From Sulfuriferula multivorans (lineage in GTDB: Bacteria; Pseudomonadota; Gammaproteobacteria; Burkholderiales; Sulfuriferulaceae): 64,000 bases of DNA. A program made the translations under genes and the position numbers. The stretch is from NCBI RefSeq assembly GCF_003851125.1, contig NZ_BGOW01000006.1:1-64000 (forward strand), given 5' to 3'. How positions within the stretch are numbered: the first letter of the stretch is position 1; the number at the start of each line of letters is the position of its first letter. A model generated the notes under the pieces. The model did not search any database. It worked only from the letters and a program-made list of their open reading frames with translations, and was not told the origin of the DNA. Below are positions 1 to 64,000 of this stretch, one piece after another.

Positions 1-1
1 C

Positions 2-100
2 TTCAGGGGCTCGGAAAGCCTGCCGTTCGGTGCGGCCATCCGGCCGGTGCGGGAACTGCTGGAATATCTGCTGAATGGCAGGATGCCCGCGCTTTCATAA
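2..100 (+). CDS. C-terminal end of an unidentified gene (partial)
   Basis: The first base of the window falls inside this frame, which stays open for 32 codons and ends at a TAA at 98-100. The visible residues include a run rich in Leu/Arg (RPVRELLEYL). Its stop overlaps the stop of the convergent membrane-protein gene by a few bases. The piece is too short to assign a family. It could be a chance open frame, but the GC-rich third positions resemble the neighbouring genes. Confidence 0.4.
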   Translation, partial: FRGSESLPFGAAIRPVRELLEYLLNGRMPALS

Positions 101-1384
101 ACGGGCAAACTTCAGATACAGCCGCGTTGCGGCGAACAGGTTCAGCCACAGCAGGCAAGAGGCGAAGCCCAACGTCAGCGCGGCCGGGTAAACCAGCGCA
201 GGCCATGCAATGCTGCCGAGCAGCAACAGCAGTGTTGCCAGGTGCGCTTGCATCTGGCGCCGCGCCGCGTGGCCGGAGATGATCTGTTTCATGTTGGGAA
301 CCGCACTGCCCTTGGGCAGACCGCCTTGCAGATGAAACCAGATCAGGAACGGCACAATCTTGTACAGCATGCCGCTGACCACCGACACCGCAAAACCAAA
401 CATGAACAGCACACCCAAAACGATAGGGTAACGCGAATCTGCCGCGATTCCGGTCAACAGTTGAGCGCCCCCCCAGAGCGCAACGGCGCTGAGCAGGCTG
501 AGCATGCCAATGCGCCAGAATTGCTGGGTGACATCGACTATTCTGCGTCGTCTTTTTGCCTGCAAATACAAGGTGGCGCCAGCAAATACGGCGAATCCGA
601 TGGCTATACCGCCCGCAGCGAGCGAGTCGCCCCATGACGCCAGCAGCGGGGATGTCAGCGACGTCAGGGATCCCGCGCACAGCAACAAAAACACCGAGCC
701 GCCGAGCCATCGGGTAAGTCGGGCAGGGTAGGCCGGCGTCAACTGGAACATGGGCACCACTTGGTACGCCACACCCATTACCAGCAGGCCAACCCAGCCC
801 GGCAGACCCCACGCCACATGCAATCTGACGAGTTCCTGCACCGGGAAATGGAAGTCACCGCTCAGCGTACCGGCAAGCGCAATGCCCAGCCCAACGGTGA
901 GCATCAAGGCGATGCCGGCAAAACGCATGGCGTGTATTGTGGCATGGCGCACTCGTGAAGCTGCGAGGCTGTAAGCGGCCGCGATCAGGAATACGCCAAG
1001 CGCAAACGCCAGCAGGAAAATGGCAGCATCGAGCAGGACGGTTTGCGAAAAAAACAGGCCGGATGCCAGCATTGCCGTGCCTGCAACCAACGGAACATGC
1101 ACCATCCAGGCTACCCGCCGCGGTTGCGGCATGGGCGAATCCGCCAGCACCGGGAACATTTGCATCAGTGCGCCGATCATGGTCATGGTCAGGAAACCCA
1201 GTGTGACCAGATGCGTCAGCGCAAGCAGGGCAGGAGTCCAGCGCGACACCAGCGCCTGCGGGCCGGAAATCAGCAATATCAGGGCTGCCAGCAATAGAAA
1301 CAGCGGCGCGCTGAGAAAGAATCTGAAAGGAACCGAAATCGGTGGCGCCTGCTGCAGAGACAGGCTGGAAATGGGCGCATTCAC
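95..1384 (-). CDS. Polytopic membrane protein, heme-copper oxidase subunit I-like
   Basis: A protein of 429 residues made almost entirely of about 12 hydrophobic segments. Histidines recur at the starts of membrane segments (for example LALTHLVTLGF and RLHVAWGLPGW), the layout of the heme-ligand helices of CcoN/NorB-like proteins, but I cannot see a complete heme-copper ligand set. Translation probably starts at GTG 1384, which overlaps the TGA of the DUF2249 gene (GTGA), so the two are translationally coupled. Position behind a hemerythrin gene and an FNR-type box suggests a role in NO or low-oxygen metabolism (inference). Exact function unknown. Confidence 0.7.
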   Translation of the reverse strand: MNAPISSLSLQQAPPISVPFRFFLSAPLFLLLAALILLISGPQALVSRWTPALLALTHLVTLGFLTMTMIGALMQMFPVLADSPMPQPRRVAWMVHVPLVAGTAMLASGLFFSQTVLLDAAIFLLAFALGVFLIAAAYSLAASRVRHATIHAMRFAGIALMLTVGLGIALAGTLSGDFHFPVQELVRLHVAWGLPGWVGLLVMGVAYQVVPMFQLTPAYPARLTRWLGGSVFLLLCAGSLTSLTSPLLASWGDSLAAGGIAIGFAVFAGATLYLQAKRRRRIVDVTQQFWRIGMLSLLSAVALWGGAQLLTGIAADSRYPIVLGVLFMFGFAVSVVSGMLYKIVPFLIWFHLQGGLPKGSAVPNMKQIISGHAARRQMQAHLATLLLLLGSIAWPALVYPAALTLGFASCLLWLNLFAATRLYLKFARL

Positions 1385-1599
1385 CGCCAGATGATTATTT
1401 CAAGATGTCCATCCGCAAAGGTTTCGGTGCGGTACTGATAGCCATCTTCCTGCAATATGCCGTACAGCGGGAAAGGTTCGCGGTTGTGCACCATGCGCAG
1501 CCGATCGCCGGGCGGCAGGGTTTCCAGTGCGGTCAGCGCCTTCACCAGCGGCTCGGGTGGATCCAGGCCGCGCACATCCAGGGTTATTTCGCCCGCCAT
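1381..1599 (-). CDS. DUF2249 domain protein (TusA-like fold)
   Basis: 72 residues, a complete stand-alone DUF2249 domain: an N-terminal strand with LDVRGLDPPEPL followed by a Leu-rich helix and the LPPGDRLRMVHNREP segment typical of the family. DUF2249 proteins resemble TusA sulfur carriers but lack a conserved thiol, as here. The gene sits 6 bp behind the hemerythrin gene and overlaps the next membrane-protein gene. The same two domains are fused in one protein at 9217-9924, which supports a functional pairing with hemerythrin. Reaction unknown. Confidence 0.85.
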   Translation of the reverse strand: MAGEITLDVRGLDPPEPLVKALTALETLPPGDRLRMVHNREPFPLYGILQEDGYQYRTETFADGHLEIIIWR

Positions 1600-1605
1600 G
1601 ACGCA

Positions 1606-2055
1606 TTACCCGGCGCTGCCGGGAGCCTCTTTCATCTGCTTGAGCAATTCCGGCACCCTGGCGCCGAGCGCCTGGTCCGACATCGGATAAAGTACCTGCT
1701 CCTCCTTGAGATTATGCTGCTGGAGCATGATCAGCAGGGTTTCGGAAAGTCCCGCATATTCATCCGCATCCTGCGCTGCAACGGCAGCGGCCATGTGTGT
1801 GAACAGATCGCGCATTTGTTCATGCTCCATGCGCATCATCCGTGTGGGGCCCATGGTGTTTCCCGTTTCGCGCTCGAATGCAGGGAACAGCACCTGCTCC
1901 TCCATCCCGAAGTGATGGGCCATGGCGGAGTGGAACTGTTCAAAACTCGCAGTTGTGGCAGGCCAGTCCTGCTTTGCCGCGAATTCCTCCGCCATAGCGA
2001 AATAGTCATCGCACTGGCGATGATCCGAAGCGAGATAGTTGCTGATTGTTTCCAC
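1606..2055 (-). CDS. Hemerythrin HHE domain protein
   Basis: 149 residues with the hemerythrin four-helix pattern: an early Asp-His (ASDHRQ), HHFGMEEQVLFP in the second helix, MRMEHEQMRDLF, and QQHNLKEEQVLYP near the C terminus. These supply the His and Glu/Asp ligands of a diiron site that binds O2 or NO. First gene of a three-gene operon with a DUF2249 protein and a membrane protein. A TTGAC-N4-ATCAA FNR/Dnr-type box is centred about 85 bp upstream of the start, so anaerobic or NO-dependent induction is likely. Relatives take part in NO handling and Fe-S repair. Confidence 0.88.
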   Translation of the reverse strand: METISNYLASDHRQCDDYFAMAEEFAAKQDWPATTASFEQFHSAMAHHFGMEEQVLFPAFERETGNTMGPTRMMRMEHEQMRDLFTHMAAAVAAQDADEYAGLSETLLIMLQQHNLKEEQVLYPMSDQALGARVPELLKQMKEAPGSAG

Positions 2056-2133
2056 GGCATACTCCTTGTCTTTGTTTCCGTTTAAGTGCTGTTTGCGGAG
2101 TGCAAGTATGCAAGTTTCCGAACGCGAAGCACC

Positions 2134-2147
2134 TTGACTTATATCAA
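2134..2147 (-). promoter_or_regulatory. FNR/Dnr-type operator upstream of hemerythrin operon
   Basis: TTGACTTATATCAA matches the FNR/CRP-family consensus TTGAT-N4-ATCAA at 9 of 10 positions. Counting 41.5 bp from its centre toward the hemerythrin gene puts transcription start near 2099, with a -10-like CATACT around 2105-2110. The spacing is that of a class II activated promoter. FNR, Dnr and related factors cannot be told apart from the site alone. Confidence 0.75.
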
Positions 2148-2236
2148 GTTTTCCTTGATTGCCGTTCTGAATGATTTTTCAGACCGGGCACGGAGCACGC
2201 ACGGAAATTGGGCTGTCCGCAGCGGCTGGTGTCGCA

Positions 2237-3475
2237 TCAGCCGGGCTTGCCATCGGCGCGCGGCCGCCAGTAATAGGGGATGTAGTGCGCCGCCCACGGA
2301 ACGAAGCAGGCCAGCCAGACCAATCCCGCCAGCAGGTACAAATCCGGCGCCAGGCGGGCGGCTGCGGGGACGATGTCGGCCAGCACCCGGATCAGTGCCG
2401 AGCCTTGAAACCCGATAAACAGCAGCCAGGTGAGCCGGTCCAGCACCAGCGGCTGGCCGGCATGGCCGAGCGTGACGCGCGAGACCATGCCCAGTACCAT
2501 GCTGGCGAAATAGCCGATGGTCAGCGCGTGCAGCGGTGCCAGGCCGAACCACACCGGATCGTCTGCGCTCGCAAAAAGTGCCAGGCTCTGCGCGCCGAAC
2601 AGCAGCATGGCCAGACCCAGCCAGGCAAACGCGATATGCAGTACTGCCAGCAGGCTGACGCGGAAACTGCGCAGCAATCCCCAGGTGAAAGACAAATACA
2701 GTGCGCAAGCGGCCAGCGGCAGGTCGGCCAGCCACAGGTAGGCGTGAGCTTCCCGCAGCAGCAATATTCCATGTCCCGCTGTACAGGCGAGCATCAGCCA
2801 GAGTATCCAGTACGGCCTGACCACCACGTAGTTTTCCAGCACCCGGCTGGAAAAGAACGGGATCATGCGATGGTTCACGGTCATGACAATCGGCAGCAGG
2901 AAAAACCAGATGCCGGCAGTGCGGGCGAAATCCAGCAGCAGGGCTTGCCCGGTCAGCAGCCACAGCAGATAGGCAGCCATCCCGAGCCAGCCGAATACCA
3001 GCGCTACGCTGGTCACGGCCGGGTGGCGCTTGTCCTGGCGCGGGGCATTGAACAGGACGCGCAACAACGCATACACCGCTATGCCCCATCCGGCCAGCAT
3101 CACCGCCACACCCGCGGCAGCGACCGGTTTCCCCATCATCAGACCGAGGTAAAACAGCACGACGCCTCCCGCCATCAGCAGGCTGGCGCTGAAGGCATGA
3201 CGCGGTGGAATTTTTCCCGCATTCATCCAGTTGGGGTAAGTGGTGAACAGAAAGCCGAAAATAAAAAACGGGAAAAAGCCGTACATCATCAAAAAGGCAT
3301 GCGCCCAGACCGGCGCGATACTCCAAGCCGTCGCGCTGCCTGCGATACCGTAACGCCCGGCCAGATCGAACACCCACCACAACATTGCCGCCACGCCCTG
3401 CAGCGCTCCAATCAGGAACATGCTGCGGTGAGGCGCGACAGCGATCTGCTGCCAGACTGATAGAGGCTTGTTCAT
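2237..3475 (-). CDS. nnrS: NnrS family heme/copper membrane protein
   Basis: 412 residues, about 12 transmembrane segments, with the NnrS signature features: an N-terminal APHRSMFLIGALQG segment, a conserved H in VWAHAFLMMYGFFPFF, VNHRMIPFF in the middle and a His-rich LHALTIGYFASMVLGM segment. NnrS is a heme- and copper-containing membrane protein that relieves NO stress. I chose ATG 3475 over an upstream in-frame ATG at 3565 because AAGGAAGG lies just before it and homology begins there. An FNR-type box about 100 bp upstream is shared with the divergent ubiquinone operon. Confidence 0.9.
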   Translation of the reverse strand: MNKPLSVWQQIAVAPHRSMFLIGALQGVAAMLWWVFDLAGRYGIAGSATAWSIAPVWAHAFLMMYGFFPFFIFGFLFTTYPNWMNAGKIPPRHAFSASLLMAGGVVLFYLGLMMGKPVAAAGVAVMLAGWGIAVYALLRVLFNAPRQDKRHPAVTSVALVFGWLGMAAYLLWLLTGQALLLDFARTAGIWFFLLPIVMTVNHRMIPFFSSRVLENYVVVRPYWILWLMLACTAGHGILLLREAHAYLWLADLPLAACALYLSFTWGLLRSFRVSLLAVLHIAFAWLGLAMLLFGAQSLALFASADDPVWFGLAPLHALTIGYFASMVLGMVSRVTLGHAGQPLVLDRLTWLLFIGFQGSALIRVLADIVPAAARLAPDLYLLAGLVWLACFVPWAAHYIPYYWRPRADGKPG

Positions 3476-3568
3476 AGTGCCTTCCTTGCTAGCGCCGTTC
3501 GTCCTGGGAAAATCGAAGTTAACTTTAGCCATTTTTTTGCATGCTAACGTGCGCAACGCATCCAAACC

Positions 3569-3582
3569 TTGATCTATATCAA
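3569..3582. promoter_or_regulatory. FNR-type operator shared by divergent nnrS and yhcC-ubiUVT operons
   Basis: TTGATCTATATCAA is a perfect TTGAT-N4-ATCAA site. At 41.5 bp to the right of its centre a start near 3617 would have TATCCT at 3605-3610 as its -10. To the left a start near 3534 would have TAGCAT (reverse of 3541-3546). A single symmetric site can therefore serve both directions as a class II activator site. Confidence 0.85.
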
Positions 3583-3661
3583 GTCGGTGTATCAGCGATT
3601 AACGTATCCTGACATCGTCAATTACCAATAGGAATGCGACTCCCTGCTTTGCAGTCAAAAG

Positions 3662-4618
3662 ATGATGGCGCTTTCTGACTACATCCACACATTCGGACAG
3701 TTCATGCTGCGGCGCCATGGCCAGCGGGTGCACAAGATCGCGCTTGACGCCGGTTTTACCTGCCCCAACCGGGACGGCAGCAAAGGCATCGGCGGCTGCA
3801 CATTCTGCAATAACGCCTCGTTCAGTCCCAACGGCCGTAACGCGCCTTCCATTGCCAGCCAGCTTGCCTCCGGGCGGCGCGCAATTGCCAGGCGTACCCG
3901 CGCGCGGCGCTTCATTGCCTATTTTCAAGCCTACACCAATACCTACGCCAGCGTGCAGCAACTGGACGCGCTTTATCGGGAAGCCCTGTCCGAGCCGGAC
4001 GTGATCGGCCTGGCGGTGGGCACGCGCCCGGATTGTGTGCCGGATGCAGTGCTCGATCTGCTCGTCGGTTACCGCGCGGAGGGGATGGAGGTGTGGCTGG
4101 AACTGGGGCTGCAATCCGCGTTTGACGAAACGCTTGCGCGCGTCAATCGCGGGCACGGTCTGGCGGAATACCAGACCGCCGTGGTAGCTGCCCGACGGCG
4201 TGGCATTCCGGTGTGTACCCACCTTATCCTCGGCCTGCCTGGCGAAAGCGACGCGCACTATCACACCAGCCTCGATATGGTGCTGGCGCTGGGCGTGGAC
4301 GGCCTGAAGCTGCATCCATTGCACGTGGTGAAAGGCACCCTGCTGGCGAACCAGTGGCGGCGCGGCGAATATTCGCCCCTCGCCATGGGCGACTACCTGC
4401 GCATCGCCGCCGATCTGATCGAACGCACGCCGGCGCACATCGTGTTCCACCGGGTAACCGGCACGGCGGCGCAGGATATTCTGCTGGCGCCAGCCTGGTG
4501 CTCGCAGAAATGGAATGTGCTGAACGGCATCGAAGGCGAACTGCGCCGGCGCAACCACCGCCAGGGCGAGTTCGCGCAGGATCCACACTATGCAAAGGAA
4601 TGGGCTTATGTCGCCTGA
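3662..4618 (+). CDS. yhcC: Radical SAM protein, YhcC/TIGR01212 family
   Basis: 318 residues. The N-terminal HKIALDAGFTCPNRDG followed by GGCTFCNN carries the family's variant cysteine motif (C-x8-10-C-x2-C) for a 4Fe-4S cluster and SAM, and a TIM-barrel follows with LILGLPGES. E. coli YhcC is the closest named relative; its substrate is unknown. First gene of a tightly packed + strand operon: its stop overlaps the start of ubiU. The shared FNR box upstream implies anaerobic expression, fitting an oxygen-labile radical enzyme beside the O2-independent ubiquinone genes. Confidence 0.88.
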   Translation: MMALSDYIHTFGQFMLRRHGQRVHKIALDAGFTCPNRDGSKGIGGCTFCNNASFSPNGRNAPSIASQLASGRRAIARRTRARRFIAYFQAYTNTYASVQQLDALYREALSEPDVIGLAVGTRPDCVPDAVLDLLVGYRAEGMEVWLELGLQSAFDETLARVNRGHGLAEYQTAVVAARRRGIPVCTHLILGLPGESDAHYHTSLDMVLALGVDGLKLHPLHVVKGTLLANQWRRGEYSPLAMGDYLRIAADLIERTPAHIVFHRVTGTAAQDILLAPAWCSQKWNVLNGIEGELRRRNHRQGEFAQDPHYAKEWAYVA

Positions 4619-5621
4619 AGCGAAGCTGGACCTGGTATGTCCGGCAGGCAGTCTGACTGCATTGAAAGCCGCAGTGGATAACGGCGCCGATTGCGTTTAC
4701 ATCGGCTTCCGCGACGGCACCAACGCGCGCAACTTCGCCGGTCTGAATTTCGACGCCAGCGCCGCCCGCGAGGGCATACGTTTTGCCCATTCAGCCGGGG
4801 CAAAAGTCCTGGTGGCGCTGAACACTTACCCGCAAACCGGGAATTGGCAACGCTGGCAAGATGCGGTGGATCAGGCCGCCGACCTGGGGGTGGATGCGAT
4901 CATTCTGGCTGATCTGGGATTGATGCAATACGCCGCCGAGCATCATCCGCAGCTGCGCCGGCATTTGTCGGTGCAGGGTTCCGCGACCAACTACGAGGCG
5001 ATCAATTTTTACCAGAAGCAGTTCGGCATCAGCCGCGCCGTGCTGCCGCGCGTGCTTTCCATGGCGCAGGTTGAACACCTGCGCCAACATACCTCGGTGG
5101 AAATCGAAGTATTCGGCTTCGGCAGCCTGTGCGTCATGGTGGAAGGGCGTTGCACGCTGTCGTCTTATGTTACCGGGGAATCGCCCAACACCTGCGGCGT
5201 GTGCTCTCCCGCCAAGGCGGTGCGCTGGAAACAAACCGCGCAAGGCCTGGAATCCCGGCTCAATGACGTATTGATAGACCGTTATGCCGATACTGAAAAT
5301 GCCGGTTACCCGACCTTGTGCAAGGGGCGTTTCAAGGTGGGCGAGGAAACCTATTACGCCATTGAGGAACCAGCCAGCCTCAACACGCTGGAGCTGTTGC
5401 CGGAGCTGATGCGCATCGGCATCGCCGCCATCAAAATCGAGGGGCGGCAGCGCAGCCCGGCATACGTAGCGCAAGTAACGCGGGTGTGGCGCGATGCGAT
5501 TGATGCCTGCCGGCGCGAGCCGCACAACTATGTTGTGAAAGCGGCATGGATGGCCGAACTGAATAAAGTGGCCGAAGGACAGCAACACACACTGGGCGCC
5601 TATCACAGGCCATGGAAATAA
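4608..5621 (+). CDS. ubiU: O2-independent ubiquinone hydroxylation protein UbiU (U32 peptidase family)
   Basis: 337 residues of the U32 family. The start at ATG 4608 overlaps the yhcC stop and follows AAAGGA; the protein begins KLDLVCPAGSLTALKAAVD, as UbiU (YhbU) does. Conserved cysteines in SLCVMVEGRC, NTCGVCSPA and TLCKGRF are the expected 4Fe-4S ligands. UbiU works as a heterodimer with UbiV to hydroxylate ubiquinone precursors without O2. ubiV follows after 1 bp, and ubiT lies three genes further on. Confidence 0.93.
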   Translation: MSPEAKLDLVCPAGSLTALKAAVDNGADCVYIGFRDGTNARNFAGLNFDASAAREGIRFAHSAGAKVLVALNTYPQTGNWQRWQDAVDQAADLGVDAIILADLGLMQYAAEHHPQLRRHLSVQGSATNYEAINFYQKQFGISRAVLPRVLSMAQVEHLRQHTSVEIEVFGFGSLCVMVEGRCTLSSYVTGESPNTCGVCSPAKAVRWKQTAQGLESRLNDVLIDRYADTENAGYPTLCKGRFKVGEETYYAIEEPASLNTLELLPELMRIGIAAIKIEGRQRSPAYVAQVTRVWRDAIDACRREPHNYVVKAAWMAELNKVAEGQQHTLGAYHRPWK

Positions 5622-5622
5622 A

Positions 5623-6528
5623 ATGATGAAACTCGCACTCGGGCCGGTTTTATATTATTGGGCACGCGATACGCTGCTGGATTTTTACCAGGAAATTGCC
5701 GCCACACCGGTGGATATCGTGTATCTGGGCGAAACCGTGTGCTCCCGGCGCCACAACCTGCGCTTGCAGGATTGGCTGGACGTTGCCGCGAAGCTGACTG
5801 CCGCGGGCAAGCAGGTGGTGCTTTCCACGCAGGTGTTGATTGAATCCGAATCGGACCTGAAGAGCCTGCGCAACATTGCGGATAACGGCAGCTTTATGGT
5901 GGAAGCAAACGACATGGGCGCGGTACACCTGCTGGCCGGCAAGATGCCGTTTGTCGCCGGGCCGCATCTCAATGTTTACAATGACCGCAGCCTGAGTCTT
6001 CTGGCCACGCTGGGCGCACAGCGCTGGGTAATGCCGCCGGAAATGTCGGGCGCCATGCTCGCCCCGATACAGCGCATGCGCCCTGCCGGGATGGAAACGG
6101 AAGTATTCGTCTACGGCAGATTGCCGCTGGCTTTTTCGGCACGCTGTTTTACCGCGCGCGCCCATAACCTGCCCAAGGACGATTGCCAGTTCCGCTGCCT
6201 GGATTATCCCAACGGGTTATCCATGCGCACGCGCGAGGATCAGCCTTTTCTGGTGTTGAACGGCATTCAGACGCAATCCGCGCGCACCTATAACCTGATC
6301 GGCGAGCTGGATACCCTGCGCAGCATGGGCGTGGATGTGCTGCGCATCAGTCCGCAGATTGCCCACAGCGCGAAAATCATCAGCTTGTTCCGCACCTGCA
6401 TGGATCAGCCATGCACGCCACACAGCGCATTGCTGCAAATGGATAAGCTCATGCCGGATGGCATGTGCGACGGTTACTGGCGAGGCAGCGCCGGGCTGGA
6501 GCAGAGTCATATATCGAGCAAAACATGA
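5623..6528 (+). CDS. ubiV: O2-independent ubiquinone hydroxylation protein UbiV
   Basis: 301 residues, U32 family, partner of UbiU. It opens KLALGPVLYYWARD and contains DIVYLGETVCSRRHNL, where the first cluster cysteine lies, and RCFTARAHNLPKDDCQFRC, which supplies three more cysteines of the 4Fe-4S site. Known UbiV proteins (YhbV) are about 290-300 residues long. The ATG stands 1 bp after the ubiU stop, and the ATGA at its end starts the hemolysin III-like gene, so translation is coupled along the operon. Confidence 0.93.
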   Translation: MMKLALGPVLYYWARDTLLDFYQEIAATPVDIVYLGETVCSRRHNLRLQDWLDVAAKLTAAGKQVVLSTQVLIESESDLKSLRNIADNGSFMVEANDMGAVHLLAGKMPFVAGPHLNVYNDRSLSLLATLGAQRWVMPPEMSGAMLAPIQRMRPAGMETEVFVYGRLPLAFSARCFTARAHNLPKDDCQFRCLDYPNGLSMRTREDQPFLVLNGIQTQSARTYNLIGELDTLRSMGVDVLRISPQIAHSAKIISLFRTCMDQPCTPHSALLQMDKLMPDGMCDGYWRGSAGLEQSHISSKT

Positions 6529-7154
6529 GCACCGCGATGGAGCAGGGCGAACGATTCAATAGCTACAGCCATCTCATAGGCGCGGCGCTTGCGGCTGGCG
6601 GTGCGGCCGTGCTCATTGTGCTGGCAGCGGGACAGGGCAATCCGTGGAAGATCGTCAGCTTCAGCGTTTATGGCGCGATGCTGCTGTTGCTGTATCTGTT
6701 TTCCACCCTGTATCACAGCCTGCGCGGCAGAGCCAAGGATGTGTTTCGCAAGCTGGATCATTATGCGATCTACCTGCTGATTGCCGGCACCTACACTCCG
6801 TTTACCCTGGTAACGCTGCATGGGGCCTGGAGGTGGTCGCTGTTTGGCGTGATCTGGGGCATGGCGGTGCTGGGAATTGTGGTGGACTCACTGCCTTGGG
6901 GGAAACGCAGAATTCTGCCGGTGGTGATTTATCTAGCCATGGGATGGCTCGCTTTGATTGCCCTGAAGCCATTGTTGAATGCCCTGCCACATGCCGGCTT
7001 CGCGTGGCTGCTGGCGGGTGGTGTGTTCTACACCGTGGGCATTGTTTTTTACGCGCTGGAACGGTGGATAAAGCATGGGCACGGTATCTGGCATTTGTTC
7101 GTGCTGGCCGGTAGTGCCTGCCATTATTTCGCCATACTTTTCTATGTGGCATGA
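6525..7154 (+). CDS. Hemolysin III/PAQR family membrane protein
   Basis: 209 residues, seven predicted membrane segments. The family marks are visible: SYSHLIGAALAAGG near the start, STLYHSL, KLDHYAIYLLIAGTYTPF and a late LFVLAGSACHYFAILFY, containing the conserved metal-binding histidines of the PAQR/hemolysin III fold. The start at ATG 6525 overlaps the ubiV stop (ATGA), and its own stop overlaps the next start. Bacterial members are of uncertain function; position in the operon suggests a membrane-related role in anaerobic growth, which is inference. Confidence 0.85.
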   Translation: MSTAMEQGERFNSYSHLIGAALAAGGAAVLIVLAAGQGNPWKIVSFSVYGAMLLLLYLFSTLYHSLRGRAKDVFRKLDHYAIYLLIAGTYTPFTLVTLHGAWRWSLFGVIWGMAVLGIVVDSLPWGKRRILPVVIYLAMGWLALIALKPLLNALPHAGFAWLLAGGVFYTVGIVFYALERWIKHGHGIWHLFVLAGSACHYFAILFYVA

Positions 7155-8728
7155 AAGTGATTGAGCTTCCTATGATTATGGTACTGGACAGCGGCTTGCA
7201 GAGCGGGCCCGCGAATAACGCTATCGACCGGCATTACCTGGATTTGCATGCGCAGGGCGCTTGCCCGGATCAGTTGCGGTTTTACCGCAGCTTGCCGAGC
7301 GCAAGTGTGGGGCGCCACCAGATTATCGACCGTGAACTGCGCATCGATTACTGTCGTAGCAATGACATTGCGCTGGTGCGGCGGCTCAGCGGCGGCGGCG
7401 CGATTTATCTGGATCCCCGGCAATTGGGCTGGTCGCTGATTCTGAAGCGGCCACACACCTGGCGTCAGCTTGGTCTTGAACAATTGCTTGCGCTGTTTTC
7501 CAGAGCATTGGCGAAAGGATTGAAACGCCTGGGCATTAGTGCGCGCTACGCCTATCCGAACGACCTGGAAATCGAGGGGCGCAAAATTGCCACCCTGTTT
7601 GCCGCCAGCGAAGCAGAATCCTTGCTGTTGCAAGGCACATTGCTGCTGGATGCCGATATTCGAACCATGCTGGAAGCGCTGCGCGTGCCCACCGAGAAAT
7701 TGTCCCCTGACGGGCTGTCCGCTGCGCGCGAACGCTTGATCACCGTCAAGGAGTGTTTGGGAAAAATTCCTGATTTGGAAAAAATCCAGGCGGCCATAAT
7801 CCACGGCTTATCGACTGGGCTGAGACTGCAATTCGGCGGCAGGACGAAGGGCAGCGGGGCGCACATACCGCAATGCGATGCTCTGGCTGAGGAAAGCGCT
7901 GCAGCCCATCAAATTGATTGGCGGGAAGACCGGACCTCAGCACTGGAATCGCTGTGGAAAACGCCGGGTGGAACACTGCGCGCGCGCGCCGTTTTTGATG
8001 GCGAAGGAAAGCGGATTGAATGGATAGAAATTGGCGGTGATATCCACCTTGATCCCGGCGATTTGTTGTGCAAATTACAGCGTGCGCTGCAAGGTTTGCC
8101 GATAGCGCATACACAGCAGTGCATGGTGGATTTTTTCCGCGATAACGGTGTGGATACGCTGGGATTTGGTGCGCAAGATGTGGTGCGGCTATTACATATC
8201 CTGCTGGACAAGCTGTCCCTGCGCCGCGACGTGCAACTCAGCAGCAAGCAGCTTAACGCCCTGATGATATATAGCCAGCAAGCAGTAAGCGCGCGGCAGA
8301 TTTTGAACCAGGCCAGCGTCATGCTGGTGCCGTACTGCGCAAAACCGGCCTGGTGCAAGTGGCGTACACGCGACGGCTGCACCGAATGCGGGCTGTGCGA
8401 GGTCGGGGAGGCTTATCGCCTGGCGCGGGAGCGTGGCATGCAGGTGACCACAGTTACCCATTATGAGCATCTTGTAGCAACGCTTTCTGATATGAAGGCA
8501 CGTGATGTCGGGGCCTACATCGGCATGTGTTGCAGTAGTTTTTTTATCAAGCGCCACCGTGCATTTCTACAGGCGGGCATGCCCGCGCTGCTGATGGATA
8601 TCAGCGGTTCAAACTGCTACGAGTTAAAACAGGAAGAGCTGGCCTATGCCGGCCAGTTTCAGGCACAGGCGCAACTGGATACGGAAGTATTGCATCAGGT
8701 GATTAAATTCGTGCCACGCGCGGGGTGA
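7151..8728 (+). CDS. Lipoate-protein ligase A domain fused to DUF116
   Basis: 525 residues. Residues about 1-250 are a biotin/lipoate ligase domain: VRRLSGGGAIYLD is the lipoyl-AMP binding loop, and YPNDLEIEGRKIATLF with LQGTLLLDADI follow in the usual order. From about 330 to the end lies a DUF116 domain with CAKPAWCKWRTRDGCTECGLC, a cysteine cluster that may hold Fe-S, and YIGMCCSSFF. The start overlaps the previous stop (ATGA). Separate LplA and DUF116 proteins are known; a fusion inside a ubiUVT operon points to an anaerobic lipoyl- or quinone-linked job. The substrate is unknown. Confidence 0.8.
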   Translation: MKVIELPMIMVLDSGLQSGPANNAIDRHYLDLHAQGACPDQLRFYRSLPSASVGRHQIIDRELRIDYCRSNDIALVRRLSGGGAIYLDPRQLGWSLILKRPHTWRQLGLEQLLALFSRALAKGLKRLGISARYAYPNDLEIEGRKIATLFAASEAESLLLQGTLLLDADIRTMLEALRVPTEKLSPDGLSAARERLITVKECLGKIPDLEKIQAAIIHGLSTGLRLQFGGRTKGSGAHIPQCDALAEESAAAHQIDWREDRTSALESLWKTPGGTLRARAVFDGEGKRIEWIEIGGDIHLDPGDLLCKLQRALQGLPIAHTQQCMVDFFRDNGVDTLGFGAQDVVRLLHILLDKLSLRRDVQLSSKQLNALMIYSQQAVSARQILNQASVMLVPYCAKPAWCKWRTRDGCTECGLCEVGEAYRLARERGMQVTTVTHYEHLVATLSDMKARDVGAYIGMCCSSFFIKRHRAFLQAGMPALLMDISGSNCYELKQEELAYAGQFQAQAQLDTEVLHQVIKFVPRAG

Positions 8729-8749
8729 AAGGGTAAGGCGAGAGTCAAC

Positions 8750-9220
8750 ATGAAACAACAAAATTCTGTTTTACCCGCAGCGATTGCCGACGCGCTTGCG
8801 CTGCTGCCGCCTGCACCGCATTCGGTATTGCTGGCGGCAGCGCTGAATCGGGTGCTGGGGCGCGGCATCCAGCCGGAACAGCTGTTGCCGTTGCAGGATA
8901 AATCGGTGTGCATCCGGGTGACAGACGCCAGGCTGGCTTTCTTTCTCGGCGCCAATCATCGCGGCTTTGTCGCGCGGCGCTTCAGCCAGACACCGGATTT
9001 GACCATCGGCGCGTGCGCGCGCGATTTTCTCAGGCTGGCCTTGCGCGCGGAAGATCCCGACACGCTGTTCTTCGGACGGCGCCTGTATATGGAAGGCGAC
9101 ACCGAGCTTGGCTTGCTGATCAAAAACATACTGGATTCGGTAGAGACGTCACAATTATTCATCCTGCGCTGGCTGCCGGATAGTGTGCGGATAAAAATCA
9201 GGGCGGAACTGCTGTCATGA
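8750..9220 (+). CDS. ubiT: Ubiquinone anaerobic biosynthesis accessory factor UbiT (SCP2 domain)
   Basis: 156 residues with an SCP2-like lipid-binding domain. The C-terminal DPDTLFFGRRLYMEGDTELG is the recognisable UbiT (YhbT) signature. UbiT is thought to bind isoprenoid quinone intermediates and is needed with UbiU and UbiV for O2-independent ubiquinone synthesis. It is preceded by the lipoate-ligase/DUF116 gene after 21 bp, and its ATGA end overlaps the DUF2249-hemerythrin gene. UbiUVT is thus complete in this operon, with two unrelated genes between V and T. Confidence 0.9.
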   Translation: MKQQNSVLPAAIADALALLPPAPHSVLLAAALNRVLGRGIQPEQLLPLQDKSVCIRVTDARLAFFLGANHRGFVARRFSQTPDLTIGACARDFLRLALRAEDPDTLFFGRRLYMEGDTELGLLIKNILDSVETSQLFILRWLPDSVRIKIRAELLS

Positions 9221-9924
9221 ATACACAGGAAAGCGTAATCGATTTATGCCCGGTGGCGGCGAGCCGGCTGCAAACGGCCGCGCTCCTTGCCGTCAAGGAT
9301 CTGCAACGGGGTGAAACCGTGCATTTGCTGCTCAGGGAAGAACCGTCGCTGATGCTGCAAAGCCTGAACCTGCAATTGCGCCATAATCTGAGCTGGCAGA
9401 TCAGCGCAGAAGAAACCGGCGAGTGGCGGGTGCTGATTCGCCATCGCGAGGATGTCGCGCCGCGCGATTTGATGGACATCCTCAGCCGCGATCACCAGCG
9501 TCTGGACGAATTGTTCGGTTTGTCGCTGCAGTTGGTGAATGCGGGCAAGACAAGCGAAGCGGCACCGCTGGTCATGGAATTCGCGGCCGGTTTGAAACGG
9601 CATATTCAGGTCGAAAACGACATTCTGGCACCCAGCTTCCGTATACCCGACGCTGAACCGGTTGCCATCATGCTGCACGAGCATGGCGATATTCTTGCCC
9701 AGACCGCGAATATCGAATCCCTGTTTGCGGGCGAAGAACCGGTACAGGCCTGGGAAGTATCGCCTTTCCTGGCGATTCTGTCCGGCGTACTGGCCAAGCA
9801 TGAACACCGCGAAGAGCAGAATCTGTTTCCGCAATGGGACATCGCCTTGCGCATGGCGGCACCGGAGGACAGACAGGCGCTGCTGACGCGCGTCCAGAAA
9901 ATATTGTCAAACATGCAGCAATAA
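9217..9924 (+). CDS. DUF2249-hemerythrin fusion protein
   Basis: 235 residues. The first ~80 form a DUF2249 domain (LAVKDLQRGETVHLLLREEP), and residues about 90-230 a hemerythrin domain with SRDHQRLDELF, LKRHIQVENDILAP, LHEHGDILAQ and LAKHEHREEQNLFPQWD supplying diiron ligands. The start overlaps the ubiT stop (ATGA). The two parts occur as separate neighbouring genes at 1381-2055, a natural fusion test that the domains act together. Likely an O2/NO-responsive diiron protein; the partner is unknown. Confidence 0.87.
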   Translation: MNTQESVIDLCPVAASRLQTAALLAVKDLQRGETVHLLLREEPSLMLQSLNLQLRHNLSWQISAEETGEWRVLIRHREDVAPRDLMDILSRDHQRLDELFGLSLQLVNAGKTSEAAPLVMEFAAGLKRHIQVENDILAPSFRIPDAEPVAIMLHEHGDILAQTANIESLFAGEEPVQAWEVSPFLAILSGVLAKHEHREEQNLFPQWDIALRMAAPEDRQALLTRVQKILSNMQQ

Positions 9925-10031
9925 CCGGCATCTGGGCATGGAGTTTGTGCAAAAAATTTCCGGCTGCCCCGCCTCGTACTTGCGTCTCAGGCCGAATGAA
10001 ATAACGGCACCAACTTAAAGCCATCATGCTC

Positions 10032-10059
10032 TTGACATAACCGCAATATGGCGTATGTT
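10032..10059 (+). promoter_or_regulatory. Sigma70-type promoter for nrdD
   Basis: TTGACA at 10032-10037 and TATGTT at 10054-10059 are separated by 16 bp. They predict transcription start near 10066, at the left edge of the 28-bp palindrome. A weaker NrdR-box-like sequence (10041-10056) overlaps this promoter, 31 bp upstream of the strong box, the usual distance for paired NrdR boxes. Confidence 0.6.
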
Positions 10060-10065
10060 TACTTA

Positions 10066-10093
10066 ACGACAACACAACATATTGTGTTGTCGT
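10066..10093. promoter_or_regulatory. NrdR-box palindrome upstream of nrdD
   Basis: Perfect 12-bp arms (ACGACAACACAA and its mirror) around a 4-bp centre CATA. Its inner 16 bp, ACACAACATATTGTGT at 10072-10087, matches the NrdR-box consensus ACACWATATATWGTGT at all but one position. NrdR represses ribonucleotide reductase genes in response to ATP/dATP. The site covers the predicted transcription start. The outer 6-bp arm extensions make it longer than a usual NrdR box. Confidence 0.8.
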
Positions 10094-10151
10094 AGTGTTT
10101 ATAAATACCGTACGCGGCGTATTGTGCAACCGGCTATGCAAAGGAGAAATC

Positions 10152-12194
10152 ATGGCAAGCCATGCAGCAGAACATCCGGGCAGTGTGCTCGTTTCCTTAC
10201 CCTCCGCAGTCATCAAGCGCGATGGCACCCGCGCAACCTTCGATGCCGACAAGATTCGCTCCGCCATCCAGCGCGCCGGCCAGGCCAGCGGCGAATTCGA
10301 CGCCAGCGAAGCAGGGCTGCTTACCGCCCAGGTGGTCAAGGTGCTGATCCACAAATTCCGCAGCGATTCGCCGGCCATCGAAAGCGTTCAGGACGTGGTG
10401 GAGCAGGTGCTGATTTCCGCCAACCATCTCAACACCGCGCGCGCCTATATCGTCTACCGCGAGCAGCACAAGAAACTGCGCCAGGACCGCAACACCCTGG
10501 TGGATGTGGCGACTTCCATCAACGAATACCTGGAGCAGCAGGACTGGCGCGTGAATGCCAATGCCAACCAGGGCTACAGCCTGGGCGGGCTGATTCTCAA
10601 CGTGTCGGGCAAGGTGGTGGCCAATTACTGGCTGAGCCACGTTTACCCGCCGGAGGTGGGGCAGGCACACCGCGACGGCGACATTCACGTGCACGACCTG
10701 GACATGCTGGCCGGCTACTGCGCCGGCTGGTCGCTGCGCACCCTGCTCAACGAGGGCCTCAACGGCGTGCCCGGCAAGGTGGAGGCGGGGCCGCCCAAGC
10801 ACATGTCGAGCGCGGTGGGGCAGATCGTCAACTTTCTTGGCACCCTGCAAAACGAATGGGCCGGCGCCCAGGCATTCAGCTCCTTCGACACCTACATGGC
10901 ACCGTTTATCCGCAACGACAATCTGCCCTATGGCGAGGTCAAGCAATGCATCCAGGAACTGATCTACAACCTCAACGTGCCGTCGCGCTGGGGCACGCAG
11001 ACGCCGTTCACCAACCTCACCTTCGACTGGACCTGCCCGGACGACCTCAAGGAGCAGGTGCCCGTTATCGGCGGGCGCGAGATGCCTTTTACCTACGGCG
11101 ATCTCCAGTCCGAGATGGACATGATCAACCGCGCCTACATTGAGGTAATGACCACCGGCGACGCCAAGGGACGGGTGTTCACATTTCCCATTCCCACCTA
11201 CAACATCACGCCCGAGTTTCCGTGGGACAGCGAGAATGCCGGGCTGCTGTTCGAGATGACGGCGAAATACGGCCTGCCGTATTTCCAGAACTTCATCAAT
11301 TCAGAGCTCAAACCGAACATGGTGCGCTCCATGTGCTGCCGCCTGCAGCTCGACCTGCGCGAGCTGCTCAAGCGCGGCAACGGCCTGTTCGGCAGCGCCG
11401 AGCAGACCGGCTCGATAGGCGTGGTCACCATCAATTGCGCCCGCCTGGGTTATCTCCATAATGGCGACGAGGCGGCTCTGCATGCCCGTCTCGACGAGCT
11501 GCTGGAAATCGGCAAGAACAGCCTGGAGATCAAGCGCAAGGTGATCCAGCGCCACATGGATGCCGGCCTGTTTCCCTATACCAAACGCTACCTGGGTACG
11601 CTGCGCAACCATTTCTCCACCCTCGGGGTGAACGGCATCAACGAGATGATCCGCAATTTCAGCGACGGCGCCGAAGACATCACCACAGCCTGGGGATACC
11701 AGTTCGCACTGCGCCTGCTCGATCACGTGCGCGCCCGGATGCTGAGCTTCCAGGACGAAACCGGGCACATGTACAACCTGGAGGCGACGCCGGCAGAAGG
11801 CACCACCTATCGCTTCGCCAAGGAGGACCGCAAGCGCTTCCCGGACATCCTCCAGGCGGGGACGAAAGACATGCCTTATTACACCAATTCCTCGCAACTG
11901 CCGGTGGGGTTTACCGACGACCCGTTCGAGGCGCTGGAACGGCAGGAGGTATTGCAGAAGAAATACACCGGCGGCACCGTGCTGCATCTGTACATGACGG
12001 AACGCCTGTCCAGCGCCCAGGCCTGCAAGACCCTGGTAAAACGTGCGCTGGAGCGCTTCGGACTGCCCTACATCACGGTGACGCCGACTTTCTCGATTTG
12101 CCCGAAGCATGGCTACCTGGAAGGCGAATACAAGTTCTGCCCGAAATGCGATCAGGAAAAGATCGCAGAAAAACAGCGCTGCATGGCAGCGTGA
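10152..12194 (+). CDS. nrdD: Anaerobic (class III) ribonucleotide reductase catalytic core without glycyl-radical tail
   Basis: 680 residues from ATG 10152 (AAGGAG 6 bp before). Residues about 15-105 form an ATP-cone (VIKRDGTRATFDADKIRSAI), which gives dATP/ATP control. The core contains VHDLDMLAGYCAGWSL, and the C terminus ends in a zinc site, SICPKHGY and CPKC. NrdD reduces NTPs using a glycyl radical, but this chain stops at RCMAA just after the zinc cysteines, before the radical glycine. The missing part is encoded 33 bp downstream as a separate gene with its own ribosome site. NrdG follows. Confidence 0.92.
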   Translation: MASHAAEHPGSVLVSLPSAVIKRDGTRATFDADKIRSAIQRAGQASGEFDASEAGLLTAQVVKVLIHKFRSDSPAIESVQDVVEQVLISANHLNTARAYIVYREQHKKLRQDRNTLVDVATSINEYLEQQDWRVNANANQGYSLGGLILNVSGKVVANYWLSHVYPPEVGQAHRDGDIHVHDLDMLAGYCAGWSLRTLLNEGLNGVPGKVEAGPPKHMSSAVGQIVNFLGTLQNEWAGAQAFSSFDTYMAPFIRNDNLPYGEVKQCIQELIYNLNVPSRWGTQTPFTNLTFDWTCPDDLKEQVPVIGGREMPFTYGDLQSEMDMINRAYIEVMTTGDAKGRVFTFPIPTYNITPEFPWDSENAGLLFEMTAKYGLPYFQNFINSELKPNMVRSMCCRLQLDLRELLKRGNGLFGSAEQTGSIGVVTINCARLGYLHNGDEAALHARLDELLEIGKNSLEIKRKVIQRHMDAGLFPYTKRYLGTLRNHFSTLGVNGINEMIRNFSDGAEDITTAWGYQFALRLLDHVRARMLSFQDETGHMYNLEATPAEGTTYRFAKEDRKRFPDILQAGTKDMPYYTNSSQLPVGFTDDPFEALERQEVLQKKYTGGTVLHLYMTERLSSAQACKTLVKRALERFGLPYITVTPTFSICPKHGYLEGEYKFCPKCDQEKIAEKQRCMAA

Positions 12195-12227
12195 TTGCAA
12201 ACAGCCAAACCAGAAAAGGAGCGCATC

Positions 12228-12422
12228 ATGATCGATCTATCCAGTCAGTCCAAACTGAACGCCGACACCTTTGTTTTGCCGGATGAGGAACGCCAGCCCT
12301 GCGAAATATGGACGCGGGTGATGGGATACCACCGCCCGGTGGCGTCCTTCAATATCGGCAAGAAGGGCGAGCACCACGAGCGCAAATTTTTCCAGGAGCG
12401 CTGTGCCGAACTGGAGCACTAA
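12228..12422 (+). CDS. Separate glycyl-radical domain of class III ribonucleotide reductase
   Basis: 64 residues beginning at ATG 12228, with AAAAGGAG 6-13 bp upstream. The segment CEIWTRVMGYHRPVASFN followed by GKKGEHHERKFFQ matches the extreme C terminus of NrdD, in which the Gly of RVMGY carries the stable radical. In most class III enzymes this is part of NrdD; here it is a free-standing protein between nrdD and nrdG, reminiscent of the GrcA spare part of pyruvate formate-lyase, except that the partner lacks its own copy. The good ribosome site and distinct start argue against a simple frameshift. Confidence 0.85.
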   Translation: MIDLSSQSKLNADTFVLPDEERQPCEIWTRVMGYHRPVASFNIGKKGEHHERKFFQERCAELEH

Positions 12423-12427
12423 CCGCC

Positions 12428-13114
12428 ATGCTGCGTATTGGCGGTCTCACGCCTTATTCCGCCACCGATTATCCGGGCTGTTTTGCGGCGGTGGTGTTCT
12501 GCCAGGGCTGTCCATGGCATTGCCACTATTGTCATAATCCGCATCTGCTGGCGGCGGGCGCACCCCCCGCCATGGCGTGGGACGAGGTGGTGGATTTTCT
12601 CGGGCGGCGCCGCGGTCTGCTGGATGCGGTCGTGTTCAGCGGCGGTGAGCCGACGCTGCAGGACGGACTGGCCGAAGCGGCGCGCGCGGTGAAGGCGCTG
12701 GGGTTCAAGGTGGGTTTGCATACGGCCGGCATGTACCCGGAGCGGCTGCGCGAACTGCTCCCATTGTTCAATTGGGTGGGCATGGATATCAAGGCGCCGT
12801 TTGCCGATTATGAGCAGATCACCGGTGTAGCAGGCAGTGGTGCGAAAGCCAGGAATAGTGCGCGCTGGATTCTGGATAGCGGCGTCGATTACGAGTTTCG
12901 CACCACGGTGCATTCAGCGTTGCTGAGCCGGGAAGCGCTGGCCGCCTTGGGCCGTGAACTGGCCGCAATGGGCGCGCAGCATTACGTTCTGCAGGAATTC
13001 AGGCAACAGGGATGTGCCGAGCCCTTGCCCCCGACCGCTCCAGCCTACCTGCGCTGCGGCACGGTGGAACGCATGAGCCAGCAATTCCGGCAATTTTCCG
13101 TGCGCAAGGCTTAA
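12428..13114 (+). CDS. nrdG: Anaerobic ribonucleotide reductase activase NrdG (radical SAM)
   Basis: 228 residues from ATG 12428. The radical-SAM cysteines lie in CQGCPWHCHYCHNP (C-x3-C-x2-C), followed by VVFSGGEPTLQ and, later, WVGMDIKAPF. NrdG uses SAM and a 4Fe-4S cluster to put the glycyl radical on NrdD, in this case presumably on the small 64-residue protein encoded 5 bp upstream. The protein is longer than E. coli NrdG and of the type common in anaerobes and environmental proteobacteria (TIGR02495 type). Confidence 0.9.
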   Translation: MLRIGGLTPYSATDYPGCFAAVVFCQGCPWHCHYCHNPHLLAAGAPPAMAWDEVVDFLGRRRGLLDAVVFSGGEPTLQDGLAEAARAVKALGFKVGLHTAGMYPERLRELLPLFNWVGMDIKAPFADYEQITGVAGSGAKARNSARWILDSGVDYEFRTTVHSALLSREALAALGRELAAMGAQHYVLQEFRQQGCAEPLPPTAPAYLRCGTVERMSQQFRQFSVRKA

Positions 13115-13318
13115 CCGGAGTTGCTTCGGTTTGCGTACCGCAGCAGATCCTGAAACTGAACAAATTTCGTCCTTGCGAATCGCCCCGGTTTCGCACCCGG
13201 AGTTTCCCACTTAACAACGTTACCCGGATTTGCTGGATCACTGCTCAGTGAAACAGGCCTTATTTTTGCTTATACCTGCCTGTACAAGCCGTTTGTCGCA
13301 AACGCTACAGGAGGATGA

Positions 13319-13552
13319 ATGCCGCTATACGAGTTTCACTGCAAAGAATGCAACTGTGATTTCGAGTTGCTGGTGCGCGGATCGACCGCTTGCGTGTGCC
13401 CTGAATGCGGGAGTGCCGAAGTAGAGAAGCTGATGTCGCTACCGGCGTCTCCGGGCAAGACCAAAGCGATGCTCACGCGCGCACGCGTTCAGGCCGCCCG
13501 CGAGGGCCACTTCAGCAACTACGCTCCATCGGAGCGGCCCCGGCGCAAATGA
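13319..13552 (+). CDS. FmdB family zinc-ribbon protein
   Basis: 77 residues opening MPLYEFHCKECNCDFE, with a second pair in CVCPECGSAEVEKL: a four-cysteine zinc ribbon of the FmdB type. A basic, low-complexity C-terminal tail follows. The ribosome site CAGGAGG lies 6 bp before the ATG. FmdB proteins are called putative regulators; function is not established. About 200 bp of non-coding sequence precede it, and it ends before the sigma54 promoter of the AAA+ block, so it is probably a single-gene unit. Confidence 0.85.
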   Translation: MPLYEFHCKECNCDFELLVRGSTACVCPECGSAEVEKLMSLPASPGKTKAMLTRARVQAAREGHFSNYAPSERPRRK

Positions 13553-13589
13553 CAGGCATGCGTCCACGCACGGAATCGCGCTGCGGTTT

Positions 13590-13672
13590 TGTTGTATTTG
13601 CGACAAAGCCCGACATTGCACCTGGCGCAGTTCCATGAATAGGCACGGACTTCCCCTGGGATGCGGCTTGCT
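13590..13672 (+). promoter_or_regulatory. NifA UAS and sigma54 promoter for the AAA+ block
   Basis: A NifA upstream site TGT-N10-ACA lies at 13590-13605, and a -24/-12 element TGGGATGCGGCTTGCT at 13657-13672 (consensus TGGCACGNNNNTTGCW; two mismatches, at the fourth and sixth bases). Their spacing (52 bp) resembles that of the nifB promoter in this window. Transcription would start near 13684 and read the 126-residue protein and the AAA+ ATPase. Confidence 0.65.
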
Positions 13673-13741
13673 CGAGATGCCGGGCTGCGCGTTTCGACGC
13701 CGCCGCACCACGCGCCGAAACAGGTTTCCGGGAGCTCGCTC

Positions 13742-14122
13742 ATGTTGAATGCATCGCTGCTATCGATTATCGAACAGGCGGGAGTTGCCGTGCTCACCCT
13801 GACCGAGGGGCTGGAACAGGATGAATTCCTCGCCTCGCGTCTTACCCGCGCGGAAACACTGCGCCAGGTAAAGATCATCAGCGGGAGCGCAGCCAGTCTG
13901 CCGCCACAGATGCAAACCATGCTCGCCGAAGTGGACTGGGCGGGGTGGCGCATCGTCGCGCGTCAACTCGGCGCCGACAAGGGCGCAGAACAGGAGGCGC
14001 TGTGGTTCGCCGTGAGTTCTCTGGTACCGGCCACGCTGATGTGGCTGCAGGTCTACCGTAAAGAGCAGCCGGAGATTTTCGAATGCAAGCCATTGGCTGA
14101 TGCGGGCGGAGCAAGAGCATGA
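13742..14122 (+). CDS. Unknown protein, first gene of NifA-type AAA+ block
   Basis: 126 residues starting at ATG 13742 after GGGAG. Predicted soluble and mostly helical: LLSIIEQAGVAVLTLTEGLEQDEFLASRLTR is split by short loops, and a Trp-rich stretch follows. I recognise no family. Its end overlaps the start of the AAA+ ATPase gene by 4 bp (ATGA), and a sigma54/NifA-type promoter lies about 70 bp upstream, so it should be made together with the ATPase during nitrogen fixation. It may be an adaptor for that ATPase (inference). Confidence 0.75.
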   Translation: MLNASLLSIIEQAGVAVLTLTEGLEQDEFLASRLTRAETLRQVKIISGSAASLPPQMQTMLAEVDWAGWRIVARQLGADKGAEQEALWFAVSSLVPATLMWLQVYRKEQPEIFECKPLADAGGARA

Positions 14123-15837
14123 ATCTGCAGATCGAGCGGCCTTATGTCGAGGCCATGATTACGGAATTCCCGCGCCTCGCGCCGCTTCAGGACCAGTTGC
14201 GCTTCGGCAACAAGGTCACGATGCCGTTCAACCAGCTCTCCGGCATCGAACTGGGTTTCCTCGGCGAGCTCTACCGCGAAGCCGGTCCTGGCATGCGCAC
14301 CCGCGCGGCGCAACTCGCCACGCTGCAACGGGCGTTCGATGGCCAGGGCACCCGCTTTGGTCCGGACGACGATCTGGAAATGCTGATGCCGGCGATTGCT
14401 TGCTACCTGGCGACGGATGCCCTGCGTGGCTGGCTGTTTCGGGTGAACGTATCGGACAAACCGCTGGCCTATGTGGTCACCCGTCTCGACTACATCGCGT
14501 CGTCCAACGACGAGACCGGCAAGGTGGTGCTGGAACTCAGGGCCAATGCCAAGGGCACGCTCGCCACAGCGACCTTCCGCATTTCCGCCACCGACATCGT
14601 CGGCAAGACGGTGGCGGAAATTTTCGCCGCCAAGGGCTACGTGCGCGAAAGCGACGAACTGATCAGCGCTTACGACGATAGCGTAGCGCGCTATTTCGAC
14701 TGGCGCGGCCAGTATGGCGCGCAGTTCTCCGCCCAGGGCACCGGTTTTTACGCCGAAGACCCGACCGCGACCCACCGCGACACCGACTGGTCGCGCAAGG
14801 ACGTGGTGGTGCTGTCCTCCGGCGGCGGTGTCACCCGGCTGGTGAACGACGAGAGTATCCTGAGTGCGCGCACCACCACGCTGGAAGCGACGGGGGATAT
14901 CCTCGGCCCGTATCTGCGCAAGGCGGCGAAGAGCAATCAATACAATGCAGAAACGGAAGTCGGCGAATCCCGGGCTGCGATGCCCAAGGGTCTGTTCACT
15001 CAACTGCCGATGCATCCCTACATCTTCATGTTCCACCTCGATCTGCACCACTACCTGTGGGTGCATGTGGACGACATCGCACCCTACGAATACCAGCCGG
15101 CATTGAAGCAGAAGCTGATCCTGCCGCCGGAGCAGACCGATCTCATCGACATCCTGACCGCCGAGATGGATGTGCTGATGGACGACATCGTGGCCGGCAA
15201 GTCCGGCGGCACCACCGTGCTGTGCGCCGGCCCGGCTGGCGTGGGCAAGACGCTGACCGCCGAAGTCTATTCGGAAATCATCCAGCGTCCCTTGTACCGC
15301 GTGCACTCCGGGCAACTGGGGCTGAACGTGGCCGCGATGGAGACCGCGCTCAAGGACGTGCTGACCCGGGCGCAGCGCTGGGGGGCGGTGATGCTGATCG
15401 ACGAAGCGGATGTCTACATCAAGCGCCGTGACGACAACATCGCCATGAACGCCGTGGTCGGCGTGTTCCTGCGCGTGCTGGAGTATTTCAACGGTCTGTT
15501 GTTCCTCACCACCAATCGGGTGGATGACATCGACGAGGCCATCGTCTCGCGCTGTATCGCCATGATCCGTTATTACCCGCCCGACAGTGAAGCGCGGCGC
15601 AGGATCTGGCAGGTGATGCTGGAGCAGTTCGCGCTGGAGATCGATGACGCACTGCTGGATGAACTGGTCGCGCTATTCCCCAGCGCCAGTGGCCGCGACA
15701 TCAAAGGGCTGGCCAAGCTGGCGGCCAAGTTTTGCAACCACAAGCAGGTCAAACCCAGTTCCGAGGTATTCAGGCGCTGCTCGATATTTCGCGGCATGGA
15801 ACTGGATCGGCCAGCGCAGCAGCCTTGTCCCGTATGA
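14119..15837 (+). CDS. AAA+ ATPase, unknown substrate, NifA-type promoter
   Basis: 572 residues. Walker A is GPAGVGKT at residues 371-378, and Walker B VMLIDEAD ends near 431; TTNRVDDIDEAIVSRC contains sensor 1 and the arginine-finger region, so the C-terminal third is a classical AAA module of the FtsH/CDC48 kind. The first ~330 residues match no domain I know. There is no membrane segment or protease motif, so it is probably a remodelling ATPase. The gene overlaps the 126-residue gene and precedes five small unknown genes. A role in nitrogenase or metallocluster assembly is inference from its promoter. Confidence 0.85.
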   Translation: MNLQIERPYVEAMITEFPRLAPLQDQLRFGNKVTMPFNQLSGIELGFLGELYREAGPGMRTRAAQLATLQRAFDGQGTRFGPDDDLEMLMPAIACYLATDALRGWLFRVNVSDKPLAYVVTRLDYIASSNDETGKVVLELRANAKGTLATATFRISATDIVGKTVAEIFAAKGYVRESDELISAYDDSVARYFDWRGQYGAQFSAQGTGFYAEDPTATHRDTDWSRKDVVVLSSGGGVTRLVNDESILSARTTTLEATGDILGPYLRKAAKSNQYNAETEVGESRAAMPKGLFTQLPMHPYIFMFHLDLHHYLWVHVDDIAPYEYQPALKQKLILPPEQTDLIDILTAEMDVLMDDIVAGKSGGTTVLCAGPAGVGKTLTAEVYSEIIQRPLYRVHSGQLGLNVAAMETALKDVLTRAQRWGAVMLIDEADVYIKRRDDNIAMNAVVGVFLRVLEYFNGLLFLTTNRVDDIDEAIVSRCIAMIRYYPPDSEARRRIWQVMLEQFALEIDDALLDELVALFPSASGRDIKGLAKLAAKFCNHKQVKPSSEVFRRCSIFRGMELDRPAQQPCPV

Positions 15838-15857
15838 ATCTGCAACAGGAGAAGCCC

Positions 15858-16151
15858 ATGCAAGCATGCATCACATTCGAAGGCGAACACGTCAACATGG
15901 CATCCCCGGACGAGATCGCCGCAGGCATCAAGGCGGCCAGCGTGGTGTTCTCACACCACAACGCCGACCCGCTGGCCTGCGCGGCGGCCAAGGAAAAGCT
16001 CGAGAAAGACGAGCCGCTGACCAGGGATGAAGCGCTGCTGTGCGTGATCTGGCAGACGGCGGAGGACAAAGCCTTTCGCGCCGTGACCTTGAACTGGATG
16101 GTGCGCGGGGATACCGACATCTGGCTCGCCGTGAGCCCCAGCGCGCAATGA
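15858..16151 (+). CDS. Small unknown protein of AAA+ block
   Basis: 97 residues from ATG 15858, preceded by AACAGGAGAAG. An in-frame upstream ATG (15834) would overlap the ATPase end but has no good ribosome site. Ala-rich helical protein; central segments ACAAAKEKLEKDEPLTRDEA and LCVIWQTAEDKAF. No recognised domain. It overlaps the next gene by 4 bp (ATGA), so the pair is co-translated. Confidence 0.7.
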   Translation: MQACITFEGEHVNMASPDEIAAGIKAASVVFSHHNADPLACAAAKEKLEKDEPLTRDEALLCVIWQTAEDKAFRAVTLNWMVRGDTDIWLAVSPSAQ

Positions 16152-16315
16152 CCGTCGAACAACTGATCATGGCACTGCAACAGATGCCCGGGCAGGCGGT
16201 GGTGCTGTTCGAAGGAGATGCCGGCTACTCGCTGGTCGGTGGCCTGAACATCGAAGAAAACGGTAATGGCATGCCGGACGAAGTAATTCTGTTTCCGTCG
16301 ATGGAAGACGATTAG
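16148..16315 (+). CDS. Small acidic protein of AAA+ block
   Basis: 55 residues, start ATG 16148 overlapping the preceding stop. Sequence TVEQLIMALQQMPGQAVVLF, then an acidic end (FPSMEDD). It resembles short proteins in which a helix is followed by a beta hairpin holding Val-Val-Leu-Phe strands. The overlap with the upstream gene and the acidic tail support a real gene; function unknown. Confidence 0.65.
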   Translation: MTVEQLIMALQQMPGQAVVLFEGDAGYSLVGGLNIEENGNGMPDEVILFPSMEDD

Positions 16316-16363
16316 GAACCTGTTCTACCCCGCGCATGCAACGCATCATAGGAGAACCATATT

Positions 16364-16672
16364 ATGGGAACTTACATCAAGACCACCGAGGATGGACGCA
16401 GGTTGCAAGTCATCGGCCGCGCTGTCTATCTGGACGGGGTGAAAGAAGCCGAGTGGCTGCTTGCGATTGTCCAGCACCCCAACTGGAAAGCCATCCTCGA
16501 AGCGGTGCCCAATGCCACCCATCTGGCCGGGCGCGTCCCGCTCACCTGGGAAGAGGCGCTCGTCGCGCAGGCTGCACTGAACGAAGCGCGCGACGCGTAT
16601 GAGTCCAGCCCGACCGGCATTGCCGAGCGCATGCGCGTTTCGATCAATGTTGTTACCTCGATCCGCGACTGA
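16364..16672 (+). CDS. Unknown small protein
   Basis: 102 residues, ATG 16364 with TAGGAGAACC upstream. It begins with a strand-rich part (YIKTTEDGRRLQVIGRAVYLDG), then a helical stretch with THLAGRVPLTWEEALVAQ. No recognised family. It follows the 55-residue gene by 48 bp and precedes another small gene by 9 bp, all in the same direction, so it is probably part of the AAA+ transcription unit. Confidence 0.68.
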   Translation: MGTYIKTTEDGRRLQVIGRAVYLDGVKEAEWLLAIVQHPNWKAILEAVPNATHLAGRVPLTWEEALVAQAALNEARDAYESSPTGIAERMRVSINVVTSIRD

Positions 16673-16681
16673 GCCGCACGT

Positions 16682-16996
16682 ATGATCTACATCGTTGAAA
16701 TTCCCCACCAGAAGCGCCCGCATGCGTGGTTCGCATTCAGCCGTGAGGACTTCGTGCTCAAGGTGCGTGCGACCCATGGGTCGAAAGTGGATCAGGCTGG
16801 AGCGGCAAATGAATTCGATGCGTGCGTCGCTGCGCTTGCGCACGATCTCAAGGATTATCGCGTACACCTCAGCGATGAGCTGGCCATCGGCGCGCTGCAG
16901 AGCGATCCGCTGTACGACAAGTACGACGGGTTCTACGCGCACATGGCGTTGCGCGAGCAACTGGTTGCGATGGACGCCCTGGAGGACGATTTGTAA
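16682..16996 (+). CDS. Unknown small acidic protein
   Basis: 104 residues. It opens MIYIVEIPHQKRPHAWFAF with an aromatic-rich strand, then helices, and ends in acidic DALEDDL. No known domain. It sits 9 bp after the previous small gene. There is no clear Shine-Dalgarno, so translational coupling is likely. Last of the five small unknown genes between the ATPase and the amine oxidase. Confidence 0.67.
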   Translation: MIYIVEIPHQKRPHAWFAFSREDFVLKVRATHGSKVDQAGAANEFDACVAALAHDLKDYRVHLSDELAIGALQSDPLYDKYDGFYAHMALREQLVAMDALEDDL

Positions 16997-17030
16997 GGTG
17001 CCATGAAATGGATATTGCCCGGGAGTTGGC

Positions 17031-18611
17031 ATGAATGAGATAGACGTGGACATCGCCGTCGTCGGCGCCGGTCTGTGCGGCCTGGCGTTGGCACGCACAC
17101 TGCACGCACGCGGACAGCGTTTTCTGCTGTTCGAGGCACGCGTACGGCTGGGCGGACGGATACTGGGCGAACGCAGCGCCAGCGGCATGGCGCATGATCT
17201 CGGCCCGACCTGGTTCTGGCCCGAGGCCGAACCGCACATGGCTGCGCTGATTGCAGAACTGGGTCTGGATGCCTATCCCCAGCACGATAGCGGCACGGTG
17301 TTGCGCATGCGCGATCCGAACGAAAAAACCGAAAGCAGCGATCAAGCCGTTCATGGCGGCGCGCAGCGCCTGAGCGGCGGCATGTCCGAACTGGTGCAGG
17401 CGCTATCCGGATTCCTGCCGGCGGAACACCTGCGGCTGGCGCATGAACTGGTCGCAGTGACCGACGTGGGCGCGTATCTCGAACTGCGTTTCCGCTGCGG
17501 TGATGGAGAAATTGGTGCGGCGGAAACCGTGGTCCGCGCGCGTCGCGTGGTGCTGGCCGTGCCGCCGCGTCTGCTGCTCGAGCATGTGCGCTTCACGCCC
17601 GCGCTCGACCCGGCACTGGTCGAGGCGATGCGCGCCACGCCCACCTGGATGGCCACGCAAGCCAAGGCGCTGATGACCTACACGCAGGCTTTCTGGCGCG
17701 CAGACGGCCATTCCGGCAATGCCTTCGTGCGCCATGAACAGGCGGTGCTGGGCGAAATCTTCGATGCCTGCGGCGGCACCGACCCCAGCGTGGGCGGCGC
17801 AGCGCTGGGCGGTTTTTGCGCCATGAATCCGGAACAGCGCAAGCACTTCGAATCCGGCATGCCCATGCTGGTGCGCAGCCAACTGTCGCAACTGTTTGGC
17901 GAACCTGCCGAGCTGGGTGAACTGCATCTCCATGACTGGGTTGACGAGCCGTATACCTGCGCGGCGCTCGATCAGGCCGATCCCGCCGATGCACCCGAAT
18001 ACGGCCACTCCGCGCTGACGCGCAGCTGGTACGGGGGTCGATTGCATTTCGGTGCCAGCGAGACCGCACTGCATGGCGGCGGCCATATGGAAGGCGCGCT
18101 GGACGCCGCCATGCGATTGCAGCAAGCGCTGGCTCCGGCGCGCTCGTCTCAGCCCCTCTCCGCGCTCAACGCGCACTGCATCAAGCGCTTCGCCACATGG
18201 GCGGGTGTGCAGCGTGAATCAGCGCTCGCTGCCTACCAGCGCACGCTGCACGAACGGCTATCCAGCCAGGCGCGCGAGCAACTGACCCGTCACAGCGTGC
18301 TGGACAGCCTGGTTGAGACCTACGACGCAGCGCTGCGTCAGCTCGCAGAACTGCCGTTCGACGCGAGCGGCTCGGTGCTGGAGCCCGGCTGGTCCGAACT
18401 CACCCCGCCGGTACTCCAGCCCATGCACAGTTTCGGCACGACACTGCTCGACGAAGTGCTGTGCTTTAACCGCAGCTCCTGCGCGATCTCGAACTTCCCC
18501 GACGAGCACACGCCGGAGTCGGCGTATCTGGAGGATATCCGGCGCGATATGTACGCCGCCTGGCGCAGCTTCGTGCTCGCCGGCAACGACATCCTGATGC
18601 AAAAAGCCTGA
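17031..18611 (+). CDS. FAD-dependent flavin monoamine oxidase-like protein
   Basis: 526 residues. The N terminus has a dinucleotide fold, VVGAGLCGLALARTLHARG, ending in the acidic EAR, and then RLGGRILGE, the amine-oxidase/phytoene-desaturase FAD signature. GGAQRLSGGMSELVQAL matches the FAD pyrophosphate loop of flavin amine oxidases. The C terminus contains the substrate-domain patterns and YGGRLHFGASETA, the usual second FAD contact. The amine or other substrate is unknown. GGGAG lies upstream of ATG 17031. Part of the + strand accessory block; no direct nif link is known to me. Confidence 0.82.
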   Translation: MNEIDVDIAVVGAGLCGLALARTLHARGQRFLLFEARVRLGGRILGERSASGMAHDLGPTWFWPEAEPHMAALIAELGLDAYPQHDSGTVLRMRDPNEKTESSDQAVHGGAQRLSGGMSELVQALSGFLPAEHLRLAHELVAVTDVGAYLELRFRCGDGEIGAAETVVRARRVVLAVPPRLLLEHVRFTPALDPALVEAMRATPTWMATQAKALMTYTQAFWRADGHSGNAFVRHEQAVLGEIFDACGGTDPSVGGAALGGFCAMNPEQRKHFESGMPMLVRSQLSQLFGEPAELGELHLHDWVDEPYTCAALDQADPADAPEYGHSALTRSWYGGRLHFGASETALHGGGHMEGALDAAMRLQQALAPARSSQPLSALNAHCIKRFATWAGVQRESALAAYQRTLHERLSSQAREQLTRHSVLDSLVETYDAALRQLAELPFDASGSVLEPGWSELTPPVLQPMHSFGTTLLDEVLCFNRSSCAISNFPDEHTPESAYLEDIRRDMYAAWRSFVLAGNDILMQKA

Positions 18612-18616
18612 AGTCG

Positions 18617-19231
18617 ATGAAACTCTACATGACCCCCGGCTCGTGTTCCACCGGCATCCACATCCTGCTGGAAGAGCTCGATCTGGCTTTCGAGGCCTAT
18701 ATCGTGAACCTGCCGACAGGCGACCACACCAGGCCCGATTACCTCGCGATCAACCCGAAGTCCAGCATCCCGACGCTGGTGCGCGACGATGGTTCCGTGC
18801 TGACCGAGTTTCAGGCGATAGCTTACTGGCTGGCACGCAGCCATCCCAGGGCCAGGCTGCTGCCGGGTGATGCGGACGGCGATGCGCGCGTGATCGAGGC
18901 GATGGATTACGTCGTCGGCACCCTTCATGGCCAGTGATTCGCCCGTATTTTTATCACGGACACGTTTACGCCGAACGAAGCCGACCACGAAGCGGTGAGG
19001 GCGCGCGGCCGCGAAATCGTCGAGCGGGGATTCGCGCTGATGAACGATGCACTGGCTGGCAAGGAATATGTCGTCGGCAGTTTTTCCATTGCCGATGCGG
19101 CGCTGTTTTACGTGGAATTCTGGGCGGACAAACTGGCCATTGACCTGCCCGAGCACTGCCGCGCGCATTACCAGCGCATGCTGGCGCGTCCGGTGGTGCA
19201 GCGGGTGCTGCGGGAAGAGGGGTATCGCTGA
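18617..19231 (+). pseudogene. Glutathione S-transferase interrupted by an in-frame TGA
   Basis: The N-terminal thioredoxin domain (KLYMTPGSCSTGIHILLEE, then NPKSSIPTLV) is open to codon 106, where TGA (18935-18937) interrupts DYVVGTLHGQ. The same frame continues FARIFITDTFTP and through a full GST helical domain (GSFSIADAALFYVEFWADKL) to 19231. No frameshift is needed: a single G-to-T change of GGA would make this stop. Total length (~204 codons) is right for a GST. It is either a recent nonsense mutation or a base error. Selenocysteine is unlikely, as no SECIS-like hairpin was noticed. Confidence 0.8.
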
Positions 19232-19271
19232 TGTGCCAGCGGCGAGCGAAATGCAACGGGAGGACGGATCA

Positions 19272-20774
19272 ATGGGAAACTTTTTTACACGGGGCTTGAA
19301 GCCTCTCGCGGAGCTTCCCCTCGACCCGTGCTATGCAGGGTTGAGCGATGCCTATCACACACCCGTCACGCCGACGCCCTTGCCGCAACCGCGACTGGTG
19401 CATTTCAACGAGCGGCTCGCCGTAGAGCTGGGCATCGATACCGGAGATCAGGCGCTGATCGACATTCTCTCCGGCAACCGCCCATGGCCCGCCTATGCGC
19501 CCGTCGCATCCGTCTATGCCGGGCATCAATTCGGCGCCTGGGTTTCCCAGCTGGGCGACGGCCGCGCGCTGACCATCGCGGAAATCCGCAAGCCGGACGG
19601 CGAGCGGGTCGAACTGCAACTCAAAGGGGCAGGGCAGACGCCTTATTCGCGCGGTTCCGACGGCCGTGCGGTGCTGCGTTCGTCGATCCGCGAATACCTT
19701 TGTTCCGAAGCCATGCACGCGCTGGGCATTCCCACCACGCGCAGCCTCAGCCTGGTGGCTTCGCCCGAGCCGGTGCAGCGCGAAACCATGGAGACCGCCG
19801 CGGTGGTGTGCCGTGTCGCGCCCAGCTTCGTGCGCTTCGGCCAATTCGAATTCTTCTACCATCGGGGCCAGCACGCACAACTCGCACCGCTGGCCGATCA
19901 CGTCATTGCGCAAAACTTCCCGCACCTGGTTGATCGACCGGATCGCTACGCGCGCTGGCTGGAGGAGGTGATCGAACGCACCGCGTGCCTGATCGCGCAG
20001 TGGCAAACGGTGGGCTTCTGCCACGGCGTGATGAACACCGACAACTTCTCCATTCTCGGTCTCACCCTGGATTACGGCCCGTTCGGCTTCATGGACGCCT
20101 TCCGCCAGCACCATGTCTGCAACCATTCCGATTACGAGGGGCGTTACGGCTATGACAGCCAGCCCCTGATCGGGCAATGGAACAGCTCGCGCCTGTTGCA
20201 GACCATGCTGCCGCTGCTCTCCGACAATCAGGAAGAAGCGGCGGACATCGTCACCGATATTTACGAACGCTATTCCTCCACCTACTCGCGGGAAGCCCTG
20301 CGTCGCTGGGCGGACAAGATGGGACTGCGCGAAGTGCGCGAGGGCGACGCAAGTCTGATCAGCCGTCTGCTCACCATTCTGCATCAGAGCAAAAGCGATT
20401 TCACGCGCAGTTTCCGCCACCTGTCGCGGGTGCGCACCGACAGCGATGCACCGGCCACGGGGGTGCGCGAAGAGATTGCCGATCTCCAGGCGTTCGATGC
20501 CTGGGTCACGGATTACCGCGCGCGGCTGCGTGCCGAGCAGAATACCGACGATGCTGCGCGCGCGGCACGGATGAATCAGGTCAACCCGAAATACGTGCTG
20601 CGCAATCATCTCGCCCAGACCGCCATCGAAAGCGCCATGAACGACGACGACACGGAAGTCGCCGCGCTGATACGGCTGCTCAGCCGCCCCTACGATGAGC
20701 AACCCGGCATGGAGCGCTACGCTGCCGCGCCACCCGACGAACTGCGCCATCTGGAAATCAGCTGCTCGTCGTAA
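19272..20774 (+). CDS. selO: Protein adenylyltransferase SelO (YdiU family)
   Basis: 500 residues from ATG 19272. SelO hallmarks are present: YAGHQFGAWVSQLGDGRA, LQLKGAGQTPYSRGSDGRAV and a kinase-like active region, HGVMNTDNFSILGLTLDYGPFGFMD, in which N and D bind the metal. SelO pseudokinases transfer AMP to Ser/Thr/Tyr of other proteins and protect against oxidative stress. The C terminus lacks the usual Cys (or Sec) residue: it ends HLEISCSS, where a near-terminal Cys is present. Preceded by the broken GST. Confidence 0.93.
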   Translation: MGNFFTRGLKPLAELPLDPCYAGLSDAYHTPVTPTPLPQPRLVHFNERLAVELGIDTGDQALIDILSGNRPWPAYAPVASVYAGHQFGAWVSQLGDGRALTIAEIRKPDGERVELQLKGAGQTPYSRGSDGRAVLRSSIREYLCSEAMHALGIPTTRSLSLVASPEPVQRETMETAAVVCRVAPSFVRFGQFEFFYHRGQHAQLAPLADHVIAQNFPHLVDRPDRYARWLEEVIERTACLIAQWQTVGFCHGVMNTDNFSILGLTLDYGPFGFMDAFRQHHVCNHSDYEGRYGYDSQPLIGQWNSSRLLQTMLPLLSDNQEEAADIVTDIYERYSSTYSREALRRWADKMGLREVREGDASLISRLLTILHQSKSDFTRSFRHLSRVRTDSDAPATGVREEIADLQAFDAWVTDYRARLRAEQNTDDAARAARMNQVNPKYVLRNHLAQTAIESAMNDDDTEVAALIRLLSRPYDEQPGMERYAAAPPDELRHLEISCSS

Positions 20775-20778
20775 CGTT

Positions 20779-21042
20779 ATGGAAGCCGAAACAGGCAGCG
20801 GATTCGTGGTGGCCGAAATGAACACGCACCACTTCATGTTCAAGGGTGCGGGGCGCAACCGGGAAAGCGCTCGCGTCGCGCTGCTGAACGCCTGGCGGGT
20901 GCATCGCAGCGCACTGCTGGCACGCTACCCGGAGCGGATTGACGCCATTCCGGACGAGACCAAAATGGAACAGCACTTTAAAATTCATTATCTGGAATTC
21001 GAAATGGATGCGGGCTATCGCGATGGCGAGCGCCTGGTGTGA
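20779..21042 (+). CDS. Unknown small protein
   Basis: 87 residues from ATG 20779, 4 bp after the selO stop. Visible parts: GFVVAEMNTHHFMFKGAGRN at the start and KMEQHFKIHYLEFEMDAGY near the end. Short, mixed alpha/beta, no signal peptide or membrane segment. Not recognised. The spacing suggests co-expression with selO. Confidence 0.65.
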   Translation: MEAETGSGFVVAEMNTHHFMFKGAGRNRESARVALLNAWRVHRSALLARYPERIDAIPDETKMEQHFKIHYLEFEMDAGYRDGERLV

Positions 21043-21096
21043 CCAGCCTGGCGCGCGAGCGCTTTCCATCACCTCTATGAAGAGACACAAACCATC

Positions 21097-21783
21097 ATGA
21101 ATTATGCCTTCCCGCCTGCCCCCGTCGTCACCCTGGACGCCATGTCCAGCAATCCTTTTCCGGTGCGCCGCATTTTCTGCGTCGGGCGCAATTACCCCGA
21201 TCATGCGCGCGAAATGGGCGCCGATCCCGAGCGCGACGAACCCTTCTTCTTCATGAAGCCAGCCGGCGCCATCCTGCATAACAATTCCGTGCTGCCCTAT
21301 CCACCTGCCACCAGCAATTTGCAGCCGGAAGTGGAGCTGGTGGTGGCCTTGCACAAGGGCGGCAAGAACATCCCGGCCGACAAGGTCGATTACGACTATG
21401 TGTTCGGCTATGCCGTGGGTTTGGACATGACCCGGCGTGACTTGCAACAGGCCGCGCGCGAGAAAGGGCGACCCTGGGATATGGCCAAGGGGTTCGACCA
21501 TTCGGCGCCGTGTAGCGCGATCACCCCGGAGTTTTATGCGGGGAACATCAGCCGGGGCAAGATCGAGCTCAAGGTGAATGGCGAAATACGCCAGAGCGGC
21601 GATGTCGGCGACATGATTCTGAAGATTCCCCAGATGGTTCACACCCTGTCGAATCTGGTCGAGCTGTTTCCCGGCGACCTGATCTTTACCGGCACCCCTG
21701 CCGGCGTGGCGCCGGTGGTCAAGGGCGATGTCATCGAAGCCACGGTCGCCGGGCTGGAGCCGCTGATCATCACGATAGGCTAG
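21097..21783 (+). CDS. Fumarylacetoacetate hydrolase family protein
   Basis: 228 residues with the FAH-fold signature: FCVGRNYPDHAREMG, FFFMKPAGAIL, the metal ligands in PEVELVVALHKGG and the late GDLIFTGTPAGVAPV. Length and pattern fit the fumarylpyruvate hydrolase / acylpyruvase (YcgM-like) subgroup, which cleaves acylpyruvates or decarboxylates oxaloacetate with a divalent metal. The exact substrate cannot be read from sequence. Part of the + strand accessory block, about 54 bp after the preceding gene. Confidence 0.88.
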   Translation: MNYAFPPAPVVTLDAMSSNPFPVRRIFCVGRNYPDHAREMGADPERDEPFFFMKPAGAILHNNSVLPYPPATSNLQPEVELVVALHKGGKNIPADKVDYDYVFGYAVGLDMTRRDLQQAAREKGRPWDMAKGFDHSAPCSAITPEFYAGNISRGKIELKVNGEIRQSGDVGDMILKIPQMVHTLSNLVELFPGDLIFTGTPAGVAPVVKGDVIEATVAGLEPLIITIG

Positions 21784-21834
21784 CTGTCCCAACAAGGTTT
21801 TCTCGTATTCCAACCAACAGATCGCACGCACACT

Positions 21835-22269
21835 ATGAGCAACCATCCTCTGTTTGATCACAACCGCGTGATTCTGAGTCACTACGACAGCTATAGCGCT
21901 GCTCTGGTCTTTGCCCGCTACGGCGCCAGCATTCTGGCGACCACGCCCTTGCCGCAATCGGCAGCACCCATGCCCGCACCCGGCGACGTCACTGAACTAC
22001 ACGACCCCGGCGCGGTGCTGGCCGCCATCGTGGCGCAAGCGGGTCTCGACCCTGCGCAATTGCGCCTGGATGAGGGCTTCCAGGAATGGATGTCGAGCGA
22101 CAGCGGCCCCATTCGCCTCCATCTTGTTCGTTTCACGACACTGGATACGCCTCGCCAGGCGATAGAACCGCTCGGCGGCGTATTCAAGTCGATCAGTGAA
22201 ATGCGCGGACTCCCCATGATCGAGCTGAATCTGATGCGCCAGATTTTCAATCTGACCATGGGTGGCTGA
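21835..22269 (+). CDS. Unknown protein of accessory block
   Basis: 144 residues; begins MSNHPLFDHNRVILSHYDSY, followed by an Ala/Pro-rich stretch and a C-terminal half with LHLVRFTTLDTPRQAIEPLG and LMRQIFNLTMGG. Soluble, no recognised motif. It lies between the FAH protein and a Rieske ferredoxin in the same direction, with 41 bp to the Rieske gene, so it is probably in one operon with it. Confidence 0.65.
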   Translation: MSNHPLFDHNRVILSHYDSYSAALVFARYGASILATTPLPQSAAPMPAPGDVTELHDPGAVLAAIVAQAGLDPAQLRLDEGFQEWMSSDSGPIRLHLVRFTTLDTPRQAIEPLGGVFKSISEMRGLPMIELNLMRQIFNLTMGG

Positions 22270-22310
22270 CCCCTCGCCACATGCGGATTTTTATCAATCA
22301 GGAGTGAAGC

Positions 22311-22640
22311 ATGGCCTACGAAAACGTCTGCAAACAGAGTCTGCTCTACGAGGGCGAACTGGTTCCCTGCAAGCTGGGCGATCAGGAAATCGTCATCATG
22401 TGGCCCGACGGCGGTAAACCCAAAGCCTATGAAGCGCGCTGCCCCCATGAAGGCGTCTCGCTGGGACGCGGCGACTTCAACGGCCGCATCCTGTATTGCA
22501 CCGCGCACGGCTGGGTTTTCGATGGCCATAGCGGAAAATGCCTGCAACCTGCCGGGTGGGCGATGAAGGAGTACCCCATGCGAATCGAAGATGGCATGGT
22601 GCAAGTGGATATTACAGCGACCGACACGACGCCGGGTTGA
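22311..22640 (+). CDS. Rieske-type [2Fe-2S] ferredoxin
   Basis: 109 residues with the two Rieske boxes: CPHEGVSLG (C-x-H) and CTAHGWVFD (C-x2-H), separated by 17 residues. These bind a 2Fe-2S cluster through two Cys and two His. A soluble small Rieske protein, probably an electron carrier. ATG 22311 follows CAGGAGTG. It is one of three small Rieske genes in this window (the others at 30067-30396 and 30456-30851). Confidence 0.9.
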   Translation: MAYENVCKQSLLYEGELVPCKLGDQEIVIMWPDGGKPKAYEARCPHEGVSLGRGDFNGRILYCTAHGWVFDGHSGKCLQPAGWAMKEYPMRIEDGMVQVDITATDTTPG

Positions 22641-22698
22641 GTTACTTCGCCGTCGTTGAACAGGGTTTTGAATCTCACCGGGAAAACAGGAGAACATC

Positions 22699-23007
22699 AT
22701 GTCTTTGGATTTGAAAATGGAATGGTCCGATACTGACGTCGCAAAATTGTTAGGCTCCGTCAATGATGATCGGGACTGGCGTCTGGAAGCCGACAAGAAC
22801 GGCATTGTCAGTCTGCAGGACAAAACCAGCCACCCGACCGACGTCGCCTATGACGAAAGCCTGCACTGCTTTTTCGAAATGTGGCATCAGGGAACCGACT
22901 TTGTCGGCGCCTCGGCGGCGAGCGACAAACAATTGGTGGCGAGTGTTGCAAAAGCCTTGCGCAACAACTATCCCGATCTGGTCAAAGGCCAGTTTATTTT
23001 TATCTAG
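22699..23007 (+). CDS. Unknown small protein downstream of Rieske gene
   Basis: 102 residues, ATG 22699 after ACAGGAG. Contains an acidic N-terminal half and DESLHCFFEMWHQGTDFVGA; ends with VKGQFIFI. Single Cys. No domain recognised. It lies 58 bp behind the Rieske ferredoxin, suggesting a linked role, but nothing in the sequence shows which. Confidence 0.65.
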   Translation: MSLDLKMEWSDTDVAKLLGSVNDDRDWRLEADKNGIVSLQDKTSHPTDVAYDESLHCFFEMWHQGTDFVGASAASDKQLVASVAKALRNNYPDLVKGQFIFI

Positions 23008-23043
23008 CCTCCCCGAGCCCGGCTCGTGATTCTCGATACGCCC

Positions 23044-23910
23044 ATGCCTTCAAAATTTACCCCTCTCCCCCCGGAACTCCTGCAGACTCATCCCGCGTTG
23101 AGCTTGCTGCGCCTGGCGGCGCTATCCGCCGGTCCCGATGGCAGGCTGGACGACGAGACGCTGGAGCTGATGTTCACGCAGGTCGCAACTGGCGCGCTGG
23201 TCGGCATGGTGGCGGCCGACGCGTGGCCGGAACTGGTTCGCGGCCTTATGGGGCAGGTGCCATCGAACATGTTCCGCACCCTGTACGCCTGCGGTGCGTT
23301 GACGGAGGTGCTACCCGACGTGGCGGCCGTGTTCGGCGTGCCGCAAATTGCCGATGATCCGCCGCAGGTCGACATCGGCCAGCATCTGCTGTGCGTGCTG
23401 GACGAGGCGGCCCGCTGTGGTGCGCCGTTGCCGGTGCGCTTCGCCGCGATGGCGATGCATGTCGGCAAATCGGACTCTCCGCCCGAGCATCTGCCCATCC
23501 ACTATCGCCACGTCGAGCGCGGCCAGCCGCGCATCGAGGCGATGTGCGAACGTTTCGGCATTTCGGCAGATTGCCGCGAGCTGGCCCTGCTCGCGCTCGT
23601 CGAATGCGAGCGGGTGCACCGCGTATCGGAAATACGTGCCGGCCCCGTGGCCGCAATGCTGGAACGCCTGGGCGCATTCGACCGGCCGCAACACTTCACG
23701 CAGTTGATGACGCTGTGCGCGTGCGACTACCGCGCCTATCCGCGGCGCACGACGCACGACTATCCCAAGGCCAGCCTGCTGGACATCGCGTTAAAGGCCT
23801 GCGCCGCCATCGATGAAGCCGGACTCTCCGCAGATGGCTTGCAGGAAGCGCGCGCCGCCGCGATCGCCATCGCGTTCGGCTCGGAGCGCTGGTCGAATTC
23901 GCAGGCATGA
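23044..23910 (+). CDS. Headless homologue of the CCA-adding enzyme C-terminal (HD) region
   Basis: 288 residues that resemble only the C-terminal half of a tRNA nucleotidyltransferase: ELVRGLMGQVPSNMFRTLYA, ALTEVLPDVAAVFGVPQ, LPVRFAAMAMHVGK and CRELALLALVE. The nucleotidyltransferase head with its GGSVRD and catalytic Asp pair is absent. The HD motif, normally HDLGK, reads HVGK, so metal phosphohydrolase activity is doubtful. A GTG at 23026 is an alternative start. It may be an RNA-binding paralogue or a regulator. It is not the cell's CCA enzyme. Confidence 0.72.
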   Translation: MPSKFTPLPPELLQTHPALSLLRLAALSAGPDGRLDDETLELMFTQVATGALVGMVAADAWPELVRGLMGQVPSNMFRTLYACGALTEVLPDVAAVFGVPQIADDPPQVDIGQHLLCVLDEAARCGAPLPVRFAAMAMHVGKSDSPPEHLPIHYRHVERGQPRIEAMCERFGISADCRELALLALVECERVHRVSEIRAGPVAAMLERLGAFDRPQHFTQLMTLCACDYRAYPRRTTHDYPKASLLDIALKACAAIDEAGLSADGLQEARAAAIAIAFGSERWSNSQA

Positions 23911-23917
23911 GCCAGCC

Positions 23918-24050
23918 ATGACGACAGCAGCCACGGATACCGGCAACATCGACACCCATCCATCAGCTGCGCGTGCATGCCGAAGCGGCGATTCCCAAGC
24001 CGGTCATGAAACGCTACAAGGCATTCCTGCGCGAGGTGCTGTTCGGTTAG
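23918..24050 (+). pseudogene. Small gene with probable 1-bp frameshift
   Basis: ATG 23918 opens TTAATDTGNIDTHPS, while another frame ending at TAG 24048-24050 reads IHQLRVHAEAAIPKPVMKRY followed by KAFLREVLFG. The span is 133 nt, one base more than a multiple of three, so one extra base near 23960 would join them into a ~43-residue protein. The second half looks protein-like. Function unknown. The gene could also be real only in the second frame with a non-ATG start. Confidence 0.35.
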
Positions 24051-24075
24051 CCTGTCCATAGCCGGGCGCTTTGCG

Positions 24076-24405
24076 ATGAAGGATTACATTCCCGAACTCA
24101 GCGAACAGCGCATGGTCAAGCGCGCCCCGAATCGGCCGATTGATTTCGGGGTGGACCGGGATTACATCTTCTCCTGTTTGAAGGATGTCGAACAAAGCTT
24201 CGGATTGCAGGGATTTCCCGGTCTCGCCCCGCAACAGATACCGGCGCGCGCGCTCATCAGGCAGCTCGTCGTCTGGTGGCGCACCCTCGAACCCGCCAGC
24301 GCGGCCCAGCAGACTGCCTACGCCCGCCTGCCAGGCACCATCCGGCTCATCGACACCATTTCCGCCTGGTGGGCGGAGCATGCTGGCAACGCGCATGAGG
24401 ATTGA
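24076..24405 (+). CDS. Unknown protein, 3' end duplicated downstream
   Basis: 109 residues with SEQRMVKRAPNRPIDFGVDRDY and a Trp-containing C-terminal half (IRLIDTISAWWAEHAGNAHED). No recognised domain. The last ~80 bp of the gene plus ~43 bp after it reappear at 25311-25431, just before the restriction-modification island, as a partial, non-functional copy. Start ATG 24076 has only a weak upstream ribosome site. Confidence 0.65.
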   Translation: MKDYIPELSEQRMVKRAPNRPIDFGVDRDYIFSCLKDVEQSFGLQGFPGLAPQQIPARALIRQLVVWWRTLEPASAAQQTAYARLPGTIRLIDTISAWWAEHAGNAHED

Positions 24406-24448
24406 GGTCGGGGAGACAGGGCAGGCCGTCATGCGGTCCGGATGGGTA
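24327..24448 (+). repeat. Direct repeat, copy 1 (island border duplication)
   Basis: About 122 bp, nearly identical to 25311-25431. It covers the end of the 109-residue gene and downstream sequence (TGCGGTCCGGATG near its end). Differences are about ten point changes and one indel. Confidence 0.85.
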
Positions 24449-24509
24449 GGAGTGGCTGAAAACCCGGAAGGATGAGTCGCTCAGTTGTTTCGAAAAGGCG
24501 CTGAGCAAG

Positions 24510-24623
24510 TTATTGGTTTGTGAAATAACGCATTGCGATCGTAGCCAAAATTCCAGCAATCGCTAAAATCGCCATTAACTGAAGTATGGTAAGACCTTTC
24601 TGTGCATTTTTTGCATTGCCCAT
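24510..24623 (-). CDS. 37-residue prepilin-like membrane peptide
   Basis: A short gene: ATG at 24623, stop at 24510, with AGGAT 10 bp before the start. The peptide has a charged leader MGNAKNAQK, then G followed by LTILQLMAILAIAGILATIA and a short MRYFTNQ tail. This is the class III (type IV prepilin) pattern, in which peptidase cuts after the Gly before a hydrophobic helix; the usual Glu at position 5 of the mature helix is Gln. A pilin needs a globular domain, so this would be a helix-only mini-pilin, a fragment or an unrelated one-helix membrane peptide. Confidence 0.6.
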   Translation of the reverse strand: MGNAKNAQKGLTILQLMAILAIAGILATIAMRYFTNQ

Positions 24624-24941
24624 AGTTGATTATCCTAATGTGGATAGATTGAGCTTCCCCCGGTTTTTTCGTCTGCCAAAGGTCGGCAGCATTCACCGTG
24701 GCATCAGGCGACCACCGAAAACAGTATCAACTCTGCCGATATGACAGAACTGTCGCCTGGCGCCTCCTGGCAGAGAGTACGCATACCGAACAGAAGTGAC
24801 CGTCTTTGCCTATCCGGCGCGTCGATGTGCAAACGCAAATACAGTTTGACGAACAAAGCGGTTTGGCAGTAAAACCAGAACTCCCGCGTCGCTACATTCC
24901 GACTATACAGTTTGCGTCGAATAAGCAGTCAGGTTGCCATT

Positions 24942-25271
24942 ATGAATGAATCTCCCGTTTGCCCGATACGCATACCGCCCGATTTTTCAGGGGTGACAGA
25001 AGTGAAGCTCACACCGCAACAGCCGCTCAAGGATTATCTGGAAGCCATGCGCGTGGCCAATGCCGAGGCAGATTCCCGCCTTGGCGAATACATGCTGCTG
25101 TCGTGGTATGACCGCGACCGCGATTTCGAATCCCCGCAGCACGCCAGCGAATGCCACGAGAACAGCGCCGTGCCGGGCTATGTCGATTACGGACTGTTCC
25201 ATGGCGCCAGGCTGAAGGTGGACATTGAAGCGGGCCGCTTCGTGTTCTTCTACATGCCCGTCGATTCCTAA
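24942..25271 (+). CDS. Unknown conserved-looking protein
   Basis: 109 residues from ATG 24942. Features: IRIPPDFSGVTEVKLTPQQP, LLSWYDRDRDFESPQHASEC and a strand-rich end, KVDIEAGRFVFFYMP. Mixed alpha/beta, probably a small beta-rich domain. I do not recognise the family with certainty. It follows 300 bp of non-coding DNA and is the last gene before the island with the methyltransferase. Confidence 0.65.
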   Translation: MNESPVCPIRIPPDFSGVTEVKLTPQQPLKDYLEAMRVANAEADSRLGEYMLLSWYDRDRDFESPQHASECHENSAVPGYVDYGLFHGARLKVDIEAGRFVFFYMPVDS

Positions 25272-25310
25272 GTGCTTATATAAATAATCCCCAAAACGGC
25301 GCCGCTTGCC

Positions 25311-25431
25311 CCTGCCGGCGCCATCCGGCTCATCGACACCATTTCCGCCTGGTGGACGAAGCATGCTGGCAACGCGCATGGGGATTGAGGCCGGGGAGAC
25401 AGAGCAGGCCGTCATGCGGTCCGGATGAGTA
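25311..25431 (+). repeat. Direct repeat, copy 2 (partial gene copy)
   Basis: 121-bp near-copy of 24327-24448. It holds a fragment of the C terminus of the 109-residue gene without a start. Similarity ends two bases before a perfect 24-bp palindrome, which marks a recombination border. Confidence 0.85.
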
Positions 25432-25433
25432 TC

Positions 25434-25457
25434 GAATGTCCGGAATTCCGGACATTC
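25434..25457. repeat. Perfect 24-bp palindrome at island border
   Basis: GAATGTCCGGAA followed at once by its exact mirror TTCCGGACATTC, centred between 25445 and 25446. It lies 158 bp upstream of the methyltransferase start. Two explanations: an operator for the HTH region at the methyltransferase N terminus (as in SsoII/EcoRII-type enzymes that repress their own gene), or a recombination site at the border of the acquired island. Confidence 0.7.
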
Positions 25458-25615
25458 CAGCCACCCATGTCTAATGAACAATAAGCGCATAACAATCAAT
25501 AACAGGACGAGACCCTGCCGATACGGTGAAACGACGGCAGCCCCCAAATGAAAATTCTTCTTGAAAAATACAAAAACAGGGCGTATTGTCCGCAAAAATA
25601 CCCAGATGATAACCA

Positions 25616-27706
25616 ATGCCCGACCCTATTCCTATGACCTCTGTGCTTACCACTGGTGGCGGCGATGCCGTTCTGGCGTACCTGAAAGCCGCTCGAGAAC
25701 ACCACACACAAGCCAAAATCGCCGATTTCCTAAAGACCACTCCCCGTACGATTCGTCGCTGGGAAGCCCGCCAGTCCGTGCCACCGCCCTACGTCATCCA
25801 CGCCCTGCAACAGCTTTTGCCGCTCGATCTACCTTTCGAGGGGGAAGCCGCGTTCAGCTTTATCGATCTATTCGCAGGCATCGGCGGTATCCGCCGTGCA
25901 TTTGAGGCCGTCGGCGGGCGTTGCGTCTTCACCAGCGAATGGGACAGCTACGCCCAGAAAACCTACGCCGAGAATTTTCGCGACGGTCACGCCATCAATG
26001 GCGACATCACACAGGTTCAGGCCGCCAGCATTCCCGACCACGACGTTCTGCTGGCAGGTTTCCCATGCCAGCCGTTTTCCATCGCCGGAGTGTCAAAAAA
26101 GAACGCATTAGGCAAAGCCCATGGCTTTGCCTGCGAAACGCAGGGCACGCTGTTTTTCGATGTCGCCCGAGTCATTGCGGAAAAGCGCCCGCGCGCCTTC
26201 CTGCTGGAAAATGTCAAAAACCTGACCTCGCATGACAAAGGCCGCACCTTCGCCGTCATCAAACGCACCCTCAGCGAAGAACTCGGTTACCACATCCACA
26301 CCCGCGTTATCGACGGCGCACACTTTGTTCCCCAGCACCGCGAGCGCATCCTCATCGTCGGCTTTCGCGAACCTGTCGCGTTCGACTTTGACGCATTGCC
26401 CATGCCGCCCAAGGGTCAGCACACGCTGAAGGAAGTTTTGCATCGTACCGACGGCGCCGAGCCGCACCTGCCTTGGGATGAAGACCGCTTCTTCGACCAC
26501 GCCAACAACAAGGTGCAGGATAAATACACCCTCACCGACAACCTCTGGCGCTACCTGCAAAACTACGCCGAAAAACATCGCGCCAAGGGCAACGGCTTCG
26601 GGTTCGGTCTTGTCACGAAAGACAGCGTCACTCGCACCCTTTCCGCCCGCTATTACAAGGACGGCTCGGAGATTCTGGTGTATCAAGGAGAAGGCATAAA
26701 TCCGCGCCGATTAACGCCAAGAGAGTGTGCAAGGCTAATGGGTTTCCCCGATACGTTCAGGATTCCGGTGTCGGATACGCGGGCTTATCAGCTGTTTGCG
26801 GATGCGGCGGTTGTTCCGATGATCGAATCAGTCGCTAAACTCATGGCACCGCTAATTACTGTCGAGGAGCCGGTGGCTTCGGCCAATCTGGCCGCGCCGC
26901 CCAACATCATGAGTTCAAATCGCTGGACCAAAGAACAGTTGAAACTCGCGTTCAATCTGTATTGCCAACTGCCATTCGGCAAGCTGCATAGTCGGAATGC
27001 TGAAATTATCGAACTTGCCGCGCTCATCGGTCGCACATCCTCCGCTGTCGCAATGAAATTGGTCAACTTCGCCAGCCTTGACCCCGCTATCACCAGCACA
27101 GGCAGAAGCGAGCTGGGCAATGCCTCTTCGCTGGATCGTGAAGTGTGGGAGGAGTTTCATGCGGACTGGGAGCGGCTCGCCGTGGAATGTGCGCTACTTA
27201 ACGAGCAGCTACGCGCGGGACGCGCTGAACCAGTTAGCGACACAGAGCCAGACGAATCTTTCGATCTAAACGACTTCAGTGGGGAAACCAGACAGGTTCT
27301 AACTGAGCAACGAATCAAACAAAGCTTCTTCCGCCGCGCCGTCCTTGCCAGCTATCGCGGCAAATGCTGCATGTCAGGTCTGTCTGACTCGCGCTTGCTG
27401 ATTGCCAGCCATATCGTTCCATGGAGCAAAGACAAGGCCAACCGGCTCAATCCGAGCAATGGCTTATGTCTCTCGGCACTGCATGACAAGGCATTCGACA
27501 AAGGACTTATCACGCTGACTGACGATTTCAAAATCCTTGTCTCGGAAGATATCAAACGCGGCAAAGAAGCTTTTATCCAAGCGGTGATTCTGCCGCTCGA
27601 TGGTCGCCCGATTGACCCGCCAGAACGTTTTATGCCTCAACCAGAATTCGTTGCATGGCACAGAAACAAGCTGTTCGTGGACAACAAGAACCCGCACCAA
27701 CGGTGA
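25616..27706 (+). CDS. DNA C5-cytosine methyltransferase fused to HNH endonuclease
   Basis: 696 residues. About 1-70: HTH-like segment (QAKIADFLKTTPRTIRRWEA). About 80-420: Dcm-type methyltransferase with FIDLFAGIGGIRRAF (SAM), GFPCQPFSIAG (catalytic Cys), FLLENVKNL and QHRERILIVGFR, ending RLTPRECARLMGFP. From about 430: RWTKEQLKLAFNLYCQLPFG, then a C-terminal HNH nuclease with SHIVPWSKDK, NPSNGLCLSALHDKAFD. The two are usually separate genes; here one frame joins them, with an internal Met at 26909 where the nuclease would normally start. It could methylate and cut the same site. Recognition sequence unknown; EcoRII/Dcm-like CCWGG is plausible from the neighbour. Confidence 0.85.
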   Translation: MPDPIPMTSVLTTGGGDAVLAYLKAAREHHTQAKIADFLKTTPRTIRRWEARQSVPPPYVIHALQQLLPLDLPFEGEAAFSFIDLFAGIGGIRRAFEAVGGRCVFTSEWDSYAQKTYAENFRDGHAINGDITQVQAASIPDHDVLLAGFPCQPFSIAGVSKKNALGKAHGFACETQGTLFFDVARVIAEKRPRAFLLENVKNLTSHDKGRTFAVIKRTLSEELGYHIHTRVIDGAHFVPQHRERILIVGFREPVAFDFDALPMPPKGQHTLKEVLHRTDGAEPHLPWDEDRFFDHANNKVQDKYTLTDNLWRYLQNYAEKHRAKGNGFGFGLVTKDSVTRTLSARYYKDGSEILVYQGEGINPRRLTPRECARLMGFPDTFRIPVSDTRAYQLFADAAVVPMIESVAKLMAPLITVEEPVASANLAAPPNIMSSNRWTKEQLKLAFNLYCQLPFGKLHSRNAEIIELAALIGRTSSAVAMKLVNFASLDPAITSTGRSELGNASSLDREVWEEFHADWERLAVECALLNEQLRAGRAEPVSDTEPDESFDLNDFSGETRQVLTEQRIKQSFFRRAVLASYRGKCCMSGLSDSRLLIASHIVPWSKDKANRLNPSNGLCLSALHDKAFDKGLITLTDDFKILVSEDIKRGKEAFIQAVILPLDGRPIDPPERFMPQPEFVAWHRNKLFVDNKNPHQR

Positions 27707-28044
27707 ACGTCAGATTCGAATACCTTTATAGAGACGCGGGGAATTTCAAGCGTTGGGGCGAAGTCGTGTTTTCAAATGCCCACAATATCGGGCAAGAGAC
27801 GCTCGATACTATTTCCGGCGCGGCATTGCCGCTTGATGGTGTTTACTTTCTTCCCGATCAGATTGGAGTTCCGAGTCTGCACTTCGAGGAATGGATAAAA
27901 GTCCTCGATCACTACTGGCATGAAATACATGCCTTCAAACTTTGTGGCGACCTTCCGAACGATCCACAGGCACGGGATATTGAGCTGTTTATTCAGTCGC
28001 TATTCCGCCGCTCTACATCTCAACAAAGCGAGCGGGGATATTGA
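27703..28044 (+). CDS. Small protein associated with restriction-modification genes
   Basis: 113 residues starting at GTG 27703, which overlaps the previous TGA (GTGA). It reads VNVRFEYLYRDAGNFKRWGE, then GVYFLPDQIGVPSLHF and WHEIHAF. This type of ~110-residue acidic protein is one I have seen next to restriction-modification genes; no biochemical role is known. Its end overlaps, in another frame, the start of an EcoRII-like remnant, which suggests a deletion has joined the two genes. Confidence 0.68.
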   Translation: MNVRFEYLYRDAGNFKRWGEVVFSNAHNIGQETLDTISGAALPLDGVYFLPDQIGVPSLHFEEWIKVLDHYWHEIHAFKLCGDLPNDPQARDIELFIQSLFRRSTSQQSERGY

Positions 28045-28506
28045 TGACTTTTTGTCGTTTTCCTTATCCGTGCAAAACCGGCGCAAGAGCCGGGTAGGAC
28101 TTGCCCTCGAAAACCACCTCGAACTGCTGTTTACTGAGTGCGGTATCCAATATAAACGTACTGCCGTAACGGAAAACAAGGCCAAACCGGATTTCATTTT
28201 CCCAGTGTTGCGGCATACCACGACCCTGCCTTTGACGCGTTGCGCCTGACTATGCTGGGTGTGAAATCCACTTGCAAAGACCGCTGGCGACAGGTACTTG
28301 CCGAGGCTGATCGTATCGACCACAAACACCTGCTAACGCTCGAAACTTCAATCAGCCGACACCAGACGGACGAAATGCAGGCGAAAAATCTGCAACTTGT
28401 TCTGCCGCGTGGACTGCACGGGACTTACACGCCAGAGCAACAGACGTGGCTGATGGATGTTGCTTCATTTACTGCACTGGTGCGTGAGCGGCAGGATGCC
28501 GCCTGA
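27920..28506 (+). pseudogene. EcoRII-type restriction endonuclease, truncated and frameshifted
   Basis: From about 28028 the frame reads SGDIDDFLSFSLSVQNRRKSRVG, ALENHLELLF and KPDFIFP, matching the EcoRII catalytic domain (PD of the PD-(D/E)xK site). At about 28200 the frame is lost. A deletion of one C in a C-run restores P-S-V-A-A-YHDPAFDAL, then LTMLGVKSTCKDRW in the other frame (28240-28506), which holds the catalytic Lys. The N-terminal effector part is missing. The nuclease is therefore probably dead, leaving the methyltransferase-HNH fusion. Confidence 0.82.
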
Positions 28507-28612
28507 TTCTTGCAGAAATGACCACTCGAATAAGTAGCGGAAGGGTTCCCTGACAATCGTCACTTCTACTATTCGAAACCATAAGGGTCAGCCTCGCATT
28601 GCCCAAGCAGGG

Positions 28613-28960
28613 CTAGGCAGCATGTAACAAAAATTCAACCTTGACTGCATCGAACGGAAAGACGATGCGGCCGTCATCTGTGCGGTCGAGCAGGCCTGCG
28701 TTCAGAAGCGCCGTTACATCGCCATGCACCGCCTTGACGTCGCGCTCGACGCGTCGTGCGGTTTCGCGGATGGAAACCGGCCCTGCACCGCAAAGTGTCT
28801 TGAGCAGTTCCCACCGCTTGGCGGTCAGCACTTGCCACAGCAATTCGGGGGATGCAAAGCTGATGCGCGCGGTTTTTTGCGGTTTGCCTGTCTGCCAGGC
28901 ATGCACGAAATCCGCCATCGAATCGGCGGGGGATCGCACATCAAGCGTTACGGTTTTCAT
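28613..28960 (-). CDS. HTH antitoxin/regulator partner of TumE-type toxin
   Basis: 115 residues, ATG 28960. A winged-helix core is visible in LLKTLCGAGPVSIRETARRV, ERDVKAVHGDVTALLNAGLL and DGRIVFPFDAVKVEF, as in small MarR-like regulators of toxin-antitoxin loci (HVO_A0114-type). It overlaps the toxin gene upstream by 20 bp. In such pairs this protein binds the toxin and represses the operon. Part of the island following the restriction genes. Confidence 0.78.
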   Translation of the reverse strand: MKTVTLDVRSPADSMADFVHAWQTGKPQKTARISFASPELLWQVLTAKRWELLKTLCGAGPVSIRETARRVERDVKAVHGDVTALLNAGLLDRTDDGRIVFPFDAVKVEFLLHAA

Positions 28961-29237
28961 GGTTCCACCTCTCAATATCGTGCTGAAAGTCGGCGATCAG
29001 TTGTTCGGGCGTCGTGAAGAGGTAAGCGCGTTCATCGTTACCGAAATGCCGGTGATCACCTTTTCCTGCTTCGTTGTCGTATCGCAGCACGCTTACCCCA
29101 CGCACCACATAAACCAGTCTGTACTTGAATGCGTGAGCAGAAACGGCAACCGGCTTCGCAAGCCGCCACAGCATCAATTCGGCGAAAGCAGTCTCAGAGT
29201 ATGTGATGCGGGTGCGAACAAGCTGAACGGCTTTCAT
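28941..29237 (-). CDS. TumE-family toxin (DUF6516)
   Basis: 98 residues from ATG 29237. Family features: TRITYSETAFAELMLWRL, FKYRLVYVVRGVSVLRYDNE, then GKGDHRHFG and YLFTTPEQLIADF, the DUF6516/TumE pattern. First gene of a two-gene operon with the HTH antitoxin, order toxin then antitoxin. The start could also be at 29282, but the short form begins at the usual place. The toxic activity of this family is not defined in what I know. Confidence 0.8.
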   Translation of the reverse strand: MKAVQLVRTRITYSETAFAELMLWRLAKPVAVSAHAFKYRLVYVVRGVSVLRYDNEAGKGDHRHFGNDERAYLFTTPEQLIADFQHDIERWNHENRNA

Positions 29238-29416
29238 GTTGGAGACAATACCAACAGGTGTGGGTGTTGTCAATTTCTCCAACGTCTATGGGTGGTTGAT
29301 TCCCAATCCGCCGGCTTTCTCCACGGTGATATGAACCGGGATCATGCCATCACTGCGCCGCGAGGCTGACGCTTCTTTAGTTCATCGGAAATCGGGGCGC
29401 CGCCCCAGGATGTCTA

Positions 29417-30001
29417 TCAGGCGAAATTCGCGGAGGCGAACTGCCAGTTCACCAGGTTGTTGAGGAAGGTCTCGACGAACTTGGGACGCAGGTTGCGGTA
29501 GTCGATGTAGTAGGCGTGTTCCCACACGTCCACGCACAGCAGGGCCTTGTCGCCGGTGGCCAGCGGGGTGCCGGCGGCGCCCATGTTGACAATGTCGACC
29601 GAACCATCCGCCTTCTTTACCAGCCAGGTCCAGCCGGAGCCGAAGTTGCCGACGGCGCTGGTCTGGAACGCGGTCTTGAATGCATCGAAACTGCCCCACC
29701 TGGCGTTGATGGCGTCAGCCAGCGCGCCGGTCGGTGCGCCGCCGCCATTGGGCGACAGGCAGTTCCAGAAAAAGGTGTGGTTCCACACCTGCGCAGCGTT
29801 GTTGTACACGCCGCCGGCAGGCGCGGATTTGACGATGTCTTCGAGCGACCTGGATTCGAACTCCGTGCCCTTGATCAGGTTGTTCAGGTTGGTGACATAG
29901 GCCTGATGGTGCTTGGCGTAGTGATATTCGAAGGTTTCCCTGGACATGTGCGGCGCGAGCGCATCCATGGCAAAAGGCAGTGCGGGCAAAGTGTGTTCCA
30001 T
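29417..30001 (-). CDS. sodB: Iron superoxide dismutase SodB
   Basis: 194 residues from ATG 30001 (GGAGAG upstream). HTLPALPFAMDALAPHMS at the start, YHYAKHHQAYVTNLN with the first two His ligands, QVWNHTFFWNCL, and the end motif LLCVDVWEHAYYIDYRN with Asp and His ligands. Iron type by its sequence around the active site. Last gene of a minus-strand series with two Rieske proteins and a truncated hemoglobin whose shared promoter is of the sigma54/NifA type. This suggests a SodB for nitrogen-fixing conditions. Confidence 0.95.
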   Translation of the reverse strand: MEHTLPALPFAMDALAPHMSRETFEYHYAKHHQAYVTNLNNLIKGTEFESRSLEDIVKSAPAGGVYNNAAQVWNHTFFWNCLSPNGGGAPTGALADAINARWGSFDAFKTAFQTSAVGNFGSGWTWLVKKADGSVDIVNMGAAGTPLATGDKALLCVDVWEHAYYIDYRNLRPKFVETFLNNLVNWQFASANFA

Positions 30002-30066
30002 AACGCTCTCCAGATATTGGATAAACAACTCGTGTGATGCATGACCTGCAATTTGCCGCCCGGGGC

Positions 30067-30396
30067 TTATCCTAGGCGGCAAGGGGTGATGTCGGCGGTA
30101 TCGACCAGCACTTCTCCGTTCTCGATTTTCAGCGGATATTCGGCGAGAGAGCACGGTTTGCCTTTGACGCAAGCGCCCGATTCACCATCGAATTCCCAGT
30201 CGTGGTGGGTACAGGTCAACACCTTGCCATTGAAGCGCGCGTCGGCCAACGGCTCGTTGGAATGCGGACACATTCCCTGGAAGGCGCGTGGCTGGCTATC
30301 CTGCGGCCATACGATCAGGACCAGCGTACGGTTGACCGCCGCCACTTCGTATTTGCCTTTTCTCAATTCGTTTTCTTCACATGCTTTTGCAAACAT
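30067..30396 (-). CDS. Rieske-type [2Fe-2S] ferredoxin (second)
   Basis: 109 residues. CPHSNEPLA and CTHHDWEFD are the two Rieske ligand boxes, 17 residues apart. The N terminus is short, with no signal peptide or membrane anchor, so it is cytoplasmic. It lies between the other minus-strand Rieske gene (59 bp) and sodB (65 bp). A probable electron donor or redox partner of the truncated hemoglobin or another oxygen-consuming reaction; this is inferred from position only. Confidence 0.9.
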   Translation of the reverse strand: MFAKACEENELRKGKYEVAAVNRTLVLIVWPQDSQPRAFQGMCPHSNEPLADARFNGKVLTCTHHDWEFDGESGACVKGKPCSLAEYPLKIENGEVLVDTADITPCRLG

Positions 30397-30455
30397 CGCG
30401 ATTCCCTTCCCAGGCGTTTATGCGAATCCGGGCCGACTTGATCATGACGCCTGAC

Positions 30456-30851
30456 TCATCCATCGCCACGATCAAGGCCGTCTTCTTCGGCCAATTCCAC
30501 ACCGGTGACGCAGACATCGCCGTCGTCGATCACCAGGGTGACGGGGGTCAGTTGCTGTCCCTTGCACGGCCCGATGAAGCAGTGGCCGTCATCCAGATCG
30601 AACTGCGCGCGATGTTTGCCGCAGGTCAGGAAGTTGGCGTCCTCATCCAGGAACTGTCCATGCTCGGTATCCAGCCGGCTGCCGGTGTGGGGGCAGACGT
30701 TTTCGTAGCCGAAAAAACGGTTCCCCTTGCGCCCGATCACGATGGGCCAGGGTTTCGTTTCGCCGGTCTCGGTGCGCACCGCCAGCCAGAATCCGCTGGG
30801 CTGGTCTCCGTCTATCTGGTTCGTGCGGCAAATTGCAAATAGCTCATTCAT
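30456..30851 (-). CDS. Rieske-type [2Fe-2S] protein (third)
   Basis: 131 residues. CPHTGSRLD and CGKHRAQFD are the Rieske boxes (C-x-H, C-x2-H) but with a longer spacer of about 20 residues than the next gene's product. The C terminus is acidic (VELAEEDGLDRGDG). It starts at ATG 30851 after CAGGAGCG and is followed by the second Rieske gene. Two different Rieske proteins in tandem next to a hemoglobin is unusual. Confidence 0.88.
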   Translation of the reverse strand: MNELFAICRTNQIDGDQPSGFWLAVRTETGETKPWPIVIGRKGNRFFGYENVCPHTGSRLDTEHGQFLDEDANFLTCGKHRAQFDLDDGHCFIGPCKGQQLTPVTLVIDDGDVCVTGVELAEEDGLDRGDG

Positions 30852-30919
30852 ATTGACGCTCCTGTTTTGGGTGAGGGGTGGGGCGGCGGACTGGGATCAT
30901 CGCTGACACGGGGGGCGCG

Positions 30920-31321
30920 CTATTCGGGCTGGTTGCGCATGAAATCGGCGGTCTTGAACAAGGCTTGCTGCAGTTCCGTCCGCAGGTCTGGAGCAAGCCC
31001 GACATCGTGCATGGCGCGCACCATGCACGCCATCCATTGATCCCGCTCGCTCATGCCGATGGCAAAGTGCGCGTGACGGCGGCGTAAAAAGGGCTGGCCG
31101 ATGTGCTCGGCGAACAGCGCGGGTCCGCCCATCCACTCGCTGAGGAACCAGTAAAGCTTGTTGCGCGATTCGCCCAGATCCTGCGGATGCAATTTGCGTA
31201 TGCCGTAATAATCCGGATCCTCGTCCATCAGGTCATAGAACCGGTCGACCAGTCCGCGCACGGCTTCCGCCCCGCCAAGACGAGCGTAATGGGGATTGGC
31301 GTTGACGATCGCAGCGTTCAT
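30920..31321 (-). CDS. Group II truncated hemoglobin
   Basis: 133 residues from ATG 31321; in-frame ATGs at 31333 and 31375 are alternatives, but AGGATG is best placed for 31321. HYARLGGAEAVRGLVDRFYDLM is the A/B helix region with Tyr B10, KLYWFLSEWMGGPALF includes Trp and Gly-Gly of group II (trHbO), and RRRHAHFAIG carries the proximal His. Such proteins bind O2 or NO. In an operon with SodB under a NifA-type promoter it would act as an oxygen or NO scavenger near nitrogenase (inference). Confidence 0.92.
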   Translation of the reverse strand: MNAAIVNANPHYARLGGAEAVRGLVDRFYDLMDEDPDYYGIRKLHPQDLGESRNKLYWFLSEWMGGPALFAEHIGQPFLRRRHAHFAIGMSERDQWMACMVRAMHDVGLAPDLRTELQQALFKTADFMRNQPE

Positions 31322-31411
31322 GATGACGGGCATCCTGGATGGCGGAGTGGTTTCATGCTGCAGGGTTTGCCACACATGTCACCTGTAACGAACCCTGCCG
31401 CGGTGCCCGAG

Positions 31412-32002
31412 TTAAACCGGCCGACCTTCGTTGGGGTTGCGCACTGGCCCCATGACGCGCAGTCCTTCTTCGTAGCTCATGGTGGGAAAGGTATCGGAAA
31501 ACTTCGACGCCTTATCGGCGATCCGATTCACCTTTCCGGCTGAATCCAGGCGCTTGAGATCGATGCGTTCCAGGTACAACAAATCCAGCAGTTCGTTGTA
31601 TACCGTTGCCTCGGAAATAGGCAGCACATAAAACGTCGCGCCGCTGTAAGGGACCTGATAGCGCTTGGAGAGATCGATGTTGTCGCAGAACAGAAAATAC
31701 TTTCCATCCGCATTCAGGGTGGTGCCCATCGCGTCCGCCAGCGGTTTCAGTGATTCGAAGGAAAGCAGATAGGCCGCCATGAAGTCGAGCCCCGCCTTGC
31801 CTTCCTGCGCCACGGCGATCACCTGATCGGCCGTAAGCTCCGGCGGGCGTGCTTCGTCGGCATACTGTGGAGCGAACTTGATGGCGATTTCGCCACGGAA
31901 TCCGAAGCGACCGGCCGCGCCGGTGGCGGCCTTGAATACCGGATTCTGCAAGCGCTTCTCGGCGTCGAGTTGTTTGAAGGCGGTCTGGTCTAGCGTGGTC
32001 AT
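31412..32002 (-). CDS. Unknown protein, first gene of NifA-type oxygen-defence operon
   Basis: 196 residues, ATG 32002 preceded by AAAGAGCACGCC. Segments: FKQLDAEKRLQNPVFKAATG, AAGRFGFRGEIAIKFAPQYA, FLFCDNIDLSKRYQVPYSGA and TFPTMSYEEGLRVMGPV. Soluble alpha/beta protein with one Cys; no motif I can name. A sigma54 element 48-63 bp upstream and a NifA UAS 68 bp beyond it place it at the head of the operon with hemoglobin, Rieske and SodB genes. It is a good target for new nitrogen-fixation biology. Confidence 0.75.
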   Translation of the reverse strand: MTTLDQTAFKQLDAEKRLQNPVFKAATGAAGRFGFRGEIAIKFAPQYADEARPPELTADQVIAVAQEGKAGLDFMAAYLLSFESLKPLADAMGTTLNADGKYFLFCDNIDLSKRYQVPYSGATFYVLPISEATVYNELLDLLYLERIDLKRLDSAGKVNRIADKASKFSDTFPTMSYEEGLRVMGPVRNPNEGRPV

Positions 32003-32049
32003 GGCGTGCTCTTTGCTGAAGTTGAAGGGATTTCGATCAAACTTTCTAC

Positions 32050-32148
32050 AGCAAGAGCAATGCCAGCACTGAAAATAAACTCAAGCAATTGATTGTAAAT
32101 ATAAATAATTGAAATGCACGCCGCACATCCAGTGTCGGGAATGCTACA
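32050..32148 (-). promoter_or_regulatory. Sigma54 promoter and NifA UAS for oxygen-defence operon
   Basis: On the minus strand TGGCATTGCTCTTGCT (32065 to 32050) fits TGGCAC-N5-TTGCW with one change in the -24 box. A TGT-N10-ACA NifA site is at 32133-32148, 68 bp upstream. The start of transcription would be near 32038, 36 bp before the ATG at 32002. Confidence 0.72.
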
Positions 32149-32308
32149 AAAGGCAGGTTTTATTGGTGCCAAGCCAGCAAAGCCCGGGGCATCGAAGCAC
32201 ATCGCGCCCGGTTCGTCGTTGTCTTGTGAGGGCAGGAGGCTGGAATATTTCCATGGACGCAGTCACGCGCCGGAAAGCGACACACAACCGGGAGAACAGA
32301 AGCGCCAT

Positions 32309-32418
32309 TGTCGCAAAACATACAAAGCTTACACAGGAAGGCACTCCTCAAGATGTCAATTAAGTATCGTATATTCAATAGGTTATAGTTATTTATAAGA
32401 CATGGCACATGAGTTGCT
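32309..32418 (+). promoter_or_regulatory. Sigma54 promoter and NifA UAS for isc operon
   Basis: TGGCACATGAGTTGCT at 32403-32418 is a strong -24/-12 element. A TGT-N10-ACA site lies at 32309-32324, 79 bp upstream of it. Transcription would begin near 32430, 58 bp before iscS. isc operons are normally controlled by IscR; no iscR gene is present here. Confidence 0.82.
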
Positions 32419-32487
32419 TTTAGTCAGGCATGACCGGCGGAGAAATATGCCGTCCCCTAAACGCAAGCTAACCAGAGCGAGACGTTC

Positions 32488-33699
32488 ATGCCCCAGGTTC
32501 CCATCTATCTCGACTACTCCGCGACCACGCCAATCGACCCGCGCGTGGCGGAACAGATGATTCCGTATCTGACGGAAAAATTCGGCAACCCCGCCTCGCG
32601 TTCGCATGCCTTTGGCTGGGATGCGGATAAAGCCGTGGAACTGGCGCGCGAAGAAGTCGCGGGGCTGGTGAACTGCGATCCCAAGGAAATCGTCTGGACT
32701 TCGGGTGCAACCGAGTCGGACAACCTCGCCATCAAGGGTGCAGCGCAGTTTTACAAGGGCAAGGGCAAACACCTGATCACCGTGCGCACCGAGCACAAGG
32801 CGGTGCTCGACCCGATGCGCGAACTGGAACGGCAGGGTTTCGAAGTCACCTATCTCGATCCCGAGCCGGACGGCCTGCTCGATCTGGAAAAATTTCGAGC
32901 CGCGATCCGCCCCGATACGATTCTCGCCTCGGTCATGCACGTGAACAACGAAATCGGCGTGATCCAGGACATCGATACTATTGGCGAACTCTGTCGCGCC
33001 AAGGGCGTGCTGTTTCATGTGGACGCCGCGCAGTCTACCGGTAAGGCACCAATCGACCTCGCCCGAATGAAAGTCGATCTGATGTCCTTTTCCGCCCACA
33101 AGACCTACGGACCGAAAGGTGTGGGTGCCTTGTACGTGCGACGCAAGCCGCGCGTGCGTCTGGAAGCGCAAATGCACGGCGGCGGCCACGAGCGCGGCAT
33201 GCGCTCCGGCACGCTGGCTACCCACCAGATCGTTGGCATGGGCGCGGCCTTTCGTATCGCAGCCGAGGAAATGGCTACCGAAAACGAGCGCATCCGCTAC
33301 CTGCGCGACAGGCTGTGGGTTGGCCTCAACACGCTGGATGAAGTGCACCTCAACGGCGACATGCTGCGGCGCGTGCCACACAACCTGAACGCGAGTTTCA
33401 ATTTCGTCGAAGGTGAATCGCTGATGATGGCGATCAAGGATCTCGCGGTATCCAGCGGCTCGGCCTGTACCTCGGCCAGCCTGGAACCGTCCTACGTATT
33501 GAAAGCGCTGGGGCGCAACGATGAGCTGGCACACAGCTCGATCCGCTTCTCCATCGGCCGTTTCACCACCGAGCAAGAAATCGACTACGCCGTGCAACTG
33601 CTGCACAAGCATGTCGGCAAGCTGCGCGATCTGTCGCCGTTGTGGGATATGCATTGTGCCGGCGTAGACCTGAACACCGTGCAATGGGCTGCACATTGA
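32488..33699 (+). CDS. iscS: Cysteine desulfurase IscS
   Basis: 403 residues. PLP enzyme that takes sulfur from cysteine for Fe-S assembly. [15 protein letters not shown] at the start, [28 protein letters not shown] with the PLP Lys, and the sulfur-carrying Cys in [20 protein letters not shown]. The 404-residue length and [16 protein letters not shown] identify the IscS (not NifS) branch. A NifS of the other branch is encoded at 53517. The sigma54 promoter upstream makes this a nitrogen-fixation isc set; a housekeeping isc locus may exist elsewhere (inference). Confidence 0.93.
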
Positions 33700-33721
33700 T
33701 TTTTTTGAGGGGCTAGGAAAT

Positions 33722-33824
33722 AGGGATTAGGGGCTAGGGGACGTGCGGCCAAGGCCGCGCCAAATCAAAAAAGGCGCGCAGCGCCACAAAGCCCTCTAAA
33801 CCCTAGCCCCCAGCCCCTAACCCC
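33722..33824. repeat. Imperfect inverted repeat between iscS and iscU
   Basis: Left arm at 33722-33740 (ATTAGGGGCTAGGGG) and right arm at 33801-33824 (CCCTAGCCCCCAGCCCCTAA) are complementary apart from small mismatches. A second hairpin-like stretch, GGCCAAGGCC and GGCGCGCAGCGCC, lies in the loop. Probably a REP/MITE-like intergenic element; it could also act as an mRNA processing hairpin. Confidence 0.65.
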
Positions 33825-33846
33825 CCGCGACTAAAAGGAGCAAAAA

Positions 33847-34269
33847 ATGTCTTACAGCGACAAGGTACTTGATCACTATGAAAATCCCCGCAATGTCGGA
33901 GCGCTCGAAGCGGGCGACGCTTCAGTGGGCACCGGCATGGTCGGCGCCCCGGCCTGCGGCGACGTGATGAAGCTGCAAATCAAGGTGAACGCCGACGGCA
34001 TCATCGAGGAAGCACGCTTCAAGACTTACGGTTGCGGATCCGCCATCGCCTCCAGCTCGCTGGTGACCGAATGGGTCAAAGGCAAGACCCTCGATCAGGC
34101 GCTGGAAATCAAGAACACCGCCATCGCCGAAGAACTGGCGCTGCCGCCGGTCAAGATCCACTGTTCGATTCTGGCCGAGGACGCAATCAAGGCCGCGGTT
34201 GCCGACTATCGCAACAAACACGAAGTCGTCGACGCAGGCTACGCCGCCTGCAACCCGACTGCCGCATAA
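33847..34269 (+). CDS. iscU: Fe-S cluster scaffold IscU
   Basis: 140 residues. Scaffold on which IscS builds clusters. Ligands are seen in [24 protein letters not shown] and [14 protein letters not shown] (residues ~98-102) is the motif bound by the chaperone HscA. Slightly longer than E. coli IscU. ATG 33847 follows AAAGGAG. Because nifU itself is absent from the window, IscU probably takes the place of NifU for nitrogenase clusters (inference). Confidence 0.95.
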
Positions 34270-34295
34270 ATGCCGCACTCACAGGAGAGCAAAAA

Positions 34296-34667
34296 ATGGA
34301 AACGCAAACCCTCAGCCCTGTTGTCGAAATGCCTGTCCCCAGCCCCATCGTTTTTACCGAAGCGGCGGCAAACAAGGTCAAGGAAATCATCGCCGATGAA
34401 GGCAATACCGCGCTCAAATTGCGCGTCTCAGTTACCGGTGGCGGCTGTTCCGGCTTTCAGTACGGTTTCAGTTTTGACGAGAACAGTGCCGAAGACGATA
34501 CCGTGATGGAGAAATGCGGCGTTTCATTGCTGATCGACCCGATGAGCTTCCAGTACCTCATGGGTGCCGTAATCGACTACCAGGAAAGCCTCGAAGGCGC
34601 GCGCTTCGTGATCAACAACCCGAACGCCGCGTCGACCTGCGGCTGCGGCAGTTCGTTTTCGGTGTAA
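34296..34667 (+). CDS. erpA: A-type Fe-S carrier, ErpA-like
   Basis: 123 residues from ATG 34296 (AGGAGAGC upstream). [55 protein letters not shown] and [11 protein letters not shown], giving the three A-type Cys in the ErpA-like [11 protein letters not shown] form. Lies between iscU and a second A-type gene, an arrangement not found in the E. coli isc operon. Carries clusters from IscU to target proteins. Confidence 0.88.
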
Positions 34668-34678
34668 GGGGACAGGGC

Positions 34679-35002
34679 ATGGCTATTACGCTTTCAGAAC
34701 GTGCCGCCAACCGGGTGCGGAAATTTCTCGACCAGCGCGGCAAGGGGGTCGGTCTGCGCCTGGGTGTGCGCACCAGCGGCTGCTCCGGCATGGCCTACAC
34801 GCTTGAGTTTGTGGACGAAACACTGCCCGAGGATATTGTTTTTGAGTCCTTCGGCGTCAGTGTGCTGATTGACCCCAAGAGCCTGACTTTCCTTGATGGC
34901 ACCGAACTGGATTTTGTGCGTGAAGGCTTGAACGAAGGCTTCCAATTCAACAACCCCAACGTGAAGAATTCCTGCGGCTGCGGCGAAAGCTTCAACGTAT
35001 AG
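34679..35002 (+). CDS. iscA: A-type Fe-S carrier IscA
   Basis: 107 residues, standard IscA length. [53 protein letters not shown] and [11 protein letters not shown] hold the three conserved Cys. Follows the ErpA-like gene by 11 bp and precedes hscA by 10 bp. hscB, which normally stands between iscA and hscA, is missing. Confidence 0.94.
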
Positions 35003-35012
35003 CGAGAACAAC

Positions 35013-36884
35013 ATGGCCCTCCTCAATATTGCAGAACCGGGTTTATGTGCGGATCCCCACCAGCATCGGCTGGCTATCGGAATCGACCTGGGCACCACCA
35101 ATTCCCTGGTAGCCACGGTGCGCAGCGGATCGGCGTCGGTGCTGGAAGATGAAGCTGGGTGCACCCTGCTGCCGTCGGTAGTGCGTTATATACAACAGGA
35201 TGTCATCCCGGAAGTCGGTCTGGAGGCGCAATTGCACCAAACCGACGATCCCCATAACACCATCGCCTCGGTCAAACGCTTCATGGGGCGCGGACTCAAG
35301 GATGTACCCGGCGCTTCCACCACACCTTACCGCTTCGTCGACAGCCCCGGCATGGTGCGCATCGAGACGCGCGCCGGGGTGAAAAGCCCGGTGGAAATTT
35401 CGGCTGAAATTCTCAAGGTGCTGCGTAGCCGCGCTGAAACCAGCCTTGGCGGTGAGCTCACGGGTGCGGTCATCACCGTACCGGCTTACTTCGACGACGC
35501 GCAGCGCCAGGCAACCAAGGATGCCGCGCGCCTGGCCGGTCTCAACGTGCTGCGCCTGCTGAACGAGCCGACTGCAGCTGCCATCGCGTATGGCCTGGAC
35601 AATGCATCGCAAGGCACTTTCTGCATCTACGATCTGGGCGGCGGCACCTTCGATATTTCCATCCTGCGTCTCAGCCAGGGTATCTTCGAGGTGGTCGCCA
35701 CCAACGGCGATTCCGCACTGGGTGGCGACGATTTCGACGAATGCATTTATCGCTGGATCGTCGAGCAAGGCGCAATCGCGGATGCGACGGTCACGGATGC
35801 CCGCCAGTTGTTGAGCCTGGCGCGCAAAGCCAAGGAAACCCTCACCGAGCATGACGAGGCGCGCATTTGTGCATCGCTCTCATCCGGCGTGGAACTCGAC
35901 CTGAGCCTGAGCGCCGAAACCTTCTTCGCGCTCACCGCCAGCCTGGTCGACAAAACAATCAATCCCATCCGCAAAGCGCTGCGCGACGCAGGCCTTGGCA
36001 TGGATGACATCGATGGCGTGGTGCTGGTCGGCGGCTCCACCCGCATGCGTCACGTGCGCACTGCAGTGGCTGATTACTTCAAGCGCGAGCCGCTGACCAA
36101 TCTCGACCCGGATAAGGTTGTCGCATTGGGTGCCGCGATGCAGGCCAATCTGCTGGTGGGCAATCGCAAGGCGGACGACTGGCTGCTGCTGGACGTGATC
36201 CCGCTGTCGCTGGGCCTCGAAACCATGGGGGGGCTGGTGGAAAAAGTCATTCCGCGCAACGCCACCATCCCGGTTGCCCGCGCCCAGGAGTTCACCACTT
36301 TCAAGGACGGCCAGACCGCCATCAGCGTCCACGTGGTGCAGGGCGAGCGCGAACTGGTCAGCGATTGCCGTTCCCTCGCGCGCTTCGAGCTGCGCGGCAT
36401 TCCGCCCATGGTGGCGGGCGCGGCGCGCATCCGTGTCGCTTTTCAGGTCGATGCCGATGGTCTGTTGTCGGTATCCGCCCATGAGCAGACCAGCGGCGTG
36501 CAGGCCACCATCGAGGTCAAGCCCTCCTATGGACTGGGCGACGACGAAATCGCGCGCATGCTGCAGGATTCCTTCACCCATGCCAAAAACGACATGGACG
36601 CACGCAACCTGCGCGAGCAGCGCGTGGACGGCCTGCGCCTGTTGGAGGCCACGCAGGCGGCAGTGGACCAGGACGGCAGGCAACTGCTGTCCGACACGGA
36701 GCGTGCCAGCATCGACCGTGCCATGGAGACGCTGCGTGTCCTGCTGACCGGCCACGATCACGTCGCCATCAAACGCGCCGCCGACTCGCTTAACCGGGCC
36801 ACCGCCCAATTCGCCGCCCGCCGCATGGACGCAAGCATACAGCGCGCCCTGACAGGTCAGCGGCTGGATGCAATCGAGGTTTAA
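35013..36884 (+). CDS. hscA: Hsp70-type chaperone HscA
   Basis: 623 residues. [19 protein letters not shown] at the ATPase start, [38 protein letters not shown] and [13 protein letters not shown] are Hsp70 nucleotide-site motifs; the substrate domain follows with the HscA-like [17 protein letters not shown]. HscA helps transfer clusters from IscU. Its J-protein HscB is not encoded beside it, so it must use one from elsewhere or work without. The stop lies in the left arm of a 20-bp inverted repeat. Confidence 0.93.
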
Positions 36885-37122
36885 ACCTGAAAACCGCAGT
36901 TGACCGCTTGTCGCCTTAAGGAACACCACATGAATACTGAGTTTTCTGCCTTCGACCTGGATCGCCCGTTGGGTGAGCACGCTACGCACCCGCTGACGCA
37001 TCTGGGCGCGCGCATACCTTTGTCGCTCCTCGTTGCAGGTCCCGGCCTGCCGCCTCGTCGCTTCGCGGCATCCACACGCCCAAATGCACCATCGGGCGCG
37101 TCCAACTACGGTTTCCAGGTTT
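36883..37122. repeat. 20-bp inverted repeat bracketing a small ORF
   Basis: AAACCTGAAAACCGCAGTTG at 36883-36902 and its near mirror at 37103-37122 (18 of 20 match) frame a 200-bp segment between hscA and fdx. Because the arms end at the hscA stop and next to the fdx start, the whole segment looks inserted, like a MITE, or forms a long hairpin in the mRNA. Confidence 0.65.
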
Positions 37123-37124
37123 AA
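36930..37124 (+). CDS. Short ORF within inverted repeat, uncertain gene
   Basis: 64 codons from ATG 36930, preceded by AAGGAAC. The peptide (FSAFDLDRPLGEHATHPLTH, then Pro/Arg-rich) has no recognisable domain, and its last residues are coded by the right arm of the inverted repeat. It may be a real small gene of the isc operon or a by-product of the inserted element. The ribosome site is in its favour; the low complexity is against. Confidence 0.4.
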   Translation: MNTEFSAFDLDRPLGEHATHPLTHLGARIPLSLLVAGPGLPPRRFAASTRPNAPSGASNYGFQV

Positions 37125-37126
37125 CC

Positions 37127-37465
37127 ATGCCGCAAATCATTGTACTGCCGCATGAAATCCTGTGCCCGGACGGTGCTGCGATAGACGCCGAGAGCGGCAG
37201 CAGCATTTGCGACAGCTTGCTCGCCGCTGGCATTGAGCTCGACCATGCTTGCGAACAATCCTGCGCCTGCACCACCTGCCACGTCATCGTGCGCGAAGGA
37301 TTCGCCTCCCTGGATCCCGGCACCGAGAAAGAAGACGATCTGCTCGACAAGGCATGGGGTCTGGAACCGGAATCACGCCTCGCCTGCCAGACTCTCGTTG
37401 ACGGCGCCGACCTGGTGATCGAGATTCCCAAGTACTCGATCAACATGGTCAAGGAAGGGCATTGA
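37127..37465 (+). CDS. fdx: [2Fe-2S] ferredoxin of the ISC system
   Basis: 112 residues. CEQSCACTTCHVIVREG gives the adrenodoxin-type C-x5-C-x2-C (with an extra Cys), and RLACQTLVDG the fourth ligand. LDPGTEKEDDLLDKAWGLEP is characteristic of Isc ferredoxin, which supplies electrons to IscU-bound cluster assembly. The start follows the small ORF by 2 bp. Last recognisable isc gene; iscX is not present. Confidence 0.93.
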   Translation: MPQIIVLPHEILCPDGAAIDAESGSSICDSLLAAGIELDHACEQSCACTTCHVIVREGFASLDPGTEKEDDLLDKAWGLEPESRLACQTLVDGADLVIEIPKYSINMVKEGH

Positions 37466-37485
37466 AATCGAAAGAACAAATCTTT

Positions 37486-37600
37486 AACCACGGAGTACAC
37501 GGAGGTCACAGAGGTTTTTAGGTTAGGAAGCCAGCTTGGCCAACTGACCGAAGAAGCATAGGAACATTAGAACTGCTTTGCCTCTGTGTACTCCGTGGTT
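37486..37600. repeat. CCACRGAG-type palindromic repeat, copy 1
   Basis: Left arm AACCACGGAGTACACGGAGG (37486-37505, followed by TCACAGAGG) and right arm CCTCTGTGTACTCCGTGGTT (37581-37600) can pair over 19 of 20 bases around a ~75-bp middle. One of four such elements in this operon (see 41238, 42261, 43506). Confidence 0.75.
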
Positions 37601-37627
37601 CAATTGATTTTCAAGATGGAGCACATC

Positions 37628-38743
37628 ATGCGCATCGGCATCCCGAAGGAAATCAAGGACCACGAATACCGCGTTGGCGTTACCCCGGCCGGCGTGAGCG
37701 CACTCAAGGCCCACGGCCACGAAGTGCTGGTGGAAACCCTGGCCGGCGCACGCATCGGCTTCAGCGATGCCTTGTACGAGGCGGCCGGTGCGATGATCAC
37801 GGGGCGTAGCGAAGTGTACGGCTGCGACATGGTCATCAAGGTCAAGGAGCCGCAGCCTTCCGAAGTAGCGCTGCTGCGCGAAGGACAGGTGCTGTTCTGC
37901 TATCTGCATCTCGCGCCCGAGCCGGAGCTGACGCGCGGCCTGCTGGAGCGCAAAGTGATCGGCATCGCCTACGAAACCGTGACCGACGCCCAGGGCAATC
38001 TTCCGCTGCTGATCCCCATGTCGGAGGTGGCGGGGCGCCTCGCGGTGCAGACCGGCGCGACGGCATTGCAGATCGCCAACGGCGGCAGCGGTGTGCTGCT
38101 CGGCGGGGTACCGGGCGTAGCGCCGGGCAAGGTGGTCATCCTCGGCGGCGGCGCATCCGGCATCAATGCAGCGAAGATGGCGCTCGGTCTCGGCGCGGAG
38201 GTCACGGTGCTCGACATCAACCTGGCGCGCCTGCGCTACCTGGACGACGTGTTCGGCATGCGCGTCAAAACGCGCTTTTCCGAACCCGCCGCCATCGCCG
38301 AACTGACGCGCGAGGCGGACCTGGTCATCGGCGCGGTGCTGATCCCCGGCCAGCGCGCGCCGCGCTTGCTGACACGCGACATGATCAAGGCGATGAAGCC
38401 GGGCTCGGCCTTCGTGGATATCGCCATCGACCAGGGCGGCTGCGCCGAGACCTCGCGTCCCACCACGCACTCCGACCCCACCTATGTCGAACACGGCGTG
38501 GTGCATTACTGCGTCACCAACATGCCGGGTGCCACCGCGCGCACCTCCACTCTGGCGCTGACCCAGGCCACGCTGCCGCTTGCGCTGGAACTCGCCGACA
38601 AAGGCTGCGCGCGGGCGCTGCTGGACAATCCGGGACTGAGGGAGGGCCTCAACGTATTTCGCGGCCAGGTCACGCATCGCGCTGTCGCTGCCGATCTCGG
38701 TTACGCCTTCGAAGCTTTTGCCATGACTGAACTGGCAGCATAG
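37628..38743 (+). CDS. ald: Alanine dehydrogenase
   Basis: 371 residues, the family's normal length. [20 protein letters not shown] at the start, with the Arg and Lys of the substrate site; [12 protein letters not shown]; the NAD-binding [19 protein letters not shown]; and [18 protein letters not shown] late. Catalyses alanine + NAD + H2O = pyruvate + ammonia. Placed between fdx and nifV, it might assimilate newly fixed ammonia into alanine or feed pyruvate to electron supply (inference). A palindromic repeat separates it from fdx. Confidence 0.93.
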
Positions 38744-38750
38744 CCCATCG

Positions 38751-38864
38751 TGTCGCAATCCCTACAATCCCCGACAAATGTCGTTTTACCTCCCTGTTCA
38801 TCACCCGCCTGAACATCCAATTTGCTGATTATATGTAACTATTTAATCTGGCACGTCATTTGCT
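38751..38864 (+). promoter_or_regulatory. Sigma54 promoter and NifA UAS for nifV operon
   Basis: TGT-N10-ACA at 38751-38766 and TGGCACGTCATTTGCT at 38849-38864, 83 bp apart. Transcription would start near 38876, 24 bp before nifV. The operon below is nifV-cysE-nifW-fixABCX and beyond. Confidence 0.85.
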
Positions 38865-38899
38865 GAGTAACGAATGAAAGCAACTTCTTCGGAGCGAAC

Positions 38900-40042
38900 A
38901 TGACCCAACCTTCTGTAGTCGTCAACGACACGACCCTGCGCGATGGCGAGCAGACCGCTGGCGTGACCTTCAGCGCCGAAGAACGCATCGCCATCGCGCG
39001 CGCGCTGGCCGCCGCCGGTGTGGCGGAAATGGAAGTAGGTATCCCGGTCATGGGGCCTGAAGAATGCGAGAATATTCTTGCCATTGCCAGCCTGGGGCTG
39101 CCGTCGAGACTGATGGTCTGGGGTCGCATGTGCGAACCTGACCTTACCGCCGCCGCCAGCTGTGGCGTACATTTCGTCAATCTGTCGATTCCTGTTTCCG
39201 ATATTCAAATCCGCCACAAGCTGGGACGTGATCGGGAATGGGTGCTGGATACCATCAGCCATTTCGTCAAGCACGCCCAGGATATGGGCATGGACGTCAG
39301 TGTTGGCGGTGAAGACGCCTCACGCGCGGATCCGGATTTTCTGCTGCGCGTGGTCGATACGGCACAGGCTGCCGGCGCACAGCGCTTCCGCTTCGCGGAC
39401 ACGCTCGGACTGCTGGATCCGTTCATCACCTACAACCGCATCAGGCAACTGCGCGAGGCGACCGATCTCGAACTCGAAATGCACGCCCACAACGATCTGG
39501 GCATGGCCACGGCGAATACGCTGGCCGCTGTGCTGGCGGGTGCGGGCCACATCAACACCACAGTCAACGGCCTGGGCGAACGTGCCGGCAATGCCGCGCT
39601 GGAGGAGACCGTCACCGCGATGCACCACCTCTACAACATCGGAACCGGCATCGACAGCTGCCACTTCCCGGAAATCTCACGCCTGGTGTCGATAGCTTCG
39701 GGTCGTCCGATTCCGGTGAACAAAAGCATCGTCGGCGACGCCGTGTTCACGCATGAGTCAGGCATCCACGTGGACGGCCTGCTCAAGAACCCGCTCAACT
39801 ACCAGGGCCTGGCACCCGAAACTGTCGGGCGCAGCCACAAGCTGGTGCTCGGCAAACATTCGGGCACCAGCGCGGTGATGCATGCCTACGCCACTATCGG
39901 CATCACGCTGACGGAATTCGAAGCCAAGGATCTGCTTGCGCGCATTCGTGAACACGCTGTCGTCACCAAGCGAATACCGAGCGCCGCCGACCTGGAACGC
40001 TTCTACCTGGAAGCGATGCCGTGCGCATCGGTTCAGTCCTGA
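38900..40042 (+). CDS. nifV: Homocitrate synthase NifV
   Basis: 380 residues. [20 protein letters not shown] is the acyl-CoA/2-oxoacid site of the family, with the metal-binding [20 protein letters not shown] and [14 protein letters not shown] later. Condenses acetyl-CoA with 2-oxoglutarate to homocitrate, the organic ligand of FeMo-co. Length is that of NifV rather than isopropylmalate synthase (no regulatory domain). GAGCGAAC lies before the ATG. First gene behind a sigma54/NifA promoter. Confidence 0.95.
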
Positions 40043-40057
40043 CCGGAAGGAAGCAAG

Positions 40058-40858
40058 ATGAGCGCGATGTTCGACCCACATACCCTGACCGCCCAGGTTC
40101 CGCAAACCGCTCCCGGATTATTCGCCCTGCTGCGCGAAGACATAGCCTGCGTGTTTCAACGTGACCCGGCTGCGCGTACCACCTGGGAAGTCATCACCAC
40201 TTACCCAGGCATCCATGCCCTGTTCTGGCATCGCCTCAGTCACGTTTTGTGGGGGCGTCGCTGGCGCTATGCCGCGCGCTTCATTAGCTTCTTCGCGCGC
40301 ATGTTCACCCAGATCGACATCCATCCCGGCGCCACCATCGGCCGCCGCTTCTTCATCGACCACGGCTGCGGCGTCGTCATCGGCGAGACCGCCGAGGTCG
40401 GCAACGATGTCACGCTCTACCACGGCGTCACCCTCGGCGGCGTCTCCTGGAATCCCGGCAAGCGCCACCCCACCCTGTGCGACGGCGTGGTAGTGGGCGC
40501 AGGCGCGAAGATACTCGGCCCGATCACAGTGGGAAGCGGTGCGCGCGTCGGCGCGAATTCGGTGGTGATTCAAGATGTGCCGGACAGCATGACGGTGGTC
40601 GGCATCCCCGGCCGCGTGGTGCTGCCCGCGAACCAGCGCCGCATCACCCAGCAGGGCATCGACCTCGACCACCATCTGATGCCCGACCCGGTGGGCAAGG
40701 CGATTTCCTGCCTGCTCGACCGCATCGCCTACCTGGAAAAACACCTGGGCGTTTCCGCCGAGGCGCAAGAACTACCGGTGACCAGCGACTGTATCACCTG
40801 CACCGAAACCTGCGATCCGGCTCACGTCGCCGTGAACCTGAAGCGGACTACCCACTGA
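40058..40858 (+). CDS. cysE: Serine O-acetyltransferase CysE, nif-linked
   Basis: 266 residues. Helical N terminus followed by left-handed beta-helix hexapeptides: [40 protein letters not shown] and [20 protein letters not shown]. Makes O-acetylserine for cysteine, the sulfur source of IscS and NifS. The C terminus has an extra Cys-rich segment ([10 protein letters not shown]). nif-linked cysE genes next to nifV are known from Azotobacter and others. 15 bp after nifV. Confidence 0.93.
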
Positions 40859-40883
40859 AGTTAAACGAGCATCGGAAAAAATC

Positions 40884-41216
40884 ATGAGCGACCTACTCAA
40901 ACACATGAGCACCTTCTCTTCGGCGGAAGAGTTCCTGGACTATTTCCTGGTTCCCTACGACCAGTCCGTCGTCCACGTGAACCGGCTGCACATCCTGAAG
41001 CGGTTTAACCAGTATCTGCGGGCGACGCCGGGCACGGCGACGATGGACGACGGCACGCTGCGCGGCGTGTGCAAGGAGATGCTGGGCAAAGCTTACAGTG
41101 ACTTTGTGAATTCAACGGCGGCGCAGGAAAAGGTGTTCAAGGTATTTCAGGATACGGACGGAAAACAGCACATCACGCTCGACAGCTTGCGCACTTCGCT
41201 GTCGTCGCATCATTAG
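40884..41216 (+). CDS. nifW: Nitrogenase-stabilising protein NifW
   Basis: 110 residues. [21 protein letters not shown] and [14 protein letters not shown] are the NifW signature, with [20 protein letters not shown] later. NifW binds MoFe protein or its maturation complexes and protects them from O2. It follows cysE by 25 bp, giving the classical nifV-cysE-nifW order. Confidence 0.95.
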
Positions 41217-41237
41217 ATTTGAAGATTAAAGAAATGC

Positions 41238-41354
41238 TTGCCACAGAGATCACAGAGGACACAGAGAAAATCGCTTCAGGCCTGCCACCCAAGTTAGCCA
41301 CCGACGCAACGCGTCAATTTGAGCAGTGGTTTTTCTCTGTGCTCTCTGTGGCAA
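41238..41354. repeat. CCACRGAG-type palindromic repeat, copy 2
   Basis: Left arm starts TTGCCACAGAGATCACAGAG at 41238 and runs to the AAAA at 41270. The right arm at 41331-41354 is its mirror with one 9-bp unit (GGACACAGA) fewer. Each arm is a tandem of degenerate CACAGAG units. Lies between nifW and fixA. Confidence 0.75.
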
Positions 41355-41387
41355 AAAGGTTTTTTAGGATTTAAGGACAAGACCACC

Positions 41388-42233
41388 ATGCACATCGTCG
41401 TTTGCATCAAGCAGGTTCCGGACAGCGCGCAGATTCGCGTGCATCCGGTGACCAACACCATCATGCGCCAGGGCGTGCCGGCCATCGTCAATCCATACGA
41501 TCTGTTCTCGCTGGAGGCAGCGCTGCGCCTGAAGGACGAATACGGCGCCCGCGTTACCGTGCTGTGCATGGGGCCGCCACAGGCGGAAGCGGCGCTGCGC
41601 AAGGCCATTTCCTTCGGCGCCGATGATGCGATCCTGGTGACCGACCGCGCCTTCGCCGGCTCCGACACCCTGGCCACGAGTTTCGCGCTGGCTTCCGCGA
41701 TCAGGAAAATTCAGGAAGACATGCCGGTAGATATCGTCTTCGCGGGCAAGCAGACCATCGACGGCGACACCGCGCAGGTTGGCCCCGGCATCGCCAAACG
41801 TCTGGATCTGCAGTTGCTGACCTATGTCTCCAGCATCGTCGATCTCGATCTGGACAAGCGGGAAATCACCTTGCATCGCCGCGCGGAAGGCGGCGTACAG
41901 GTGCTGCAAACCAGGTTGCCCTGTCTCATCACCATGCTCGAAGGCACCAACGAAATGCGCTTTGCGACCATGCCCAACATGTTTCGCGCCGCGCGTTATC
42001 CCCTCAAGCAATGGGACAAGGACGCCGCCGGTATCGAGGATGTGTCCAAGATCGGCCTCAAGGGCTCGCCCACCATCGTCAGCAAGGTGTTCGCGCCGCA
42101 GGCCAAATCGCAGCGCGCGGAAATCATCGACTGCGAGAGCAAGGAGCCGAAGGATCTTGCCGTCACGCTGCTGACGAAGATGTTCACCAAGTATCCGAAT
42201 CTGCCCGAAGAAATCGCCAAGGTCAACGCCTAA
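41388..42233 (+). CDS. fixA: Electron-transfer flavoprotein beta subunit FixA
   Basis: 281 residues from ATG 41388. HIVVCIKQVPDSAQIRVHP and GVPAIVNPYDLFSLEAALRL are the FixA/EtfB start; FAGKQTIDGDTAQVGPGIAK is the AMP/FAD loop. FixAB with FixCX bifurcates electrons from NADH to ferredoxin or flavodoxin (for nitrogenase) and to quinone. Follows nifW after a palindromic repeat. Confidence 0.95.
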   Translation: MHIVVCIKQVPDSAQIRVHPVTNTIMRQGVPAIVNPYDLFSLEAALRLKDEYGARVTVLCMGPPQAEAALRKAISFGADDAILVTDRAFAGSDTLATSFALASAIRKIQEDMPVDIVFAGKQTIDGDTAQVGPGIAKRLDLQLLTYVSSIVDLDLDKREITLHRRAEGGVQVLQTRLPCLITMLEGTNEMRFATMPNMFRAARYPLKQWDKDAAGIEDVSKIGLKGSPTIVSKVFAPQAKSQRAEIIDCESKEPKDLAVTLLTKMFTKYPNLPEEIAKVNA

Positions 42234-42260
42234 GCGAAAATGAAAATGCAAATGCAAATC

Positions 42261-42363
42261 TTTGCCACAGAGGACACAGAGAACATCATCCTATTGAAGC
42301 GTGCAGTTAGCCAATTTATCCAAGGGGTTTTCTCTGTGAACTCTGTGATCTCTGTGGCAAAAC
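42261..42363. repeat. CCACRGAG-type palindromic repeat, copy 3
   Basis: Left arm TTTGCCACAGAGGACACAGA starts at 42261; right arm ends CTCTGTGATCTCTGTGGCAA at 42360. Between fixA and fixB. The two arms again consist of 8-10 bp degenerate units. Confidence 0.75.
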
Positions 42364-42399
42364 ACTTTTCAAAAGTAATCATGAAATAAGGATCGCGAC

Positions 42400-43500
42400 A
42401 TGAGCGAAGCAACTGAACAGGAACCACCGAAGAAACCTGCCGGCCGGCGCAAATTCGAACTGGATCCGCGCCTGGCATCCTATAAGGGCGTGTGGGTGTT
42501 CGTCGAACACGAGCGCGGCGTCGCCCATCCCGTTTCGTGGGAACTGATGGGTGAAGGCCGCAAACTCGCGGACACGCTGGGCGTGCCGCTGGCCGGCGTG
42601 GTGATGGGGGCGCCCGGCATCCAGGCCCGGCGTTTCTGCGAGGATGCCTTCCATTACGGCGCTGACCTCTGCTATCTGATGGAAGACCCGGTCATGGCCG
42701 ACTATCGCAACCAGCCATTCACCAAGGGGCTGACCGATCTGGTCAACGCCTATCAGCCGGAAATCCTGCTGCTCGGTGCCACGACCCTCGGCCGCGACCT
42801 CGCCGGCAGCGTCGCCACCACCTTGCAGACCGGCCTCACCGCCGACTGCACCGAACTCAACATCGACCTGGAAAACCGCAGTCTGGCGGCGACTCGCCCC
42901 ACGTTTGGCGGCAGTCTTTTGTGCACCATCGTCACCCTCAACTACCGTCCGCAGATGGCCACGGTGCGGCCGCGGGTGATGAGCATGCCGAAAAAGGATG
43001 ACACGCGCAGCGGCAGCATCATCGAACATTCGCTGGGCATGATCGAGACCGACATCGTGACCAAGGTGCTCGAATACATTCCGGACAACCTGCAGGGCAA
43101 ACCGCAGCTGCCGTTCGCCGACATCATCGTGTCCGGCGGGCGTGGCATGAAGCGGCCGGAAAACTTCCAGCTGATCTGGGACCTGGCCAAGGTGCTGGGT
43201 GCGGAAGTCGGCGCGACGCGCCCGGTGGTGCAGGCAGGCTGGGTGGAACTCGACCGCCAGGTCGGACAGTCCGGCAAGACCGTGCGCCCCAAGCTCTACA
43301 TCGCCGCCGGCATTTCCGGCGCCATCCAGCATCGGGTGGGGATGGATGCCTCGGATGTGATCATCGCCATCAACAGCGACCCCAATGCACCGATCTTCGA
43401 CTTCGCCACTTACGGCATCGTCGGCAACGCGATGACGATATTGCCGGCGCTCACCGACGCGTTCCGGCAGCAGTTGGCGACGGCGAAAGTGGCGGTTTAA
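42400..43500 (+). CDS. fixB: Electron-transfer flavoprotein alpha subunit FixB
   Basis: 366 residues. [20 protein letters not shown] at the start; the C-terminal FAD domain has [60 protein letters not shown] and [20 protein letters not shown]. Forms the ETF heterodimer with FixA that passes electrons to FixCX. The gene is separated from fixA and fixC by palindromic repeats. Confidence 0.95.
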
Positions 43501-43505
43501 ATGCT

Positions 43506-43619
43506 TTCACCACGGAGTACACAGAGGACACGGAGAAAAGCATGGCTTATTACTTATTTGCAATTGATTTTGTTTTGCTCTGTGACCTCTGTGACCTCTG
43601 TGTCCTCCGTGGTGAGAAA
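43506..43619. repeat. CCACRGAG-type palindromic repeat, copy 4
   Basis: Left arm TTCACCACGGAGTACACAGA starts at 43506; right arm ends GTGTCCTCCGTGGTGAGAAA at 43618, with an extra tandem CTCTGTGAC unit. Between fixB and fixC, just before the fixC ribosome site. Confidence 0.75.
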
Positions 43620-43648
43620 CGAATCATGAAATTCCAGGAGAAGTAACC

Positions 43649-44947
43649 ATGGATGAAAAATTCGATGCCATCGTGATCGGCGCGGGGCCTTCCGGCAACG
43701 CTGCCGCCTACACCATGGCCAAGGCCGGACTGAAAGTGCTGCAGATCGAGCGCGGCGAGTATCCCGGTTCCAAGAACGTGCAGGGCGCAATCCTGTATTC
43801 GAAGGCGCTGGAGGAGATCATCCCGGATTTCCGCGACGATGCGCCGTTGGAACGCCACCTGATCGAGCAGCAGATGTGGGTGCTGGACGACGAATCCTAT
43901 ATCGGCACCACCTTCCGTTCCGCCGAGTTCAACCAGCAGCCCTACAACCGCTACACCATTATCCGCGCCCAGTTCGACAAGTGGTTCTCGAAGCGGGTGC
44001 AGGCGGCAGGGGCGCTGCTGGTGTGTGAAACCACCGTCTCCAACCTGATCATGGACGGAAAACGGGTGATCGGCGTGCAGACCGATCGCGAGGGGGGGGC
44101 GGTCTACGCCGACATCGTGGTGCTCGCCGACGGGGTGAACTCGCTGCTGGCGAAGAAGGCGGGATTTCATGCCGAGCTTGAGCCCAAGGACGTGGCGCTG
44201 GCGGTCAAGGAAATCCATTTCCTGCCGGAAGAAACCATCCAGAGCCGTTTCAACATTGGCGAGGGCGAAGGCGTGGTGATCGAGATGGCGGGCAAGATCA
44301 CCCAGGGCATGATGGGCACCGGTTTTCTCTACACCAACAAGGATTCGCTCACCATCGGAGTCGGCTGCATGCTGTCCGACTTCAAGCAGCAGAAAATCAC
44401 GCCTTACATGCTGCTGGAACAGATGAAGGCGCACCCGGCGATCAAGCCGCTGCTCGCCGGCGGCGAGATGAAGGAATACACCGCGCACCTGATCCCGGAA
44501 GGCGGCTACAAGGCGATGCCCCAGCTCTACGGCGAAGGCTGGATGATCGTGGGCGATGCCGGCATGTTCGTCAACGCGGTGCATCGCGAAGGCTCCAATC
44601 TGGCCATGACCACGGGCCGCTATGCCGCCGAGACCGTGATCGCCCTGAAGGAAAAGCAGTTGCCGATGACGGCGGCCAATCTGGCCATCTACCAGGGCCG
44701 GCTTGAAGACAGCTTCGTCATGAAGGACATGAAGAAGTACAAGAACATGCCGGAAATTTTTCACAACAACAACCATTTTTTCACCACCTATCCCGAACTG
44801 CTCAATCGCGCTGCCCACACCATGCTCACCGTGGACGGCGTGGACAAGAAAACCAAGGAACGCGAGATCCGCAAGAGCTTCAAGCAGCGGCGTTCGCTGT
44901 TCGGCCTGATGGGCGATGCATACAAAATGTGGAGGGCATTCGAATGA
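43649..44947 (+). CDS. fixC: ETF-quinone oxidoreductase-like FixC
   Basis: 432 residues. [20 protein letters not shown] is the FAD-binding start, followed by [40 protein letters not shown] is the second FAD contact. FixC binds FAD and, with FixX, takes the high-potential branch of the bifurcation to quinone. AGGAGAAG lies upstream. The ATGA at its end starts fixX. Confidence 0.95.
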
Positions 44948-45249
44948 ATACCGAAAAAATCCCGGTGAAAGTCGAGGAAAAACTGTTCCAGAATCGCTAC
45001 CGCGTCGATGCGGGCCGGCCGCATATCAGCATCATCAACCAGGACACCTGCAGGGTGGAGTGCACGACCCAGGAATGCACGGTGTGCTGCCCGGCTGGCT
45101 GCTACACCACGGAAGGCAATGGCCAGGTGGTGCTGATTACCGATGGCTGCCTGGAATGCGGCACCTGCCGCATCATCTGCTCGACGTATCGCAATGTGGA
45201 TTGGGAATATCCACGCGGCGGCTACGGCATCCTGTTCAAGTTCGGCTGA
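44944..45249 (+). CDS. fixX: Ferredoxin-like protein FixX
   Basis: 101 residues from ATG 44944, overlapping the fixC stop. [28 protein letters not shown] and [20 protein letters not shown] contain the FixX cysteine pattern for a 4Fe-4S cluster. FixX completes the FixABCX complex that supplies low-potential electrons to nitrogenase. Confidence 0.94.
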
Positions 45250-45254
45250 ACCCC

Positions 45255-45761
45255 ATGGAAGACATCAACGTGTTCTTGGCGCATGCCGTCGAGCTGGAAC
45301 GGGAGGCGGCACGACGCTATGAAGAGCTCGCCGACAGCATGCGCACCGACGGCAATGCGGCAGTCGAGAAGTTCTTCCGGAAAATGGCGGTCTTCTCGCG
45401 CAAGCATCTCGCGCTGGCGATGGAGCGGGGCGGATTTCGCCAGCTTCCTGTGCTGGCGGCCGAGGGCTATTCCTGGCCTGACGGCATCAGTCCCGAACAG
45501 TTCGACTGGATCGGCGTCGACTGCATGATCGACGTCAACAATGCGCTTGATCTTGCGCTGGATGGCGAGCGTCGCGGCCACGCGTTCTATGCCGATATCG
45601 CATCCACCACCGGGGACCCCGAGGTCAGGATGATGGCCCAAGAGTTTGCCGCAGAAGAAGCGGAACACGTGGCCGAACTGGAAAAGTGGATCGGCCGCTA
45701 TGCCCCGCAAACAGCAAACCCACCTCTCGCTCCCGGTTCCAATCACGCCGGGATCAAGTGA
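45255..45761 (+). CDS. Ferritin-like/rubrerythrin-type diiron protein
   Basis: 168 residues, 5 bp after fixX. Helical with repeated ExxR/ExxH elements: FLAHAVELEREAARRYEELA at the start, FFRKMAVFSRKHL, ALDGERRGHAFYADIA and FAAEEAEHVAELEKW, giving a four-helix diiron site as in the rubrerythrin N-terminal domain. No rubredoxin domain. Directly behind fixABCX, it could remove peroxide or O2 near the electron-transfer chain (inference). Confidence 0.83.
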   Translation: MEDINVFLAHAVELEREAARRYEELADSMRTDGNAAVEKFFRKMAVFSRKHLALAMERGGFRQLPVLAAEGYSWPDGISPEQFDWIGVDCMIDVNNALDLALDGERRGHAFYADIASTTGDPEVRMMAQEFAAEEAEHVAELEKWIGRYAPQTANPPLAPGSNHAGIK

Positions 45762-45820
45762 GCCGCACTTCAGGATAACCCCCGTCTTGTTCCATCCATT
45801 TTGAGAAAGAGATCACTCCC

Positions 45821-46141
45821 ATGCCGAAACCCGAAAAACACGTCTTCGTCTGCGTCCAGAATCGCGGCCCCGGCCACCCGCGCGGCTCCTGCATGCAAAG
45901 TGGCGCAACCGAAGTCTGGGAGGAATTCGCCTTCGCGTTCCAGCAGCGCAACCTGAACGGCCGCTTCGCCCTCAGCAACAGCGGTTGCCTCGGCCCCTGC
46001 AACGGCCCGCATGTACTGGTTTATCCCGAGGGCGTCATGTACGCAAAAGTCACCAAGGAAGATGTCGCAGCCATCGTCGATGAGCACCTGCTCGGCGGCA
46101 AGCCAGTGGAGCGCCTACAGTTGCCCCAGGAGATATGGTGA
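45821..46141 (+). CDS. Thioredoxin-fold [2Fe-2S] ferredoxin
   Basis: 106 residues. HVFVCVQNRGPGHPRGSCMQ carries the first two Cys, and LSNSGCLGPCNGPHVLVYPE the second two, the pattern of thioredoxin-like 2Fe-2S ferredoxins such as the Shethna-type protein of Azotobacter and Aquifex Fd4. ATG 45821; GAAAGAGA upstream. The following TPR-like gene overlaps its stop. Found in nif clusters of several proteobacteria. Confidence 0.88.
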   Translation: MPKPEKHVFVCVQNRGPGHPRGSCMQSGATEVWEEFAFAFQQRNLNGRFALSNSGCLGPCNGPHVLVYPEGVMYAKVTKEDVAAIVDEHLLGGKPVERLQLPQEIW

Positions 46142-46605
46142 ACGCCATACCCGGCATCGCTGATGGCACGCTGCCGCCAGGCGTGGCCGGCTGGCTGGCG
46201 CAGGCGGTGGAGTCTTACCATAACACCGAGCGCGCGGAATTCCTGCTGTGCAGCGCGCAAGCGCTCGCGCCCGAGTGCCTGCCGGTGTACTTTTCCCTGT
46301 ACAAGTTCTACTTCTACAAACGCATGCTGCCGCAGGCAGAGAAAGCCGCCTTGCAAGGGCTCGAAATAGCCGCGCGCCAAGGCGGATTCACCCCGGACTG
46401 GACCCAGCTCGATGCGCATTCAACCGACTGGCGCCGCGTCGACGCGCCGCAGCACTTCTACCTGTTCACCCTCAAGGCGCTCGCTTTTATTCGCCTGCGG
46501 CTGGGACAAAGTGAAGACAGTCACGCGCTTCTTGCCAAGTTGCAGGAACTGGACCCGCTCGACACGGTGGGAGGATCGGTGATTCGGGATCTGGCGGCGA
46601 ACTGA
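46135..46605 (+). CDS. TPR-like nif-associated protein, paralogue 1
   Basis: 156 residues; starts at ATG 46135 or GTG 46138, both overlapping the ferredoxin stop; the GTG has the better distance to CAGGAG. FLLCSAQALAPECLPVYFSL, YKFYFYKRMLPQAEKAALQG and HFYLFTLKALAFIRLRLGQS form helical repeats. Clearly related to the protein at 51221-51754 (same YxFYFYK and FYLFTLKxxAxxxxRLG blocks). Probably a protein-protein adaptor; role not known. Confidence 0.75.
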   Translation: MVNAIPGIADGTLPPGVAGWLAQAVESYHNTERAEFLLCSAQALAPECLPVYFSLYKFYFYKRMLPQAEKAALQGLEIAARQGGFTPDWTQLDAHSTDWRRVDAPQHFYLFTLKALAFIRLRLGQSEDSHALLAKLQELDPLDTVGGSVIRDLAAN

Positions 46606-46712
46606 TAGCCACCTGCTATTCACGCGCCTTTCAGGCGGCAATTGACGCATGCTGTCCATGCGGCAGATGACCTGATTTTCGCATGGGGAGAAAATGTTCA
46701 GCGCTTCTCCAG

Positions 46713-46802
46713 TTATTGATTCGGCACGATGAAGTCTGAAGGGGGAGAGCGGTATGGCTTCTTGCCGTTGTCGAGCGGACGCGGGGTGTGCCGAATCAAT
46801 AA
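46713..46802. repeat. Inverted repeat 1 in nifA leader region
   Basis: TTATTGATTCGGCAC at 46713-46727 and its perfect mirror GTGCCGAATCAATAA at 46788-46802, with a 60-bp loop. Lies upstream of the sigma54 element. Confidence 0.75.
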
Positions 46803-46819
46803 ATATTTAAAACAGCGTT

Positions 46820-46906
46820 CTATTGAGACGGATCAACGAACCAGACAGGACGAAATCACGTGAATGGTTCTGCGCGGGTTCAAACATATTCTGGCCGTCT
46901 CAATAG
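46820..46906. repeat. Inverted repeat 2 in nifA leader region
   Basis: CTATTGAGACGG at 46820-46831 and its perfect mirror CCGTCTCAATAG at 46895-46906, 63-bp loop. Almost the same size as repeat 1 and only 17 bp from it. Confidence 0.72.
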
Positions 46907-46966
46907 CGTATTTGAAGCCAGACTACGCCAGAAATTCCGGTTGGATGCTAGTCCTTATCTGTGGTA

Positions 46967-46982
46967 TGGCTCGGTACTTGCT
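46967..46982 (+). promoter_or_regulatory. Sigma54-type promoter of nifA
   Basis: TGGCTCGGTACTTGCT matches TGGCACGNNNNTTGCW except for one base in the -24 box. Transcription would start near 46994. Without a nearby TGT-N10-ACA site, activation may be by NtrC or by NifA acting from a weaker site. Confidence 0.68.
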
Positions 46983-47059
46983 TAACTAAATATTAAAGAT
47001 TATGGTTGGATCTGCTTTCGTACTTGCAAGTTAACGAAGGGTTCAATGAGGTTAGAGAT

Positions 47060-48703
47060 ATGGGCGCGTTAACAGGGCATCAGGCGGGCATCGAGCTCAC
47101 TACTATCTATGAAATCAGCAAGATACTGAGCTCATCCCTTGACCTGAACAAGACGGCGCGGGAAGTGCTTGGCATGCTTTCCTCACATCTCAGGATGCGG
47201 CGGGGCATGGTCAGTTTGGTGCAGCCGTCCGGCGATCTGCATGTTGTTGAGGCAACCGGGATGTCAGCCGAGGCGGCCCGGCGTGGCCGCTTCCGCAGGG
47301 GCGAGGGCATCACCGGCAAGATTCTGGCAACCGGCGTGCCCATGGTGGTGCCGAATGTGGCGAAGGAGCCGCTTTTCCTGAATCGAACCGAGTCGCGCAG
47401 CCTGGCGGAAGGGCGCGTCGTTGCCTTCATCGGCGTGCCGATCAAGGTCGGACGGGAAACCGTTGGCGTATTGAGTGTCGACCGCGAAATGGACGGCGAG
47501 CCGGGTAACTTCGAGGCCGATGTACGTTTTCTGGCCATGGTGGCGAATCTTATCGGCCAGACCACCCGCTTGCACAACAACGTGGCAGCCGAGCGCGAGG
47601 AGTTGATGCAGCGCCAGTATCGCCTGCAGAAAGAATTACAGGGCAAGTACAGCCTGGACAACGTCATCGGCCACAGCAAGCGCATGCAGGATGTGTTCGC
47701 CGAAGTGCACCAGGCCGCGCCAGGCAGGTCGACCGTGCTGCTGCGCGGCGAAAGCGGTACCGGCAAGGAAGTCATCGCGCGCTCGATTCACTATCTGAGT
47801 CCGCGCAAGCTCGCCCCGTTCATCAAGGTGAACTGTGCCGCGCTGTCCGAAACGCTACTCGAGTCCGAATTGTTCGGCCACGAAAAGGGCTCGTTCACCG
47901 GAGCGACCCAGGAACGCAAAGGCCGCTTTGAAATGGCGCAGGGCGGCACGCTGTTTCTGGATGAGATCGGAGAGATTTCGCCGTTGTTTCAAACCAAGTT
48001 GCTGCGCGTGCTGCAGGAGCGGGAATTCGAGCGTGTGGGCGGCAACAAGTCGATCAAGGTGGACGTGCGCCTGATCGCAGCCACCAACCGCAATATGGAA
48101 GAAGATGTGGCCAAGGGCACATTCCGCGCCGACCTCTACTACCGCATCAACGTGGTGAGCATCTTCCTTTCCCCCCTGCGCGAGCGACGCGAAGATATTC
48201 CGCCACTCATCGAGCATTTCCTGGACAAGTTCAACAAGGAAAACGAACGCAAGATTTCCATTTCACCAGCAGCGCTGGCGGTGATGCTCAAGTGCAACTG
48301 GCCCGGCAATGTGCGCGAGCTGGAGAATTGCGTCGAGCGCACCGCGACGATGACACGGAAAAATATGATTCAGGAGCTGGATTTGCCGTGTCAGCAGAAC
48401 AAGTGCTTCTCGCAAGTGTTGCAGCACTATGGCCAGGCCCAGCTGGCGATTCCGATTCCGGTTGTGTCTGCCCCGATTGTGTCCGTGTCTTCCGGTGCGA
48501 GTATGCCGGAAGTTTCCGGCAGCAGTTTCGGCGAGGCGACTGCCGGGGAGGATCCTGCCTTCATGACCGAGCGTGAGCGTCTGGTATGGGCCATGGAACA
48601 GTGCGGATGGGTGCAGGCGAAAGCCGCGCGTCTGCTGAATCTGACGCCGCGCCAGATCGGGTATGCGCTGTCGAGATACAACATCGAAGTCAAACGTCTT
48701 TAA
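47060..48703 (+). CDS. nifA: Nitrogen-fixation activator NifA, O2-sensitive type
   Basis: 547 residues from ATG 47060 (GAGG 8 bp upstream); an in-frame TTG at 47006 would add 18. GAF domain about 15-175, sigma54-activating AAA+ domain with [17 protein letters not shown] (Walker A), [16 protein letters not shown] (GSFTGA instead of GAFTGA) and [11 protein letters not shown]. Fis-type HTH at the end: [20 protein letters not shown]. Cys412-x11-Cys424 and Cys444-x4-Cys449 between AAA+ and HTH are the motif of O2-sensitive NifA (rhizobia, Herbaspirillum). No nifL is present. Confidence 0.95.
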
Positions 48704-48803
48704 CCCTGCTGCGCGGTTGTCCATGCAGACAGCCGCGACCGCCATTACCTGCTTTTCCCCGCTGTAGTCTTCCCGACAATTCTCTTCCCCGGCCATCCCT
48801 GTT

Positions 48804-48891
48804 TGTAGCAACTGCGACAATCAGATTTCTGCGCCAAGTACTTCAATTATAAGATATTTATGAGAATTTCATGAATGGCACGCTTGTTGCT
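48804..48891 (+). promoter_or_regulatory. NifA UAS and sigma54 promoter of nifB
   Basis: TGT-N10-ACA at 48804-48819 and a perfect -24/-12 element, TGGCACGCTTGTTGCT, at 48876-48891, 56 bp apart. Transcription would begin near 48903, about 74 bp before nifB GTG 48977. Confidence 0.9.
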
Positions 48892-48976
48892 GATTGCCCG
48901 GTGTATGAACGCATTTAGCGGGCGAACAATTTCATGATCGCCATTGGTTGAAGCTGAAACGGACAAGGAGCCAAGC

Positions 48977-50536
48977 GTGGACAATCAAGCAAGTGTGCCG
49001 AACACAGGAAGCGATCAGGGCCAGAATTTGAATCAGATTTTGCAGCAGGTTGCGGAGCATAAAGGCTGCGGTACCTCCAGCGAGGGCGGCAAAGCCAGTT
49101 GCGGCTCATCCACCGCCCCGGAAGACATGGATCCGGCGGTGTGGGAAAAGGTAAAAAACCATCCTTGCTATAGCGAGGAGGCGCACCACCATTACGCGCG
49201 CATGCATGTGGCCGTGGCGCCGGCGTGCAATATCCAGTGCAACTATTGCAATCGCAAATACGACTGCGCCAACGAAAGCCGTCCCGGTGTGGTGAGCGAA
49301 AAGCTGACCCCGGAGCAGGCATCCAGAAAAGTGCTGGCCGTGGCTTCCACCATTCCGCAAATGACGGTGCTGGGCATCGCCGGTCCTGGCGACCCCTTGG
49401 CAAATCCTGAAAAAACCTTCAAGACCTTCGATCTGATATTCAACGCCGCGCCTGATATAAAGCTGTGTCTTTCGACCAACGGTTTGTCCTTGCCGGATCA
49501 CGTCGAGACCATCAAGAAGTACAACGTAGACCACGTGACCATTACCATCAATATGGTTGATCCGGAAGTCGGGCAACACATTTATCCGTGGATTTACTGG
49601 AATCACAAGCGCGTCACGGGTATCGAGGCTGCCCGGATATTGCATGAACGGCAGATGCTCGGGCTGGAGATGCTGACCGCGGCCGGCATTCTGTGCAAGG
49701 TGAATTCGGTGATGATTCCCGGCATCAACGACAAGCATCTGGTCGAGGTGAACAAGGCAGTCAAATCGCGTGGTGCCTTCCTGCACAACATCATGCCGCT
49801 GATTTCCGCACCGGAGCATGGCACGGTATTCGGCTTGAACGGCCAGCGTGGCCCCACGGCGCAAGAACTGAAAGCGTTGCAGGACAGCTGCGAGGGCGAG
49901 ATGAACATGATGCGCCATTGCCGCCAATGCCGCGCCGATGCGGTGGGCTTGCTGGGTGAAGATCGCTCGTCCGAGTTCAGCACTGAAAAAGTCATGGAAA
50001 TGGACATCCAGTACGACGCCGAGGGTCGCAAAGCCTACCAGGAAAAAGTCGAGGTGGAGCGCCAGGCGACCGTGCTGGCCAAGCAGGCCGAGATGACCGA
50101 TCTGGAAGCCGAGTTCAGTGACCTGAAGGTTCTGATCGCCGTCGCGACCAAAGGCCACGGCCGGGTCAACGAACATTTTGGTCATGCCCAGGAATTCCAG
50201 ATTTACGAACTCAGCACCAAAGGTTCCAAGTTCGTGGGGCATCGCCGCGTCGATCTCTACTGCCAGGGTGGCTATGGCGAGGAAGACACCTTGCCTACCG
50301 TGATCCGCGCCATCAACGATTGCGTCGCAGTGTTTGTGGCCAAGATCGGCGGCTGTCCGAAAGACAGCCTGAAGGCGGCGGGCATTGATCCGGTTGACAA
50401 GTACGCGCACGAATTCATCGAGCAGTCCGCAGTGAAATATTTCAAGGAATACCTGACGAAAGTGAAGTCCGGTGAAATTGTTCACGCCGAGCGCGGCGAT
50501 GCCGATATCCGTCAGGGCGCCTACATCGCTGCGTGA
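48977..50536 (+). CDS. nifB: FeMo-co biosynthesis protein NifB with NifX-like C-terminal domain
   Basis: 519 residues from GTG 48977, chosen because AAGGAG is 6 bp upstream; a TTG at 48944 would be in frame but lacks a site. Radical-SAM motif [14 protein letters not shown] (C-x3-C-x2-C), preceded by [20 protein letters not shown], and [18 protein letters not shown] for the other clusters. From about residue 400, [20 protein letters not shown] begins a NifX/dinitrogenase-iron-molybdenum domain. NifB makes NifB-co, the 8Fe-9S-C core of FeMo-co. Full-length two-domain form. Confidence 0.97.
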
Positions 50537-50568
50537 AATTTAACTGCAACCGTTAGGAGAGTAAGACC

Positions 50569-50790
50569 ATGGCTTTCAAAATCATCACGTCCCAATGCAC
50601 TGCCTGCTCGGCGTGCGAACCGGAGTGTCCCAACAATGCCATACGCGAGAAGGATGGGACCTTCATCATCAAGCCGGAAAAGTGCACCGAGTGCCTGGGC
50701 TACTTCGACGACCCGCAGTGCGTCGCGGTATGCCCGGTAGACGACACCTGTGTGATCGACAACAGTTACCCGCGTTACGTAGAGGCCTAG
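50569..50790 (+). CDS. fdxN: Dicluster ferredoxin FdxN
   Basis: 73 residues. [16 protein letters not shown] and [18 protein letters not shown], the second with the longer loop found in nif-linked 2[4Fe-4S] ferredoxins. FdxN supplies electrons or clusters to NifB. ATG 50569 follows TAGGAGAG; 32 bp behind nifB and 6 bp before the next gene. Confidence 0.95.
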
Positions 50791-50796
50791 GAGAAG

Positions 50797-51165
50797 ATGA
50801 TGGAATTGACACTCACCCCAGCCGCCGAGAAGTTCGTGCGCCGCATGGTTCGTTTCGGTGGTGCTGGAGAGAACGCTGGCTTCCGCCTGACGGTGAGCGC
50901 TGGCGGCTGTTCCGGGCTCGCCTCTGAATTCACTGTGGAGGCGGCGCCATTGCCGGGCGATGCGACGGTCGAGGCGAACGGCGTCAAGTTCTTCCTGCCG
51001 GCGGAAAGCCGCCTGTTGCTGCAGGGGGCAACCATTGACTTTGCGGAAACGCCGACCGGTGGCGGGCTGAGTTTCGTCACGGCCACTCCGTCGACTTGCG
51101 GATCCTGCGGCAGCTCCAGCAGCAGTTCCAGCGTCGATATCTCCGGCCTCGGCCACAAGCACTGA
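50797..51165 (+). CDS. HesB/IscA-like nif-associated protein
   Basis: 122 residues; begins MELTLTPAAEKFVRRMVRFG. VSAGGCSGLASEFTVEA holds the first A-type Cys, and STCGSCGSSSSSSS replaces the usual CGCG pair with CGSCG followed by a Ser-rich stretch. It belongs to the A-type carrier (HesB, IscA-nif) group found downstream of nifB-fdxN. Role: carries Fe-S clusters to nif proteins (by family). Confidence 0.87.
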   Translation: MMELTLTPAAEKFVRRMVRFGGAGENAGFRLTVSAGGCSGLASEFTVEAAPLPGDATVEANGVKFFLPAESRLLLQGATIDFAETPTGGGLSFVTATPSTCGSCGSSSSSSSVDISGLGHKH

Positions 51166-51220
51166 GGCGAGGAAAGGGTGAGCGGGCCATGGCGATGAAT
51201 GTGCAACGGAGGGCGGAATC

Positions 51221-51754
51221 GTGACGGCAAACCCCGCCGTTCCGGTGGACATGAATCCCGAATGGCTGGAGCGCGCCTGCCTCGGTGGGCATCTGCCGGA
51301 GCCGGTCGAGCAGCACTTGCATCTGGCCGGCATCAACTACCAGTATGACGCGCTCGCCGAGAGCCATCTGTTCCAGGCGCAGGCTTTGGCGCCCGGCCAC
51401 GCAGCCGTGTTGATCGCGCTGTACCGGTTCTATTTCTACAAGGGGCGCCTCAGTGATGCGCTGGCGGTGGCGGAGCGTTGCCTGGTCAAAGCCGCGCGCG
51501 ACAATCAGTTGACCGAGGATTGGCGCTGCGTACGGCGTGGCGATGCGGAGTTCAGCAGCTACGATGCCATTCTGCCACGCTTTTACCTGTTTACCCTGAA
51601 GGGCTACGCTTATCTGCAGATGCGCCTGGGCCGGCTGGAGCAAAGCCATGCGGCGCTGATGAAGATGCTGGAACTCGACCCGAGCGACAAATTGAACGCC
51701 GCGGTCCTGCTCAATGTCCTGGCGCGTCATGGCCGGGAGGACGAGGATGAGTGA
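51221..51754 (+). CDS. TPR-like nif-associated protein, paralogue 2
   Basis: 177 residues, GTG start 51221 after ACGGAGGGCGG. YDALAESHLFQAQALAPGHA, VLIALYRFYFYKGRLSDALA and RFYLFTLKGYAYLQMRLGRL match the protein at 46135-46605 block by block. Overlaps the LRV gene by 8 bp. Probably a helical adaptor of the nifB-associated set; nif clusters of other proteobacteria carry similar genes. Confidence 0.78.
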   Translation: MTANPAVPVDMNPEWLERACLGGHLPEPVEQHLHLAGINYQYDALAESHLFQAQALAPGHAAVLIALYRFYFYKGRLSDALAVAERCLVKAARDNQLTEDWRCVRRGDAEFSSYDAILPRFYLFTLKGYAYLQMRLGRLEQSHAALMKMLELDPSDKLNAAVLLNVLARHGREDEDE

Positions 51755-52538
51755 TCTCGGCCCCCCGGTGGATTGGCAAGGCTGCGAGGTGGATTGCGCG
51801 GGCTGCGCGCACCAGGATCTGCTCGAACAGGAGCGTTGCGGCATCGGCCATGCCTGCGTACACGACCGTTACGCCAAGCGCATCGACCGCTTCTTTTTCT
51901 GGAATCCGGAGCGGGCCAAGGATTACCTGGCGCATCCCTATTTCGAAGTGCGTGCAGTGGCGGCCAAATACGTGGATGTGTTTCATCTGCCGCAATTGAC
52001 GCGGGATCCGGACGAGACCGTGCGCTGGAGCGCCGCGCTCAGACTGCCCCCCAAACATCTGCTGGCACTGGTGTGCGACCCGCACCGCGAAGTGAGAATC
52101 CGGGTGGCGTCGCGCCTCGATCCCCACGATCTGGGCCTGATGATCCATGACCCGGATTACTACGTGCGGCAGGTGGTGGCGCGGCGTATCCCGGAATCCC
52201 TCCTGACTCAGATGATGCGGGATGAGGATGCCGAGGTGCGCCACATGGTGGCAAGCCGGATCGGCGATGACTGGCTGCCGGGCATGGCACAGGACAAGGA
52301 TGCGGCCGTTCGCTGTGAAGTGGCCAAGCGCATGAAGCCGGGGCAGTTGCATCTGCTGCTGGACGATCCGGACTGGCGCGTGCGTTACGAAGTGGCAAGC
52401 CGGGCAGAACGGAATCATGTAAAGCGGCTGGTCAACGACGCGGATGAACTGGTGCGTGATGCCGCCCGCCAGCGCCTGGGCAAGAGTGCCGCCGGCGTCA
52501 GTCTGCTGGTGACGCAGAAGCAGGCGTTTCCGTTTTAA
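51747..52538 (+). CDS. 4Fe-4S LRV (leucine-rich variant) repeat protein
   Basis: 263 residues. N-terminal Cys cluster GCEVDCAGCAHQDLLEQERC and GIGHAC for a 4Fe-4S cluster, then about eight 24-residue LRV/HEAT-like repeats (VRAVAAKYV, VRWSAALRL, VRIRVASRL, VRQVVARRI, VRHMVASRI, VRCEVAKRM, VRYEVASRA). The same architecture is known from the Azotobacter vinelandii LRV protein encoded near nifB. A structural or cluster-sensing scaffold; no activity known. Confidence 0.88.
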   Translation: MSDLGPPVDWQGCEVDCAGCAHQDLLEQERCGIGHACVHDRYAKRIDRFFFWNPERAKDYLAHPYFEVRAVAAKYVDVFHLPQLTRDPDETVRWSAALRLPPKHLLALVCDPHREVRIRVASRLDPHDLGLMIHDPDYYVRQVVARRIPESLLTQMMRDEDAEVRHMVASRIGDDWLPGMAQDKDAAVRCEVAKRMKPGQLHLLLDDPDWRVRYEVASRAERNHVKRLVNDADELVRDAARQRLGKSAAGVSLLVTQKQAFPF

Positions 52539-52561
52539 GGATCAATTTTCAGGAGTCAGAA

Positions 52562-52915
52562 ATGGCCAAGATCAGCCGAGATAGCGACGTCGTAGAGCTC
52601 ACTGCCCAACCGATATTCGAATACGGGCAGAAAGTGAAATCCCTCAAGGTGGTGCGTAATGACGGCACCTATGCCGGCAAGGACATAGGCGAAGTCCTGG
52701 TAAGAAAAGGCGAAATTGGCTATGTCACCAGCATCGGCACGTTTCTCCAGCAGTTCTACATCTATGGCACCGAGTTCATCGAAAGCGGCAATCGGGTCGG
52801 CATGCGCGGCAAGGAGCTGGAAGCCACCACCGACGCTGTCCCGGCAGCCGTCACAGAAGCGACGACAGCGGAAGCCGAGACTCAGCCGGTCGATAGTTCC
52901 GGGGTGGCAGCATGA
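52562..52915 (+). CDS. nifZ: NifZ
   Basis: 117 residues. FEYGQKVKSLKVVRNDGTYA and GKDIGEVLVRKGEIGYVTSI, then QFYIYGTEFIESGNRVGMRG, the NifZ beta-barrel signature. A low-complexity Ala/Thr/Glu tail follows. NifZ assists formation of the second P-cluster of MoFe protein. Overlaps the following NifZ-like gene by 4 bp (ATGA). Confidence 0.93.
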   Translation: MAKISRDSDVVELTAQPIFEYGQKVKSLKVVRNDGTYAGKDIGEVLVRKGEIGYVTSIGTFLQQFYIYGTEFIESGNRVGMRGKELEATTDAVPAAVTEATTAEAETQPVDSSGVAA

Positions 52916-53151
52916 TCGATCAACGCGAAGCGAAATACCAATGGGGCCAGCGCATCGTGTCGACGGTCGATATGTTCAACGACGGCAGCTACCCCGAGCG
53001 CGAGCCGGGCGCCTTGCTGGTGAGCAATGGCACGCCGGGGGAAATCGTCAATGTGGGCTACCACGAGGAATTCAACTTGCCGGTTTATATGGTTGAGTTT
53101 CAGGAGAGCGGCGTGGTGGGCTGTCTCGAGGAAGAAATCGCGCTGGCGTGA
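52912..53151 (+). CDS. Second NifZ-like protein
   Basis: 79 residues. KYQWGQRIVSTVDMFNDGSY, then PGALLVSNGTPGEIVNVGYH and PVYMVEFQESGVVGCLEEEI show the same barrel in a shorter, tail-less form. It overlaps nifZ by 4 bp and may form a heteromer with it. Tandem nifZ genes are seen in some proteobacterial nif clusters. Confidence 0.83.
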   Translation: MIDQREAKYQWGQRIVSTVDMFNDGSYPEREPGALLVSNGTPGEIVNVGYHEEFNLPVYMVEFQESGVVGCLEEEIALA

Positions 53152-53181
53152 CGCGTGGCGCGAGCGAGCGGGGAGCGGAAT

Positions 53182-53520
53182 GTGGCAAGACAGCCTGGTT
53201 GCATGCACCCGAACGATGTGGATCGAAAGCGCATCGAACGGGCGCTGGCCACGCGGGTGCGCTACCGCTACGTAAGCCCGGAAGTGCAGGCGGACGAGGC
53301 GGGCTACCGGATTCAGAGCCCCTGCTGCTCGCGCAACATCGACAAGTCCGGTGGCGTGATCGATATCGCGCGGCTGGAGTATGTGGCGGATTCGCGGGCG
53401 TGGCGTTTGTACCGCAAGGATCATGCGCAGCGCGAATGGCAATTTTACGGAGAGTTCGGCGCCTTGAACGAACTGCTGCAATTTTTGAATCGCGACCCGG
53501 ATCGGAGCTTTTGGCAATGA
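53182..53520 (+). CDS. Unknown small protein between nifZ and nifS
   Basis: 112 residues if GTG 53182 is used, where GGGAG is 6 bp upstream; GTG 53155 and ATG 53203 are alternatives. The conserved-looking part is RVRYRYVSPEV, GYRIQSPCCSRNIDKSGGVI, DIARLEYVADSRAWRLYRKD and HAQREWQFYGEFGALNELLQ. The CCSRN pair could bind metal. It resembles a DUF3024-type family (uncertain). Its stop overlaps the nifS start (ATGA), so the two are translated together. Confidence 0.75.
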   Translation: MARQPGCMHPNDVDRKRIERALATRVRYRYVSPEVQADEAGYRIQSPCCSRNIDKSGGVIDIARLEYVADSRAWRLYRKDHAQREWQFYGEFGALNELLQFLNRDPDRSFWQ

Positions 53521-54671
53521 CAGACCAGGACACGCCTGTTTATCTGGACAACAACGCCACCACGGCGCTGGCGCCCGAGTGCGTGGAAGCGGTGTTGGCC
53601 TGCCTGCGCGATAGCTATGGCAATCCGTCCAGTAAACATGGCGTCGGCGAGCGCGCCAAGGGGCTGGTGGAACAGGCGCGTGCAGCGGTGGCGCGGCTGC
53701 TGAATGCAGCCGCCGCCGAGATCGTATTCACCGCCAGCGGCACGGAAGCCAATCATCTGGCGATACTGGGCGCGCTGGCGGCACGTCCGGGCAAGGTTCA
53801 TGTGGTGGTCAGTGCGGTGGAGCATCCGTCTAGCTTGAGTTTGCTGGCGCATCTGGAAACGGGTGGCGTTCGCGTCACGCGATTGCCGGTCAATCGAGGC
53901 GGAATGCTCGATCTCGCGGCGCTTGAACAGGCGATTACGCCGGACACCGCACTGGTATCGCTGATGTGGGCCAACAATGAAACCGGCGTGCTGTTTCCGA
54001 TTGTGGAAGCAGCGCAGATTGCCAGGTCCAGAGGGGTGCTGTTTCACACCGATGCGGTGCAGGCGGCGGGCAAGATTCCCCTCGACCTGGCGCAGGTGCC
54101 GGTTGACCTGCTTACGCTGGCCGGGCACAAATTTCATGCGCCCAAGGGGGTGGGCGCCTTGTTCGTGCGTAAAGGGCTGAAGCTTCAGCCCATGCTGTTC
54201 GGCCATCAGGAGCGCGGTCGTCGCGGCGGCACGGAGAATGTCCCGGCCATTGTCGGCATGGGTGTGGCCTGCGAACTCGCGGCCCGGGAGATGGATGCCA
54301 AAGCCGTGGCGATGGCCACCTTGCGGGATCGGCTCGAAACCGGTGTGCTCATGCGCATTCCTTGTGCTCGCATCAACGGCGGCGCGGCGTTGCGGGTGAG
54401 CAATACCAGCAGCGTGCGCTTCGGCGAGCTGGCGGCGGAGGCGATCCTCGACAAGCTGGACAAGGCCGGTATCTACGCCTCGTCCGGCGCGGCCTGCACC
54501 GCCGGCGGCAGCGCGCCGTCTCATGTGCTGACTGCCATGGGGCTGAGTGAGGCGCAGGCGCTGGCGACGATCCGGTTTTCATTGAGCCGGTATACGACCG
54601 AAACGGAAATCGATCGCGTGCTGGATATGTTGGTTTCAATTTCAAAACGTATGACCGCCGAGGCGGCATGA
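53517..54671 (+). CDS. nifS: Nitrogenase cysteine desulfurase NifS
   Basis: 384 residues. VYLDNNATTALAPECVEAVL at the start, MWANNETGVLFPIVEAAQIA, TLAGHKFHAPKGVGALFVRK with the PLP lysine, and the mobile-loop Cys in YASSGAACTAGGSAPSHVLT. Length and loop put it in the NifS branch (group I, shorter than IscS). Mobilises sulfur for nitrogenase clusters. No NifU lies next to it; IscU at 33847 or the HesB-like protein may serve as scaffold (inference). Confidence 0.95.
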   Translation: MTDQDTPVYLDNNATTALAPECVEAVLACLRDSYGNPSSKHGVGERAKGLVEQARAAVARLLNAAAAEIVFTASGTEANHLAILGALAARPGKVHVVVSAVEHPSSLSLLAHLETGGVRVTRLPVNRGGMLDLAALEQAITPDTALVSLMWANNETGVLFPIVEAAQIARSRGVLFHTDAVQAAGKIPLDLAQVPVDLLTLAGHKFHAPKGVGALFVRKGLKLQPMLFGHQERGRRGGTENVPAIVGMGVACELAAREMDAKAVAMATLRDRLETGVLMRIPCARINGGAALRVSNTSSVRFGELAAEAILDKLDKAGIYASSGAACTAGGSAPSHVLTAMGLSEAQALATIRFSLSRYTTETEIDRVLDMLVSISKRMTAEAA

Positions 54672-54709
54672 AGCACTCACTTAACCAGCGGCACCCACAA
54701 GGAAACACC

Positions 54710-54919
54710 ATGAAAGTGATGCTTAGAAAAGACGCCAAGGGAATCTTGTCCGCCTATATACCGAAGAAGGATCTGGAAGAGCCCATCGTGTCGATGGAGC
54801 AGGCGGACATGTGGGGCGGCGTCGTTACGCTGGCCAATGGCTGGCGTCTGGAACTGCCGCAGATGGGACCTGAAACAGCATTGCCGATCACCGTGGAAGC
54901 GCGTCGGCTGGGAGAGTAA
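54710..54919 (+). CDS. nifT: NifT
   Basis: 69 residues from ATG 54710 (AAGGAAAC upstream). KVMLRKDAKGILSAYIPKKD, LEEPIVSMEQADMWGGVVTL and NGWRLELPQ are the NifT/FixU signature. Function is unknown, though it is widely conserved in nif clusters. 38 bp after nifS. Confidence 0.95.
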   Translation: MKVMLRKDAKGILSAYIPKKDLEEPIVSMEQADMWGGVVTLANGWRLELPQMGPETALPITVEARRLGE

Positions 54920-54921
54920 AG

Positions 54922-55182
54922 ATGATTACCGAAGACGATCTTGTGCGCATTGAAGGCTTGCTGGTTACGCCTGCGACGGGCACCAATCCGCTGACGGATT
55001 TTCGCCGCCGCTTCCCCGGCTTGTCGCTGACCCGTTGCGATGCGGCGGACATGAGCGATGAACAGGCGTTCCGCGAATATCCTGCGTTCAATCTGTATCT
55101 GGTGGATGGCCGCGAGCACTGCTGGCAACTCACCGATGATCCGAATGCCGCAACCGGCATTGTTGTTGCGGCGCGCAACTGA
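54922..55182 (+). CDS. DUF6129 nif-associated protein
   Basis: 86 residues, 2 bp after nifT. DLVRIEGLLVTPATGTNPLT, FRRRFPGLSLTRCDAADMSD and FNLYLVDGREHCWQLTDDPN followed by ATGIVVAAR fit the DUF6129 pattern, which I know from nif clusters. Small alpha/beta protein with two Cys. Function unknown. Confidence 0.75.
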   Translation: MITEDDLVRIEGLLVTPATGTNPLTDFRRRFPGLSLTRCDAADMSDEQAFREYPAFNLYLVDGREHCWQLTDDPNAATGIVVAARN

Positions 55183-55191
55183 GGACACGTC

Positions 55192-56340
55192 ATGGACCAA
55201 AGCTGGATTCCCCTTTCCGACCCTGACATCAGCCAGCTGGAACTGGATGCAGTGCGCGACGTGCTCATCTCGCCACGCCTGAGCCAGGGGTCGGTGGTCG
55301 CCTCATTCGAGTCCGCTTTTGCCGCGTACACCGACCGCAAGCATGGCGTGGCAACCGCCAGCGGTACCATGGGGCTGCTGCAGGCATTGAAGGCAATGGG
55401 CATCGGGCCGGGGGATGAGGTCATTGCTTCGCCCTACAGCTGGCACCAGATCGCCCATGCCATCGTGCTGGCGGGCGCAACCCCGGTGTTTGCCGACATC
55501 GAGTACTGGTCGGGCACGCTGTTGCCGGACAAGATCGTAGCCAAAATCACGCCGCACACCCGCGCCATCCTCGCCGGCAACACCAACGGCCACCCCGCCC
55601 CCTGGCAGGCGCTGCGTGAAATCGCCACCAACCATGGCCTGCGGCTGATCGAGGATTCCACCGAAGCGATCGGCTCGACTTACCAGGGGCGGCGGGTCGG
55701 CGGCTTTGGCGATTGCGCCGTGTTCGATTTTTCCCAGCCGAGTGCACTCACCTGCGGCGAAGGCGGCATGGTGGTGACCGACGACGCCGAATTGGCGAGC
55801 AAGCTGCGCTATCAGCGCACCCGCAAGATGGACGAGCGTTTTTCCGTGGTGATCAGCGGCAATGTGCCGTATCAGGCCGGCATGAACGAGATGACGGCGG
55901 CGCTGGGATTGACCCAGTTGCAGCGTATCGACCAGATTCTCGAGCGGCGCAAGCAGGTCGAGCAGATTTATTACGACTACGTCAAATCATTCGAAGGCAT
56001 CAAAGACCCTTACATCGGGCCGGATGTGACCGAAGTGCACTGGTTTCTGTATCTGGTGCATCTCGGCACGCGCTTTTCCAAAAGCAGCCGCGACGCCATC
56101 GTCAACGACCTGCATACCGAAAAGATCGAGGGCGCAGCTTACTGCCAGCCGCAACATCTGCAGGCGTTTTATACCCAGCTTGGCTATCGCAAGGGCGATT
56201 TCAAGGTCACGGAAAAAGTGGCCGATCGCATCATTGCGTTGCCTTTCCACGCGCATGTGAGCGAAGCCCAGGTGGGCTTCATCGTGCAGACCGCCAAGGA
56301 CGCCTCGATCAACATCGGCGCGGGTGCGGCGATCTATTAA
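55192..56340 (+). CDS. DegT/DnrJ/EryC1-like protein lacking the PLP lysine
   Basis: 382 residues with an aminotransferase fold of the DegT family: KHGVATASGTMGLLQALKAM, PVFADIEYWSGTLLPDKIVA and EDSTEAIGSTYQGRRVGGFG. The segment where the PLP lysine belongs reads FDFSQPSALTCGEGG; family members have S-F-H-x-x-K at this spot, so Ser184 stands in place of the catalytic Lys. It can hardly be a normal aminotransferase. Lies in the nif operon between DUF6129 and a ferredoxin. Confidence 0.85.
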   Translation: MDQSWIPLSDPDISQLELDAVRDVLISPRLSQGSVVASFESAFAAYTDRKHGVATASGTMGLLQALKAMGIGPGDEVIASPYSWHQIAHAIVLAGATPVFADIEYWSGTLLPDKIVAKITPHTRAILAGNTNGHPAPWQALREIATNHGLRLIEDSTEAIGSTYQGRRVGGFGDCAVFDFSQPSALTCGEGGMVVTDDAELASKLRYQRTRKMDERFSVVISGNVPYQAGMNEMTAALGLTQLQRIDQILERRKQVEQIYYDYVKSFEGIKDPYIGPDVTEVHWFLYLVHLGTRFSKSSRDAIVNDLHTEKIEGAAYCQPQHLQAFYTQLGYRKGDFKVTEKVADRIIALPFHAHVSEAQVGFIVQTAKDASINIGAGAAIY

Positions 56341-56448
56341 TCATGTGGGCAGCTTTGGAAATCACAGCTTTAGAAACCGCAGCGCAGTTGATTTACAGAG
56401 ATGCCCATGACTTACATCCGACTCAGCAAACATCCAAGGAGCAATGCA

Positions 56449-56736
56449 ATGCCAATGTTAACCATCAATCCTTCCGGCAAGACCATCCCATCCACCGAGG
56501 GCATGAGCATACTCGAAGCCTTGCTCGCGGCCGGCGAGAAGATCGCGCACAAGTGCGAAGGCAAGGCCGAATGCGGCTCCTGCCATATCTTTGTCACTGA
56601 AGGGCGCAAGACCCTGTCCAAAACCCAGCGTCTTGAGAATGAAAAGCTCGACACCCTGGTTGGCGTCAGCTCGAATTCGCGTCTGGCCTGCCAGGCGAAA
56701 CTGGGCAACGAGAACGTGACAGTGGAATTGCTGTGA
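56449..56736 (+). CDS. [2Fe-2S] ferredoxin of nif operon
   Basis: 95 residues from ATG 56449 (CAAGGAGC upstream). LLAAGEKIAHKCEGKAECGS with CHIFVTEG gives C-x5-C-x2-C, and RLACQAKLGNENV the fourth ligand: an adrenodoxin/Isc-type ferredoxin (similar to FdxB of nif clusters). Possible electron donor for the DegT-like or SIR2-like neighbours or for cluster assembly. Confidence 0.88.
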   Translation: MPMLTINPSGKTIPSTEGMSILEALLAAGEKIAHKCEGKAECGSCHIFVTEGRKTLSKTQRLENEKLDTLVGVSSNSRLACQAKLGNENVTVELL

Positions 56737-56792
56737 CGGCGGCATGACCGGGCTTCGGTTCCGGTTCTTAAATTCATTCAAGGAGTCACACC

Positions 56793-57005
56793 ATGGAAAA
56801 CGATCAAATCATGATTCACGTACGCTTTGCCCCTGACGGCACGGTGGCGACAATCGGCGAGTGTCCCGGTGCGCTGAGCGCGCAGGGCTGGTTCAATCTT
56901 CTCGCCAGTTCCACCACGGATTGCTACGAGACCCTGTCCGGCGGACGCGCGCTGTTCCGCCTGCCGAAGCTGCAGGTCGAGCAACTGAAATCGTCGGCGG
57001 CTTGA
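56793..57005 (+). CDS. Unknown small nif-operon protein
   Basis: 70 residues from ATG 56793 after AAGGAGT. IMIHVRFAPDGTVATIGECP, then LSAQGWFNLLASSTTDCYET and LSGGRALFRLPKLQVEQLKS. Two Cys. Strand-helix-strand layout. Not identified. 11 bp before the SIR2-like gene, so probably functionally tied to it. Confidence 0.72.
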   Translation: MENDQIMIHVRFAPDGTVATIGECPGALSAQGWFNLLASSTTDCYETLSGGRALFRLPKLQVEQLKSSAA

Positions 57006-57016
57006 GGAGAGCGATC

Positions 57017-57883
57017 ATGGATAAGGCCAATGCCCTGCTGAGCGAGATTATTTCCCACCTGGAAGAAGGGGGCATCGTCCCCTATCTGGGGCCGGGAGTG
57101 CTCGATCTGATTCCGGGCGGAAGCCCGGTTCCCAATTCTCCCGAGGCGCTGGTGCAGCAGCTGGTGGCGAAATCGAGCGTGCCGCACAAGATACGCGGCA
57201 ACCTCACCGCCACGGCGCAGTACATCGAGAACTTCAAGCACCGCAAGACCCTGGTGGGGTATATGTCGGAAGCCTTCGCCGCCGAGGCGCCCCCGACATT
57301 CCTGCATGACTTCCTGGCCAGCATCGTGCGCAAGCCCTTGCTGATCGTCGATGCCTGGTATGACAACGCGATGGCCACGGCGCTGCAGTCGCACAACTTG
57401 TGGGGGCAGCTGCAAGGGGTGAGCCAGTCCGAGCATTTCGGCACCTGGGTGCATTACTTCCGGCCGGATGGGATGCGGGCGGATCCGTTCGAGGCGGACA
57501 CCTGGGACACGCTGCTCTACAAGCCTTTTGGTTCGATTTCTCCGGCTAAAAACTTCCTGGTGTCCGACACCGATTTCGTCGAGGTGCTCACCGAGATCGA
57601 CATCCAGACCCCGATCCCGGCCATCATCCAGCAGTTGCGCACCGGCCGGCATTTCCTATTTCTCGGCTGCCGCTTCCGCAACCAGCTGGAGCGCACCTTC
57701 GCGCGCCAGATCATGAAGCGCTCTTCCGATTCGCACTGGGCGGTGCTGCCGGGCGAACTGACCCGCAACGAAGCGCGTTTCCTGGCGGAGCAGAACATCA
57801 AGCGCATCGATATGCCGTTGGACGCATTCGTCCGGCTGCTGACCGGTGAAAAGGAAGCGGAAAAGCTGGCCGTTGCGGTCTGA
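57017..57883 (+). CDS. SIR2-like protein of nif operon
   Basis: 288 residues from ATG 57017 after GAGGAG. IVPYLGPGVLDLIPGGSPVP near the start corresponds to the nucleotide loop of SIR2-like proteins, and LTEIDIQTPIPAIIQQLRTG, RHFLFLGCRFRNQLERTFAR to the SIR2_2-type C-terminal part. I see no clear catalytic His in the place of sirtuin deacylases, so enzymatic activity is uncertain. SIR2-like genes in nif clusters are known to me; a regulatory or NAD-sensing function is possible. Confidence 0.78.
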   Translation: MDKANALLSEIISHLEEGGIVPYLGPGVLDLIPGGSPVPNSPEALVQQLVAKSSVPHKIRGNLTATAQYIENFKHRKTLVGYMSEAFAAEAPPTFLHDFLASIVRKPLLIVDAWYDNAMATALQSHNLWGQLQGVSQSEHFGTWVHYFRPDGMRADPFEADTWDTLLYKPFGSISPAKNFLVSDTDFVEVLTEIDIQTPIPAIIQQLRTGRHFLFLGCRFRNQLERTFARQIMKRSSDSHWAVLPGELTRNEARFLAEQNIKRIDMPLDAFVRLLTGEKEAEKLAVAV

Positions 57884-57967
57884 CGCAGCGCTACCCGTCG
57901 AGATCTGGTTGCAGGTCTCGACGACAAGCCCACGCTGCTGAAATTGCTGAACCACCTGCCGCCGTAG

Positions 57968-58111
57968 TGCTGGCAGCATGGGTTGCTGCGCGCAACCCTG
58001 CTTACCGACCACGACAATCTTTCCGCCATCGCTTTCTATGAGCGTGCGGGATTCACGCGTTCATCAATGATTGTGCTACGGTGCTGGCTTGGGGCGGCAT
58101 CGGGGTCGTGA
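57968..58111 (+). pseudogene. Remnant of a GNAT acetyltransferase gene
   Basis: A 47-codon frame after a stop reads CWQHGLLRATLLTDHDNLSA followed by IAFYERAGFTRSS. This is the C-terminal beta-bulge/helix region of GNAT acetyltransferases (NxxAxxxYExxGF). There is no start or catalytic N-terminal part, so it is a fragment. Confidence 0.55.
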
Positions 58112-58265
58112 GTAACCGTATTGTGCCAAGGGCTGTCAACTACAGTATGTTATGAATATGTCTGCTGGACGATTCAAAGCAGACACTGAACGTAGAGCTT
58201 GAGTGGCGTGTGGACAGCAAGCGAAGATTGCTGGCGGGGCGTCCTTCTCGAAGCGTTTGTTAGGC
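58110..58265 (-). repeat. Possible integron attC site
   Basis: Read on the minus strand from 58265: GCCTAACAAACGCTTCGAGA (R'' RYYYAAC and the AAACGC-TT box as in Vibrio-type attC), then GGACGCCCC and, near the other end, AGTTGACAGCCCTTGGC, similar to the right half of VCR sequences. The distal GTTRRRY core is degenerate. No integrase gene is in the window. Confidence 0.4.
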
Positions 58266-58267
58266 AA

Positions 58268-58660
58268 TTATTGCTGCCCCTTATCGCCATGCAGCTCTTG
58301 GAAGAAATTATATGTCTCTTCTGACATACCGTTTCCGAGGAGATAGTTTTTTGAAATCTCTTTAGCTTTTAGCTGAATATGAATATGTAGATCATTGTAG
58401 CCATCTCGATCTGCCCAGTGGTCCGCCAGTTTTTTTGCTGCCACTAACTCAGCCAAGTCGCTGCTTTGTATGACAACAAGCGGGGAAGATAAAATTTCAT
58501 CATCCAAATCTGACAGATAAACCCCTTTTATCCCGTATGCGCGAGCAAATGGAGTTGACGGTCCAAATTCATCCTTTTTAAAAGCAACGGCAATCTGTTT
58601 GTACAGGTATTTTATAAACTCTAGCTTATTGACATGTCCAAAAATTCCTTCGAATTTCAT
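58268..58660 (-). CDS. Unknown protein in low-GC accessory region
   Basis: 130 residues from ATG 58660 (GGGAG upstream). FVHVNKLEFIKYLYK-like helical start, FGPSTPFARAYGIKGVYLSD, then SSPLVVIQSSDLAELVAAKK and HIHIQLKAKEIS. Lower GC than the nif genes. It lies 17 bp behind a small HTH-type gene, and the attC-like site follows its stop. Function unknown; a cassette-borne gene is possible. Confidence 0.65.
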   Translation of the reverse strand: MKFEGIFGHVNKLEFIKYLYKQIAVAFKKDEFGPSTPFARAYGIKGVYLSDLDDEILSSPLVVIQSSDLAELVAAKKLADHWADRDGYNDLHIHIQLKAKEISKNYLLGNGMSEETYNFFQELHGDKGQQ

Positions 58661-58677
58661 ATAAGACTCCCTTGCGA

Positions 58678-58995
58678 TTACGGTTTGGCTGAAATAAAGG
58701 CGAGAAGCCCATTTTTAGCGTCATCCGAACAACCTCCAACAATTTTATGGATATCAAAATCTAACGCACTTGTTTTCAATAGCGCGACGTTGTCGCGATC
58801 AAGCCAACCGACTGGGAGATCAAAGGCCTTTTCTATCTGTCGGGCCTTCTTATCAGTGACATCCATGTCGCCTGTTGCCATTTTAGATAAGTAATTTGCA
58901 TTAGTGACGGCAGCAAGTTTCTTCGCTGTATTGTCATGGCCATAGTTCAACCATCTGATGAGGTCAATATTAGTAGAGCGAGTGGTGCGAGGCAT
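58678..58995 (-). CDS. Small HTH (XRE-like) DNA-binding protein
   Basis: 105 residues from ATG 58995 (GGGAGG 5 bp upstream). NIDLIRWLNYGHDNTAKKLA, NANYLSKMATGDMDVTDKKA and RQIEKAFDLPVGWLDRDN have the Cro/CI-like pattern including the LPVGWLD ending found in phage-type regulators. Predicted to be the regulator of the two-gene unit with the 130-residue protein. Confidence 0.72.
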   Translation of the reverse strand: MPRTTRSTNIDLIRWLNYGHDNTAKKLAAVTNANYLSKMATGDMDVTDKKARQIEKAFDLPVGWLDRDNVALLKTSALDFDIHKIVGGCSDDAKNGLLAFISAKP

Positions 58996-59012
58996 ATATC
59001 CTCCCAAAGTAG

Positions 59013-59453
59013 TTATTGCTTGCCGCTTTGTTTTTTGAGTTGCTCGATCCGCTTTTTAATGTCATCAATCAATTTTTGCTGATCGCCGTCAGAGAAAGTT
59101 GTGGGGCATTCAACAATTAAGACCGGGTTTATCGTGACTTTGATTGAGCCTACGCTAGATTCCAACAAGGCAAGTTTTGTGGTTCGGGCATTATCAACAA
59201 GTAATAGTCCGGCTTTCTTTCCGTAGCCCCAATACCCCATATAGCCGGAGGGCTGGAGGCAGCGGCTATTGATTTTGAGAATTTCATTGTTACTGTTTGT
59301 TCCGTCAGACTGATCAAGCTTCTCGACATCTCCAGCTTCAACAATTATGTTGTTGTTGAGATTGACGTGCTCGTCGATGATTGCAAAGCCATCGGCCCTG
59401 GCATCCAGTGCAAGAGAAAAGACAATTACAGTGTAAAGAATACTAATGCGCAT
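59013..59453 (-). CDS. Unknown exported protein
   Basis: 146 residues from ATG 59453; GTG 59459 is an in-frame alternative. The N terminus ISILYTVIVFSLALDARADG is a typical signal peptide (cleavage after ARA), followed by a soluble part with two Cys (SRCLQPSGYMGYWGYGKKAG and IVECPTTFSD) and a charged coiled end, KRIEQLKKQSGKQ. Periplasmic, unknown function. Lower GC than surrounding nif genes. Confidence 0.67.
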   Translation of the reverse strand: MRISILYTVIVFSLALDARADGFAIIDEHVNLNNNIIVEAGDVEKLDQSDGTNSNNEILKINSRCLQPSGYMGYWGYGKKAGLLLVDNARTTKLALLESSVGSIKVTINPVLIVECPTTFSDGDQQKLIDDIKKRIEQLKKQSGKQ

Positions 59454-59594
59454 GGTCACGTGCCCAACAGTTAATCAATAGGCCTATGGACCTGGAAAAT
59501 GGACTAAGGAGGGAAATCTATCTGAGATGACCCCAACCAATATACAAGACAATCGCAATCCCTTCTTCATATTCTATCGAGGCGAAATAAATTG

Positions 59595-60014
59595 ATGTCC
59601 AACATTAAGGCATGCGTGACTGAATATTTCCGCCCATGGAAGCTCATTACGCTTGCGATTGGCATCGCATTGCTGATTCTTGGTTCTTTTTACTACAAAG
59701 CACCAGACTGGGACATTCCCATCAGCCTTATTATGGCCATCCTCGCTTACCTCACCGCCCCTTGGAGTCTCCGTGTCATTCTTGAAAGAAAGTGGCGGCT
59801 ATGGCCAGCGATGCTCTTTGTTACCTGGTTTACTGTCGATGGTTGCTACGTTATCTATTGGCACTTTAATGACCCAGCTGCCCTGGCAATGATGCGTGCC
59901 GCGAATTTTCCTGCCTCGCTATCCCTGTATGGACTGTGCGGCATTATTTGGCTATATCAAGGGAATTTCCGGCAGTTGTTCTCTGACATTAAACACTACC
60001 TTGCTCCGCTGTAA
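59595..60014 (+). CDS. Unknown integral membrane protein
   Basis: 139 residues from ATG 59595. Four hydrophobic segments: LITLAIGIALLILGSFYY, IPISLIMAILAYLTAPWSL, LWPAMLFVTWFTVDGCYVIY and a last one around FPASLSLYGLCGIIWLY. No family recognised. Single-gene unit in the accessory region, transcribed away from its neighbours. Confidence 0.68.
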   Translation: MSNIKACVTEYFRPWKLITLAIGIALLILGSFYYKAPDWDIPISLIMAILAYLTAPWSLRVILERKWRLWPAMLFVTWFTVDGCYVIYWHFNDPAALAMMRAANFPASLSLYGLCGIIWLYQGNFRQLFSDIKHYLAPL

Positions 60015-60427
60015 TCGAGGAAAATTCTGCATGGCTGGTTTCGATGGAGTCGCTATATTGGGTCGATTTTAGACCTCATCGACCGGCAGAAGTGTGGTTC
60101 GCAATCGCTTTCATTTTCCTGCGTCGCTATAACAATCTTCAATAATACGGACAGAGCGGACGCATCTTAATGGCCGTTTTTGGAAAGCGTATTTGGCAAT
60201 CGACGCACAAGTATTGAATGGCTGCTAATCGCTGGATTTCAGGCGGTGAGAAATAAACTGTGAAGGGCTGTTCCGGGTCGATATCGGCCGCTCTCTCGGT
60301 ACGGCCCGTATAAGCTTCAACCTGCCAAATCGCAACTCACAGCCAATGGGCTTGGCTGAATGGCCCCCTTTAGCCACGATGCTGCTTGCCCCGACAGACG
60401 ACTAATCCCTTTGCCTGGCAAGTCTGC
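60015..60427. other. Non-coding stretch, nothing recognised
   Basis: 413 bp without a convincing gene, promoter or RNA. Sequence is of mixed GC; it looks like decayed DNA between the accessory genes and the draG-nifO operon. Confidence 0.6.
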
Positions 60428-60661
60428 TTAGAACCCGTCGCGCTGGCTGCCCCAGGGGTGCGACCCAGGGACCAACGCGGCCTTGATCCCGGCTTTTTCG
60501 ACGTCGGCCAGGGTTTTATAGAGTGTGGCTTCATGCGCCAGCATGCTGCCTTTCATCACGGCCACATAGCGGGACGCGGTGTCGACATCGCAGGTATACC
60601 CGCCACCGGGTTCCTCGACGCTGCGCAAATTGCCATCCCAATCCATAAAAAAACCGCTCAT
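60428..60661 (-). CDS. Unknown small protein, end of draG-nifO operon
   Basis: 77 residues from ATG 60661 (GAGGAT upstream). FFMDWDGNLRSVEEPGGGYT, ASRYVAVMKGSMLAHEATLY and AGIKAALVPGSHPWGSQRDGF. Not recognised. It follows the rhodanese-ankyrin gene by 76 bp in the same direction. Confidence 0.65.
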   Translation of the reverse strand: MSGFFMDWDGNLRSVEEPGGGYTCDVDTASRYVAVMKGSMLAHEATLYKTLADVEKAGIKAALVPGSHPWGSQRDGF

Positions 60662-60737
60662 TTTGTATCCTCGCTGATGCTGTTGTCAGGAATGCCATCA
60701 TCCCAGCCGTCACCGGGAAATAGGGTTTACAAAAAGC

Positions 60738-61529
60738 TCACCCCGCCGCCTGCAACAATTCCTTTTCCACCCTGCGCAGCAAACGCAGGCATTCGATGGT
60801 CGCGGCCATATCCAGCGCGCTGAAATCGTCCAGGGTCTTGAGTTGCGGGTCGGCACCGGCGGCCAGGAGCTTTTCCACCACCGCATGTTTTCCGGTGGAG
60901 GCGGCGTACATCAAACAGGTGGCGCCATTGTCATTCTGATGGTCGAGGGCGCTACCGGCGCGGATCAGCACATCCAGCGTGTCCGGATTCGCGCCCACGC
61001 AGGCCAGCCAGAGCGCGTGGTTGCCGTCGCCATTCTGCGTGTGGGGAGATGCGCCGGCCTGGATCAATTCGAAAACGATCGCGGTGTCGCCTGATTTGCT
61101 GGCACGCATCAGGGGCGTCATGCCGTGTTCGGCGACGGACTCGAGATTGTTGCAGGGATAGCCGTGCTGCTGCAGCCAGTGTGCGAGTTGCGGGCTGAGC
61201 ACAGGCGGCGCTGTTTTCAGGTGCAGCTGCTGCCACGCCTCGAACCCGCCATCCAGGCTATAGACTTCCGCAAAGCCGAAATCCGCGAACATTTGCCCGT
61301 AAATCTGGCTGGCGTTGCCGTGGTAACAGTAAAGCAGCACCGGTGTAGTTTTCGGCGTGCCGAGGAGGGTGGCGTCGAGGTTGTCGCTGGACAGGCGGCG
61401 TGCGGAGGCGATGCGCGCCTGCCCGAAGCTGTCGTGGTCGCGTGAGTCGAGTACCAGCACGTTGTCGCGCGCGAGCAGTTGGCTGGCTGTTGCGGCGTCG
61501 ATGCGCCTGAAGATCCTTGCGTTTGTCAT
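60738..61529 (-). CDS. Rhodanese domain fused to ankyrin repeats
   Basis: 263 residues from ATG 61529, overlapping the previous stop. Residues about 1-115 form a rhodanese-like domain with DNVLVLDSRDHDSFGQARI and the active-site Cys in LLYCYHGNASQIYGQMF. Then about four ankyrin repeats: HGMTPLMRASKSGDTAIVFE, GNHALWLACVGANPDTLDVL and GATCLMYAASTGKHAVVEKL. Sulfur transfer is expected of the first domain, with the repeats binding a partner. A rhodanese gene (rhdN) is known near nifB in Azotobacter. Confidence 0.87.
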   Translation of the reverse strand: MTNARIFRRIDAATASQLLARDNVLVLDSRDHDSFGQARIASARRLSSDNLDATLLGTPKTTPVLLYCYHGNASQIYGQMFADFGFAEVYSLDGGFEAWQQLHLKTAPPVLSPQLAHWLQQHGYPCNNLESVAEHGMTPLMRASKSGDTAIVFELIQAGASPHTQNGDGNHALWLACVGANPDTLDVLIRAGSALDHQNDNGATCLMYAASTGKHAVVEKLLAAGADPQLKTLDDFSALDMAATIECLRLLRRVEKELLQAAG

Positions 61530-63580
61530 GGGGTAGGCTCCGTCTCGGCTGCCGCTGTGCGTTCCGGGTAGGGCGGCAAGGTGGTGATGCGCGTATCGGT
61601 GAGCGCGCGGCCCACGGTGAAGTGGTAGAGCGACTGGAAGTGCAGGCTGCGCAATCCGAGCAGTTCGTGAAAGGCATCGTCGAGAAAGCAGCCGATGCCG
61701 GTGCCGCGCAGCGCCAGGGTTTCTGCTTCCAGATACAGCACCTGGCCGAGCACACCCGCTTCCCAGTGCAGTTGCCGATAGCGCCAGGCGTCTTGCTGGA
61801 TGCTGTGTTCGAATTCGGCCAGCATGCCCAGCGTGAAACAACTGTCGGCGGCAATTGCCTGCTGGCAGCTGACGGCGCGGGCGACCTTCTGCCACTTGCC
61901 TGCTTGCAGGCGGAACAAGGGCAGGTCCGCAGGACAGCCTGCCACCCGCTGCCACTCGAATTCATCGCTCAATTCCGCACGCAGCCGCGCTTCTGCGCCA
62001 GCCTCGCGCACCAGGATGTAAAGCCCGGCGGGCACGTCTTCCACGCGGTGGACGAAAAACACCGGGTGAACCTGCGGCGCGTAGTCCCAGATATCCCACG
62101 GCAGGTGGGGGTGTGGAAGCAGACTGGCGACGAGGCGGTAGAAGTCGGCTGCGGCCATGGTGAACTGCGGGTCGAAACGCTGGGCGCTGCGCCGCCCCAT
62201 GATGACCTCGGCCGCCGGTAAATGGGTGGCGGACGTTCCCGGCGAGTAATCCAGATGTCGCGTTACGCTAGCTGTGTTGTGATTGCTTTCGGTGGCCGAC
62301 GCGACTTCGTCGATGACCGGCCAGTGGTACATGGGATGCGGGTCGAGAATGTTCGCCTGTCCCATCCAGCTGGTGTGAGCGGCGTCCCACGGTGCGGGCT
62401 CGACCGGCGCTTGCGGGTGAGCCGGGCTGATGAGCTGCGCTGGGCTGATGAGTTGCACTAGCAGATCCGGTTCCTCCCGCTCGGCAACTGCGTAGTCCTG
62501 ATCGCGTCCGGTACCCAGCAGCGCGGTCAAGCGCTGGCTGTCGCAGCTTGCCACCAGACGCACCTGCCATCCCAGCAGGCCGGCGGCATAGCGCAACGCG
62601 GCCAGCGCATGGCCGACATCGAGCTGGCAATAGCGGAAGGCGCGTTCACCGTATTTCCAGGCCTCGCGCCAGTGGATGGAGGACAGCCCGATCCACAGGC
62701 CGGACGGGTGTGCCGCAGTGGAGCGGCAGCGTTGTTCCAGCGCATGGCTGCGGCTCGCGTAGTGGTACAGTCCGTTTTCCAGTCCCTGTATGTCGTGCGC
62801 AATGACATACGCCTCGGTCGGATGCAGATTCCCGCTCGACGGATTGCAGCGCAGCGCCCAGCGATCCGGCCCGTATTCTTTCCAGGCGGAAAGACCCAGC
62901 GACAGTTCCAGCAAGGCGCCCAGCGAATCGAGCGAGATGGTGGGTGGATAAGCCGCTTCCGGCCGGTCTGCGCCGTCGGTCCAAGCCATTCGGCCGGCGC
63001 AAAGCGGCAGGCGCACGGACGGGCTGTCCTTGAAGGTGCGGAATGGATCGGGCTGCATGGTCCAGTCCAGCGTCTCCGGGCCGGAGGCATAGCGATCAGG
63101 CCGGTGCTTGGTGCGCTCGTGGTAGGCGAGCGCGATCTGTGCGCGTTCGGTGTCCTGCGGCGCGGGGCATGGGGTTGCTGCATGGGGGCGCGAGCATTGC
63201 TCCACACCCTGTGGCACATTGCTATTGCTCGCAACGCCCAGCCGCTGTTCGATCTGCGCCGCATCGAATCCCGCCAGGCGCCATCCCTCCGCCTCGATCA
63301 AGGGGCGCCGGATCAGCAGCGGATCGCTCAGCATCAGGTCCAGCGCGGCTTGGGCGTCGATGCGCTCGGGATCGATTTCACCGGACTTCAGTTGCGGCGC
63401 GGCGCGGTTGAACCAGTCGGCAACCGGCAGGGCCGTGAAGAAATCGCGCAGCCGCTGCGCGGTCCACGGCTCACTCAATAAATCCCGTGCGATGACTTGG
63501 TGACCTGCATCGAGCAGCAGCCGCTTCTGGCGCGCGTTGGTTGCACAGCCCGGTTTTTCGTAAAAAATGAGTGTGGTCAT
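61526..63580 (-). CDS. NifO (ArsC-like) domain fused to tandem SagB-type nitroreductase domains
   Basis: 684 residues from ATG 63580 (or 63583, one codon earlier). About 1-125: NifO/ArsC-family domain, IFYEKPGCATNARQKRLLLD, with RRPLIEAEGWRLAGFD. About 170-420: SagB-type nitroreductase-like domain (LRCNPSSGNLHPTEAYVIAH). About 480-670: a second such domain (ILVREAGAEARLRAELSDEF, GVLGQVLYLEAETLALRGTG, IGCFLDDAFHELLG). NifO influences molybdenum/FeMo-co supply in Azotobacter; SagB-type domains are FMN oxidoreductases. I know no described protein with this combination. Overlaps draG and the rhodanese gene. Confidence 0.82.
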   Translation of the reverse strand: MTTLIFYEKPGCATNARQKRLLLDAGHQVIARDLLSEPWTAQRLRDFFTALPVADWFNRAAPQLKSGEIDPERIDAQAALDLMLSDPLLIRRPLIEAEGWRLAGFDAAQIEQRLGVASNSNVPQGVEQCSRPHAATPCPAPQDTERAQIALAYHERTKHRPDRYASGPETLDWTMQPDPFRTFKDSPSVRLPLCAGRMAWTDGADRPEAAYPPTISLDSLGALLELSLGLSAWKEYGPDRWALRCNPSSGNLHPTEAYVIAHDIQGLENGLYHYASRSHALEQRCRSTAAHPSGLWIGLSSIHWREAWKYGERAFRYCQLDVGHALAALRYAAGLLGWQVRLVASCDSQRLTALLGTGRDQDYAVAEREEPDLLVQLISPAQLISPAHPQAPVEPAPWDAAHTSWMGQANILDPHPMYHWPVIDEVASATESNHNTASVTRHLDYSPGTSATHLPAAEVIMGRRSAQRFDPQFTMAAADFYRLVASLLPHPHLPWDIWDYAPQVHPVFFVHRVEDVPAGLYILVREAGAEARLRAELSDEFEWQRVAGCPADLPLFRLQAGKWQKVARAVSCQQAIAADSCFTLGMLAEFEHSIQQDAWRYRQLHWEAGVLGQVLYLEAETLALRGTGIGCFLDDAFHELLGLRSLHFQSLYHFTVGRALTDTRITTLPPYPERTAAAETEPTP

Positions 63581-64000
63581 CATGCGTCCTTTTTCACGTT
63601 TTGCGCGAGCCTGAACAGGGCTTCGGTCTGCGCCTCGATACGCTGCCTGACTTCCTTGTCCAGCTTTTTCAGCCAATACCCCGGAATGCCGGAAACTCCG
63701 TAGGCCGCGCCAGCCAGCATGCCGGCCAGGGCGCCGTTGGTGTCCGCGTCCTCCCCGCAGTTCACCACCTCGGTCACGCAGGATTCGAAACTGTCGGTGC
63801 GAAAAAAATGGTGGAGAACCGTCTGCACCGTATCGACGATGTAGCCCGATGCATGTCTGGGATAGGGGTCGAAACGGAACACCGGAAACTCGCCGGTCAG
63901 GCGACTCGCTTCCGCGCGGCAGCCCTTGATTCCGCCGCCGTGAATCAGGGCTTGCGTCATTCTTCCGAGCGCCAGGGTCGCGGCGTCCGACAAGGGGTGG
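63580..64000 (-). CDS. draG: ADP-ribosyl-dinitrogenase reductase hydrolase DraG (5' part outside window)
   Basis: The C-terminal ~139 residues; the frame runs off the window edge. HPLSDAATLALGRMTQALIH and, later, SFESCVTEVVNCGEDADTNG and ALAGMLAGAAYGVSGIP contain the metal-binding DxDTxG motif of ADP-ribosylglycohydrolases. DraG removes ADP-ribose from the nitrogenase Fe protein, restoring activity. Its stop overlaps the start of the NifO fusion gene. draT is not visible. Confidence 0.92.
   Translation of the reverse strand, partial: HPLSDAATLALGRMTQALIHGGGIKGCRAEASRLTGEFPVFRFDPYPRHASGYIVDTVQTVLHHFFRTDSFESCVTEVVNCGEDADTNGALAGMLAGAAYGVSGIPGYWLKKLDKEVRQRIEAQTEALFRLAQNVKKDA

Follow-up and report, generated by a model that had tools for sequence, protein, structure and literature searches.

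A candidate nitrogen fixation-specific AAA+ ATPase with NifA/sigma54-type promoter motifs in Sulfuriferula multivorans and other proteobacterial diazotrophs

Gene organization and promoter elements of the locus

The window analyzed here is a 64,000-nucleotide stretch of the Sulfuriferula multivorans genome (contig NZ_BGOW01000006.1, positions 1 to 64,000). The original prediction had described a row of reading frames between 13590 and 16996, among them that of a AAA+ ATPase, and all of them were found in place (Table 1). The P126 gene overlaps the ATPase gene by 4 bases, as does the P96 gene that of P55, and Pfam returned nothing above cut-off for the five small proteins (P126, P96, P55, P102 and P104).

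Table 1. Features of the ATPase locus in the window
Feature	Position	Strand	Basis
Sigma54 -24/-12-like element AGGCCTTATTTTTGCT, 5' of FmdB-type gene	13255..13270	+	GG-N10-GC
NifA-type site TGTCGCAAACGCTACA, leader of FmdB-type gene	13294..13309	+	Begins 39 bp after the first base of the 13255 element
FmdB-type zinc-ribbon protein, 77 aa	13319..13552	+	TIGR02605 E 1.8e-14, PF09723 E 1.5e-12
NifA UAS TGTTGTATTTGCGACA, TGT-N10-ACA	13590..13605	+	Motif; near-match to the nifH UAS of the contig
-24/-12 element of the original prediction TGGGATGCGGCTTGCT, GG-N10-GC	13657..13672	+	Motif
P126, 126 aa, matching no Pfam family	13742..14122	+	ORF; associated with the ATPase and nif, separable from the ATPase
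AAA+ ATPase, 572 aa	14119..15837	+	N-terminal region ~1-290; AAA module, Pfam match 367-480
P96, 96 aa, no Pfam match	15861..16151	+	ORF
P55, 55 aa, no Pfam match	16148..16315	+	ORF
P102, 102 aa, no Pfam match	16364..16672	+	ORF
P104, 104 aa, no Pfam match	16682..16996	+	ORF
Flavin amine-oxidase-like protein, 526 aa	17031..18611	+	PF01593 E 4.6e-33

Since the TGT-N10-ACA motif occurs 21 times on the plus strand of the 79.6-kb contig, where about 19 are expected, it has little meaning by itself. The UAS at 13590 is identical in 14 of 16 bases to the nifH UAS TGTCGTATTTGCAACA at 66144 of the same contig, and a UAS was present at this position in all 11 aligned Thiobacillus-type loci (the window and G001 included). 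It was previously noted that this UAS and the -24/-12 element at 13657 precede P126. Both elements do exist, but the one at 13657 is missing from four of the 11 loci (L034-L037) and is thus less conserved than the GG-N10-GC at 13255, which was retained in all 11. The counterpart of the 13255 element lies immediately 5' of the ATPase gene in loci L040 and L007, and in 13 loci (these two and the 11 of Thiobacillus type) a TGT-N10-ACA is found at the same spacing, 39-40 bp from the GG-N10-GC. The transcription unit therefore probably starts at the FmdB-type gene, with the 13255 element as the real promoter.

Domains, active site and relatives of the ATPase

The only Pfam family matched above cut-off in the 572-residue protein was PF00004 (58.7 bits against a cut-off of 21.2), a family that matched all 52 aligned members at E<=0.05, and judged by these matches the protein is a classical AAA+ ATPase. 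Nine residues are invariant in the alignment, in which the other 51 sequences are 65-94% identical to the window protein; we take these to be the Walker A residues G374, G376, K377 and T378, the Walker B residues D428 and E429, and the sensor and arginine residues N466, R478 and R526. In a tree the ATPase forms a clade of its own (76 rows, support 100/99), separated by a long branch from paralogues; the eight paralogues fall outside the clade and come from genomes without a nifD match.

The best 60 of 158 PDB matches were all to classical AAA proteins (VCP-like, Rix7, Cdc48 and proteasomal), and covered the AAA part. The window ATPase shares this classical module with Cdc48/VCP, Rix7 and the proteasome-activating nucleotidase, but differs from them in having a single AAA module and an N-terminal region of its own. 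In the stretch where the aligned VCP-like chain reads WVG, it carries no aromatic residue, a difference which may have functional meaning. The N-terminal domain had been called unique, and this was borne out, as its approximately 290 residues gave no noteworthy Pfam match and a single PDB match with an E value of 1.7.

MoxR, CbbQ and NorQ are AAA+ proteins that serve metalloenzymes, and the MoxR-type AAA domain is marked by Pfam AAA_3 or AAA_5. The window ATPase has PF00004 instead, scoring 14.2 bits for AAA_5 against a cut-off of 22, with AAA_3 not among the matches listed, and no partner of the VWA type was found in the subset of neighboring proteins that was scanned. No CbbX model matched the ATPase at E<=0.1 in the NCBIfam library, which presumably contains one. 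The N-terminal region, with no Pfam or PDB match of note, likewise sets the protein apart from CbbX.

Co-occurrence with nitrogenase

In a sample of the class, the ATPase gene was found in eight of 369 genomes, all eight being among the 32 that carry nifD, and none of the 337 nifD-less genomes encoded the full-length protein. Fisher tests of co-occurrence with nifD gave p values, uncorrected for relatedness, of 1.5e-5 among relatives, 1.5e-8 in the class and 2.3e-6 in the family of genome G538. In line with the original prediction of a tie to nitrogen fixation, the ATPase gene was thus not common in nif-less genomes, and its association with nifD was strong in three samples. In the family of G407 it was present in two of 20 genomes. 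Among the 70 genomes with ATPase loci on genome contigs, 63 had a nifD-family match and 68 had either nifD-family or nifA; NifA was present in the five nifD-less genomes of the first batch that carry the ATPase. Confinement of the gene to nif genomes is near-complete, the exceptions being G001 together with G659, G547 and G554, in which a search for nifD gave no match. Most nif genomes do not have the gene (14/22 relatives, 24/32 in the class and 71/90 in the family of G538), and the ATPase is therefore not required for nitrogenase in general.

Promoter motifs and neighboring genes across lineages

A UAS and sigma54 pair was found in 27 of 91 regions upstream of the ATPase gene, compared with 32 of 786 other genes (a control set that includes nif genes, with sigma54 elements scored against a consensus) and 68 of 4200 random 600-mers. 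The loci are not all independent, as L041 and L129 belong to one genome and L085 and L139 to another; none of these four has the pair. Among the Beta-, Gamma- and Zetaproteobacteria, many loci have promoter motifs of the nif type 5' of the gene. Within up to 3 kb upstream of the ATPase gene, the TGT-N10-ACA was absent from most alphaproteobacterial loci, for example L045-L050, and in four others (L051, L054, L056 and L057) it lies about 695 bp 5' of the gene, with a GG-N10-GC 54 bp further on. Judged by such motifs, the window gene belongs to the putative NifA regulon, whereas most alphaproteobacterial loci do not.

The ATPase gene is linked to nif in approximately a third of the loci; of the 33 for which 18 kb or more of sequence was available, 21 contained no nif or fix gene. 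In L075 nifD, nifK and the ATPase gene follow each other on one strand, with 97 bp between nifK and the ATPase gene, and in four genomes (L041, L193, L194 and L195) the gene is placed between nifHDK and nifENX. Its neighbors vary by lineage, and those that recur in distant loci are mostly nif genes. Homologues of the FmdB-type gene adjoin the ATPase gene or nif genes in L041, L075, L193 and L195, those of P55 are near nifH in L041, L193, L194 and L195, and those of P102 adjoin nifE in L041 and L193-L196. A P104 homologue lies immediately 5' of the ATPase gene in Sulfuriferula-type loci, and the flavin amine-oxidase-like protein (cluster c4, 12 locus entries including the window) is encoded near it in several lineages.

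The predicted grouping of these genes into a module did not hold as a fixed unit, because P126 and the ATPase are found apart and many ATPase genes are solitary, several having no co-directional neighbor and a promoter of their own. In 80 chosen genomes (36 with the ATPase, 36 with nifD only and eight with neither), close P126 homologues (E<=1e-40) were found in 14, four and none, respectively, and homologues at E<=0.001 in 28, 13 and one; the two proteins are therefore associated but not tied. We also compared short nif stretches from 25 genomes with the ATPase, a set that also includes some ATPase loci, and 21 without it, which include G008 with fragments of the gene. Because the stretches are short and the two sets are composed in this way, the differences for flavodoxin (8/25 and 0/21), P126 (4/25 and 0/21) and P55 (4/25 and 0/21) are biased. 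A SIR2-like neighbor was set aside, being seen with and without the ATPase (14/25 and 15/21 at any identity, 13/25 and 7/21 at 50% identity or above). The small proteins encoded nearby resemble other nif accessory genes, not obligate partners.

A putative orthologue in the NifA regulon of Azoarcus

In a transcriptome study of Azoarcus sp. BH72, azo3791 appears in the list of genes dependent on NifA plus RpoN as a "conserved hypothetical ATPase" whose transcription was reported to be NifA-dependent, and in the available parts of that study it is named without a function or family (PMC3916325). Genome G597, from which azo3791 was placed, was treated as a near relative of BH72 since seven of 12 primers matched it with 0 or 1 mismatch. 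Four primers were not found in G597 and are expected outside the stretches searched (azo3155f, azo0585f, azo0585r and azo1077f); azo3471r, expected inside, was not found either, and the sequence printed for it is identical to that of the azo0805 reverse primer (PMC3916325). The ATPase gene of G597 sits where approximately azo3787 is expected, has a UAS and a sigma54 element upstream, and is the only non-ABC Walker A frame among the listed ORFs of at least 200 aa over 47 kb. Judged by this position, azo3791 is very probably the orthologue of the window ATPase. The proposed NifA/sigma54 link is thus supported by the motif pairs and by the published NifA regulon of BH72, which very probably contains the orthologue. 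With respect to function, the description of the system as undescribed is right within the literature searched, although a NifA-regulon ATPase that has been listed in print is very probably this gene. No nitrogenase-dedicated remodeling ATPase turned up in searches of the open-licence PubMed Central literature, and the AAA ATPases mentioned in the available portions of the nif literature proved to be transposition ATPases.

Possible role in nitrogen fixation

We propose, with about an even chance of being right, that the protein is a NifA/sigma54-controlled, nitrogen fixation-specific AAA+ remodeling ATPase of proteobacterial diazotrophs which acts on a nitrogenase component or assembly intermediate. 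The AAA module with its invariant active site, the separate clade, the co-occurrence with nif, the promoter motifs and the nif linkage can be read from the sequences, and from them we infer ring assembly, remodeling activity, a client and a benefit. As expected of a classical AAA+ protein, the ATPase would form a ring that holds its client by the N-terminal region and, at the expense of ATP, pulls it apart or changes its shape. The client would most likely be NifDK, or NifDK in complex with NifH or a cofactor carrier, and its remodeling would restore the active enzyme or speed up its formation. More tentatively, and with our doubts outweighing our confidence, it might be a dedicated "nitrogenase activase", a ring that spends ATP to rescue or complete NifDK or its complexes and so is to nitrogen fixation what Rubisco activase is to CO2 fixation, a likeness that would apply only if the ATPase reactivates a metabolic enzyme with ATP. 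If the ATPase is a remodeler dedicated to nitrogenase, it would bring the nif toolbox a class of factor that it has lacked and would be a candidate part for nitrogenase transfer into other hosts. It could also help to account for the way in which certain diazotrophs with an aerobic or microaerobic lifestyle, among them methanotrophs, Thiobacillus, Derxia and Azoarcus relatives, keep or regain activity.

The protein could also belong to the nif regulon and serve a support system such as uptake hydrogenase, electron delivery or oxygen protection, and not nitrogenase itself. NiFe-hydrogenase-like genes, which we take to be HupSL-like, do lie about 2-5 kb from the ATPase gene in two Azoarcus-type loci (G597 and G656) and in L099, a flavodoxin gene adjoins it in L041 and L193-L196, and the flavin oxidase accompanies it in other lineages. 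Such neighbors are, however, lineage-dependent, those recurring in distant loci being mostly nif genes, and the hydrogenase-like genes occur at three loci only. A ferredoxin, presumably FeS protein II-like, was rejected as a special partner, since in the nif stretches it was about equally frequent with (11/25) and without (8/21) the ATPase; we regard a support role as unlikely. That the client is a regulator, with NifL/NifA, PII or a modifying enzyme being remodeled and nif expression or switch-off adjusted, would fit the patchy distribution and the receiver-domain protein that adjoins the ATPase in L041 and L193-L196, but no NifA homologue (at least 45% identity) was encoded in any of the 73 loci scanned for nif genes, and this seems quite unlikely.

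Among named families, the AAA part is closest to IetA/IteA, with E values of 2.7e-14 in PADLOC (IetA, residues 329-539) and 7.1e-11 in NCBIfam (IteA, residues 332-557), which might suggest an anti-phage ATPase that lies in nif islands by chance. The match is limited to the AAA half and falls far under the cut-off (41.9 against 510 bits), and on its scores this reading was rejected. As for a protease partner of the IetA type, PADLOC gave no match for any of the five small proteins, and the flavin protein matched a desaturase model only. As the distribution tracks nifD and the promoters are of the nif type, an anti-phage role is extremely improbable. That the ATPase has a general role in stress or housekeeping, and is linked to nif through shared ancestry only, is in our view very unlikely. 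The co-occurrence tests, being uncorrected for relatedness, leave room for it, as does the complete sister genome G001, which has an intact ATPase gene and UAS yet neither nifD nor nifA. Against it stand the absence of the full-length protein from the nifD-less genomes of the class, the nif-type motifs in differing contexts, and a rise in amino acid changes of the ATPase in G001, where 28 silent and 15 replacement changes were counted compared with 25 and four on the window branch (p 0.057), an excess that is not significant for the ATPase alone. The flavin amine-oxidase-like protein of G001 has also accumulated many replacements.

The ATPase and its array

The ORFs originally predicted as an undescribed NifA/sigma54-linked module, a 572-residue AAA+ ATPase with five small proteins (P126, P96, P55, P102 and P104), were all found to be present, adjoining ORFs sharing 4 bases at two places. 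As had been claimed, none of the five small proteins exceeded the cut-off of a family in Pfam or NCBIfam, and the ATPase has an N-terminal region of its own, which is conserved and gave no match of note in Pfam or PDB. Pfam matched the ATPase to PF00004 (residues 367-480), with no other above-cut-off match in the rest of the protein. The array also includes an FmdB-type zinc-ribbon gene at its front and a flavin oxidase at its rear. Within the 3.6 Mb genome the window lies on contig C6, which also carries nifD and a nifE-type gene beyond the window. NifA is encoded within the window, as presumably are nifS, nifU, nifV, nifW, nifB and nifZ, which we assigned by position and homology and used as queries.

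Features of the window and of contig C6
Feature	Position	Strand
Distal sigma54 element	13255	
Distal sigma54 element with NifA-type site	13255-13309	
FmdB-type gene	13319-13552	
UAS	13590	
Proximal -24/-12 element	13657	
AAA+ ATPase	14119-15837	+
Flavin oxidase	17031-18611	
Putative glutathione-transferase-like gene	18617-19231	+
Methyltransferase/restriction ORF	25616-27706	+
nifA	47006-48703	
nifD (beyond window)	67498-68898	
nifE-type gene (beyond window)	71145	

Co-occurrence with nif

Co-occurrence with nif, by which the original prediction had proposed to judge the module, was borne out: the ATPase tracks nifD in the class (Fisher p 1.5e-8), among relatives (1.5e-5) and in the family of genome G538 (2.3e-6), in tests that omit our own genome or the chosen centre and ignore the kinship of the genomes. 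An orthologue was found in nine of 120 relatives (71-100% identity, own genome counted, G009 partial); eight of the nine belong to the 22 nifD-bearing relatives, and the ninth is the sister genome G001. The class-wide sample (369 genomes, own counted) held a full-length ATPase in eight genomes, all among the 32 with nifD, and in none of the 337 nifD-less genomes; G328 has a paralogue, matched across the AAA half only. In the family of G538, where 90 of 199 genomes have nifD, 20 carry an orthologue (57-79% identical; two partial), 19 of these with nifD, and five more carry a paralogue only, none with nifD. In G008, which has nifD, the ATPase gene persists as two fragments only (C11, ~226174-226481), next to its P104 and flavin-oxidase neighbours.

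A wider search by sequence pattern, with each species represented by a single genome, yielded 73 loci that, going by record titles, belong to alpha-, beta-, gamma- and zetaproteobacteria. They are spread over 70 genomes, each of which was checked for nifD. A nifD-family match (E<=1e-50) was found in 63 of the 70; 51 exceed the nifD cut-off, and a few of the matches below it may be nifE only. Since all five nifD-less genomes of the first batch encode NifA above cut-off, nif is shown by 68 of the 70; G547 and G554, searched by nifD only, gave no match. Of the 84 rows of a tree, some of them near-copies or duplicates, the 76 of nif type fell on one side of a branch of length 3.97 (support 100/99). 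A stretch of ~60 residues retained by the nif clade, around positions 220-283 in the window protein, is absent from the nif-less paralogues L011 and L111.

The ATPase of G001 is 96% identical to that of the window, and ~12 kb of the array is syntenic; the nif genes of the window were unmatched in 76 kb around it, and neither nifD nor nifA was matched genome-wide. Codon changes were assigned to the two branches by parsimony, L031 serving as outgroup. In the ATPase the G001 branch had 28 silent changes and 15 replacements, and the window branch 25 and 4 (26 and 4, with p 0.057, in another count). The flavin oxidase had 10 and 31 for G001 and 7 and 6 for the window (p 0.08), and SelO 11 and 3 for G001 and 10 and 3 for the window; the other small genes had too few to discriminate the branches. 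Pooling the ATPase and flavin oxidase, a post hoc choice made after the data were known, gave p 0.001, and three control genes gave p 0.79. These changes fit, and do not prove, relaxed constraint following nif loss.

Promoters and published expression

Four promoters on the contig (those of nifV, nifB and nifH, and one at 65956) have the sequence TGGCACGNNNNTTGCT and are preceded by TGT-N10-ACA sites at a distance of 71-115 bp. A UAS paired with a sigma54 element was found within 600 bp before the ATPase at 27 of 91 loci; such pairs also precede 32 of 786 further genes in these loci and occur in 68 of 4200 random stretches. The contexts of these pairs vary, including Azonexaceae/Rhodocyclaceae-type loci, L071, L074 and L076, the zetaproteobacterium L084, Methylobacter L099, and Azoarcus-type L134 and L136. 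In six Methylococcaceae-type loci (L065, L066, L069, L070, L073, L088) tandem UAS and TGGCAAGTGTTTTGCT lie upstream of a 189-aa gene, which the ATPase follows, and in Methylocystis-type L051, L054, L056 and L057 TGT-N10-ACA lies ~695 bp upstream of the ATPase, with GG-N10-GC 54 bp on. In most alphaproteobacterial loci no TGT-N10-ACA was found upstream of the ATPase in scans of up to 3 kb.

The promoter predicted in the window stood only in part, as the UAS is conserved but the proximal -24/-12 element is missing in L034-L037. The distal element is retained throughout the aligned loci and is the better promoter candidate for the array. A NifA-type site 39 bp downstream of it, in the FmdB-type leader, is conserved in 11 of 11 aligned loci, an unusual layout for a NifA-type site and its sigma54 element; L040 and L007 have the same order directly before the ATPase.

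An Azoarcus BH72 NifA study names eight genes that combine RpoN and NifA sites with NifA-regulated expression; one is azo3791, a "conserved hypothetical ATPase" (PMC3916325). G597 served as a stand-in for the BH72 map and was placed with primers from that source: of 12 tried, seven (for azo3246, azo3368, azo3471 and azo0954) matched with at most 1 mismatch and lay in the order expected, and five had no match in the stretches of G597 examined, four being expected outside them. Because the G597 ATPase gene (4238203-4239897) falls at ~azo3787 by our own arithmetic (~1081 bp per gene), and the sole other Walker A ORF among those of at least 200 aa listed for 47 kb is an ABC-type protein, azo3791 is very probably, though not proven to be, the orthologue.

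Neighbouring genes

A nif or fix gene occurs in the DNA examined at 12 of the 33 loci for which this spans 18 kb or more and at 22 of all 73, a count that includes L064, whose nifV match is weak. L075 carries a nifH fragment, nifD, nifK and the ATPase in that order, with a nifK-ATPase gap of 97 bp. In L041, L193, L194 and L195 nifHDK lie on one side of the ATPase and nifENX on the other, and the same stretch encodes a receiver-domain protein and a flavodoxin; P102 homologues adjoin nifE and those of P126 and P55 are near nifH, and the small proteins are therefore taken to be travelling nif-cluster genes. Close P126 homologues (E<=1e-40) were found in 14 of 36 genomes with the ATPase, four of 36 nif genomes without it and none of eight others (28, 13 and one at E<=0.001). 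Thus the proposed P126-ATPase module held as an association but not as a fixed pairing, P126 being neither sufficient nor needed. Hydrogenase-like genes lie within ~2-5 kb of the ATPase in G597, G656 and L099.

Possible function

The classical AAA module with its invariant active site, the N-terminal region, the NifA-type promoters and the linkage to structural genes point to a putative ATP-driven remodeler of nitrogenase or of an assembly intermediate. The ATPase would assemble as a ring, and both its client, nitrogenase or such an intermediate, and the step acted on are what we infer. With its patchy occurrence in diazotrophs, the ATPase looks less like an essential assembly factor than like an aid used under certain conditions, for instance to rescue nitrogenase after oxygen damage or out of stuck complexes.

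Other observations

A SIR2-like protein (SIR2_2; L065:7838-8674 and homologues) stands beside nifH in many genomes. In the nif stretches examined it was near nifHDK at 50% identity or more in 13 of 25 genomes with the ATPase and seven of 21 without, and is possibly another unnamed nif gene. After 106 codons an in-frame stop splits the window's putative glutathione-transferase-like gene, and the remainder continues in the same frame; the gene belongs to a cluster with 26 locus entries. A single ORF further along the window joins a cytosine-5 DNA methyltransferase (~residues 61-415) to an HNH/phosphorothioate-type restriction domain (~427-691).
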